Translations under genes and position numbers: made by a program
Assembly (NCBI GenBank): GCA_002726315.1
Contig: PBSS01000029.1
Span: forward strand, 1 to 45,016
Direction: 5' to 3'
DNA: 45,016 nt
Origin: Acidimicrobiaceae bacterium
Lineage (GTDB): Bacteria > Actinomycetota > Acidimicrobiia > Acidimicrobiales > MedAcidi-G1
Notes under the pieces: generated by a model
Databases searched by the model: none
Seen by the model: the letters and a program-made list of their open reading frames with translations, nothing else
Told to the model about the DNA's origin: nothing
In this document: in pieces, positions 1 through 45,016 of the stretch
Layout: each line of letters begins with the position of its first letter
Position numbering within the stretch: position 1 is the first letter of the stretch

Positions 1-627
1 ACGCCTCTTGTGGACGTAGCGAGCACCGATCGCGCCGAGGAGCACCACCACGGCCCACTGGTAGAAGCCATCGGCAATGAAGATGCGGGGTATTGAGAGG
101 CCTTTATTTGAGATGTGGAGCCAGCCATTGATCGGTCCGGTGTCCAGACCGACTCTGGGAAGGGTCGAGAGGACCGATGAGTAGAAGATGATTTGGACCA
201 GCAGCGGGACATTTCGCAGGGTTTCAACCCAGATTGTTCCAAGGCGCTGGATGAGCCAGTTGTTGGAGAGCCTTGAGAGGCCGACTACTACGCCCAGGAG
301 CGTTGCAAAGATGATTCCGGCCCCGGCCATGCGCAGGGTGTTGACCATTCCAACCCAGAGTGCACGGCCGCCAGTTGCGGGATGGGTGTCGATGCCCTCA
401 CTGAGCTGGATGTCAGGTGGTCGTTCTAGGAAGTCGAAACCGATATCTATGTCGCGGGCCGACAGGTTGTCGCCTGCTTGACTGGCTAGGAACCAGAGTG
501 CCGCCAGTACGAGGGTGAGGAGGGTGACCTGTGTTGTCCATTTGACGACCACAGCGTCCCGCCAAAGTGGCACGCGTTGCGATACCGCTTTATGGGTACT
601 TGAGGCCTCGCTGGTGGGTGCGGTCAT
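1..627 (-). CDS. Amino-acid ABC transporter permease (His/Glu/Gln/Arg/general L-amino-acid family), partial: runs off the window edge
   Basis: Manual minus-strand translation from ATG at 627..625: MTAPTSEASSTHKAVSQRVPLWRDAVVVKWTTQVTLLTLVLAALWFLASQAGDNL...NTLRMAGAGIIFATLLGVVVGLSRLSNNWLIQRLGTIWVETLRNVPLLVQIIFYSS; typical permease motif ETLRNVPLLVQ; lies downstream of an AapJ-like SBP. Not in the ORF track because it is open at the edge. Confidence 0.92.
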   Translation of the reverse strand, partial: MTAPTSEASSTHKAVSQRVPLWRDAVVVKWTTQVTLLTLVLAALWFLASQAGDNLSARDIDIGFDFLERPPDIQLSEGIDTHPATGGRALWVGMVNTLRMAGAGIIFATLLGVVVGLSRLSNNWLIQRLGTIWVETLRNVPLLVQIIFYSSVLSTLPRVGLDTGPINGWLHISNKGLSIPRIFIADGFYQWAVVVLLGAIGARYVHKRR

Positions 628-746
628 GTTTCTGAGGAACTGTGGGAGTTGTTGGTCAGGAACGGTTGGAAACTACAAGCACGAGACCAACTGTTCCGGA
701 GTTGAACTGTGCCTGGCGGGTAGCGCTTCCAGCCCAGAATGCGGAA

Positions 747-791
747 GGTCCCGCTGTCAGGAGGTGCCAAACACCCCCGGACAGCGGGACC
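747..791 (-). terminator. Intercistronic hairpin: perfect 12-bp inverted repeat with 21-nt loop between SBP and permease genes
   Basis: ggtcccgctgtc (747-758) ... gacagcgggacc (780-791); sits between the SBP stop (874) and the permease start (627) in the same operon; no U-tract. Confidence 0.7.
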
Positions 792-873
792 ATCACGCGT
801 ATCTCAGGAAACTTCTACCGGGTAGGAGTGCTACCGGGCTGTAGTTGCCTGTTCTGCTTATCTGTTCGCTCGT

Positions 874-2004
874 CTAGCGTGCTGGCGGCGAGTAGATGAG
901 GCCGCCTTCCTTCCAGTGAGCGTTTGCCGAACCCTCACGGTAGAGGCCTACCGGGTTCAGGTTGGAGTTGTAGATGTCGCTGTAGTTGCCGACCTGCTTG
1001 ATGACGTTGTAGAACGCATCCGCGCTCAGCCCCATCGTGGTCTGCAACTCACCGTCACCACCCAGGAGGCGGCCGACCTCGCCAGGCTCGGCAAGCCAGT
1101 CGTCGACATTTGCCTGGTTGACGCCGTACTCGTCGAGGATGATCGTGGCGTACACGGTCCAGTTGACAGCGTCGGCCCATGTGGAGTCATTCTGGCCGTA
1201 AACGGGTCCGAGTGGCTCTTTCGAGATAGGCGTTGGCGGGAAGATTACCCACTCTTCATCATCAGGCTGCTGCTTGACTTTGCGGCCTACCAGAGCCGAA
1301 CCATCGGTTGTGGAGATGTCACATGCACCATCGAGGAACTGCTGCCAGACCTCGTCACCAGTCTCAAATGAGTTGAGCGTGATGTTCACACCGGCAAGTT
1401 CCGTCGCCTCTGCGATGTTCTTCTCGGTTGTGGTACCAGCGTTGGTGCAAACGATTGCGCCTTCAAGGTCGGCGATACCAGAGGTACCGGAGAACCCGTC
1501 AGAGACACGGCCCATCAGCTGCTGACCGTCGTAGTAGGTCGTAGGACCGAAGTCCATGCCTACGTCGGTGTCACGGCTTTGAGTCCAGGTCGAGTTGCGC
1601 ATGAGCACGTCGACATCACCAGTTTGAACAGCGGTGAAACGTTCTGCTGCTGTCAACGCCATGAACATGACGGCGTTGGCGTCGCCGAGGACGGCAGCTG
1701 CTACTGCACGGCAGTAGTCGGCATCGAAACCGGTGACCGAACCATCGGCCTGGGTTTCTGAGAATGCCACAGCGCTACCACTTACACCACAGTTGAGCGT
1801 GCCACGCGCCTTAACGGCATCAAGCAAACTCCCACCCTGCACAACTTCGACCTCTGCAGTCGTAGCCGGTGCAGCCGTGGTGGCTGCTGCAGTCGTAGCC
1901 GGTGCGGCCGGTGCGTCGTCGCTGTCATCGCTACTACATGCGGTAGCAACGACACCAATCGACAGGAATAGTGCAAGCAGCCTAACAAGCTTGCTCTTTT
2001 GCAT
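874..2004 (-). CDS. aapJ: General L-amino-acid ABC transporter substrate-binding lipoprotein (AapJ-like)
   Basis: ORF 874..2082; preferred start is the ATG at 2004 (MQKSKLVRLLALFLSIGVVATACSS lipobox) preceded by GGAGGGGAAAATT; GGSLLDAVKARGTLNCGVSGS...GFDADYCRAVAAAVLGDA...LTAAERFTAVQTGDVDVLMRNSTWTQSRD is diagnostic of AapJ-type SBPs. Confidence 0.9.
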   Translation of the reverse strand: MQKSKLVRLLALFLSIGVVATACSSDDSDDAPAAPATTAAATTAAPATTAEVEVVQGGSLLDAVKARGTLNCGVSGSAVAFSETQADGSVTGFDADYCRAVAAAVLGDANAVMFMALTAAERFTAVQTGDVDVLMRNSTWTQSRDTDVGMDFGPTTYYDGQQLMGRVSDGFSGTSGIADLEGAIVCTNAGTTTEKNIAEATELAGVNITLNSFETGDEVWQQFLDGACDISTTDGSALVGRKVKQQPDDEEWVIFPPTPISKEPLGPVYGQNDSTWADAVNWTVYATIILDEYGVNQANVDDWLAEPGEVGRLLGGDGELQTTMGLSADAFYNVIKQVGNYSDIYNSNLNPVGLYREGSANAHWKEGGLIYSPPAR

Positions 2005-2205
2005 AATTTTCCCCTCCGATATGTATATCGATTCAATCTGCTTAGTAATCAGTGCATGTTGTCCAAGAAAGACAAGATGCACTGATAGCCACCCGTCATT
2101 GGGTGGCAGGACACCACGTTAGGTGCCGTTTGTCACAGTGGCAACCTGAAATTGGTTGTGCAGACCCGGCAAGGGACGTTTGGAATCCTGTGGGAGACTG
2201 GAGCG

Positions 2206-3264
2206 ATGTCGATGGACCCAGTGGGTGAAGCCACTCGTACGGCTTGTCGTACTTCCCAGCTAGACCAAGGCCAGATAGGTACCGTCCAGACCGTTACCGG
2301 CCCTATTTCGACGGCTGATCTGGGTCGGACTCTCATGCATGAACACCTCACAGTTGGCTATGCAGGATTCGAGGCTCATTCCAGTCGCCCAGGCCCTGAC
2401 AGGGCGGAGATGGTGGCAATGTGCACGGAGAGGATCAGACAACTCCAAGATCTTGGGTACTCCTCGATGCTTGATCCCTGCCCGTCCGACCTTGGACGCG
2501 ATGTAGGCCTCATGGTGGAGGTAGCCGAGGCGACGGGTTTCAATATCGTCTGTGCGACCGGTCTCTACAAGGAAGAGGAGGGAGGTACCGCTTACTGGCA
2601 CTTCAAGGCCCAGTTCGAAGATGTTGGGGCCGTCATGGCCGACCAGTTCATCTCAGAGTTGACCGACGGTGTCGGTAGCACGGGTGTGAGGCCGGGGATC
2701 ATCAAGTGCGCAACCGGGCCGGGAGCAATGTCGGACTATGAACACAAAGTGTTTGAGGCTGCCGCTTTAGCTGCTGTCGCCACAGGCGTTCCCATCACCA
2801 CACATACTGACCGTGGAACGATGGGTGACCTGCAACAGGAGGTGCTCACAGCCGGAGGCGTGTCAGCGAACCGGGTGATCATCGGACATTCATGTGGAAG
2901 CACCGATACCGACTACCACATGGGTTTGGTTGCAGGGGGCAGCTATCTCGGCTTTGACCGCTTTGGCCTCAGTGCATTAATGCCAGATGTCGACAGGGTG
3001 ACTTCCCTCGTACGTCTGCTGGAGCTGGGCGCAGGTGACCGGATAGTTGTTAGCCACGACTCGGTCTGGTGCTGGAGAGGTGAGCCGTTTCCGGCAGCAG
3101 CGGCTGGTCTCCTTTCGGACGTCTTCGATCCCACACGATTTGACCGTGAGATTGTGCCAATGCTCCACGACCATGGTGTGACCGACGAGCAGATCGACGT
3201 TCTCGTCGTAGACAACCCACGAAGGTTCTTTGAGGGAGCGCCCCTCCCGGAGTTGAGGAACTAG
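2206..3264 (+). CDS. Phosphotriesterase-family metal-dependent hydrolase
   Basis: ORF 2152..3264 (exact start uncertain); TVTGPISTADLGRTLMHEHL, THTDRGTMG, IIGHSCG, VSHDSVWCWRG, VDNPRRFF motifs. Confidence 0.85.
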   Translation: MSMDPVGEATRTACRTSQLDQGQIGTVQTVTGPISTADLGRTLMHEHLTVGYAGFEAHSSRPGPDRAEMVAMCTERIRQLQDLGYSSMLDPCPSDLGRDVGLMVEVAEATGFNIVCATGLYKEEEGGTAYWHFKAQFEDVGAVMADQFISELTDGVGSTGVRPGIIKCATGPGAMSDYEHKVFEAAALAAVATGVPITTHTDRGTMGDLQQEVLTAGGVSANRVIIGHSCGSTDTDYHMGLVAGGSYLGFDRFGLSALMPDVDRVTSLVRLLELGAGDRIVVSHDSVWCWRGEPFPAAAAGLLSDVFDPTRFDREIVPMLHDHGVTDEQIDVLVVDNPRRFFEGAPLPELRN

Positions 3265-3941
3265 TTGGGAGACTCACGGCGGGTCAGGACGACTGCAGCT
3301 AGGGCTGCTCCAAGAATCCCACCTGAGGTGGAGAGCACCAGATCGCCGACCGTATCGTCATAGGTGAGTTCAAGGCCCGCTGTCCCCATCTCCTGGATAA
3401 TCCACTCAACTCCTTCCCATGCGACGATCGCCAGGGCACCGAAGCCCGACCCGAGGAGCACGAGGTTCCAGCGTTTCAGTTTGGCTGGTCTCAAGAACAG
3501 CACCATTGCGGCGACAAGGAAGGTCCAGTTCAGGAAGTGGAGGACGTCATCGAACTGGTCGAAGGTGTCGTAGAGGTTCACCAGATTGCCAGCTAGGTCC
3601 AAGACGAAAGGGGTCACCAGCAGAGCATCGCCATGGTATGGGTAGGTGGAGGGTGGAGCAGTGCTGGTAGAGGCCGGGCTGCCTGAGGCTGCATTACGGG
3701 TCTGAGACCGTCGGCTAAAGAACCAGACGATGGGCACTATGAGAGCCGACAGCGGATAGCCCACTGCCCGTTCAGGCCAGCCTTTTCCTTCCACTCCCGG
3801 GATCCCGGGAAATAGGAGACCGGTCAGGAGACATGCCGCCAACAGCAACTTGACCACCCACATGGCCACCTGGGCACACTTCAGTGAAATGTCGTTGTTT
3901 CCCATGGTTATACCGATTGACCCATTTGTAGACCTGATCAA
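3261..3941 (-). CDS. Multi-TM membrane protein, possibly DUF2238/YjdF-like
   Basis: 226-aa ORF with several hydrophobic helices; FDQFDDVLHFLNWTFLVAA and WEGVEWIIQEMG...YDDTVGDLVLSTSGGILGA segments resemble the YjdF/DUF2238 fold. Confidence 0.6.
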   Translation of the reverse strand: MIRSTNGSIGITMGNNDISLKCAQVAMWVVKLLLAACLLTGLLFPGIPGVEGKGWPERAVGYPLSALIVPIVWFFSRRSQTRNAASGSPASTSTAPPSTYPYHGDALLVTPFVLDLAGNLVNLYDTFDQFDDVLHFLNWTFLVAAMVLFLRPAKLKRWNLVLLGSGFGALAIVAWEGVEWIIQEMGTAGLELTYDDTVGDLVLSTSGGILGAALAAVVLTRRESPN

Positions 3942-3947
3942 ATACTC

Positions 3948-5507
3948 CTAGTTCACCTGCTTTGACATACCCTCCCAGTAGGGAGAGCGGAGCTTGAACT
4001 TCTGGAGTTTTCCCGTAGCAGTGCGCGCTAGTTCGTCGCGGAACTCGACCGATGTAGGACACTTGAAATGGGCCAGCATTTGGCGACAGTGGTCGATCAG
4101 GTCCTGCTCACCGGGAAGGTCGACACCTTGTTCCCCTGCATTGCTCAGCACGACTAGGGCCTTTATGGTCTCACCCCATTTCTCATCAGGGATCCCAATG
4201 ACCGCTACCTCGGCGACCGCAGGATGGGAAAAGAGGCAGTCCTCGACTTCAATGGACGACACATTTTCACCACCTGAAATAATCACGTCCTTCTTTCGGT
4301 CGGTGATGGCGGTGTAGTTGTCATCGCCAATCACGGCACCGTCTCCAGTGTGGAACCAGCCATCTGCTAAGGCGGCAGTGGTTTCCTCGGGTTGGTTCCA
4401 GTAACTCTTGAGCACGTGATTGGTGCGGGCCAAGAGTTCGCCGTCAGGTGCGGTATCGAGACTCACCCCGAGGGCTGGAGCTCCGGCACGTGACAGCATC
4501 GAGGCCCGTTCAGCGGCATCCAGGTGATCCCACTCTGAGCGATTCCTGTTCATGGTCAAGAGGGGAGCGGTTTCGGTGAGGCCGTAGATCTGGATGAACT
4601 CCCAGCCCAACTCGGTCTCAACCCTCTCGATGGTCCTCGTGGGTGGTGGTGCTCCAGCCACGACGACTCTCGTGGTGCCTGAACCTGGGACGGGACCATC
4701 CCAGTCGGCTGCAGCGTCCAGAACAGCAGAGATCACGGCCGGAGCTCCGCACAGCAGGGTCACACCGTGGTGTGCGATTCGACGCAGTATCTCGGGACCA
4801 TCCACCCTGCGCAGGACAATGTGTTGACCACCCATTGCTGTCACCGCGTAGGGCATCCCCCAGCCGTTGCAGTGGAACATGGGAAGTGTGTGTAGGTAGA
4901 CGTCGCGGTCGTCGACCCCTGTTTGCCATCCGAAGATGGCCGCATTCAGCCAGAGGTTGCGGTGAGTCATCTCCACACCCTTGGGGCGGGCGGTCGTTCC
5001 GCTGGTGTAGTTGATTGTGGCGGTTGCAGCCTCGTCGGGTATCCATGGGAGGGGTTCGGCGCCCTCCTCCATACCTCGGGTGAAGAGAGCGTCGGATTCC
5101 TCTCCTACCAGTAGTCGGTGTTTTACCTCAATGTCACCCAGGTCGGCTTTGAGTTCTGGGTCCATGATCAGAACCTCGGCACCGGAATGGTCGACAATGA
5201 ACTGGACTTCGTCTCGGTTCAGTCTGAAATTGATGGGAACACCTACCCGTCCAAAGGCACTCGTTCCATACAGAAATATGAGTAAGCGAGCGGCGTTGTG
5301 GGAAACCATGGCAACTCTGGTGCCGAGGTCCAGGCCTAGGTCACCCAACCCGACAGCCATGGAACGTGCCAGATCGGCGGTCTGCCTGTAGGTGAGGTTG
5401 GCAAGCGGTGATGCGGGTTGGTCGGGCTCGTCAACGACTGCGACGCGGTCGCCGTAGACAAGTTCGCCACGCCGCAGGTGGTCTGCGATGGTTAACGGAA
5501 TCTCCAT
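3948..5507 (-). CDS. AMP-dependent synthetase / fatty-acyl-CoA ligase
   Basis: 519 aa; INYTSGTTARPKGVEMTHRN, QIYGLTETAPLLTMN, GWFHTGDGAVIGDDNYTAITDRKKDVIISGGENVSSIEVE, TATGKLQKFKLR. Confidence 0.92.
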   Translation of the reverse strand: MEIPLTIADHLRRGELVYGDRVAVVDEPDQPASPLANLTYRQTADLARSMAVGLGDLGLDLGTRVAMVSHNAARLLIFLYGTSAFGRVGVPINFRLNRDEVQFIVDHSGAEVLIMDPELKADLGDIEVKHRLLVGEESDALFTRGMEEGAEPLPWIPDEAATATINYTSGTTARPKGVEMTHRNLWLNAAIFGWQTGVDDRDVYLHTLPMFHCNGWGMPYAVTAMGGQHIVLRRVDGPEILRRIAHHGVTLLCGAPAVISAVLDAAADWDGPVPGSGTTRVVVAGAPPPTRTIERVETELGWEFIQIYGLTETAPLLTMNRNRSEWDHLDAAERASMLSRAGAPALGVSLDTAPDGELLARTNHVLKSYWNQPEETTAALADGWFHTGDGAVIGDDNYTAITDRKKDVIISGGENVSSIEVEDCLFSHPAVAEVAVIGIPDEKWGETIKALVVLSNAGEQGVDLPGEQDLIDHCRQMLAHFKCPTSVEFRDELARTATGKLQKFKLRSPYWEGMSKQVN

Positions 5508-5629
5508 GGGTTGTCCTTCTGGTTACAGCAGGTCAGTGGAGACTAGTTGCCGTAAGCCGGATGGTTGCTACCGCTGGGCCTTGTACTGGGCCGCCTACGC
5601 TTCTGACATCTCTACGAGAGGAATATGAC

Positions 5630-5923
5630 ATGGCAAGCAGTTCAGGCGAGGACCAGGTGTTGGCCGAATATCGAGCAAGTATTGACAATATTGATGCGGC
5701 CATGATCAACCTCCTGGCCGAACGCTTTAGGGTCACCCGTCAGGTTGGCATCTACAAAGCTGAGGTAGGTCTGCCGCCCGCCGATCCTGAGCGGGAGGCA
5801 GTGCAGATCACCCGTATGAGGGCCATGGCCGAGGCAGCCGGTATCGACCCGGTGTTTTCGGAGAAGTTTCTGAGGTTCGTTATCGATGAGGTGATAAGGC
5901 ACCACCTGTCAGCCGCGGACTAG
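5630..5923 (+). CDS. Chorismate mutase (type II, AroQ fold)
   Basis: 97 aa: YRASIDNIDAAMINLLAERFRVTRQVGIYKAEVGLPPADPEREAVQITRMRAMAEAAGIDPVFSEKFLRFVIDEVIRHH; ATG at 5630, upstream AGAGGAATATGAC. Confidence 0.85.
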   Translation: MASSSGEDQVLAEYRASIDNIDAAMINLLAERFRVTRQVGIYKAEVGLPPADPEREAVQITRMRAMAEAAGIDPVFSEKFLRFVIDEVIRHHLSAAD

Positions 5924-7089
5924 TCAGCCGCAGCTGCAGCTAATCTGTCTTTTGCCACCTCATCCAAGTCGGCGTACTCCTCACCTGTGTCAACCCAGTC
6001 TTCGAACTCGATAACGCCGATATCGGTAAAGCGGTCCCGCAACCAGCCGTCGCCAGCATCCAGCAAACCCAACTTCTTGCAGTTGGGGACGATCTTGGAG
6101 AACAGCAAGCGTTGGAAGACTCGGAGTTCGTCCGGCATGCCTAGCTGGAATCTGACCATGTCTTTTACGTCGACACCGAAGCGCTCCCACATCTCCTGGC
6201 GCATGAAGCGATCGCGCATACGCAGGGCTGCCTCAAAGGCGAACTCTTGACGATCTCGCAGTTCTGCAAGCGTGAGTTGCTGGTAGACCTCTTGGAGGCT
6301 TATCACTCCGAAAGCCACATGCCGGGCCTCATCGCTCATCACATAGCGGAGAAGTTTCTTGAGTAGGGGTTCCTCAACTGACTGGTGCATGAAGCCAAAG
6401 GCTGCCAGGGCCAGACCCTCGACCATTATTTGCATGCCCAGGTAGGTCATGTCCCAGCGGCTGTCATTGAGGATGTCGTCAAGCAAAAGGCCGAGGTGGG
6501 TGTTACAGGGGTACTTGATGCCGTCCAGCTTTTGGTCCAGATACTGAGCGAACACCTCGACATGTCGAGCCTCGTCGACGACCTGAGTGGCGGCGTAGTA
6601 CTTGGCGTCGATCCATGGAACGGTCTCAACTATCTTGGCTGTGCAGAGCAGGGCTCCCTGCTCGCCGTGCATGAACTGGGACAGGCTCCAGTTGAGTGAT
6701 TCGACGCCAACTTCGGCCCACTCGTCGTCGGTGAACTTATGGAGTGGAGACTCTGGGTTTTCTGCGAAGTACTTGACTTCCAAGGGGTCTGCGGGGGTGA
6801 GGGTCTTGTACGGGTCCACGTCGATCGACCAGTCCAGATCTGTCTGCCCATTCCACTGTGACGACTTGGCCTTTTCGTAGAGCTTGTCGAGTGCCGCCCG
6901 CTCACCCTTGTCGTAGTTCCAGGTGAAGATGGCATCAGCATTGTCCTCAACGGTATGGATAACGCTGGTCACGTCCTTGTTCCAGACCGAGTAATCAGCA
7001 ATGCGGTCCGGGTCGTTGGCATACGTTTCAAGGTCAAAAGCCCGGCTAAGAGAATTTTCGGTAGTGGGCGCGCTGTCTGTCGTGGTCAC
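5920..7089 (-). CDS. Ferritin-like di-iron protein
   Basis: 389 aa; HGEQGALLCTAKIV, DEARHVEVFAQYL, MVEGLALAAFGFMH, SDEARHVAFGVISL: paired E/EARH motifs of a four-helix di-iron protein. Confidence 0.8.
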   Translation of the reverse strand: MTTTDSAPTTENSLSRAFDLETYANDPDRIADYSVWNKDVTSVIHTVEDNADAIFTWNYDKGERAALDKLYEKAKSSQWNGQTDLDWSIDVDPYKTLTPADPLEVKYFAENPESPLHKFTDDEWAEVGVESLNWSLSQFMHGEQGALLCTAKIVETVPWIDAKYYAATQVVDEARHVEVFAQYLDQKLDGIKYPCNTHLGLLLDDILNDSRWDMTYLGMQIMVEGLALAAFGFMHQSVEEPLLKKLLRYVMSDEARHVAFGVISLQEVYQQLTLAELRDRQEFAFEAALRMRDRFMRQEMWERFGVDVKDMVRFQLGMPDELRVFQRLLFSKIVPNCKKLGLLDAGDGWLRDRFTDIGVIEFEDWVDTGEEYADLDEVAKDRLAAAAAD

Positions 7090-7829
7090 TCTGTGTCTCC
7101 TGTTGGTCCGGGTTTGCCGGATGGTGAGTTGATCTGGCCGTCGGGTGGAATTGGCTGGGTATCCGGCACCGCCAAGGCTTCTATAACCCTGTCAATGACC
7201 GTGGTCCACTCCTTGGAGTCAGGTACTGCAAGGCCCATCACGCGGGTCAGGGTCATACCGAAGCCGATGGCATGTGCAAGTCGGACAGTCGCAAATCGGT
7301 CGAGGCTCGGGTCAAACACACCGTCGTCGGTGGCTTCATCGACCAACTTTGCCAGCCTGGCATCCTCGTCTTCGACACGTCTGCGTATCGCTGCGGCCAA
7401 CTCGGGGTCGCGTCGACCTGCGACGACGGCTTCCAGAAATAGGCCGTAGCCACCGGGCAGGTCATCGACCAGATGGGCTCCTAGTGATGCGAGAACATCT
7501 GCTGCAAACTCGCCAGGATGGTCAGCCCGAAGTAGTTGCTGGATCTCATCGGGCACGTGAAGGTCGACCGCGGCCAGCAACATCTCGGCTTTGCCCGTGT
7601 AGCGGCTGTAGATGGCTCCCGTAGTGACCCCGGCCCGTCGGGCGATCTCGGCTACGCCTGCTCGCTCATATCCTTGCTCGGCGAACACCTCTGCAGCAGC
7701 GTGGAGCAGGACTTCAGTCAGTTCCTCGCCGGTGGGAGTGTCAGATGGCCCGTCACTGATGCCAGTGGAAGGGGTGCCGTTGGCGAGGGCGTTCTGCAAC
7801 TGTTCGACTTCTGCCCCCACCCCAACCAT
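7086..7829 (-). CDS. TetR/AcrR-family transcriptional regulator
   Basis: EVLLHAAAEVFAEQGYERAGVAEIARRAGVTTGAIYSRYTGKAEMLLAAVDLH: classic TetR HTH; overlaps the next gene by 4 nt (ATGA). Confidence 0.92.
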   Translation of the reverse strand: MVGVGAEVEQLQNALANGTPSTGISDGPSDTPTGEELTEVLLHAAAEVFAEQGYERAGVAEIARRAGVTTGAIYSRYTGKAEMLLAAVDLHVPDEIQQLLRADHPGEFAADVLASLGAHLVDDLPGGYGLFLEAVVAGRRDPELAAAIRRRVEDEDARLAKLVDEATDDGVFDPSLDRFATVRLAHAIGFGMTLTRVMGLAVPDSKEWTTVIDRVIEALAVPDTQPIPPDGQINSPSGKPGPTGDTE

Positions 7830-7834
7830 GGACA

Positions 7835-7853
7835 GATAATAGTGCTTGTTATC
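7835..7853. promoter_or_regulatory. Candidate TetR operator (imperfect 19-bp palindrome)
   Basis: GATAAtAgtgctTgTTATC immediately upstream of the TetR start codon (7829). Confidence 0.4.
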
Positions 7854-7935
7854 AAGAGTTCAAGTATGGATGAATTCCGAATTTTGATCACCACAGGACT
7901 GTAGGACCCAGGGTCGGCTTGCTCCTAGCGGGTGG

Positions 7936-8532
7936 TCAGCCCATGGTGGCGGCCAGGTCCTCGGCCAGAGCGACACGTTGAGCTTCTTCGAGCTTCACCT
8001 CGACTATTACGTCGGGAAAGTCACAGCCCAGCGCAACAGGGGCGGACGCCGGCGTGAACTTTAGGTACTGCACAGCTGAAAGGCGATCAGTGCCGACCTG
8101 GGACGGGTTGAACTCTGCATAGGCCCGGCCTCCCTTGTCATCAACTGCGTAGAGGTGTTCCTGCAGGCCCAGCCACTCTTTGAGTGTTTTCTTTCGTTCG
8201 GTTTCGTCATCGACCTCAATCAAGAGGGCACAGCCGAGTTGGCCGACTCCACCCAGCAAGTCGTTGTAGGTAATCAGTTCCTGGGAGATGGCGGCATCAC
8301 GCACGATCTTTTCTGCCCTCATTATCTCTTGGATCTGGTAACGCATTGTGTCGTGGTTTTCAAAGAGGAAGGTCAACTGTTCGCCAAGGTGGATGCGTCG
8401 CGGAGCTTTGACAGCCATGGCCTGGCGGCGTCTCTCTGTGCGGCAGTCCTCGTAGGTCTGGTAGTCAACGATCTCCTCACGACGAACATGGTGAGGGTGT
8501 TTCTCCGCAGAAAGAGCCAAGTTGCCTGTCAT
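7936..8532 (-). CDS. DUF3501 family protein
   Basis: 198 aa; VDYQTYEDCRTERRRQAMAVKAPRRIHLGEQLTFLFENHDTMRYQIQEIMRAEKI...ELITYNDLLGG; adjacent to GlpC-like and rubrerythrin genes, as is usual for this family. Confidence 0.85.
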   Translation of the reverse strand: MTGNLALSAEKHPHHVRREEIVDYQTYEDCRTERRRQAMAVKAPRRIHLGEQLTFLFENHDTMRYQIQEIMRAEKIVRDAAISQELITYNDLLGGVGQLGCALLIEVDDETERKKTLKEWLGLQEHLYAVDDKGGRAYAEFNPSQVGTDRLSAVQYLKFTPASAPVALGCDFPDVIVEVKLEEAQRVALAEDLAATMG

Positions 8533-9893
8533 TGGGACCGGTCCTTTTCGATAGGTGTCGGGAAGCCGTCGGGCTCGTAGGCCCGTGCCAAGATTGACAT
8601 CGGGTGCATTGGACGACGACCAGCGTGCTGGGCGAACTGCAGTGCCGCTAGTGGACAGTCAGTTGCCCAGACCTCGGCATCGTTAGAACCAATGCCGTCA
8701 AAGGCCTTCTTGCCAATTCTCACTGATACCTCGTAGCCCTCGGTTTTCATGGCGAAGGTACCGTCGTGCCCGCAACACTCGATGGTTGTTGATGGCTTGA
8801 CGGCAGGAATACGACGAATGAGGTCGCGACCCTTAAAGCCAATGGCTTGAGCGCGCAGGTGGCACGGGGCGTGGTAGCTGACGTTGCCCGGCGTGCTGGC
8901 GAAGTTGTCATCGAAGCGGTCTTCGTCGCGAATGGACCACAGGAATTCACTGGGGTCTACAACAGCTGCCGCAACCTTCTCAGCTCGTGCCTTGTCCTTC
9001 TCAGCAACCAGTCCCGGGTATTCCCGGCGCAGCATCATGGAACAGGTCGGGTTGATCGCGACAACTGATTTTCCGGCAGCCACATGTGGTGTCAGACGAT
9101 CCAGGTTGATGTTTGCCTTCTTCTGGAGGGTCTTTAGGTCACCAGATTCCCAGGCAGGCATTCCGCAGCACTGCAAGCCTGTTTCGCAGGTGACGTCCAC
9201 ACCATTCCTAGAAAGTACTGAGACGGTGTCCTGGCCCACCTCGGGTTCGTTGTTTTCCACGTAGCAGGTGGGGAACAGCACTACCTCGCCCTCGGACGAA
9301 CTTGCGCTTACGAGCCCTTTGTCTACGGCCCATGTGGTGAAGGTTGTACGGGCAAACTGCGGGAGCTCCTTGTCGGGGTGAATTCCGAGGAGCAGATCAA
9401 GGAAGCGTCTGTGCAGCCGGCTTCTTGAGTTGAGAGTGTTGACCAGTCTGCCAGAAGCTCGTGCCGCTCCGGCCATGCGGTCAGGGTCGCCGAGGATACG
9501 GTCACGCAACCTGGTTCCGCTAACCCGGGTTCGTTGCGCCTTGTACCTGTGGACCAGCTTCGGAAAGTCCAACTGGAACTTGTGCTCGTCACGGACGCTG
9601 TAGGGGCACTGCACTTCACAGAGCTTGCATTGGAAACATGCATCCATGATCTGAGCGGTCTCGTTTGCAGTTATCAACCTCACGTCGCCGTCGTGGCGTT
9701 CATCTAGGAACGCAAACAGTGCAGGGAAGCTGTCGCAGTACTTGAAGCACATTCGACAGCCGTGGCAGATTTCGAACGTGCGGTCGATCTCCCCTTTCAG
9801 GGCGGCGGGGTCCCAGTAGAGGTCGTCAGATGGGTCGTATGCGAGCCCTGAGGTTGGGGAGTACGAGATGGAGCCGTGGTCAGAATCCGTCAT
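8529..9893 (-). CDS. GlpC/HdrD-like (Fe-S)-binding oxidoreductase subunit
   Basis: Two 4Fe-4S motifs (CHGCRMCFKYC, CFQCKLCEVQCPY) and two CCG domains (GLQCCGMPAWESGD, TIECCGHDGTFAMK). Confidence 0.88.
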   Translation of the reverse strand: MTDSDHGSISYSPTSGLAYDPSDDLYWDPAALKGEIDRTFEICHGCRMCFKYCDSFPALFAFLDERHDGDVRLITANETAQIMDACFQCKLCEVQCPYSVRDEHKFQLDFPKLVHRYKAQRTRVSGTRLRDRILGDPDRMAGAARASGRLVNTLNSRSRLHRRFLDLLLGIHPDKELPQFARTTFTTWAVDKGLVSASSSEGEVVLFPTCYVENNEPEVGQDTVSVLSRNGVDVTCETGLQCCGMPAWESGDLKTLQKKANINLDRLTPHVAAGKSVVAINPTCSMMLRREYPGLVAEKDKARAEKVAAAVVDPSEFLWSIRDEDRFDDNFASTPGNVSYHAPCHLRAQAIGFKGRDLIRRIPAVKPSTTIECCGHDGTFAMKTEGYEVSVRIGKKAFDGIGSNDAEVWATDCPLAALQFAQHAGRRPMHPMSILARAYEPDGFPTPIEKDRSQ

Positions 9894-9985
9894 AGGTCAT
9901 CTTCTGGCTTGTAGCAGTACTCGCCAGCGCTTCCTTTGGCTGCCACTAGAAGCAGATGGAGTAGCTGCTAGGTGGGAGCGTGTGC

Positions 9986-10402
9986 TTAGTTGATTGAGTC
10001 GAGCATCGACTGGAAACGACCGGCGTGGGCTTTTTCAGCCTTGGCGAGGGTCTCGAACCAGTCGGCGATTTCGTCAAAGCCCTCTTCACGGGCGGTCTTA
10101 GCCATACCCGGGTACATGTCGGTGTACTCATGGGTTTCGCCGGCCACTGATGCAGCCAGGTTCTCATGGGTGTCACCTATAGGGAGGCCAGTGGCCGGGT
10201 CACCTACGCTCTTGAGATAGTCAAGGTGGCCATGGGCGTGGCCGGTCTCACCATCTGCGGTATCACGGAAATTACCTGCCACGTCGGGGTAGCCCTCAAT
10301 GTCGGCCACCTTGGCAAAGTAGATATACCGGCGGTTGGCTTGTGATTCACCGGCGAACGCCGCCTTCAGGTTTTCATGTGTTTGGGTTCCGTCGAGACTC
10401 AC
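9986..10402 (-). CDS. Rubrerythrin
   Basis: GTG start at 10402 with upstream [67 protein letters not shown]...[50 protein letters not shown]. The ORF-track extension to 10612 is spurious. Confidence 0.92.
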
Positions 10403-10664
10403 AGCTTTTCTCCTGATGGCTAGTTGGCATGACGAGCAGGAATGCGTTTTGGCTGTCCACCTTCCTAGCTCTGAGTTTAGGCTCGGAGAGTGCTCTTTTT
10501 CGCCACTGGTCCTGAAGGCAAAGAGAGGCCGATAAGAACGACAGGGACCAACATCCACTTTTGGGTTGCCTGCAGACACCAGTCTCCGGGTCTGATTCGA
10601 AGGTCTGATCATGTCGGGACCATCGTTCTTCTTCGGAGAGCAGGTATGTCCGGTGACGTGAGGT

Positions 10665-10928
10665 CTAGGCTCCGAAAGTTGCTACGTCGGGGCCAACGAT
10701 CTCCTTGAAGATCTCCAGGACCTCGCCATCCTCAGCATGGCGGCCATTCTCATCCTTAGAGTAGATGAGTTCGCCGTCGACCCTCACGTCGTAGATGCCA
10801 TTGGAACCAGTTACTAGGCGCAGGTCGCTGATGACATGCTGATAGTTGGTTAGTAGGTCTCTGGCCGTGCTCACGGCACGGGTGGAATAGTCTCAGGGAA
10901 CGCAGTAGGTGATCTCGATGCAGTGCAT
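10665..10928 (-). CDS. Selenoprotein W-like (SelW/SelT/SelH, Rdx family) protein with in-frame UGA (Sec) at 10895..10893
   Basis: Reading through one TGA: MHCIEITYCVPUDYSTRAVSTARDLLTNYQHVISDLRLVTGSNGIYDVRVDGELIYSKDENGRHAEDGEVLEIFKEIVGPDVATFGA. UGA is at the second redox position of the family CxxC (YCVPC in Cys homologues). The ORF track only calls 10665..10874 from an internal GTG. Confidence 0.88.
10865..10881 (-). promoter_or_regulatory. Candidate bacterial SECIS element for the SelW-like gene
   Basis: RNA: UGA-(11 nt)-CCGUGC-CGUGA-GCACGG; 6-bp perfect stem, 5-nt loop with G at position 2, loop begins 18 nt after the UGA. Confidence 0.75.
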
Positions 10929-10971
10929 GCTCAGCCGGTTTTCGTGGGCCTGTCGTCCATGCCGAACGAGG

Positions 10972-11979
10972 TTAGCCGCAGGGCCTGTCTTGTTTTAGCG
11001 CACCGGCGACCCGCAGTGACGACCGGTCTGCTCGAACGGTCGTACGGCCCCCGGCCGGAATAATTCCGAGAGGTTCGCCATCGGCCCGCATGCTACCGGT
11101 GACGCCCTTACCTCCGGGGTCATCCAGCAATTCGAGTGAAACCTCGACAGCCCTGAACATCGACACCTTGGGGTGCTCCACATGGGTGCCGGTATTGACC
11201 ATACGAAAGGACTGGAGCAGTTCAAGTCGGCTCACGTCTCCGACTAGACAGATGTCCATGAGGCCATCGGTCGGGTTAGCACCAGGACAGATTTCCATTC
11301 CACCTCCGAACCATGCTGTGTTAGCAACGACGATGGCTGCTGCTGCTAGCTCGGTTGCCTTGCCATCAAGGGTGAGGCGGTAGGTGGTGGGTACCATGCG
11401 TGGAATTTCTAAGAGTGTGGCGATCGTGTAGCGGAAGGCACCCCGGGGAAAGCGCATGGAGTTGGCTCGACTGTTCACATTGGTGGGAAAGCCCGCTACG
11501 AGGCTGGTGACCACGGGACGGGCAGCGCCGGTGATGAGGTTGATGGAAACGGGCTCAGAGAGGGCTCGGTCAACGCGTTGGGCTAGGTCACCCTCAAGAA
11601 GCTCCAATGCCCTTGCAGCATCATCTCCAGTGCCAGTCGGGATGATTCCCAGAATCCTGTCAGTGTCGGAGAGAACAGATGCCGCCAAGTGCACGGTCCC
11701 ATCTCCGCCCATTACGAGAACTCGCTCGGCTGGGGAGTTGGCAACAGCCTCAATGCTTGCAGAGGAGGATCTAGCTTCAAGGAGTTCAGGCTTGACACCC
11801 CGCCGGTGCAGAAGTTCCAACACGGTTTTCAGGTTCCGGGAGGCCCGGCCAGCGTTTGCAGCCGGGTTGACGAGAAGCGCCACTGCCGGGTGGTCGAGTT
11901 TGATGAAACTGCTCATGGTCACATCATCGCCCACGGCAACTCCAGATGAAGGTTTCCCATCGGTAGCCTCGTCGCCCAT
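10972..11979 (-). CDS. Diacylglycerol/sphingosine kinase-family lipid kinase (YegS/DagK-like)
   Basis: VALLVNPAANAGRASRNLKTVLELLHRRG, RVLVMGGDGTVHLAASVL, GIIPTGTGDDAARAL; start at 11979 or 11916 uncertain. Confidence 0.88.
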   Translation of the reverse strand: MGDEATDGKPSSGVAVGDDVTMSSFIKLDHPAVALLVNPAANAGRASRNLKTVLELLHRRGVKPELLEARSSSASIEAVANSPAERVLVMGGDGTVHLAASVLSDTDRILGIIPTGTGDDAARALELLEGDLAQRVDRALSEPVSINLITGAARPVVTSLVAGFPTNVNSRANSMRFPRGAFRYTIATLLEIPRMVPTTYRLTLDGKATELAAAAIVVANTAWFGGGMEICPGANPTDGLMDICLVGDVSRLELLQSFRMVNTGTHVEHPKVSMFRAVEVSLELLDDPGGKGVTGSMRADGEPLGIIPAGGRTTVRADRSSLRVAGALKQDRPCG

Positions 11980-12364
11980 GGCCAGAACTTCCTGTTTCCC
12001 ACGCGGTCCGGTAGTGCCAGTGCTTCTCCTTGCAGTCGCTCTGGCAGCCTGCGGAACTTCAAGCATCGCACCGTTGCTGCCTACAGATGAGGGTGTACTC
12101 CGTGTGGTCGCCCTCGATTCGCTCGACTTCGATGCTGACCAGTACGAAGCTGAAGTCGGAGACATCGAGATTCGGTATGTGCTTGATGGGATGCAGGGCC
12201 ACTCGCTGGTGATCGAAGGATCCGAGAATCAGTTGAGACTGGAGGTAAGTGGAGGTTCCACAGACTCTGGGGCTATTGCGCTGGAGGCAGGTCGCTACAT
12301 CCTCTACTGCGATATTCCCGGACACAGGGAAGGTGGCATGGAGGCCAGGTTGCTGGTCCGGTGA
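11978..12364 (+). CDS. Cupredoxin-like copper-binding lipoprotein
   Basis: MARTSCFPRGPVVPVLLLAVALAACGTSS (lipobox) ... HSLVIEGSENQLRLEVSGGSTDSGAIALEAGRYILYCDIPGHREGGMEARLLVR: type-I Cu ligand pattern H...C-x4-H-x4-M. Confidence 0.8.
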   Translation: MARTSCFPRGPVVPVLLLAVALAACGTSSIAPLLPTDEGVLRVVALDSLDFDADQYEAEVGDIEIRYVLDGMQGHSLVIEGSENQLRLEVSGGSTDSGAIALEAGRYILYCDIPGHREGGMEARLLVR

Positions 12365-12485
12365 GGTTCCAGATCTGACGCGAGGTGAACCACCTCAACC
12401 CAACCCAGCCGTAGGGGCTGAACATGTCGTTGAAGGGCGTCGGGACCTGTTGCTGTCTCTATCAGGGCGCGCCATGTGTGACAGT

Positions 12486-13229
12486 TCAGCCCAAGATCTC
12501 GAACAACAGGTAGAGAACCAAGGTTATGACGAAGCCGTACTTGATGGTGTCAGTGTGCTTGTCAAGGACGAGCCGATTCAGGACACCATCGTACCCACCT
12601 ACCTTTCCTAGCGCCGAGAGCTCCATTGCAATCCAGATGACGGCGAAGACGATCCAGAGAACCACTCGTGAACTCGAGTCGGGGGTGCCGAAGTTCGGAC
12701 CACCGAAGTGGCTGGGCCACATCATCGTGAAGATGAGGGGGATGGAGAAGAGTGTGTTGACACGGCTTGCCCTGCCGGCCCGTTTGGCAGCTGCCGGAGC
12801 GGAGGCATCGGCCTCGCCGCCCCCGGCCACCGCTACCGATGAGCCGATGACGACCTGCTGTGCTGGCCAGATGACCATCCACACGTTGGCTGCCATGGTG
12901 GTACCGAGCAGCGCACCAAAGAGGATTCCCATCCCCGCAGCAGACTGCCAATAGGTGGTGCTTGACAGGACCTCCTGGTGGATCAGGATCCAGATGCCTG
13001 ACACCCAGGTGAGGGCTGCTGCCCAGCGGAACCACCAGAGAGTTCGCCAGGTGATCTTTCGTAGTGCCTCACCCCTGGCAGCCTCGTTCATCTCACCGAA
13101 AGCGGAGCCTTGGATGAAGTTGAAGAAGTACAGGAGGCCTATCCAGGTGATCCCACCTAGGTAATGGGCGAACCGACCCACGGCCTGTCCACCTCCGGCA
13201 ATGCCCATCCAGTCACTGAAAAGTTCCAC
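12486..13229 (-). CDS. Urate hydroxylase PuuD-type membrane domain protein
   Basis: 247 aa; VGRFAHYLGGITWIGLLYFFNFIQ, WRTLWWFRWAAALTWVSGI, MAANVWMVIWPAQQ, FTMMWPSHF motifs of the PuuD N-terminal membrane domain. Confidence 0.78.
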   Translation of the reverse strand: MELFSDWMGIAGGGQAVGRFAHYLGGITWIGLLYFFNFIQGSAFGEMNEAARGEALRKITWRTLWWFRWAAALTWVSGIWILIHQEVLSSTTYWQSAAGMGILFGALLGTTMAANVWMVIWPAQQVVIGSSVAVAGGGEADASAPAAAKRAGRASRVNTLFSIPLIFTMMWPSHFGGPNFGTPDSSSRVVLWIVFAVIWIAMELSALGKVGGYDGVLNRLVLDKHTDTIKYGFVITLVLYLLFEILG

Positions 13230-13388
13230 GGGGGTCCCCTTTGTCGGTTCTGATCCTGTTTTCAGGATCGTTGCTTAGCTCGATACTTCCGGTGATTTCG
13301 ACCGACTGATCATGGCATGCTTCCAAGCCAGTGCCAACCATCCCGGTTTTGACTTGCGGTTCAGGTCCAGTTCACTGTCATTCCAGTC

Positions 13389-15011
13389 TCAATCCACCAG
13401 TACGTCTGAGAACCGGTCACGGAGCGTCTTTTTTGAGAACTTACCTACCGATGTCTTTGGCACCTCTTCGATGAACTCGATCCGGTCGGGCATCCACCAC
13501 TTGACTACCCGTCCGTCCAACCAAGCTAAGATGTCGTCAGCGCTGAGTGTCGCACCCTCGGCAGTCACGACACATGCCATGGCCCGTTCACCCCACTTGG
13601 TTGAGGCCACACCAATCACGGCAGCCTCGGCTACATCCGGGTGGGCCATGATCTCGTTCTCCAGTTCGACCGAGCTGATCCATTCACCTCCTGACTTGAT
13701 GAGGTCCTTGGTGCGATCCACGAGTCGGATGTATCCCTCAGAGTCGGCGCTCGCGACGTCGCCGGTCTTGAGCCACCCGTCGTCGGTAAACGAGTCGCGG
13801 GAACGGTCGTCGTTGTAGTAGGTGCGCGCAATCCATGGCCCCCGCACTTGCAGTTCCCCTCTCGACTCACCGTCCCAGGCCACCTCCTCACCTGTGTCCG
13901 CGTCAGCGATACGGAAGTCGACTGCTGGTGAGATCAGACCGATAGTTGTTCTCAGATCCGCCTTGGCGTCATCGTCTAGGTGCTCGAGGGTCGACTTGAT
14001 CTGACAGACCGCAGCCAGTGGACTGGTCTCAGTCATGCCCCATGCTTGCAGGATTGGGAGACCGGTCATCTGTCGGTACCCCTCCGAGAGGGTTCTGGGT
14101 ACAGCTGAGCCTCCACATGTGATGTTGCGGAGGGCAGAAACGTCTCGGCCCTCCAGTTCTGGGAGCACACCCATCCAGATCGTGGGAACACCGGCAGCGA
14201 GGGTGACCCTTTCGGTTTCAACGAGGTCAGCAAGAGCGCCGGGGGTCAGATTGGCTCCCGGCATGACCAGTGTCGCTCCCGTGGTGACTCCAGCGTGAGC
14301 CAGGCCCCATGCGTTGGCGTGGAACATCGGAACAACTGGCAGGATCACATCTTTCTCGTTTGTCCCGAGCGTGTCAGCCATCATGGCGCCGAAGGTGTGG
14401 AGCACCATCGATCGATGTGAGTAGACAACCCCTTTGGGGTCACCGGTAGTTCCTGAGGTATACATCATCGAGCCAGCACGGTTCTCGTCGACGCGGGTCC
14501 ACTCCACTGGCGAGGCTGTTTCCAGGAGTTCCTCGTAGTCGTGTACCTCTGCCCTGATGGCATTGGCGTCGGGTGCTGGAGCACCATCATCCATGAGGAC
14601 CACGTGTCGCACCGTTTCGAAGGCATCCATGAGGGGCCAGATCAGGCCTGCCACCGACTGGTCTACGAAGATGACCTCGTCTTCAGCATGGTTGGCGATG
14701 TAGGTGAGCTGGTCGGGGAAGAGGCGTAGGTTCAGTGTGTGGGTTACCCTCCCCGTGCACGGTGGAGCGAAGTAGAGCTCCAGATGGCGGGAGGTGTTCC
14801 AAGCGAACGTGGCGACTCGACCGTCCTCGCTGATGCCTAGGTCGTTAAGGACTCCACCTAGGCGACGGGTGCGTTCACCCCAGTCGCCATAAGAGAGGCG
14901 TTCACAGCCGGTTGGTGTGGCCGTCACAATCTGCTTGTCGGCAAAAAGGTTGGTGGCCCGGTCGAAGAGGTGGATCAGTGATAGAGGCGTTTCCATCATC
15001 AGTCCGTCCAT
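13389..15011 (-). CDS. Long-chain fatty-acyl-CoA synthetase (AMP-binding)
   Basis: SMMYTSGTTGDPKGVVYSHRSMVLH, QAWGMTETSPLAAV, DGWLKTGDVASADSEGYIRLVDRTKDLIKSGGEWISSVELEN, TSVGKFSKKTLR. Confidence 0.93.
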   Translation of the reverse strand: MDGLMMETPLSLIHLFDRATNLFADKQIVTATPTGCERLSYGDWGERTRRLGGVLNDLGISEDGRVATFAWNTSRHLELYFAPPCTGRVTHTLNLRLFPDQLTYIANHAEDEVIFVDQSVAGLIWPLMDAFETVRHVVLMDDGAPAPDANAIRAEVHDYEELLETASPVEWTRVDENRAGSMMYTSGTTGDPKGVVYSHRSMVLHTFGAMMADTLGTNEKDVILPVVPMFHANAWGLAHAGVTTGATLVMPGANLTPGALADLVETERVTLAAGVPTIWMGVLPELEGRDVSALRNITCGGSAVPRTLSEGYRQMTGLPILQAWGMTETSPLAAVCQIKSTLEHLDDDAKADLRTTIGLISPAVDFRIADADTGEEVAWDGESRGELQVRGPWIARTYYNDDRSRDSFTDDGWLKTGDVASADSEGYIRLVDRTKDLIKSGGEWISSVELENEIMAHPDVAEAAVIGVASTKWGERAMACVVTAEGATLSADDILAWLDGRVVKWWMPDRIEFIEEVPKTSVGKFSKKTLRDRFSDVLVD

Positions 15012-15117
15012 CGGAGGTGCTCCCTTTCCTAGTGGATGTCAGAAGAGTGTGTATGTGCGAGTGATATGCGGTGCCCTGTACGTGGGCGGGACGGTAGCAA
15101 ATCGGCCACTACTGGTC

Positions 15118-15501
15118 TCAGCCCAGCGTAGATGCCACCCCGAGTCCTATCAGGATCAGGTTGCGGAGGATGTGCTTCCACGACAGTGGCTGAATAGACC
15201 ACGCCCCGAAGCAACCACACGCATCGCGGTAGCCCGCCATGAGGCGGCCCGTGATTAGTGTTGTGAATGCCGCAAGGAGGGCCACCGCACATGGCCCCCC
15301 GGTTCGGGGGTCTACTACCAATAACAGGGCAGTTGCGGCCTCGGTTACCGGAAGCACGATGGCCATTAGGAGCGGGTTGGGTAGGCCAAAGCCCTTGATG
15401 GTCTGACGTGTGATCGTGGGACTACGGAACTTGGTGCCGGCCGCGATCGCGAATACGACCGCAAGCACGGCTGCAGCCATCCTTCCAACTCCCATGTTCA
15501 T
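15118..15501 (-). CDS. MauE/DoxX-like membrane redox-associated protein
   Basis: 127 aa, 4 TM helices, RDACGCFGA motif typical of MauE-like proteins. Confidence 0.75.
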   Translation of the reverse strand: MNMGVGRMAAAVLAVVFAIAAGTKFRSPTITRQTIKGFGLPNPLLMAIVLPVTEAATALLLVVDPRTGGPCAVALLAAFTTLITGRLMAGYRDACGCFGAWSIQPLSWKHILRNLILIGLGVASTLG

Positions 15502-15531
15502 CGATGGCCCGACATCGCCAACGGTCGATCT

Positions 15532-16452
15532 CTAGTACCCGAGAGCCACGTCAACGGGAGCCAGGAGGTCCCGGTGTTCCACGAACCTTCGCACGTTCTC
15601 CTCTACGAATGGGGTGAGCAATGCAAGGCCCATCTCAGGTGTGTTGCCGATATGGGGAGTGATCAGGCAGTTTGGAAGGGTCCAGAGGGGGTGTCCGTCT
15701 GGTAGTGGTTCTGGGTCGGTTACATCGAGGGCGGCACCACCGATGACTTGCTCGGTGAGGGCGGAGATGAGGTCATTGGTGACAACGTGGCCACCTCGGG
15801 CCACGTTTACGATCCAGGCGTCATCGGGTAGGAGTTTCATTCGACGAGAGTCGATGATCCCTGAGGTCTGCGGAGTAAGAGCGAGGGCTAGAACCAGTAG
15901 GTCTGTCTGGGGGAGTAGGCCGTCGAGGAGATCAACAGTGACGGTGCGGTCAGCCCCAGGGAGGGGTACGTCGGTTCGTCGGACGACCGTTGTCTTACAG
16001 CCGAAGGGGGCCAAGAGTGGAAGGAGGCTTGTGGCGATTCCTCCACCTCCTAACACGGTGACTCGCGAGTGGGCCAGTTGACGACCAGCGGGTTCTGACC
16101 AGGTGTCGGTTCGTGAATAGCCATGGAGGTTCTTGCACACTGCTAGGAGGAGCGCCATAACTGTCTCTGCTACAGCAGGTGCATAGACCCCTTTGCCACA
16201 CGTCCACGTGAGGTGGTCGTCGAGGTGTTGTGCGAATGGTTCGATTCCCGCATAGGGCAACTGCACCCAACTCAGGTCATCGGCACCATCAATTACGGAC
16301 GGAAACAGGTCTGGCCTCGCAGGGTCGGCCCAGACAAGGCCCTCTGCGTTGGCGGGGTCGACGAGGTTGGCACCGCCCCGTTCAACCGCTGAACGCATCG
16401 CCTCGTACATCGGAGGCCTTGTGTGGGGGGCCACCGCCACTCGTCGAGTCAC
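15532..16452 (-). CDS. D-isomer-specific 2-hydroxyacid dehydrogenase
   Basis: VTVLGGGGIATSLLPLLAPFGCKTTVVRR (NAD fold), DAWIVNVARGGHVVTNDLISAL, GGAALDVTDPEPLPDGHPLWTLPNCLITPHIGN. Confidence 0.9.
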   Translation of the reverse strand: MTRRVAVAPHTRPPMYEAMRSAVERGGANLVDPANAEGLVWADPARPDLFPSVIDGADDLSWVQLPYAGIEPFAQHLDDHLTWTCGKGVYAPAVAETVMALLLAVCKNLHGYSRTDTWSEPAGRQLAHSRVTVLGGGGIATSLLPLLAPFGCKTTVVRRTDVPLPGADRTVTVDLLDGLLPQTDLLVLALALTPQTSGIIDSRRMKLLPDDAWIVNVARGGHVVTNDLISALTEQVIGGAALDVTDPEPLPDGHPLWTLPNCLITPHIGNTPEMGLALLTPFVEENVRRFVEHRDLLAPVDVALGY

Positions 16453-16516
16453 CCAGAAATCCTACCCGTGGGTGAATCGCCAGACTTCGGAGGCCACGGT
16501 GAGAGTGGGTTACCTC

Positions 16517-17020
16517 TCAGGGGGTGGCAGGAGTTCCGACGTATGGCATCGGATCTCCAGCAGCTGGGATCTCCGGTCGAGTCCACGCGGTCAGATTGGC
16601 CAGGTCGGTTGCAACCGATCGCCATGCTTCAGGGTCCCAGCCCTCGGCTATGCCGATTTGGTAGCCGTCCTGTCGGATAGTTACGAATGCCGGAAGAGTC
16701 GAGAGGCCAAGAGAATGCACGAACTCACGGTCGGGATCGGCAAGGCACAGAATCTCGTTGGCTAGTGGGCCAATGAACTTGTGGGCCCCTTCACTATCGG
16801 TTCCACTCACAACGAAGGCAACACGGACGTCGGCGCCACTGAATGCGGTAAGGATGCGACGGGCAGTGTCCAGGAGCCATGAACTCTCATGGGTGAACGG
16901 GTCCAGGACGACAGTCGCCATGTGGAAGGTCGTCAGCCATTCGAGGAGAGGACGCGATACCCCGCCCACCTGGTGCAACTGGGCCTCACTCAAGTTCTTG
17001 AGCGTCTCTGTGTCTGCCAC
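16517..17020 (-). CDS. Thioredoxin-fold-like protein lacking a CxxC
   Basis: 167 aa; VRVAFVVSGTDSEGAHKFIG...DPDREFVHSLGLSTLPAFVTIRQDG; cis-Pro-like LPAFV; only one Cys in the ORF. Confidence 0.6.
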   Translation of the reverse strand: MADTETLKNLSEAQLHQVGGVSRPLLEWLTTFHMATVVLDPFTHESSWLLDTARRILTAFSGADVRVAFVVSGTDSEGAHKFIGPLANEILCLADPDREFVHSLGLSTLPAFVTIRQDGYQIGIAEGWDPEAWRSVATDLANLTAWTRPEIPAAGDPMPYVGTPATP

Positions 17021-17107
17021 GGCGGATGACGCTAGCGCGCCAGCATCGAATCTGCTGGTTCCTCGCGTGTTGTCGTAGTCCAGTTGAGGTTAGGTCGTGT
17101 CTGTCGC

Positions 17108-17644
17108 CTATTGCTTGCTAAGTCCTGCAAGGAGAGCACTGAAGGCACCGTCGGCAAGCGCCAACATCTCCTCGTCACTTCTGTCCTGAATAGGGTGGTC
17201 GACGAACACCCCTCGGACTGGTAGTCCGAGGGCTGCTGCTTGTACCTCTGCCGCGTCCTCGAAGGGCCCGGAGGCCACGAACACACCGGGAACTCCCCGG
17301 CGTTCAAGATCGTCGATGTCGTGCACACTGCACGTTGTACAGGATCCTCAATCAGCCAGTGCTTCTATGACAGCGTCGCAAGTGATTGCGATCTCGTGCC
17401 GCAAGTCAACCGGAGCTGGCTTGGTGAAGGTCGGCTTGGCATAGCGTTTCACGTAGACACCCAACTCAACGAGGTGTTCCTGCACCCTGTCGAGAAAGAT
17501 GTTTCCGCGGGGTTTTGAGATGTCGAGAAGTCCGACAGTGAGGCCAGTGAGAGTTTTGTGTCGGAGTGTTAGTTCGCGTTCGGCCGGGTGGCCCTCAGCC
17601 GTAGGGTCAAGGACCGTTAGGCCAGAATGAACGATGTCTGTCAT
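17108..17644 (-). CDS. UGSC-family selenoprotein with in-frame UGA (Sec) at 17350..17348
   Basis: ORFs 17348..17644 and 17108..17326 are in the same frame, separated by a single TGA: MTDIVHSGLTVLDPTAEGHPAERELTLRHKTLTGLTVGLLDISKPRGNIFLDRVQEHLVELGVYVKRYAKPTFTKPAPVDLRHEIAITCDAVIEALADUGSCTTCSVHDIDDLERRGVPGVFVASGPFEDAAEVQAAALGLPVRGVFVDHPIQDRSDEEMLALADGAFSALLAGLSKQ*. The UGSC motif names the family. Confidence 0.93.
17320..17334 (-). promoter_or_regulatory. Candidate bacterial SECIS element for the UGSC gene
   Basis: RNA after UGA: 13 nt, then CGUGCA-GUG-UGCACG (6-bp stem, 3-nt loop; equivalently CGUGC-AGUGU-GCACG with 5-nt loop, G at position 2). Confidence 0.72.
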
Positions 17645-19122
17645 GGCGTTATCTCCTTCGTTACGGGTTCGCTGCCGGACGGGCCGTTGATCCAGCCACC
17701 GATGATCGCTGAAAAGAGTCCAGCAGGTCCTCCGGCATGGACAACGAGCAGTCCACCAGGTCGAAACTTGGGTAGTGATAAGCCAGCGAAGTCTGTTGGT
17801 AGGCCCTCTTCGATATCTCCTGACCCAACCAGGATTGTGTCGGCATCTACCACTAGGTGGCTTGAGAGTTCGGCTGTAAAGCGGGAGCGGTTCCAGCCTG
17901 CATCCGCGTATCTGGCCATGTGCTCGGGCGACAGAACAAGCATTGCGTCCATGCCCATCACAACCCGTGATGAGACCGTACCTAGGAGGGATTCGGCCAG
18001 CGTTCGGGTGAGAGAATCCGCTGACCTGCTCTTTTGATCCATAACTAGGCGGGGCCCCTCACCTGTGAATGCTGTGACCGTGTTTTGGTTGGTGGCAAAG
18101 CCACGTTCTTCAGAAAGACTTGTCCACGGCGATCCAGCCTGGTCCTCTGCGAAGCAGAAACCCTGCTTTCCCATGTGGCCGAAGGTGGCCCTGTCGATGC
18201 CACCAGGTGAACCTCCGCCGACATTGTGGATCACCAGTTGGACGGCCCGGCCGATGGTGCTGTTAGCCCGGTTGCCGTGCCCGAGCACATTGATACTGTG
18301 ATTCATGTCGATCTTGCTCACGATTGGACCACTAACGACAAGTATCGGCCCAACGGACATTGTCGTGGCAAGTACACCGTGCATGTTGAAGTCGTCGGTG
18401 CACACGGCTTCAAGGGCTGTGAGTACCACAGGCAGGTATTCGGGCCGACAACCTGCCATGACGGCATTGATGGCGACCTTCTCCACCGTACATTCGATGA
18501 GGCGCGGTGGGATAACTGCGACGATTTCAGACGGATGCCGTGAAGTGCCTGAGAGCATCTGTTGGACGCGGCCCTCTGTTGGTGCAACGACCGGTAGGCC
18601 GTCCGTCCAACCTTTGTCGAACATTGCCTCACTATTGTCCTCAAGGGAAGCGAACCGGAGACGACGCGATTGAAGTGCTGCAATGGCATCAGAGCCGTCC
18701 TGTGGTGCCCCATACCTGCTCCTTAGTTCATCAACCCGCCCGGGGTCGGCTGTGAGAGAACCTCAACCAGGCTTGAAGGGTGGCAGGTCCAGCCCAAGGC
18801 CTTTTTGGCCAGTTAGGCCCTCCCAGGCGGCGCGCTGCCAGCCTGTCGTCCTCTCGACCTCATGGCCATCCTCAAATCGCAACAGCGTGGGAACGGCATC
18901 GAGATTCAATCCCCAACTCACCAGGAGATCGGTGTCGTCTACTACCCACTGCGCTTCGGCCGGGAAAGTGGGGTCATCCTGGGTAAACACCATCAGGTCA
19001 ATATCAGATGCCAATTGTTCAAGCACCGGAACCACCAACTGGCAGGTAGGGCACTCACTTTTTACTACTACTACGACACCGTCTTTCACTGGGGGAGAAC
19101 TCACATGGCGAGTATCGCGCAC
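17641..19122 (-). CDS. Candidate selenoprotein: thioredoxin (CPTC) domain + PGUGS motif + 'WTDGLPVVAPT' domain, in-frame UGA (Sec) at 18765..18763
   Basis: ORFs 18763..19122 (...VVVVKSECPTCQLVVPVLEQL...GLDLPPFKPG) and 17641..18624 (MFDKGWTDGLPVVAPTEGRVQQML...) are in the same frame; the 47-codon gap reads UGSLTADPGRVDELRSRYGAPQDGSDAIAALQSRRLRFASLEDNSEA with only one TGA. ATGA overlap with the UGSC gene. Start 19122 (GTG) or 19104 (GTG). Confidence 0.75.
18732..18748 (-). promoter_or_regulatory. Candidate bacterial SECIS element for the Trx-UGS fusion gene
   Basis: RNA after UGA: 14 nt, then CGACCC-CGGGC-GGGUUG; 6-bp stem (one G-U), 5-nt loop with G at position 2, loop begins 21 nt after UGA. 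Confidence 0.65.
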
Positions 19123-19324
19123 GTCGTTGCCAACATGGCAAGTGTTGAGAAGAACAATTGTTTTGATATCTCATTGCCCTCAGGGTCTGTACTACAGGGA
19201 ACTGCTCACGTCGTCCCTGCTTGAGACAGTCGTCCTTCCTGCCAAGTCCCTAGCAGCCTGAACTGGTGAAGTGCCCGGCTACCCTCGCGCTTGGCTTCGT
19301 ATCAGAAGTGACCAAGGAGAAACC

Positions 19325-19864
19325 GTGGCAGACAGCCAGAAGGAAGACAACCAGGAAGCTCGGCAGGGGCCTGTTACCCCCGAACGGTATCGGCAGGTGC
19401 TCGGACGTTTTCCGACTGGTGTGACCCTCGTAACTGGGATGGATGGTGACGAACCCCTGGCCATTGTCATCGGATCGTTCGTGTCGGTCTCTATAGACCC
19501 ACCTCTCGTGGGGTTCTTCATTGGTAGTAATGCCAGGACCTGGCAGCGGATCAGGAAAGGCGGTTCGTTCTGTGTGAACGTGTTGGCTGACGATCAAGTT
19601 GACATGGCTGAGGCATTCTTTGCCCGCGAGAGAGACCCCTGGGAGGGGACCGACTGGGTTCCGGGGCTCTCAGGTTCTCCAGTCATTCCTTCCTGCGTGG
19701 CCAGCATCGACTGTTCCATGTTCGACCTGATGGACGCTGGCGATCATTATTTTGTAGTTGGTGAGGTCATCGACCTGAGGGATCACGGCACCGGTGGCTC
19801 GCCCCTGGTCTTCCTGGGTGGTTCGTACGGGCCTGTTGGAGCCTCGTTCAGGTTGGGGCCCTGA
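19325..19864 (+). CDS. Flavin reductase family protein (FMN-binding split barrel)
   Basis: RYRQVLGRFPTGVTLVTGMDGDEPLAIVIGSFVSVSIDPPLVGFFIGSNARTWQRIRKGGSFCVNVLADDQ; GTG start at 19325 (AAGGAGAAACC upstream). Confidence 0.9.
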   Translation: MADSQKEDNQEARQGPVTPERYRQVLGRFPTGVTLVTGMDGDEPLAIVIGSFVSVSIDPPLVGFFIGSNARTWQRIRKGGSFCVNVLADDQVDMAEAFFARERDPWEGTDWVPGLSGSPVIPSCVASIDCSMFDLMDAGDHYFVVGEVIDLRDHGTGGSPLVFLGGSYGPVGASFRLGP

Positions 19865-20382
19865 TGCCGATCTACGCAATCGGCACCCTTGAACCCGATA
19901 TCCATCCATCGGCTTATGTGCACCCTCAGGCGGTACTGATCGGTGCTGTGGTGCTCGGCCCTGAGTCAAGTGTCTGGCCCCATGCTGTGATTAGGGCAGA
20001 TGAGAACAGGATCGTCATCGGCGCCAGGTCCTCAGTGCAGGACTGCGCCGTTCTTCACTGCACAGTCGACCTACCAACGATTGTCGGTGACGATGTCACC
20101 CTTGGTCATTTGTGTCACCTTGAGGGTTGCACTATCGAGGAGCAGGTCGTGGTTGGCGTCGGCTCCGTGGTCCTACACGAAGCCTTCGTCGGAAGGGGAT
20201 CAATCGTGGGTGCGAATGCCGTTATCCGCAATGGCCAGGTCGTGCCACCTCTTTCGATGGCTCTGGGGGTTCCTGCCGCAGTCAGGGAGGGCGTAATGCT
20301 CGAGGGTGCCAACCTTGAGAATGCCGAGATCTACGTAGAGAGGGCTCGCTTATTCAGGACAGCCCTCCGTCGCTTGGACTGA
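19864..20382 (+). CDS. Gamma-class carbonic anhydrase-like hexapeptide-repeat protein
   Basis: LbetaH repeats: VLGPESSVWPHAVIRADENRIVIGARSSVQDCAVLHCTVDLPTIVGDDVTLGHLCHLEGCTIEEQVVVGVGSVVLHEAFVGRGSIVGANAVIRNGQ. Confidence 0.88.
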   Translation: MPIYAIGTLEPDIHPSAYVHPQAVLIGAVVLGPESSVWPHAVIRADENRIVIGARSSVQDCAVLHCTVDLPTIVGDDVTLGHLCHLEGCTIEEQVVVGVGSVVLHEAFVGRGSIVGANAVIRNGQVVPPLSMALGVPAAVREGVMLEGANLENAEIYVERARLFRTALRRLD

Positions 20383-20386
20383 GATT

Positions 20387-21205
20387 GTGGACGGGCGGGA
20401 TAACCAACACTTCTACTCAGATGGCCTGCGTCTGTCAGCCCACCTCGAACAGCCTGACCTTGAGGGGGTTGGTGCCGATGGTGGGCCGCTCGTTAATGGC
20501 GACGTCCCAGCGGTACTAATCTGCCACGGATTCCCGAGCGGACCCGGTGGCGGGGCCAACTCACCAGCGACGTTCCCGGAGTTGGCTAGGAGGATTTCTA
20601 CCGAGTTGGGGTGGGTGGCAATGGTTCCCCACTTTCGCGGCATGCCCGGTTCGGAGGGAAGCTTCAGCCTTGATGGCTGGCGTGACGACCTGGTTGCAGC
20701 GGTTCGACACCTCAGAGACAGCGAGAATGTCGGAGTGCAGGTAGGTGGCGTCTGGGCAGTCGGTTTCGGCACCGGTGCAGGCCTAGCAATTTGTGCTGCT
20801 GTCATTGATCCCACCATCAGGGGTGTTGGAGCTCTGGCTACGCCGGCTGACTGGTCCGACTGGGCGAAAAACCCGCGTCGGTTGCTGCTTCACGCACGCG
20901 ACGCGGGTCTTGTTTCGGACACTGACTTTCCTACTGACTTTGAGAGTTGGGCAGGTGCACTGGCGTCAGTGTCCCCCGAGGCCTCGGTCGCTGACCTTTT
21001 TCCAAGAGACCTTCTGCTGGTGCACGGAAGCGACGACAATGCCGTGCCGCCGCTTGACGCCCGAGCATTGGCTGCGGCACACGGTTCCGCCGACTTGCGC
21101 ATGATTAGCGGAGCTGGCCACCATCTGCGCCATGATCCGAGGGCAATCGCCGTATTGTTGGGCTGGTTGGTCCGCCAGCGGCGCCTAAACGGACACCGCT
21201 CCTGA
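20387..21205 (+). CDS. Alpha/beta hydrolase
   Basis: [70 protein letters not shown]. Confidence 0.85.
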
Positions 21206-21333
21206 CAGGTGAGCTTTCCGGGAGAGTCCTGTGGAACCTTGGAAAGGATTGTTACTATCTACGTAGGAGAAATAACCTAAGTCGACTTTTCGGGGCCCAA
21301 CCCGGAATCCTGAAACTGGGAATCAGACCAGAT

Positions 21334-22737
21334 ATGACACGTGCCGAGATCGACCTTGACCTGAGCCGCTACAAGCTGGGATGGAGCGATAAAGAGGACT
21401 ATGTCTTCAAGCCCAAGAAGGGTCTCAACGAGGACATAGTCAGGGAGATTTCCGGCATGAAGGGCGAGCCCGACTGGATGGTCGACTTTCGCCTCAGGTC
21501 CTACCAGCGCTTTGGTGACCGTCCCCTACCGTGGTGGGGTGGCGATCTGTCGGGAATCGACTTCGACGACATCTATTACTACATCAAGCCCACGACTGCT
21601 CAGGCCGATGACTGGGACGACGTTCCCGAGGCGATCAAGAACACCTATGAGAAACTCGGAATCCCCGAAGCCGAGCGTAAGTACCTGGCTGGAGTAACGG
21701 CTCAGTACGAATCGGAGGTGGTCTACCACCGCAACCGTGAGGACCTTGAGGCACAGGGTGTCATCTTCTGCGACATGGACACAGCCCTGCGAGAACATCC
21801 AGAAATTGTCAAGGCCTGGTTCGGGCGTGTGATTCCGCCCAATGACAACAAGTTCTCGGCCCTGAACTCAGCCGTCTGGAGTGGTGGTTCATTCATCTAC
21901 GTGCCACCCGGGGTGAAGGTAGAGATGCCCCTTCAGGCCTATTTCCGCATCAATGCTGAGAACATGGGCCAGTTTGAGAGGACACTGATAATCGCCGACG
22001 AGGGTTCTGAGGTTCATTACATTGAGGGCTGTTCGGCACCGGTGTATACGACCGACTCGCTCCACTCTGCCGTTGTCGAAATAGTTGTGAGGGCCTCGGC
22101 GCGCGTCACCTACACAACTATTCAGAACTGGTCCAACAACGTCTACAACCTGGTCACCAAGAGGGCCCGAGTGGAGGCTGAGGGACACATGGAGTGGATC
22201 GACGGGAATATCGGATCGCGCCTCACCATGAAGTACCCAGCGGTTGTCTTGGTGGGCCCCAAGGCTTCCGGTGAGGTGTTGTCAGTGGCTTACGCTGGTG
22301 CTGGCCAGCATCAGGATGCAGGGGCCAAGATGACCCACGTTGCTTCCGAGACGACTTCCAAGATCGTGTCCAAGTCAATCTCAAAGGATGGTGGTCGCTC
22401 CAGCTACCGAGGCCTCGTGAGGATCGAGGAGGAGGCCTACGGATGCAAGAGTCACGTCCAGTGCGACGCCCTGATCCTCGATGATGAGAGTATCTCCGAC
22501 ACCTACCCCTACATGGAGGTAGGAGCCACTGACGCAGTCGTCGGACACGAAGCAACAGTCTCCAAGGTGGCTGATGACCAACTCTTCTACCTGATGAGCA
22601 GAGGCCTCACTGCCGAACAGGCAATGTCAATGGTCGTCAATGGCTTTATCGAACCCATTACCAGGACCCTTCCAATGGAGTATGCAGTTGAGTGGAGCCG
22701 CCTGATCGAACTGCAGATGGAAGGGTCTGTCGGCTGA
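21334..22737 (+). CDS. sufB: Fe-S cluster assembly protein SufB
   Basis: 467 aa; [93 protein letters not shown]. Confidence 0.97.
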
Positions 22738-22763
22738 TCGTCTCAATCGACTAGGAATATCCC

Positions 22764-23150
22764 ATGCCGATGAGGGAGGACTGCAAACATTTCGAAAGCC
22801 GTAGCTATCCGAACGGAGACACGGTACGAAAGTGTGACCATGATCTTGCTCCGGAGGCTCCTTGGCGCTGTCCAGAGGAGTGTGGTTCTTTTCAGAAGAG
22901 GCGAATAGACGTGGATTGGAGTCAAGGCTCTCTGGTAACGCCGGCGACACCGGATGAACCAGCAGGTCTAGGAGACGATGGAAGCATCGCAGCACTCTTG
23001 GACGCTGCGGAAGACATTGTCAACGAAGCTGCTCCGGGGGTACTTGCCGACTTTGAATCCGAACGTGGAGGTACCGGAAAACTGAGACGGCTTCTAGGGC
23101 GCGTCAAAAAGGAGAGGCGAGGAAAAGGTGGTGGAGGAGGAAGTGGTTAG
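22764..23150 (+). CDS. Hypothetical protein with N-terminal cysteine cluster
   Basis: 128 aa; CKHFESRSYPNGDTVRKCDHDLAPEAPWRCPEECGSFQKR, basic/Gly C-terminus; follows sufB closely. Confidence 0.7.
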   Translation: MPMREDCKHFESRSYPNGDTVRKCDHDLAPEAPWRCPEECGSFQKRRIDVDWSQGSLVTPATPDEPAGLGDDGSIAALLDAAEDIVNEAAPGVLADFESERGGTGKLRRLLGRVKKERRGKGGGGGSG

Positions 23151-23251
23151 CGTTTCCGCCTCTGGGTGTTGGGGTTTCGGTACCTCAGTGCCTGGGATCC
23201 AGTCGTGTCTTTGTTGCCGCCAGAACTAGAACGTTTGTCATTGATCCTCTG

Positions 23252-23524
23252 TCAGTTTCGAGACTGCCGACCAAAGAACTCCCAGATCACTTCGGTTGCA
23301 GAGAAGTCTCGATTAATCGGTGATACCCAATCGTGGATGATATTTCCTTCCTCGTCGAAGATGTCTTCAAGGCCCGGCCACGTGTGGCCAGCATCACTGG
23401 CGGCGAAGAGAACAGTCTCTGAGCCTTCCGGGCATTCCCATTCGGTCCTTGTGGTGGCTCCGAAGCTAACCGGATCAAGGATTGCTGACGGGTAGCCTCT
23501 AGGTAGCCATGCAGGAAACCACCA
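23252..23524 (-). pseudogene. Probable C-terminal remnant of a PHB-depolymerase/feruloyl-esterase-like hydrolase
   Basis: Minus frame open from a TGA at 23527 to a TGA at 23254..23252 with no start codon: ...PRGYPSAILDPVSFGATTRTEWECPEGSETVLFAASDAGHTWPGLEDIFDEEGNIIHDWVSPINRDFSATEVIWEFFGRQSRN*; GHTWPG and ATE-IWEFF are the C-terminal signature of that family. Upstream end runs into phoH. Confidence 0.55.
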
Positions 23525-24495
23525 TCAAGTTGAGCGTTCCCGGTAATGATCTGATGTCGGTCCTGGTGGGCGAGCACGATGAGTTGCTACGCCAGGTGGA
23601 GGCAGCCTTCCCCCAAGCCGAAATCCACGTCCGTGGTAATCAGATCACGATTGCTGGTGAGCAGGCTGACATCGTTCGGCGAGTGTTCGATGAATTGGTG
23701 CTGCTGTTGGAGCGAGACCTGCCTGTCGATGATCGCACTCTGGAGCGGGCTATCGACATGGTTCTTGCCGATGAGCGGCCTTCCGACATTCTGACTAACG
23801 AGATTTTTCGTACCTCGCGGGGTAAGCCGATCCGTCCCCGGTCAACTGGCCAACAGCACTATGTCAGGACCGTGACCGACAACGTCATTACCTTCGCGAT
23901 CGGTCCGGCTGGCACGGGAAAGAGTTGGTTGGCAGTGGCTCTAGCCGTACGGGCGCTACAGGCCGGACAGGTTGACCGAATAGTGCTTACCAGGCCACTA
24001 GTCGAAGCGGGTGAGCGAGTTGGCTTCCTGCCGGGTGACCTGATGGCCAAGGTAGATCCCTATTTTCGACCCCTATACGACGCCCTCTTTGACATGCTCG
24101 ACATGGATACGGCACAGCGACTACTCGAACGTGGTGAGGTTGAGGTCGCCCCGCTTGCATTCATGCGCGGTCGAACCCTCAACAACAGTTTTGTGATTCT
24201 GGATGAGGCCCAGAACACCACTCCAGAGCAGATGAAGATGTTTCTGACTCGGTTGGGCTTCGGCTCAAAGGTAATCGTCACTGGCGATATCAGCCAGACC
24301 GATGTACCGGGTGGGCGGAGTGGGCTTGCCGACCTTGAATCCATCTTGTCTGGCATTAGCGGCCTTGGTTTTGTGTATCTGAGTAGTCGCGACGTGGTTC
24401 GTCACAGGATCGTTCAAGACATAGTTGAGGCCTATGGGGCTGTTGGGGCTGGCGGGGACCCAAGATCCCAGGGGCGAAACGCGAGCTTCGAATAG
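23509..24495 (+). CDS. PhoH-like ATPase
   Basis: IGPAGTGKSWLAVALAVRALQAGQVDRIVLTRPLVEAGERVGFLPGDLMAKVDPYFRPLYDAL, FVILDEAQNTTPEQMKMFLTRLGFGSKVIVTGDISQTD. Confidence 0.95.
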   Translation: MQETTIKLSVPGNDLMSVLVGEHDELLRQVEAAFPQAEIHVRGNQITIAGEQADIVRRVFDELVLLLERDLPVDDRTLERAIDMVLADERPSDILTNEIFRTSRGKPIRPRSTGQQHYVRTVTDNVITFAIGPAGTGKSWLAVALAVRALQAGQVDRIVLTRPLVEAGERVGFLPGDLMAKVDPYFRPLYDALFDMLDMDTAQRLLERGEVEVAPLAFMRGRTLNNSFVILDEAQNTTPEQMKMFLTRLGFGSKVIVTGDISQTDVPGGRSGLADLESILSGISGLGFVYLSSRDVVRHRIVQDIVEAYGAVGAGGDPRSQGRNASFE

Positions 24496-24502
24496 GTCCG
24501 TG

Positions 24503-25012
24503 ATGAGAGAGGAACCTCCTGAACCCCGCCCGCGTGTCACCGTGGATACGCGGACTATGGAAAATGTCGATGATGTTTCTGCAGACGTATCTCGGTGGGT
24601 GGCACTCGCAGAGCATGTTCTGATCAACGAGGGCCTTGGCTCCCGGCAAGTTGAACTGACGGTGCACCTGGTCGATGAGGATTCGATAGCGGAACTGAAC
24701 CATGAGCACATGGGTGGCCAAGGACCTACAGATGTCCTGGCATTCCCGATAGATGATCCAGCCGAGGTGCCTCATGACCAGGCTGTTTTATTGGGTGACG
24801 TGGTGATTTGTCCGGAAGTGGCTGCAAGGCAAGTTCATTTTGGCGCCGGTGGTCGTGATACTTCTTCGGCCGGGGATGGACTTCAGGGGGAGGTGTCTCA
24901 ACTCTTAGTCCATGGAGCCCTGCACCTTCTGGGCTACGACCATGCCGAACGGGGAGAGCGCGAGGTCATGCAGAGGCGAGAAAGTGAGCTCCTAGAGGGG
25001 TTTGGCAACTGA
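24503..25012 (+). CDS. ybeY: rRNA maturation endoribonuclease YbeY
   Basis: LTVHLVDEDSIAELNHEHMGGQGPTDVLAFP...LLVHGALHLLGYDHAERGEREVMQRRE; H-GxLHLxGYDH metal site; preceded by phoH. Confidence 0.93.
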   Translation: MREEPPEPRPRVTVDTRTMENVDDVSADVSRWVALAEHVLINEGLGSRQVELTVHLVDEDSIAELNHEHMGGQGPTDVLAFPIDDPAEVPHDQAVLLGDVVICPEVAARQVHFGAGGRDTSSAGDGLQGEVSQLLVHGALHLLGYDHAERGEREVMQRRESELLEGFGN

Positions 25013-26277
25013 TGGCTGTCGCAGAGGTCGTGGGCTTCATTTTCGTGATCCTGGCAACAGGTTGTACAGCGGTGCTAGTGGGAGCTGAGACAAGTCTTCT
25101 CCACATTGGTCGAGCCAGAGCCGAGGTGATCGGAGACGGAGTGGGTGGTGATGACCGCGTTGAGGACTTGTTGGCCCTGCTCGACCGGCGGCCGGAGTCT
25201 CTCAGACCAGTCGCGTTGGCGCTGGTCGTATCTCGGATGGTTCTGGTCAGCTTGGTTGTCAGCTGGGTCTACTCACGCTTTGGTGCCGGATGGGTGCCCC
25301 CTTCAGTTGCTGTTCTTGCGATAGTGGCGTTTGTTGTGGCTGAGTCACTTCCCCGGGTTATTGCACTTCGTAGACCAGATAAGGCTGCTCTTTGGTCCGT
25401 TTCAGTCGTTGGAGTCGTTAGCTCGATCCTGCCCCTCCGTTGGCTAGCAACCCTTCTCACGATGATCTCTGAACGGCTTTTGCCCAGGTACGCCCGCGAG
25501 TCTGGGCCAGTTGTTACCGAAGAGGAACTGTTGGCCGTTGCCGACAGGGCTCTAGCGACGCACTCCATCGACGAGGAGGAACACGAGCTCATTGGTTCAG
25601 TGATCGCGTTTGGTGACACGCTGGTCAGAGAGGTGATGGTTCCTAGGCCAGACATCATTGGCGTCGAGAATGGCTGCACCGTGCAGATGGCGCTGGAGGA
25701 GGCTGTATCCGGTGGCCACAGCCGCATTCCAGTGAGCGGAACCGGGATCGACGACATCGTCGGAGTGGTCCATGTCAAGGACCTGGCAAAGGCCCACCTG
25801 GACGACAGGAGTGGTGACCCTGTGGTTGAAATGTCGCGGTCGCCGATGTTCGTCCCAGAGACCATGAAGGCTGACGACCTGCTACGAAAAATGCAGTCAG
25901 AGCGCTTCCACTTGGCAGTGGTCGTTGACGAGTATGGAGGAACCGCCGGTCTGGTAACTATGGAGGACCTGCTCGAGGAGGTTGTCGGCGAGATTGTTGA
26001 CGAGTTTGACATGGAAGAGCCTTTGTCCCAGTCTCTCGCCGGAGGGGATGTTCGGGTTCACGGACGGATGCCGGTCGATGAACTGAATGACTTGTTGGGC
26101 GAAGGTCTGCCGGACGGTGACTGGGACACTGTTGGTGGCCTCATTTTTGACGCTCTTGGCCATGTGCCTTCGGTTGGGGAAACTGTCGAGTTTTCGGGAT
26201 GGCGTTTCTGTGTCGAACAAGTCGTGGGCCGTCGAATCACGAGAATTCGCATCGGCAGTCTTGAGGCCGGCCTGTGA
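25012..26277 (+). CDS. CNNM/CorC (hemolysin-like) transporter family protein
   Basis: 421 aa; N-terminal TM domain; VREVMVPRPDIIGVENG, HSRIPVSGTGIDDIVGVVHVKDL, VVVDEYGGTAGLVTMEDLLEEVVGEI CBS motifs. Confidence 0.93.
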   Translation: MAVAEVVGFIFVILATGCTAVLVGAETSLLHIGRARAEVIGDGVGGDDRVEDLLALLDRRPESLRPVALALVVSRMVLVSLVVSWVYSRFGAGWVPPSVAVLAIVAFVVAESLPRVIALRRPDKAALWSVSVVGVVSSILPLRWLATLLTMISERLLPRYARESGPVVTEEELLAVADRALATHSIDEEEHELIGSVIAFGDTLVREVMVPRPDIIGVENGCTVQMALEEAVSGGHSRIPVSGTGIDDIVGVVHVKDLAKAHLDDRSGDPVVEMSRSPMFVPETMKADDLLRKMQSERFHLAVVVDEYGGTAGLVTMEDLLEEVVGEIVDEFDMEEPLSQSLAGGDVRVHGRMPVDELNDLLGEGLPDGDWDTVGGLIFDALGHVPSVGETVEFSGWRFCVEQVVGRRITRIRIGSLEAGL

Positions 26278-27197
26278 CGGTGGATCCGGAGTTGGAGGGT
26301 GGTGGAGTCCGGGCTCCAGTTTCTGGCTACGGGAGGGTCGTTCAGCAGCCGGAGGGTCACCGTTCAGGGTTTGTAACCCTGGTTGGAAGGCCCAATGTAG
26401 GTAAATCCACCTTGTTGAACCGCATATTGGGAACCAAGGTGACCATCGTGTCCGACAAGCCGCAGACCACCCGGACAGAAGTGCGCGGTGTGCTCACGAG
26501 GCCCGAGGTGCAAGCCGTGTTCTGTGACACACCTGGAATTCACAAGCCGAGAACCCTGTTGGGGCAACGTCTGAACGACACTGCCAGAGCGGCGTTGGCT
26601 GACATGGATGTCGTGCTGTTCCTCGTGACAGCGGATGGTCCTATCGGTAGGGGAGACAGGTTCATCGCTGAGACCCTTCCATCCGAAAGGACCATATTGG
26701 TTCTCAACAAGGTCGACTCGGTCGGTCAGGAGCAGGTGATTGGGCAGTTGAGTGAAGTAGCAAAGTTCGATTTTGATGAGTACTTCCCGGTGTCTGCCAA
26801 GACCGGAAGGGGAGTAGATGCCCTGCTGGAGCACGTGTTGGAAAGGCTTTCAGAGGGCCCGCGGTACTACCCCGAAGAAATGGTCTCTGATGTGCCGGAA
26901 GCGTTCTGGGTAGCCGAACTGGTCAGAGAGCAACTTCTGGCAGTGGTCAGGGAAGAATTGCCCCACTCGATCGCCACCAGGGTTACCGAATGGGATTGGC
27001 CCAGGATCAGGTGTGAGATCCTGGTTGAGCGCGACTCGCAGAAAGGGATCGTTATCGGGAAGAAGGGCTCAGTCCTTAAAGAGGTCGGAACCCTGGCGCG
27101 AGCCCAGTTGCCCGACGGGGCTTTCTTGGAACTGGTAGTAAAGGTTGACAAGGACTGGCAGCGTCGCCCGAAGGCCTTGGATCGTCTGGGCTACTGA
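26274..27197 (+). CDS. era: GTPase Era
   Basis: GFVTLVGRPNVGKSTLLNRILGTKVTIVSDKPQTTR, FCDTPGIHKP, NKVD, KH domain GIVIGKKGSVLKEVGTLAR. Confidence 0.97.
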   Translation: MTVDPELEGGGVRAPVSGYGRVVQQPEGHRSGFVTLVGRPNVGKSTLLNRILGTKVTIVSDKPQTTRTEVRGVLTRPEVQAVFCDTPGIHKPRTLLGQRLNDTARAALADMDVVLFLVTADGPIGRGDRFIAETLPSERTILVLNKVDSVGQEQVIGQLSEVAKFDFDEYFPVSAKTGRGVDALLEHVLERLSEGPRYYPEEMVSDVPEAFWVAELVREQLLAVVREELPHSIATRVTEWDWPRIRCEILVERDSQKGIVIGKKGSVLKEVGTLARAQLPDGAFLELVVKVDKDWQRRPKALDRLGY

Positions 27198-27291
27198 TTT
27201 GCCAGGTTGACTGGGGGGGTCTGGTCTGCTTAGGAGAAGATGCTGTTTGGGTTGGCAGCGAGCAGAGGTGGAGAGGCAGTAGGTTTCGGAA

Positions 27292-28008
27292 ATGCTTCCG
27301 TCTGATCTAGATCTCCAGCGGGTCCCCATCCACATCGCATGTGTCATGGATGGCAACGGTCGTTGGGCCGAGCAGAGGGGCTTGCCGAGGACCGAGGGTC
27401 ATACGGCTGGAGAGAGTTCCCTTTTTGATGTTCTCGAGGGAGCCGACAACCTCGGGGTGAGCTGGTTCACGGTGTATGCATTTTCGACGGAGAATTGGCG
27501 TCGACCGGCTGAGGAGGTGCAGTTCCTGCTCGGGTTCAATGAGCAGATTCTTGTCAACCGTCGCGACGAGATGCACGAGAGAAACATGCGAGTTCGCTTT
27601 ATTGGCAGACGCGACCGACGAACGCCCAGGCGGTTAGTGCGCCTGATGGATGAGGCCGAGGAGTTGACCCGCGACAACAGCGGACTGACGTTCACGGTTG
27701 CCTTCAACTACGGAGGCAGGGCTGAGTTGGTGGATGCTTTCCAGCAGTTGGTTGATTCTGGCGTCAAGCGTGTTACCGAGAAGGCGATAGCCAGGAACCT
27801 CTACGACCCTGAGATGCCTTCCCCGGATCTGGTTATTAGAACCTCTGGCGAGTACCGAGTTTCAAACTTTCTTCTCTGGCAAATCGCCTACAGTGAACTG
27901 GTATTCAGTGAGACGCTCTGGCCTGATTTCAGGCGCGAACATCTCTATAGCGCCATCAAGGAATTCCAAGATCGTGACCGTCGTTTCGGCGGGGTTGGAG
28001 AGTTGTGA
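27292..28008 (+). CDS. uppS: Isoprenyl transferase (undecaprenyl diphosphate synthase family)
   Basis: HIACVMDGNGRWAEQRGLPRTEGH, FTVYAFSTENWRRPAEEV, DLVIRTSGEYRVSNFLLWQIAYSELVFSETLWPDF. Confidence 0.96.
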   Translation: MLPSDLDLQRVPIHIACVMDGNGRWAEQRGLPRTEGHTAGESSLFDVLEGADNLGVSWFTVYAFSTENWRRPAEEVQFLLGFNEQILVNRRDEMHERNMRVRFIGRRDRRTPRRLVRLMDEAEELTRDNSGLTFTVAFNYGGRAELVDAFQQLVDSGVKRVTEKAIARNLYDPEMPSPDLVIRTSGEYRVSNFLLWQIAYSELVFSETLWPDFRREHLYSAIKEFQDRDRRFGGVGEL

Positions 28009-28724
28009 CTCTCTACCGCGACAAGGGAGTGGTCATACGAACTTGGCGCCTGGGTGAGGCAGATCGGATCGTGGTGGTGCTCACACCGGAGCATGGCAAG
28101 GTCCGTGCTGTTGCCAAGGGCGTGCGTAAAACCCGCAGCAAGTTCGGTGGTCGCCTGGAGCCAACTAACCACGTGGACTTGCAGCTATATGCAGGTAAGG
28201 GGGATCTCGGGATCATCACTCAGGCGGAGACGATCGACCGGTTTGAGAGTGTCCGCGCCGACCCGGATCGGTTTAGCGAGGCTTCCGCCCTTCTTGAGGT
28301 GGTTGATGCTGTCTCCCCTGATGGCAATCCGGACCGCCAGAGATACGAGATGCTGCTCGGTGCTTTGAAGATCCTCGATCATGCCCCCGCCCCTCTGTTG
28401 GTTCCGGCCTTCTACCTCAAGTTGATTGCCCATGAGGGCCTTGCACCCCATTTGGACACCTGCGTTCGTTGTGGGTTGTCGGTACCCTTGGTAGCCATCG
28501 ATTTTGGAGAGGGGGGAACCCTCTGCGGTGATTGTCGACGTGGACGACCACTTTCGGAAGCGGCCTTGGCGGTGATGAGGGCGATTCTGGGTGGAGGACT
28601 TCTCGATGCCCTGGCCGTATTTGACTTGGAGGTCTGTGCTGAGGTTGATGCGACGGCGACAGCAGCCGTGGAGTACCACCTTGAGCGCCGCATGAAGTCA
28701 AGGCGAGTGATGGAAAAGGCCTGA
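28005..28724 (+). CDS. recO: DNA repair protein RecO
   Basis: TLYRDKGVVIRTWRLGEADRIVVVLTPEHGKVRAVAKGVRKTRSKFGGRLEP; zinc site CVRCG...CGDC. Confidence 0.95.
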   Translation: MTLYRDKGVVIRTWRLGEADRIVVVLTPEHGKVRAVAKGVRKTRSKFGGRLEPTNHVDLQLYAGKGDLGIITQAETIDRFESVRADPDRFSEASALLEVVDAVSPDGNPDRQRYEMLLGALKILDHAPAPLLVPAFYLKLIAHEGLAPHLDTCVRCGLSVPLVAIDFGEGGTLCGDCRRGRPLSEAALAVMRAILGGGLLDALAVFDLEVCAEVDATATAAVEYHLERRMKSRRVMEKA

Positions 28725-28778
28725 GGCGGGGCTTGGCTGCTGCTAAGCCGGGTGGAAAAGCAGAGTCATGCAAGGGGG

Positions 28779-29378
28779 CTAGGTAGGCCGGTCCGGATTG
28801 TTGAGTCCGGGCACCAACGGCACGGTGCCTGACCGACTTCGGTCCACCACAAGGGTGCCGCCGATCCTGTCACCGAGACGGCGATGACCGGTGCTAGTAA
28901 CAGTAAGCCCAATCTCGATTACCACCATGACTGGTGCCAATAGGCCGAGGATGGTCGGAACCATCCACGGGAGCGTCCGCCCGGCAGCTCCGGTTAGCCC
29001 TGGTAGGCCCCCATCGGACCTTCGCACGACACGTAGGCCGGTAACGGCTTTGCCGAGGCTGAATCCGGTAGCTGCTGTCAACAGGATCTGGTTTGCGAGG
29101 AAGGCCAAGGTTGGAAAGAGGACATGTGCAGCGCTCAGTCCCACATCGACCTGCCAGGCTTCGTTTCCGATGACAATGCAGCCCTCATCGGAGGTGAACA
29201 GTATTGAACAAGCATCCGTGTTCGACACGCCATCTGGCACTTGTCTGTTCTCGGCCCCTGACAACAAGATGATCGTGAAGAGTGTGGCAACGATGAGATT
29301 GTCGAGCACCCATGCGATAAGGCGTCGCCCAAGAACCGCTGTGGGATCGGTGTGTTGGTTCACTTTGGCCTGCCCCAT
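28779..29378 (-). CDS. RDD family membrane protein
   Basis: LGRRLIAWVLDNLIVATLFTIILL ... GFSLGKAVTGLRVVRRSDG ... RRLGDRIGGTLVVDR. Confidence 0.9.
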   Translation of the reverse strand: MGQAKVNQHTDPTAVLGRRLIAWVLDNLIVATLFTIILLSGAENRQVPDGVSNTDACSILFTSDEGCIVIGNEAWQVDVGLSAAHVLFPTLAFLANQILLTAATGFSLGKAVTGLRVVRRSDGGLPGLTGAAGRTLPWMVPTILGLLAPVMVVIEIGLTVTSTGHRRLGDRIGGTLVVDRSRSGTVPLVPGLNNPDRPT

Positions 29379-29464
29379 CCAACCAGTCTTGCCGATCCGG
29401 CAGTGCGGATACTTCCATCACGGGTGAAGCCACACCGAGGTATCGGCCGGTACCCTGCACCGGC

Positions 29465-30784
29465 ATGGTGCTGAACGACGAGACCCTCTTCGAAAAGGTT
29501 GTAAATCTCTCCAAGCGTCGCGGGTTCGTGTTCCAGTCCGCTGACATCTACGGCGGTTTTCGCTCCACCTACGACTACGGGCCAATCGGTGTGCTCCTCT
29601 TGCGAAACGTGAAAGAGCAGTGGTGGCGAACCATGGTCCAGTTAAGACATGACGTGGTTGGCCTAGATGCATCAATCCTCACGCCTCCCGCCGTATGGGA
29701 GGCCTCCGGTCATCTCGCCAACTTCACTGATCCATTGGTTGACTGCAGGAAGTGTGGAGCCCGCCACCGTCAGGACAAACTGGATGAACCCGACACCTGT
29801 CCGGCCTGTGGCGAGGTCGGTTCGTTTACTGAGGCTCGACAGTTCAACCTAATGTTCAAGACCTACGCCGGCCCGATGGCAGACTCTGCTGCCGAGGTCT
29901 ACCTGCGTCCCGAGACCGCACAGGGTATGTTCACGAACTTTGCCAACGTTCTCAACACCAGTCGCAAGAAGCCACCATTCGGTATCGCTCAGATAGGCAA
30001 GTCGTTCCGCAATGAGATCACACCCGGCAACTTTGTGTTTCGAACACGCGAGTTCGAGCAGATGGAGATGGAGTTCTTCGTGCCTCCAGCCGAGGCGGAT
30101 GATTGGTACCGGTATTGGTGCGATGCCAGACGCGACTGGTACCTGGATTTGGGTATACCCGTTGACCACTTGCGCCTCCGTGACCACGATTCCGATGAGT
30201 TGAGCCACTATTCGACGGCAACTGCTGATGTGGAGTTCCTCTTTCCATGGGGCTGGGACGAGTTGGAAGGAATTGCCAACCGGACGGACTTTGACCTGAT
30301 GCGTCACGCGGAGAGTTCTGGGGCACGACTGGAGTATCACGATCCAGGCAGCGGTGATAGGTACGTACCGCACGTGATCGAGCCGGCTGCTGGAGCCACC
30401 CGGACAGCGATGGCGTTCTTGATGGCTGCCTACGACGAGGAGGAGGTCAGGGACGACACCCGCACAGTGCTCCGACTCAACCATAGGTTGGCGCCATACA
30501 AGGTAGCCGTTCTGCCGTTATCCAAGAAGGCCGAGTTGATCGATCCCTCCAATGAAGTTCTGGGCCTTCTTCAGCCACACTGGATGTGTGACTACGACCA
30601 GACCCAGGCGATCGGGCGCCGCTACAGACGACAGGATGAGATAGGTACGCCGTTCTGTGTGACCATTGATTTTGATACTCTTAATGACCGAGCGGTAACG
30701 GTACGTGAGCGTGATTCCATGGAACAAGAACGCGTACCGATTGAGGGTCTCCTTGAATATCTGGGAGAATGTCTTTCTTCCTGA
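29465..30784 (+). CDS. glyS: Glycine-tRNA ligase
   Basis: 439 aa; KRRGFVFQSADIYGGFRSTYDYGPIGVLLLRNVKEQWW, YLRPETAQGMFTNFANVLNTSRKKPPFGIAQIGKSFRNEITPGNFVFRTREFEQMEMEFF. Confidence 0.97.
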   Translation: MVLNDETLFEKVVNLSKRRGFVFQSADIYGGFRSTYDYGPIGVLLLRNVKEQWWRTMVQLRHDVVGLDASILTPPAVWEASGHLANFTDPLVDCRKCGARHRQDKLDEPDTCPACGEVGSFTEARQFNLMFKTYAGPMADSAAEVYLRPETAQGMFTNFANVLNTSRKKPPFGIAQIGKSFRNEITPGNFVFRTREFEQMEMEFFVPPAEADDWYRYWCDARRDWYLDLGIPVDHLRLRDHDSDELSHYSTATADVEFLFPWGWDELEGIANRTDFDLMRHAESSGARLEYHDPGSGDRYVPHVIEPAAGATRTAMAFLMAAYDEEEVRDDTRTVLRLNHRLAPYKVAVLPLSKKAELIDPSNEVLGLLQPHWMCDYDQTQAIGRRYRRQDEIGTPFCVTIDFDTLNDRAVTVRERDSMEQERVPIEGLLEYLGECLSS

Positions 30785-30810
30785 GGCCCGTCAGACCCGT
30801 TCGGCGTTAC

Positions 30811-31746
30811 CTACAACTCTGGCCAAAGAACCTTGCGGCGACGGGACTTCTTGCCCCTGTCACCTAGTGCCCAGATGCGACGCCATGCACCGATGTCGGG
30901 ACCGGTGAGTCCCGGTGAAGTGCCTGCATGTGCATGTTGTCGCGCCTGCCACCAATCGCTGGCAGCCTCGTGCCCGAGTGAGGCCACCGCCGCCTCGAGC
31001 CGGGAAGCGAAGCCACGGGCGTGTTCACCATCAGAGGCAAGGAGCGGATCACCGAAGGTCACTGTTGTGTTAGAACGGCTCGGAAGGAAGCGTCCCTTGC
31101 GGAGGATTCGGTCGGTGCCGGCAATGTGCACTGGCACCACTGGAACGTTGCAGCGGATTGCTAGGTAGGCGGCACCACCGCGAAATGGCTGTCCCCACCC
31201 GTCGGGGCTACGGCCACCCTCTGGAAAGATAAGGACGCTCCAGCCTTCATCAAGAAGTTCGGCTGCGAGGTTCGCTGACTTGCGCCCCACCTTTGTCCGT
31301 TCGATTGGAATGGCGTTGATCAGGAGTGCTGCTAGGGCACTATTCAAGTAGGTGGAGAAGAAGTAGTCGGCGGCGGCACCTACCACCACGCGATGCCGCC
31401 ATGGCTCCGGAATAGATGTGAGGAGGAGAGGGGTATCGGCGTGACTGTGGTGGTTGGCTACGAAGATAGCTGGGCCATCGACGGTGTTGAGGCGGTCGGT
31501 TCCCTTTCGCTTGGGTGAGGCGAGTACGAACATGACGAATCTCATCACGGTTTCGAGCAAGGATGCTCTGATGAGTCTGGCTGGGAATCGGCGCGCCCAT
31601 GCGGTGTCGTATTCGGCTTCAAGTTGCCGTGTTGGTTCTGGTGGTTCCACACCGGGTGGTACTGGGGCAGGTCGCCATGGAAAGCCGAGACGAACAGCCA
31701 TAGAGCGAAGCCTCATGATCCTGATAGTCAGAGGGGTGGTGCTCAT
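30811..31746 (-). CDS. 1-acyl-sn-glycerol-3-phosphate acyltransferase (PlsC-like)
   Basis: IFVANHHSHADTPLLL (HxxxxD variant), LIFPEGGRSPDGWGQPFRGGAAYLAIRCNVPVVPVHIAGTDRIL. Confidence 0.88.
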   Translation of the reverse strand: MSTTPLTIRIMRLRSMAVRLGFPWRPAPVPPGVEPPEPTRQLEAEYDTAWARRFPARLIRASLLETVMRFVMFVLASPKRKGTDRLNTVDGPAIFVANHHSHADTPLLLTSIPEPWRHRVVVGAAADYFFSTYLNSALAALLINAIPIERTKVGRKSANLAAELLDEGWSVLIFPEGGRSPDGWGQPFRGGAAYLAIRCNVPVVPVHIAGTDRILRKGRFLPSRSNTTVTFGDPLLASDGEHARGFASRLEAAVASLGHEAASDWWQARQHAHAGTSPGLTGPDIGAWRRIWALGDRGKKSRRRKVLWPEL

Positions 31747-31771
31747 CGGGTCGGGCGCATTACTCGCAGTT

Positions 31772-33388
31772 TCACGTCACATCTGCCATGAGCAGTGGTG
31801 GGTTCTTGAGGTGAGTGATCGTTGGCTGCGGGCCCACCACGTCGCTGGCCATCTCCAGGGCGTCTGCCAGTGTGGAAGCTGGTTGGAATCCGAGACGCCT
31901 GACGGCGCGGGTGTCGCCTCCGACGATGATCACGCGGCCAACGTGGCTAAGGGCGTGGGCTCCCCAGTACCACATGTAGAACGGATGAACGCCGTGGTAG
32001 GCGTAGGAGTTGCGGTAGAGGTGGATGTACCACTCGTCCTCAGCGAACCGTTTCTCGTACTTCTTTTCGATCTCCCCAGGGTCTGTCGTGTCGGCCAGCA
32101 CCTCTTCGAAGAAGTCGATGTAACTGGGGTGGTGAACAGGATGAAATTCCCATGGCGTCGGATGGCTGATAATCACCACGCCGCCCTCTCTGACAAGTGG
32201 CCGTCCTCGGTAGAGGTTAAAGAAGTAGCCGAGACCCAGACACATGACGAGAATCGGGTTCATGATTGAGTTGACGTTGTAGGGACATATGTAGGGGAGT
32301 CCCATGGTGAGGATGTCGGTCTGGCCTTCTACTGGCACGAGGTGCTGGCGATAGACGTTGGCTGTCGTTATCTCGTGAACGGCTTCGACTTCACCGGCTT
32401 GTATGGAGGTCATCTCGTAGGGGGCTAGCCAGGTGGAGAATGCCTTTCGTTTCAGATTGGTCGGCATGATCTTCAGGCCTTGTTGCATTGCCAGGAATGA
32501 TGCCCGGTCGCGTCCTGACCATTCCCACTCCCGTTTTTGGAGCATCGAGAGTGGTCCTTCTCTGCCAAAGGTGTCGTTGTTGACGGTTGTCTCAATCTGG
32601 AAGATCTTGACTCCGGCATCGCGAAGAACCTTGCCCATTCGCCAGTTCGAGGAGTGCAGGGCAGAGTTTTCACGGTCCATAAACGACGTGGAGTTGAGCA
32701 TGGTGTGCACATTGTGGTTGTGGCGCAGACTGGTGTAGCCGGTAAGGCCTGTGGCAGTGCTCTTGTGGCCACCGTCCATGGCGACAAGGTTGATGTTGAC
32801 GTAGATGACGAGGTCACTCTCTGCTGCCCGTTTGTTGAACTGCACCGTCTCACCGTGTGGTGTTTCCCCGAGTACGACCATGCCATCGGGGTCCTCAGCG
32901 TCGTGGTTGTAGAGGAGTCCCTTGGGAGCAAATGCGTCATAGACACGGTCACCGACGGCGTGTCGGAGTTCATCCTCGGTCATGCGCCTGTGTAGGGCTA
33001 GCGCTGCTATTAGGTGCACGTCATCGACACCGGCTTCGGCAGCGATGTCGAGCACGGTCTCAATGATCCGTTGGCGGATGTCAGGGCGACGCATAGGTGG
33101 CAGGGGAAGTGAGATGTCGTCGAACGCGATCGTCAGCTTCATGTCAGGCCTAAGCAGGGTCGGTAGCGGCCCTGAATCTCCGATGGGGTTTAAGAGAGCA
33201 TGGCGGATGGCGCCATCCGGGTCGGTGAGGCCCTCGAGAGGCTCGGCCGGGTAGATAACCCTGGAGCGGCCTGCCGGCAACTTCTCGAGTCTGAAGCCCT
33301 CACCGTGGTGGAAAACGATCGGTGGGCTGTTCCTGTCAACGTCCAGGACGAATCCCGGTCGCGGTGCTAGGTGTCTGCCGTTGCTCAT
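31772..33388 (-). CDS. LarA-like / DUF2088 family protein
   Basis: Start ATG at 33388 (ATGA overlap with upstream gene); MKLTIAFDDISLPLPPMRRPDIRQRIIETVLDIAAEAGVDDVHLIAALALHRRMTEDELRHAVGDRVYD resembles the lactate-racemase-type N-terminal domain. Confidence 0.75.
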   Translation of the reverse strand: MSNGRHLAPRPGFVLDVDRNSPPIVFHHGEGFRLEKLPAGRSRVIYPAEPLEGLTDPDGAIRHALLNPIGDSGPLPTLLRPDMKLTIAFDDISLPLPPMRRPDIRQRIIETVLDIAAEAGVDDVHLIAALALHRRMTEDELRHAVGDRVYDAFAPKGLLYNHDAEDPDGMVVLGETPHGETVQFNKRAAESDLVIYVNINLVAMDGGHKSTATGLTGYTSLRHNHNVHTMLNSTSFMDRENSALHSSNWRMGKVLRDAGVKIFQIETTVNNDTFGREGPLSMLQKREWEWSGRDRASFLAMQQGLKIMPTNLKRKAFSTWLAPYEMTSIQAGEVEAVHEITTANVYRQHLVPVEGQTDILTMGLPYICPYNVNSIMNPILVMCLGLGYFFNLYRGRPLVREGGVVIISHPTPWEFHPVHHPSYIDFFEEVLADTTDPGEIEKKYEKRFAEDEWYIHLYRNSYAYHGVHPFYMWYWGAHALSHVGRVIIVGGDTRAVRRLGFQPASTLADALEMASDVVGPQPTITHLKNPPLLMADVT

Positions 33389-34617
33389 GGCCTGTAGCGC
33401 TCCTTCTCGTCCCGAAGGTCGAAAGCGATTTTCACAGCACCCCTGCTGCCTGCCGAGGAGGCATGCGCAATGGCCTCCCGGTAGCGGTTGAGCGGGTAGG
33501 TCGCCGACACCAGGCTGCCTAGGTCGAAGTGTCGAACAAGGTCGAAGGCAAGGTCGAACGTTCGTGTTCTGGTTCCATCGGCAAGGACCTCTGTGCCGTA
33601 GGTGTAGGCACCCACCAGTTCCAGTTCTCGGTGCCACAGGGGTGTTAGCTCCAAGCTGATCGTTGCCGGCATTCCGACAAGGACAATCCTGCCCCTCGGC
33701 TTGGTGATTGCCATGGCGTCGGTGAGGCTTTCCGAGGAGCCCACGCAGTCAACTACAACGTCAACACCTCCGCTGAGACGGTCGACGTTGCCATTCCTTG
33801 TAGCACTTTGGGTTTGGGTGCCTGGCTGACTAACTGCCCGACTGCCTGTCATTCGGCGAACTGCACGTCGCACTTCGTCGGGGGCTGTGACGATGTCGGC
33901 CCCAAGGGCGTTTGCCTGTTGGCGCTGTTCCGGGTATCGGGCTGTGGTCAGAATAGTTCGGGGAGTGGTGTGGGCCCGCAGGGCGGCGAGTGTTAGCAGT
34001 CCGAGGGTCCCGGATCCGAGCACTACTACGGTTCCGTCATCTGGCACGCTGGCCATGATGGCTGCATGGACTCCACATGCGGCCGGTTCGACAATAACGG
34101 CTGCCTCGTCGGATAGGTCGTCTGGCACGGGGTGGAGTTGGCTGCTGTGGGCCCAGAACGCTGTCGCCCATCCTCCACCCGTGTCATGGCAAGATCCTGT
34201 CTGGATTCCGGGTTCCAGGTCTCCGAAGGTGGTGTGTTCACAGTTGCCGAGTCGACCGTCGGCGCACGGGTTACAGGTGGGGGAGAGGTTCCGGCTGACA
34301 CATCCGAGGACGGGTTCTAAGACCACCCGAGTCTCGTCGTCGAGGTTGCCAACCACTTCATGGCCTGGGATAAAGGGGAACGACACGAGAGGTTCGAAGT
34401 AGCGAGCTGACCTGCCGTTGACAGTCGCCAGATCGGATCCACAGATGCCGGCCAGCCTCGGCCGGACCCGCACCCAGTTGGTGCCAGGTGGTGCCGGTTG
34501 GTGCACGTCAGCTAGCCGTAGTGGGCCAACGCCGGCTCCTCCGCCCGGGGCGAGGCTTCCGGCAATCCGAGCTGCTGCGAATCGGGGTAGGTTCCGGTGA
34601 AACTCCAGTGCCTTCAT
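33385..34617 (-). CDS. Zinc-dependent medium-chain alcohol dehydrogenase
   Basis: VRPRLAGICGSDLATVNG, FIPGHEVVG, CVSRNLSPTCNPCADGRLGNCEH (Zn lobe), VVVLGSGTLGLLTLAALR. Confidence 0.88.
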   Translation of the reverse strand: MKALEFHRNLPRFAAARIAGSLAPGGGAGVGPLRLADVHQPAPPGTNWVRVRPRLAGICGSDLATVNGRSARYFEPLVSFPFIPGHEVVGNLDDETRVVLEPVLGCVSRNLSPTCNPCADGRLGNCEHTTFGDLEPGIQTGSCHDTGGGWATAFWAHSSQLHPVPDDLSDEAAVIVEPAACGVHAAIMASVPDDGTVVVLGSGTLGLLTLAALRAHTTPRTILTTARYPEQRQQANALGADIVTAPDEVRRAVRRMTGSRAVSQPGTQTQSATRNGNVDRLSGGVDVVVDCVGSSESLTDAMAITKPRGRIVLVGMPATISLELTPLWHRELELVGAYTYGTEVLADGTRTRTFDLAFDLVRHFDLGSLVSATYPLNRYREAIAHASSAGSRGAVKIAFDLRDEKERYRP

Positions 34618-34642
34618 CGAGGGAACCCTGTTCTCGGTTTCG

Positions 34643-36991
34643 TCATGCGCCGTGTTGGGCCACCACTGCCGAAATGGGTGGTGCCAGTGGGAACAGGCGC
34701 CTAGGCAGACCAGGGGCCTTCTTGAAATCCTCGACAAGCCAACCACGTTTCTTAGCGATACTTGCCAAGCGTGTCTCTGGGTTGACGGCGACGGGGAACC
34801 CGACGGCTTCTAGCATCGGCAGGTCACTGGCCGAATCGGCATATGCCACGGACTCCCTGAGGTCCAAGCTGTGCAAGTTGGCGTAGTCAACCAGTGCCTG
34901 GTAGCGGGCCTCACCGGTAGGCGGAGCTGCCTGCATGCGGCCGTCATAGGTGTCGGTTCCGTCTTCTAGGTGGGACGTCCCCAGTTCTGAACTGATGATG
35001 TCGTCAAAGAGTGGTCGGAGGGGCTCGACTACGAAGTTGAGAGCACCCGTGACGAGAACAGTCCTGTGTCCGAGGGCTCGGTGTTCTCGGACCCTGCGAA
35101 TTGCTGCGGGGAAGGACCTGGCCAGTATCAGGTCGCTGAAGTGTTCGATTGAGTCCTCTGAGATCCGTTCTGTAGGTGCTCCCGCGTAACGACGGTAAAA
35201 GAAGCGCAGGAAATCACTGCGGTCGCGGCGATCGAGAGCCAGGAGCGTCGGGGCCTCGGCCAGGATCTTAAGTACGAATCGGGCGCGGTCACCTCGGGAC
35301 AGGTGGCGGCTACCCAGCCAGGCGAAGCTGGCTACAACATTTGAGGCGATGAGGGTGTTCTCTAGGTCGAATGCCGCTATATGACGCTTTTCGGAAAGGA
35401 TCTGGCTGCGCAATCTGACACTTCTGTTTTGGGCACCCCTGGCTGGGGGCTTCATCGGAACCCGGCCGGCCTTGACTACAGACGGCAGGTGGATCTCGGG
35501 CACGTAGTAGTTCCAGTCCAACGAGCGGGGGTCGAAGCAGAAGGTTTCCCGGTCGCCGTCATCAACCTCATCCCAGAGGTCCAGGAGTCGATCGAGTAGG
35601 TACACAGCCTCACACTCCGCGTAAGCGCCGTACAGGTCCACATAGCCCATTGCACGCTCGACGAGGTCTCGTTGCGCTTCCAACTTCACTGCCACCTCAG
35701 CTTGGCGGCCACGGATGGGAAGCTTGTCGAGGACCTTTCCGGAAATGTCCAGGACGGTTTCGGCCCTTTTGAGTTGTTGTTTCACTCTGCCTCTGCCGGG
35801 GAAAGACCATTCCGGGACCGAGATCGGCTGCCCATGTTCGTCGTAGATGGGGTTGTCTGTGAACCATGAGCGGACGAGGTCAACAAGACGTCCGTATTGG
35901 AGTGGGTTGACACTGCCTGAGGCAACTTGGACGATGTCGGGTCCCTCAATTGGGCCTCGGGCAGCGACAGCGCAGATGGCAGCAACCACGAAGTCCACTG
36001 GAATGACATCGATAGTCCCTTCGGGGACGCCTGGGAATTCCTTGAGGAGACCGCGCGCGTAAGAGATGATCACGGGTTCAGCCATGCGAAAGCCACGGAT
36101 CCAGCCAGGCGATGGCTCGGCGAGGGCCGACTCTATAATTGACGGTCTGACGATGCTGACGGGTACTTCACCAGCTGTTTCCGTTAGAGCCATTTCGCCG
36201 AGCGCCTTTGTGTACGCATAGGCATCGGGGAAGCCCAGCGATGCGGCACGGGAGCGTCCAGCCTCAGCCATCCTGTCGTCCACCCAGCGGGACCGGAGCT
36301 GCTCGGTCTTGAGCGCTAGGGCCGGTATGCCAGCTGCGCCCAGTTCGTCGTGGGCCTTCTTGCGAAAATCAGAGAGGCTCTCGGGAGAGCGACTCGCACC
36401 TTCGGTCTCATGGCGGATACGACGAGCACTTTCGACCTCAAGGTGCCAGTTGACATCGACGAAGAACGGGCTCTCGTTGACCGGTTCCTCGGGTGCAGCT
36501 CCCCTGCGACTGCCGGCGACATAGCAGGTCGATACGGCAACGAGGTGTGGCGAAGTTCCCAGTTCAGCAAGGGTCTCGGTGATGCGTACAGGTCCGAGGA
36601 GGTTTACCTCAACTGCCTGGTCCAGGGGTGAGTCAAAGCTAACTATGGCTGCTGAGTGGATCACGGTGTCGCAGGTGGCCAGAGCGGCGCGTCCGTCCTC
36701 GTCCAGCCCGAGGCCCTCCTCAGATACATCGCCGGCTATGGCAGTGATCCGGGCGGCTGTCATTTGTTCGAAAGCCTCTTGCCCTAGGTCTTCCCGTAGA
36801 CGGTCGAAGGCATCGTTGCGGAGAATGTCGCGGTCCACCCTGCGCTGGGCCCCCCGCCTTCCAGGACGGACAATGAGAACTAGGTCGCAGTCGGGTACGC
36901 AGCGGAGCAACCTTTCCACGATGGCGGTACCGAGAAAGCCAGTACTGCCTGTGACAGCAATACGGCTCCCGGCTAGGGATTCAGCGATCAC
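34643..36991 (-). CDS. Bifunctional fatty acyl-CoA reductase (NAD-binding_4/SDR) fused to HAD-IB phosphatase-like domain
   Basis: N-terminal IAVTGSTGFLGTAIVERLLR, YAYTKALGEMAL, SIVRPSIIESAL; C-terminal IAAFDLENTLIASNVVASF, HRTVLVTGALNFVVEPL, VAYADSASDLPMLEAVGFPVAVNPE; GTG start. Confidence 0.88.
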   Translation of the reverse strand: MIAESLAGSRIAVTGSTGFLGTAIVERLLRCVPDCDLVLIVRPGRRGAQRRVDRDILRNDAFDRLREDLGQEAFEQMTAARITAIAGDVSEEGLGLDEDGRAALATCDTVIHSAAIVSFDSPLDQAVEVNLLGPVRITETLAELGTSPHLVAVSTCYVAGSRRGAAPEEPVNESPFFVDVNWHLEVESARRIRHETEGASRSPESLSDFRKKAHDELGAAGIPALALKTEQLRSRWVDDRMAEAGRSRAASLGFPDAYAYTKALGEMALTETAGEVPVSIVRPSIIESALAEPSPGWIRGFRMAEPVIISYARGLLKEFPGVPEGTIDVIPVDFVVAAICAVAARGPIEGPDIVQVASGSVNPLQYGRLVDLVRSWFTDNPIYDEHGQPISVPEWSFPGRGRVKQQLKRAETVLDISGKVLDKLPIRGRQAEVAVKLEAQRDLVERAMGYVDLYGAYAECEAVYLLDRLLDLWDEVDDGDRETFCFDPRSLDWNYYVPEIHLPSVVKAGRVPMKPPARGAQNRSVRLRSQILSEKRHIAAFDLENTLIASNVVASFAWLGSRHLSRGDRARFVLKILAEAPTLLALDRRDRSDFLRFFYRRYAGAPTERISEDSIEHFSDLILARSFPAAIRRVREHRALGHRTVLVTGALNFVVEPLRPLFDDIISSELGTSHLEDGTDTYDGRMQAAPPTGEARYQALVDYANLHSLDLRESVAYADSASDLPMLEAVGFPVAVNPETRLASIAKKRGWLVEDFKKAPGLPRRLFPLAPPISAVVAQHGA

Positions 36992-37001
36992 AGCACATTG
37001 T

Positions 37002-37035
37002 CTACCAGATGGTAAGGATCTTTACCAGTTGGTAG
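37002..37035. promoter_or_regulatory. Candidate TetR operator: two copies of TACCAgwTGGTA in a larger inverted repeat
   Basis: CTACCAGATGGTA-aggatctt-TACCAGTTGGTAG between divergent FAR-HAD (start 36991) and tetR (start near 37056). Confidence 0.72.
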
Positions 37036-37055
37036 AGACCGACTACCGTGGTGAG

Positions 37056-37745
37056 GTGAGCAACGAGGCTGTTATCAGCGGAACTGGGCCTGAACCCGTG
37101 AAAGAACGGGTATCAGATCGTGTGCAGGATCGGGTCAACGAACGCCTGGAAGCTCGGTCCAATACGAAAACCCAGATCCTGGATGCCGCATTGGCGTCAT
37201 TTGGAACAGCCGGCTTTGATGGCACCTCCCTTGATGATCTTGCCCGGGGGCTGGGCATCCGGAAGCAGACGATCCTCTACCACTTCGTTTCCAAGCGTGG
37301 TCTGTTGAACGCAGTGGTTGACCGTGGCGCCAGCGACCTGACGGGTGCAATGGATGAGATTTTGAGGGGGGCCGACCGAGACTGGAAGCGCGTAGAGGCC
37401 CTTGTTCGCAGGGTATTCAGGGTGGCTCTTGAACAACCGGTTCTGCTCGGTCTGCTTCGCGAAGTCAGCAGGCCAGGCTCACCCGGAGCCCAGCGACTGC
37501 ACACCCACATGGAACCCATGATGGCCAGAGCCAGGCTTTGGATTGAAGGGGAGATGGCAGCAGGTCGAATGCGTCGTGCAGATGCCCAACTGCTCCTCAT
37601 CAGTGCCTACTCAACTGTCGTCGGTGTGGCTACTGAGACCGAGGTGCTGCGAGCAGCGGGGATCGAACCCACTCTGCGGCCAGTTGTGCGACGCCGAAGG
37701 GAACTCCTCAACTTTCTACGGTCATCCCTAGACCCGAGGGACTGA
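37056..37745 (+). CDS. TetR-family transcriptional regulator
   Basis: KTQILDAALASFGTAGFDGTSLDDLARGLGIRKQTILYHFVSKRGLLNAVVDR; likely GTG start at 37056 (the ORF-track start at 36579 is spurious). Confidence 0.9.
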   Translation: MSNEAVISGTGPEPVKERVSDRVQDRVNERLEARSNTKTQILDAALASFGTAGFDGTSLDDLARGLGIRKQTILYHFVSKRGLLNAVVDRGASDLTGAMDEILRGADRDWKRVEALVRRVFRVALEQPVLLGLLREVSRPGSPGAQRLHTHMEPMMARARLWIEGEMAAGRMRRADAQLLLISAYSTVVGVATETEVLRAAGIEPTLRPVVRRRRELLNFLRSSLDPRD

Positions 37746-37746
37746 C

Positions 37747-38832
37747 TCAGCGGTTGGTGTTGCGGCGCCGTCTGGAGTGCCGTTCAACGGCTACATCTAC
37801 CAAACGGTCGATCAGCGCTGGGTAAGACAACCCTGCTTTTTGCCAGAGCCTGGGGTACATCGAGATGGGTGTGAACCCTGGAATCGTGTTGACCTCGTTA
37901 AGGAGCGGGCCGCGCCCGTCATCCGGCAGGAAGAAGTCGATCCGGGCCATGCCTGAACAGCGCACAGCAGTGAACGCGCGGGCTGCCAGTTCCTGGAACC
38001 TGACCACGATTTCCGGGTCAAGGTCGGGATCGTCGATTAGTTCTGCGGTTCCGTCCTCGTACTTGTCCGCGTAGTCGTAGAACTCTCCACCAGGACGGAC
38101 CTCTCCGGGACCTGAAACTTGGGGGATCCGGTCTCCAAGTACAGCCAACTCGATCTCGCGACCTGTGACAGCCTCCTCGACAACCAGCCACTCGTCGTAG
38201 TTGGATGCTGCCTCAAGGGCGCTTTCCAGAGACGGGGTATCGGTGGCCTTAATCACACCTATGGAGGACCCAAGGTTGGCTGGCTTTACGAAAACGTGGG
38301 GTCCCAACTCGGTCAGCAAGTTTGTCAACAGTGCAGCTCTTGCGTCGCTCTCACTCGGACCCAGCTCGTCGACGTGTAGCCCTTTGTAGCGGGCCTGGGG
38401 TATTCCGTGCCCTCGCAGGATTTCCTTGGCAGCAACTTTGTCCATAGCGAGAGCTGAACCCAGGACACCCGTGCCTACATACGGAACACCGACCAACTCG
38501 AGTAGGCCCTGGACGGTTCCATCCTCACCGAGGGGGCCGTGGAGGAGGGGGAAAACGACGATTGGTCCGCGCGAAGACAGTTCAGCCAGTCGAGGGAGAG
38601 GATCCCATGCTGATCCTGATGGTTCGAGGCGATCGGGAAGATCACCCGATTTGAGAGTATCGACTGTGGCATCTGCGAGGAACCAGTCGCCATCACGACT
38701 GATGCCGACCGGTAGCACCTCAAAGCGCGACCTGTCCACGGCCTCTAGGACGTGGCGTGCCGAGACACAAGAGACGTCGTGCTCGGCACTCTGTCCACCA
38801 AAGAGGAGTACAAGACGTCGCTTTTCTTTCAT
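37747..38832 (-). CDS. ddl: D-alanine-D-alanine ligase
   Basis: LVLLFGGQSAEHDVSCVSARHVLEAVD, GPLGEDGTVQGLLELVGVPYVGTGVLGSALAMDKVAAKEIL, NEVNTIPGFTPISMYPRLWQKAG. Confidence 0.97.
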   Translation of the reverse strand: MKEKRRLVLLFGGQSAEHDVSCVSARHVLEAVDRSRFEVLPVGISRDGDWFLADATVDTLKSGDLPDRLEPSGSAWDPLPRLAELSSRGPIVVFPLLHGPLGEDGTVQGLLELVGVPYVGTGVLGSALAMDKVAAKEILRGHGIPQARYKGLHVDELGPSESDARAALLTNLLTELGPHVFVKPANLGSSIGVIKATDTPSLESALEAASNYDEWLVVEEAVTGREIELAVLGDRIPQVSGPGEVRPGGEFYDYADKYEDGTAELIDDPDLDPEIVVRFQELAARAFTAVRCSGMARIDFFLPDDGRGPLLNEVNTIPGFTPISMYPRLWQKAGLSYPALIDRLVDVAVERHSRRRRNTNR

Positions 38833-38951
38833 CTCAGCAACTCATTCCGGCCATCTCTTCCACGGCGGCATCGTAGAACCTGTCGAGGACGTGGAGATGG
38901 CACCTGGAGGGTGGCACCTCCGAGGTCGTCAGGGCTGGGAGACTCAACGCC

Positions 38952-40268
38952 ATGAAGTTCCTCGCATCACAAGTTGCCGCTGCCGTCAATGGAGAAATGT
39001 TCGGCGACGACGTCTTGTTGGAAGGTGCCACTCAGGATTCGCGATTGGTAACGCCCGGTTGCCTGTTCGTGCCACTGCCCGCCGAGCGGGACGGCCATGA
39101 GTTCATAGGAGCTGCCCTGGATGCCGGTGCGGCTGCTTACCTGACTTCCAGTGGCCTAGAGGTAGGCGCGGGATCAGGAATCATTGTCCCGGACACTGCT
39201 GTAGCCCTGCTAGCTCTCGGTGCGAGCCTTCGGCGGTCCGTGGACATCCCGGTAGTAGGCATCACAGGCTCGGTGGGCAAGACGTCGGCAAAGGACATGG
39301 CCAAGGCAGTCCTGGCGCGGAGTGGTCCGGTCCATTCCAGCCCACAGTCATTCAACAACGAGATTGGTGTTCCTCTCACCCTCCTAAATACCCCGGACGA
39401 CGTGGCCGCCCTAGTGCTGGAGTTGGGAGCCAGGCGGGAGGGTGACATCGCTTCCCTCTGCGGAATAGCTCGTCCTGATATTGGAGTTATCACAACTGTC
39501 GCCGCTGTCCATACCGGGGTAATGGGCTCCGTTGATGTCGTGGCGAGGACCAAGGGTGAGTTGCTGGATGGCCTGCCAGCCGGAGGTTGTGCTGTTCTCA
39601 ATGCCGATGTTCCCGAGGTTATGACCCAAGCGGTCCGGACGCGCGCGCGACAGATCACCTTTGGGGCAGCAGGTGAGGTCAGAGCATCGGCAAGAAGTGT
39701 CGACGATCACCTTCAGGTTTCGTTCCTCCTTGAGTCGCCATGGGGTAGAACAGATGTCCATCTGGGGGTGCCGGGGGTCCACATGGTCGACAATGCCTTA
39801 GCCGCAGCGGCAGTGGGCCTTGTCCTCGATGTCCCTCTCGAGGAGGTGGCTGTGGGCCTTAGCGAAGCCCGTTTGTCGCCAGGACGCATGCAGATGGAAA
39901 CGGCTCCATCAGGGATGCTGGTTGTAAACGATGCCTATAACGCCAGTCCCACCTCAGTAGAAGCTGCTCTCCGGACTGTGTCATCCCTCCCCGACACAGG
40001 CCGGAAGGTGGCGGTGCTGGGTCTGATGGCCGAACTGGGTGAGGAGTCGAACGATGCCCACCAGCATGTGGTGGCCATTGCACGAGAACTCGGAGTTGAG
40101 GTATTCGCCGTAGGCACGGACCTCTACGGAATCGAGTCATTGGAAGGAATTGATGAGGCCTTTGAGGCAGTCGTCGGACTGGGCCTCGGTGACGGTGACT
40201 CGGTGTTGGTAAAGGGCAGCCTCGTAGCCGGTCTACAGGAACTGGCCGAAAGGTTGTCGGCCCTCTGA
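38952..40268 (+). CDS. murF: UDP-N-acetylmuramoyl-tripeptide-D-alanyl-D-alanine ligase
   Basis: DSRLVTPGCLFVPLPAERDGHEF, VVGITGSVGKTSAKDMAKAVL, NNEIGVPLTLLNTP, VVNDAYNASPTSVEAALRTV. Confidence 0.96.
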   Translation: MKFLASQVAAAVNGEMFGDDVLLEGATQDSRLVTPGCLFVPLPAERDGHEFIGAALDAGAAAYLTSSGLEVGAGSGIIVPDTAVALLALGASLRRSVDIPVVGITGSVGKTSAKDMAKAVLARSGPVHSSPQSFNNEIGVPLTLLNTPDDVAALVLELGARREGDIASLCGIARPDIGVITTVAAVHTGVMGSVDVVARTKGELLDGLPAGGCAVLNADVPEVMTQAVRTRARQITFGAAGEVRASARSVDDHLQVSFLLESPWGRTDVHLGVPGVHMVDNALAAAAVGLVLDVPLEEVAVGLSEARLSPGRMQMETAPSGMLVVNDAYNASPTSVEAALRTVSSLPDTGRKVAVLGLMAELGEESNDAHQHVVAIARELGVEVFAVGTDLYGIESLEGIDEAFEAVVGLGLGDGDSVLVKGSLVAGLQELAERLSAL

Positions 40269-40278
40269 TCCGGCTAAC

Positions 40279-40611
40279 TCAGTTCGGATCCACGGGCAAC
40301 TCAGCCGGCCTTAGGGGGGTGTTCCCCTGATTCCACGCGGCAAGCTCCTCGGAGTCGCATATTCGACAGAGTTGCACCACTTGCATTGATTGGATAGAGA
40401 GTTGGGTTCCCCTCGACTTCTCAACAATCGACCGTAGAGCGGCTCGAACGTCGGTTGATCCGCAGGACGGGCAGGTGGGGGTTAGGTCTCTTTCCCAGAC
40501 AATGCTGCAGGCACCGCAGGTGACGGTGATGGTCTCGTTGCCCGGTGAGCCCACGCGGGTACCTGACAGGTCCTCTTCTTCACCACAGTCGGGGCAGCAA
40601 ATCGTGTCCAC
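40279..40611 (-). CDS. Hypothetical zinc-ribbon protein
   Basis: 110 aa with CxxC pairs: ICCPDCGEEEDLSG, VTCGACSIVWERDLTPTCPSCGSTDVRAA, LCRICDSEE. Confidence 0.7.
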   Translation of the reverse strand: MDTICCPDCGEEEDLSGTRVGSPGNETITVTCGACSIVWERDLTPTCPSCGSTDVRAALRSIVEKSRGTQLSIQSMQVVQLCRICDSEELAAWNQGNTPLRPAELPVDPN

Positions 40612-40700
40612 GGCTACAACGGTACTGGGGTGCAGTGAACTGGGCTATTGGGTGTCACTAGTGCTGCCACGGGGAGGTGGCTGTAGTCTCCTCGGCCTGC

Positions 40701-40777
40701 GGACCGTTAGCTCAGTTGGCTAGAGCGCTCGCCTCACACGCGAGAGGTCACTGGTTCAAGTCCAGTACGGTCCACCA
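40701..40777 (+). tRNA. tRNA-Val (anticodon CAC), CCA encoded
   Basis: Cloverleaf: acceptor GGACCGT/ACGGTCC, D-arm GCTCAGTTGGCTAGAGC, anticodon arm CTCGC-CTCACAC-GCGAG, T-arm CTGGTTCAAGTCCAG, discriminator A then CCA. Confidence 0.95.
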
Positions 40778-40914
40778 TTTCAGTTCAGCTTGTGTGTGCA
40801 GCCGTTGGATTCCTGCAGGAGGCCTGTGACACACTCCAAGGTCAGACGGATGTCGGTCAGTGACATCCGCCCATTGAGCACGGGCGTGGAAGCCCTGCAG
40901 AACCGGGGCAACAG

Positions 40915-42666
40915 ATGGCTGAGCAGTATTTCCTTGGAACCGGAACCTCAGAACGGTTCCCTTTGTGGACTCGCGCCAACGTGGGGGAGGTCTTTCCCGA
41001 CCCGGTAGCAATGAGTTCATTCGACTTCGCCTTCGCCAACGCAGACGGGATACGCATGGCAGAATTGGGCTGGCGCGACTCGTACGTAAAGGTCGGTGCC
41101 TTCACCGAAGACGAATTCGATCCTGATCACTCGGTAATCCTCGGGGTCTTCGGGGGCTATGCGTACCTGAATGCCTCGATTATGCGCATCTATGGAGAGC
41201 GGGCTCCGGGACTTTCGGCAGCAGATATTGATGCTCAATTCTTCGGACTCCAGCCCGGCATTCCCGACTACGAACCTCACCCTGATGATGCAGACCCACA
41301 GGCCGAGGCGCGCATAGGAGCGACGTTCGGCTGGGCTCTTACGACCGATGGTTTGCCTGAAGTGGTGGCAGATGAGGCGACTGTGGATGCACTTCGTGCT
41401 CAGAGGCCTGACTTTGGGGGCATGGAGGATCTTGAGTTGTTGGATTGGGCTGAGGGAATTTTGGATGACAACTTCCGTCACCTGTTCGCACAGCACCTCT
41501 ATGTCACGCTGCTAGCGACCCTTCCAGCGGGCATTATCACGGAGGTATCTACCGCTCTAGGCCGACCTCAGGATGCATTGAAGTTGTTGGCCGGCCTTGG
41601 TGACGTTGAGTCGGCTGCACCTTCGATGGCTATGTGGGAACTGGGTCGAATGGTCGCATCCAGCAGAGAGTTGGGAACGGAGTTCGATGCCGGACTTGAT
41701 GGTCTTGATGCGCGGCTAAGAGCCCTGGAGGGTGAATCAGCAGAGGCCTTCGTAGCTGCCTTCAACGAGTTCCTCTACTCCTATGGAAGTCGTGGACCCA
41801 ACGAGTGGGAGACAAGTTGTCCAACATGGGAGACAGATCCGAATCTGGCTTTGGCGGCGATTGACCGCATGCGCCTGTCGCCTGAGCGAGCTGCTCCCAC
41901 GGGCAATCAGGCCAGAATGGCAGCGGACCGCGAACGTCTGGGTGCTGAGATGTACGAAATGCTCGCTGCTGACCCCGAGACACAGGGCCAGTTCGGAGCC
42001 GCTCTGGGTTCAGCAGGAGTCTTCATGCCGGGTCGAGAACGCACTAAGACCAACTGCATCAAACTCGTCCACGAGGCGCGGATGGCACTGTTGGAGTTCG
42101 GTAGGCGCATGTCCGAGAAGGGAGTGTTCCCATCGGTCACGAGTTACGGGATGCTGGCATTCGCCGAAGCTCGCCAGGTCGTTGAAGACCCGACTGGTTG
42201 GCGAGAAGTGATCGAAGAGAGACAGAGTATCTTCGACGAGGTTAGGGAACTTCAAGAGCCGTTCGTAGTTTTTGGCGAGGCACCTGCTCTTGCAACTTGG
42301 CCTCGCCGTGATTCCGTGGAGGTAATCCCGGTTGGACCGGGAGAGTCCATCCAGGGTGTGCCCGGATGCCCCGGCGTGTCTCGGGGTCGGGCTCGTGTCC
42401 TGACCGATAGTCACGATCCGACCTGCCTGGAACCTGGCGACGTCTTGGTAGCGCCACTTACCGATCCTTCGTGGACGCCCCTATTCGTGCCCGCCTCGGG
42501 TGTGGTGGTGGACGTAGGGGCGCCCCTCAGCCACGCCATCATAGTTAGCCGTGAACTGGGCATTCCGTGTGTCGTCTCTGCCACTGGTGCGACAAAGCGG
42601 ATTCCCGACGGCGCTCTCGTTGAGGTGAACGGTGAGACCGGCGTGGTCACGGTACTCGAGGCCTAA
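40915..42666 (+). CDS. PEP-utilizing enzyme mobile (phosphohistidine swivelling) domain protein
   Basis: 583 aa; C-terminus GVPGCPGVSRGRARVLTDSHDPTCLEPGDVLVAPLTDPSWTPLFVPASGVVVDVGAPLSHAIIVSRELGIPCVVSATGATKRIPDGALVEVNGETGVVTVL. Confidence 0.85.
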   Translation: MAEQYFLGTGTSERFPLWTRANVGEVFPDPVAMSSFDFAFANADGIRMAELGWRDSYVKVGAFTEDEFDPDHSVILGVFGGYAYLNASIMRIYGERAPGLSAADIDAQFFGLQPGIPDYEPHPDDADPQAEARIGATFGWALTTDGLPEVVADEATVDALRAQRPDFGGMEDLELLDWAEGILDDNFRHLFAQHLYVTLLATLPAGIITEVSTALGRPQDALKLLAGLGDVESAAPSMAMWELGRMVASSRELGTEFDAGLDGLDARLRALEGESAEAFVAAFNEFLYSYGSRGPNEWETSCPTWETDPNLALAAIDRMRLSPERAAPTGNQARMAADRERLGAEMYEMLAADPETQGQFGAALGSAGVFMPGRERTKTNCIKLVHEARMALLEFGRRMSEKGVFPSVTSYGMLAFAEARQVVEDPTGWREVIEERQSIFDEVRELQEPFVVFGEAPALATWPRRDSVEVIPVGPGESIQGVPGCPGVSRGRARVLTDSHDPTCLEPGDVLVAPLTDPSWTPLFVPASGVVVDVGAPLSHAIIVSRELGIPCVVSATGATKRIPDGALVEVNGETGVVTVLEA

Positions 42667-42779
42667 TGCCCTAGTGGGCACTCAGGCCCTGGTCCAGCCA
42701 GCCTGACTTGAGATCGAACTGGCCATTGATCAGAGCCTGTAACAGGCACACTGCTCTCGTTGTTTGGTTCCACGACCGA

Positions 42780-42810
42780 CCGAGCCGGCGCCTTTTGGGC
42801 GCCGGCTCGG
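42780..42810. terminator. Bidirectional terminator-like hairpin between convergent genes
   Basis: CCGAGCCGGCGCC-TTTTG-GGCGCCGGCTCGG: perfect 13-bp stem, 5-nt loop, no flanking U-tract on either side. Confidence 0.75.
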
Positions 42811-42832
42811 CATTGATCGAGTCGAGAGACGA

Positions 42833-45016
42833 CTACTCGAAGCCGATACTGCTGTCGAGGAACTCGTTGGTGACGATGTCCGCGGCGGTTATTCCCTCGA
42901 GGATCGGTGTGTTTATCTCGGGGTTAGCGAACACTGGGATCATGATGTCGACGATTCCCTGGACGCGCTCCATGTCGAACTTGCCGACCGTGCCGTCAGG
43001 ACCATTGCCGATTAGGCCGAGGCGGCCCATCTCGGCGTTGGCGAAATCGGCCAGACCGCTTTCGTAGACCCAGCCGTCGTCGTAAACAGCGTTGACATCG
43101 ACGATCGTTGCATTGGTCTCGGCACCGTCGTGTACATAATCGATCGCCGCCTGCTGCAGTATCGGAACGAGGAGTTCGAGGCACGCGCGGTCCTCAACTA
43201 GTCGGTCGGGCCGTACTCCGTAGTTCTGCGAGTAGGTCTGGAAGCCCATGTCGTGGAGTAGTTCGTATTTGACTGGCTTTCCGTATTCCGGCGTCTCTAC
43301 CTCGTAGATGTAAGGCTCGGTGGAGGCATAGGCCTCCAGAGCGATAGCACCATCCGACGCGACCCACCGAGTCACCGAACCGTCGTAGGACTGGTCGATC
43401 TGGCTTGCATCGAAGAGACCCTCGTCGATGAGCCAATACAGGTTGTGTGCTCCCCAGAATGCCAAGAGGGTCGTGTCCCCGGGGAGGTCTGCCGCATGCT
43501 CAACACCCGGGAAGTGCTCGGGGTTCCACATGATCATCTGCGGGTTGATCTCCATAATCGCCATGACATTGACAATCGGTTGATCCAATGAGCTCCCCAC
43601 AGATCCGTCAGTACTGGCGTAGCCGAGGAAGATGTCGCGTTCCTGGTACATCTGCGACGAGACCTGCTGGTATCCGATTGCAGGACCACCCTCAACGATC
43701 TGGAGTCCGATACCGGTGTCGACCTCACCACTGGCGACGAGCCTGCCTGTCACGGTGCCGTTGGCAGCTTCGTATCCTTGGCCAAGCAATTCGTATGTTG
43801 GGCCATGCTCAGCCTGCGCGTGCCAGTCAGTCTGGATTATGAGTGGGTCCGGACACACTCCAGCGAGCGCTCCTTCCATCGGTTTGACAGGGAAGCCGAT
43901 GGAGGTGTCGATGAATTCGTTTGTCAGGATGTCATCGACAGACAAACCAGCTGGAATGTCTAGGCCTGCGAAAACGAGCTTGTCGAGCACGGTCTGGACG
44001 CGATCTGGATCCATGTTTCCGACAATCCCATCACCACCGTTGCCTACAAGACCCAAGTCCCTTTGAGCTTGAGCCGACCATGCGGCCTGCTCTTCGTTGT
44101 AGACCCAGAAGTCCTCGAACTGCGTGACCGCATCCACAATCATCTTGTTGGCGCGCTCAGGAGCAGCGTCGTATTCCACGATGGCGTGCTGAACCACGGG
44201 AACTATCAGCTCCAAGCATGGACGCAGCGCTTCTAGGTCAGATGGACGAATAGCGAGAGTCTGCGAATAGATCGGGTAGCCAGCATCGTGGAGCAGTTGA
44301 AGTTCCACGGTCTTGCCGTACTCCGGTACCTCGTTCAGGTACACATATGGCTCAGCAGAAGCGAACCCCTGCTGGGCGATCGTCGGATCAGCAGTGAACC
44401 GTGCAGGAGACCCGTCGTAAGAAGGATCAAGCTGCTCAGCAGACCAGATTCCCTCAGCGACGAATACCTCAGAGAACACACCACCAGCAAAGATGTTGAT
44501 CGTGACCCCCTGCTCGCCAAGGTCAGCCAACGACTTCACGTCGGGATGCGCATCTTTGTCCCACATGATCATCTGCGGGTTCTTCTCCAACGGAGAAATA
44601 ACCGAAAGCATCGGAGCATCCGCATGCCCCAAGATCACCTCGTCAGTACTGCCATAGCCGAAGTGAATCGAATCATCGGTGTACATGTACGCAGACACGG
44701 GAGACCAGCCAATAGCTGGGCCACCAGTACGCACCTCGATGTCGATGCCCAACGGGTGGCCACCGATTTGACCAGGACCACTCACAACCTTGTTGTCAGC
44801 ATCCACCACGTAGTCATTGGTGATCATCTGATACAACGCCCCATGTTCGGCCTCAGGGAACCAATCTGTCTGAATCACTAGAGGCGAAGGACAAACAGCA
44901 GCCAGAGTCGCCGCCCGGGCGGCGATGTCGCCTACCTGGCTGGAGCCCAGGGGTGCGTATTCGTAGACGACGTTGGCTGTTGAAGCCTCGTAGTCGTTGA
45001 CGTCGATGTTCTGTAT
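42833..45016 (-). CDS. ABC transporter substrate-binding-like protein with two tandem homologous SBP units (partial at window edge)
   Basis: ORF 42833..44878 stays open upstream to the window end (...QNIDVNDYEASTANVVYEYAPLGSSQVGDIAARAATLAAVCPSPLVIQTDW); units VCPSPLVIQTDW...TSIGFP and VCPDPLIIQTDW...SSIGFE align along their length. Confidence 0.85.
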   Translation of the reverse strand: MQNIDVNDYEASTANVVYEYAPLGSSQVGDIAARAATLAAVCPSPLVIQTDWFPEAEHGALYQMITNDYVVDADNKVVSGPGQIGGHPLGIDIEVRTGGPAIGWSPVSAYMYTDDSIHFGYGSTDEVILGHADAPMLSVISPLEKNPQMIMWDKDAHPDVKSLADLGEQGVTINIFAGGVFSEVFVAEGIWSAEQLDPSYDGSPARFTADPTIAQQGFASAEPYVYLNEVPEYGKTVELQLLHDAGYPIYSQTLAIRPSDLEALRPCLELIVPVVQHAIVEYDAAPERANKMIVDAVTQFEDFWVYNEEQAAWSAQAQRDLGLVGNGGDGIVGNMDPDRVQTVLDKLVFAGLDIPAGLSVDDILTNEFIDTSIGFPVKPMEGALAGVCPDPLIIQTDWHAQAEHGPTYELLGQGYEAANGTVTGRLVASGEVDTGIGLQIVEGGPAIGYQQVSSQMYQERDIFLGYASTDGSVGSSLDQPIVNVMAIMEINPQMIMWNPEHFPGVEHAADLPGDTTLLAFWGAHNLYWLIDEGLFDASQIDQSYDGSVTRWVASDGAIALEAYASTEPYIYEVETPEYGKPVKYELLHDMGFQTYSQNYGVRPDRLVEDRACLELLVPILQQAAIDYVHDGAETNATIVDVNAVYDDGWVYESGLADFANAEMGRLGLIGNGPDGTVGKFDMERVQGIVDIMIPVFANPEINTPILEGITAADIVTNEFLDSSIGFE

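Follow-up and report, generated by a model that had tools for sequence, protein, structure and literature searches.

The known proteins closest to the locus described here are found in the UGSC family (PF24696 / NF041046), in the thioredoxin superfamily (TIGR01068, PF00085) and among the GrdB/PrdB proteins (PF07355). UGSC was a major selenoprotein family of the 2008 GOS survey with 255 sequences (PMC2398784). The same data contain an uncharacterised domain, 'Unknown_1', joined to UGSC (PMC2398784, Fig. S1A), which is not itself reported as a selenoprotein. GrdB carries the motif UxxCxxC (PMC13188914), and so does UGSC (UGSCTTC).

The window, i.e. the whole analysed stretch of 45,016 nucleotides from an Acidimicrobiaceae bacterium, carries on its minus strand an operon for two consecutive Sec proteins, whose genes overlap in an ATGA. 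The second protein belongs to the UGSC family. The first one, here called the fusion protein, consists of a thioredoxin-like domain, a PGUGS motif and a large C-terminal domain. It resembles UGSC in its Sec residue and in the G-S following it, but differs from UGSC in fold and family. With the thioredoxin superfamily its N domain has the CXXC motif, the cis-proline and the fold in common, at scores below the curated cut-offs, including that for the equivalog. The additional PG(U/C)GS tail and the large fused domain go beyond an ordinary thioredoxin. Such a protein, which is moreover a partner of UGSC, is absent from the 119 families of prokaryotic selenoproteins inventoried in 2026 (PMC13188914, Table 1). 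It represents a selenoprotein family that this inventory lacks, with Sec at a position not listed there, within the well-known class of thioredoxin-type redox selenoproteins. Judged from comparative sequence data, the reading as a single Sec protein paired with UGSC is very probably correct.

One reading frame across an in-frame UGA

The original prediction had placed the two minus-strand ORFs 18763..19122 and 17641..18624 in one frame, with 47 codons including a single TGA between them. This is confirmed, since the spacer consists of the TGA at 18765-18763 and 46 sense codons, and the junction peptide (...GLDLPPFKPG-U-...) reads as quoted. The whole gene (17644..19122, minus strand) comprises 493 codons and is defined by the read-through frame and by full-length homologues, the UGA at 18765-18763 being the sole interruption. 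Its real stop codon (17643-17641) is also UGA and overlaps the ATG of the UGSC gene. The start is uncertain between GTG 19122 and GTG 19104, the latter being more likely as it better fits the lengths of the homologues.

The read-through product begins with a thioredoxin-like domain (residues ~10-104; 18811..19095, minus strand) with a CPTC active site (19053-19042) and the cis-Pro motif VPT (P78, T79). It continues through PGUGS, where the UGA specifies position 120 (18763..18765, minus strand), into a domain of ~330 residues that starts near GWTDGLPVVAPT. This C domain (residues 167-493; 17644..18624, minus strand) is unclassified and contains an invariant Cys225 (18450-18448) and the motif G-GNRAN--IGR. 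In the AlphaFold2 model of the fusion protein (mean pLDDT 83.9), the N domain adopts a thioredoxin fold. The C domain is not covered by any Pfam or NCBIfam model, and a PDB sequence search with the fusion protein returned only thioredoxins on the N domain and chance-level matches. The Foldseek matches of the C domain to class I fumarate hydratase and cyclic amide hydrolases were weak, with low TM-scores, and were not used. The C domain could be the same as the 'Unknown_1' of the GOS survey.

Homologues carry Cys or UGA at the same column

A read-through search covered 296 genomes from the class of the window genome and gave a match in 110 of them, many of full length. Once 80 named loci taken from GTDB genomes had been added and repeated loci removed, there were 117 full-length homologues. 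At column 120, 107 of these have Cys and ten, from ten genomes, have UGA. The Cys forms are taxonomically spread (Actinomycetota, Chloroflexota, Myxococcota, Acidobacteriota, Pseudomonadota and others), and those that were checked are continuous ORFs. Cys24, Cys27, Cys225 and Gly119 are invariant (117/117), and UGA is confined to the Cys column. Two further candidates for Sec forms, G144 and G082, were rejected, since in both the TGA precedes the start codon and Cys occupies the Sec column. In most bacteria the family works with Cys, so its fold does not depend on Sec.

The full-length homologues with Cys or Sec that the original prediction called for thus exist, and they continue in one frame through the point where a separate downstream protein would start. 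It is very improbable that the UGA is a true stop and that the C-terminal protein is translated separately from ATG 18624. This ATG exists, and relatives of the C domain lacking the thioredoxin part, called hypothetical proteins where annotated, occur elsewhere. Against two genes stand the 107 homologues with Cys at the UGA codon and the nine other genomes in which the UGA falls exactly on the Cys column. Moreover, the 46-codon junction, previously described as protein-like, is indeed under protein-level selection: the pooled pN/pS is 0.25 across the junction compared with 0.18 and 0.155 on the flanks. The proposal of one Sec protein of ~493 aa is accordingly supported by the Cys and UGA homologues and the continuous frame, as well as by the Sec machinery described below.

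The same data bear on a sequencing error or a decaying gene, which might be suspected in a draft assembly of 53 contigs and which we regard as extremely improbable. Sequencing error is excluded by the UGA at the same column in ten genomes, and the nine beyond the window genome already refute it. A decaying gene is hard to reconcile with the low pN/pS values flanking the UGA, and L185, a locus that reverted to Cys, kept the gene.

The window genome contributes one of the UGA forms, and four more are from other members of its family; the remaining five belong to named MAGs (L109, L110, L112-L114), most of which carry the label Acidimicrobiaceae. All ten fall into one acidimicrobial clade of 11 rows (SH-aLRT 98 in a quick tree), the eleventh row being the Cys form L185 from AG-439-B19. 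Parsimony requires two changes at column 120, most simply read as a single gain of Sec from Cys and one reversion in L185.

Hairpins downstream of the two Sec codons

The hairpin with loop CGGGC that had been noticed downstream of the UGA is real. This SECIS-like element (18730..18750, minus strand) begins 13 nt after the UGA and has its arms at 18750-18743 (5') and 18737-18730 (3'), so that an 8-bp stem is formed by positions +13..+20 with +26..+33, closed by the apical loop at 18742-18738. The stem-loop thus closely follows the UGA on its 3' side, and its small apical loop contains G. The stem in the window is pairable at 7 of 8 positions (with one C.A mismatch), while most other Sec forms reach 8/8.

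Within the Sec clade, only three of 136 invariant four- or sixfold degenerate columns use a single codon. These are P127 (CCC), G128 (GGG) and R129 (CGG), identical in 10/10 sequences, and exactly these codons make up the hairpin loop and the adjoining stem. L185 and the displayed Cys forms do not have the hairpin sequence. The freezing of the hairpin codons in the Sec clade only is a further argument against two separate genes. Across the Sec forms 96% of the stem cells are paired, compared with 17-50% when the stem is slid by 1-3 bases. One stem pair switches from C-G to U-A in three sequences; covariation is weak, with one pair changed on both sides and a score that was reached by 47 of 500 shuffles. 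In free energy the window hairpin does not surpass shuffled sequences (z = 0.2), energy z-scores fail to separate Sec from Cys forms, and no SECIS family was matched in Rfam. The window hairpin thus draws its weight from sequence conservation and not from folding energy.

A second SECIS-like hairpin (CGTGCA-GTG-TGCACG; 17320..17334, minus strand) lies 3' of the UGA in the UGSC gene. Here, of 49 columns in the Sec clade, only those with AGT and GTG use a single codon.

The selenocysteine machinery

The original prediction had asked for selB and selC in the genome. selC is present: a tRNA-Sec with the anticodon UCA scores 67.5 bits, which is above the cut-off, and SelD is itself a Sec form with its own in-frame UGA (GAGUGCK). 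In contrast, SelA and SelB are absent from the window assembly, which is 88% complete and consists of 53 contigs, and the search for SelB in this genome gave only translation-factor paralogues below the cut-off. The tRNA-Sec gene is located at a contig end (G000:C10:4-95, minus strand) and points off the contig, which may explain the missing selA and selB. In the relatives of the same family, SelA and SelB are encoded side by side in 4/4 genomes, and in G246 they follow ~12 kb after tRNA-Sec on the same contig. A tRNA-Sec was also found in the four family relatives, and in all five named Sec genomes it scores above the cut-off with a UCA anticodon.

That UGA has been reassigned in general, say to Trp or Cys, has next to no likelihood in our view. 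In-frame UGA codons in two adjacent genes would fit such a reassignment, but the fusion gene itself uses UGA as its terminator, overlapping the start codon of the gene after it. Moreover, the tRNA with the UCA anticodon exceeds the cut-off as a tRNA-Sec, and among the homologues UGA is seen only at the Cys column. Comparative evidence shows instead that UGA 120 is decoded as Sec along the standard route of bacteria, via tRNA-Sec, SelA, SelB, SelD and the SECIS-like hairpin just 3' of it.

UGSC as a near-constant partner

The downstream gene (17111..17644, minus strand; stop codon TAG) encodes a UGSC selenoprotein of 178 aa (PF24696, E 2.1e-39) with Sec at position 99 (UGA at 17348..17350, minus strand) in the motif UGSCTTC. 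Among 115 loci with both genes, UGSC is on the same strand as the fusion gene in 112 and immediately downstream in 111. The median gap is near zero, with one exception of 3.9 kb, and the genes lie on opposite strands at 3/115 loci. The UGSC Sec codon is UGA in 113 of 114 cases and UAG in one. Since all 114 are UGA or UAG, UGSC is a Sec protein throughout the set. The UAG occurs at codon 99 of UGSC in L149 (Blastococcus, NZ_HG931175.1), along with a tRNA-Sec with the anticodon CUA that ARAGORN calls tRNA-Pyl. This agrees with the UAG-Sec recoding published for Geodermatophilaceae (PMC5330540).

The likeness of the U-G-S context in the fusion protein to the UGSC motif, which had been pointed out earlier, holds as a local similarity. 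It does not extend to membership, as the fusion protein has no match to PF24696 / NF041046 and within this pair only the neighbouring gene product does, although UGSC is a near-constant neighbour.

UGSC is modelled with a flavodoxin-like fold (mean pLDDT 89), and a PDB sequence search with UGSC found nothing. It shares with GrdB/PrdB the UxxC motif, a predicted flavodoxin-like fold and a profile match with aligned Sec columns: in hhalign, a profile built from GrdB/PrdB-like Sec proteins of the window genome's class hits UGSC with 73.6% and E 2.9e-5, which is suggestive only. A direct search with PF07355 does not report UGSC, and no pyruvoyl subunit was recognised. The fusion protein itself was rejected as a GrdB relative (profile match 5.8%), and this comparison doubles as a control for the UGSC match. 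In the same class we also observed short GrdB/PrdB-like proteins (L204-L217) with an in-frame UGA in a PVUPLC-type motif; their PF07355 matches stop just before the Sec codon.

Two genes downstream of the fusion gene there is a possible third member (16517..17020, minus strand), a redoxin-like gene whose product has no CXXC. Relatives of it lie near the pair in 15 surveyed loci, including 4/4 genomes of the same family. The other neighbours in the window encode a flavin reductase, an AMP-binding enzyme, a MauE-like protein and a hydroxyacid dehydrogenase, and do not settle the substrate.

Stand-alone relatives of the C domain are paralogues with about 31-47% identity, belonging to a domain family that has no name. 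They are widespread (G187:C27, G075:C43, G248:C9, the plasmid hits H3-H7 and others) and also occur in haloarchaea; the annotated plasmid-borne relatives are 'hypothetical proteins'. In the surveyed bacterial genomes many of these paralogues adjoin further UGSC copies, and Cys225 is kept in all 11 checked thioredoxin-less relatives beside UGSC. These relatives suggest that the C domain and UGSC form a catalytic core, to which the thioredoxin-PG(U/C)GS module is attached as an electron supply.

Possible function of the pair

Because UGSC lies on the same strand at 112/115 loci and immediately downstream at 111, it is probable that the fusion protein acts together with UGSC as a single redox enzyme. 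The pairing of the genes is directly observed, and from it we infer a contact between the two proteins. How electrons might travel in such an enzyme can be proposed tentatively, with the relay CPTC to Sec120 to UGSC having a somewhat less than even chance of being correct. Electrons would enter at the CPTC of the thioredoxin domain and would be passed to Sec120 (Cys in most relatives), which may act as a flexible relay. From Sec120 they would then reduce either UGSC at its Sec99/Cys102 site or an intermediate derived from the substrate, in an active site to which the invariant Cys225 of the large domain would also belong.

Alternatively, though this is rather unlikely, Sec120 may itself be catalytic on the fusion protein, in a peroxidase- or reductase-like manner, with UGSC acting as an independent enzyme in the same pathway. 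The thioredoxin-less C domain pairs with UGSC copies as well, so the pairing does not require PG(U/C)GS. On the other hand, such strict adjacency of the genes, together with their overlap in an ATGA, is suggestive of a complex, and Sec120 is situated in a tail after the thioredoxin domain, outside a CxxU or UxxC motif. Returning to the relay within one enzyme, the fusion protein and UGSC might even constitute a new type of two-selenocysteine reductase, in which a GrdB/PrdB-like Sec subunit (UGSC) is combined with a built-in thioredoxin and a Sec relay, usually with Cys in the relay, across many free-living bacteria. We consider this more specific proposal unlikely.

Implications

Ordinary gene callers will split this selenoprotein family in two. 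The Sec clade offers a clean example of a single Cys-to-Sec gain, together with what seems to be one return to Cys that went along with loss of the SECIS sequence. Moreover, UGSC, one of the most abundant selenoproteins of aquatic metagenomes, can now be assigned a near-constant partner whose redox layout is readable (CPTC, Cys/Sec120, Cys225). With this layout, the function of the pair becomes open to testing in a host that has the Cys form.
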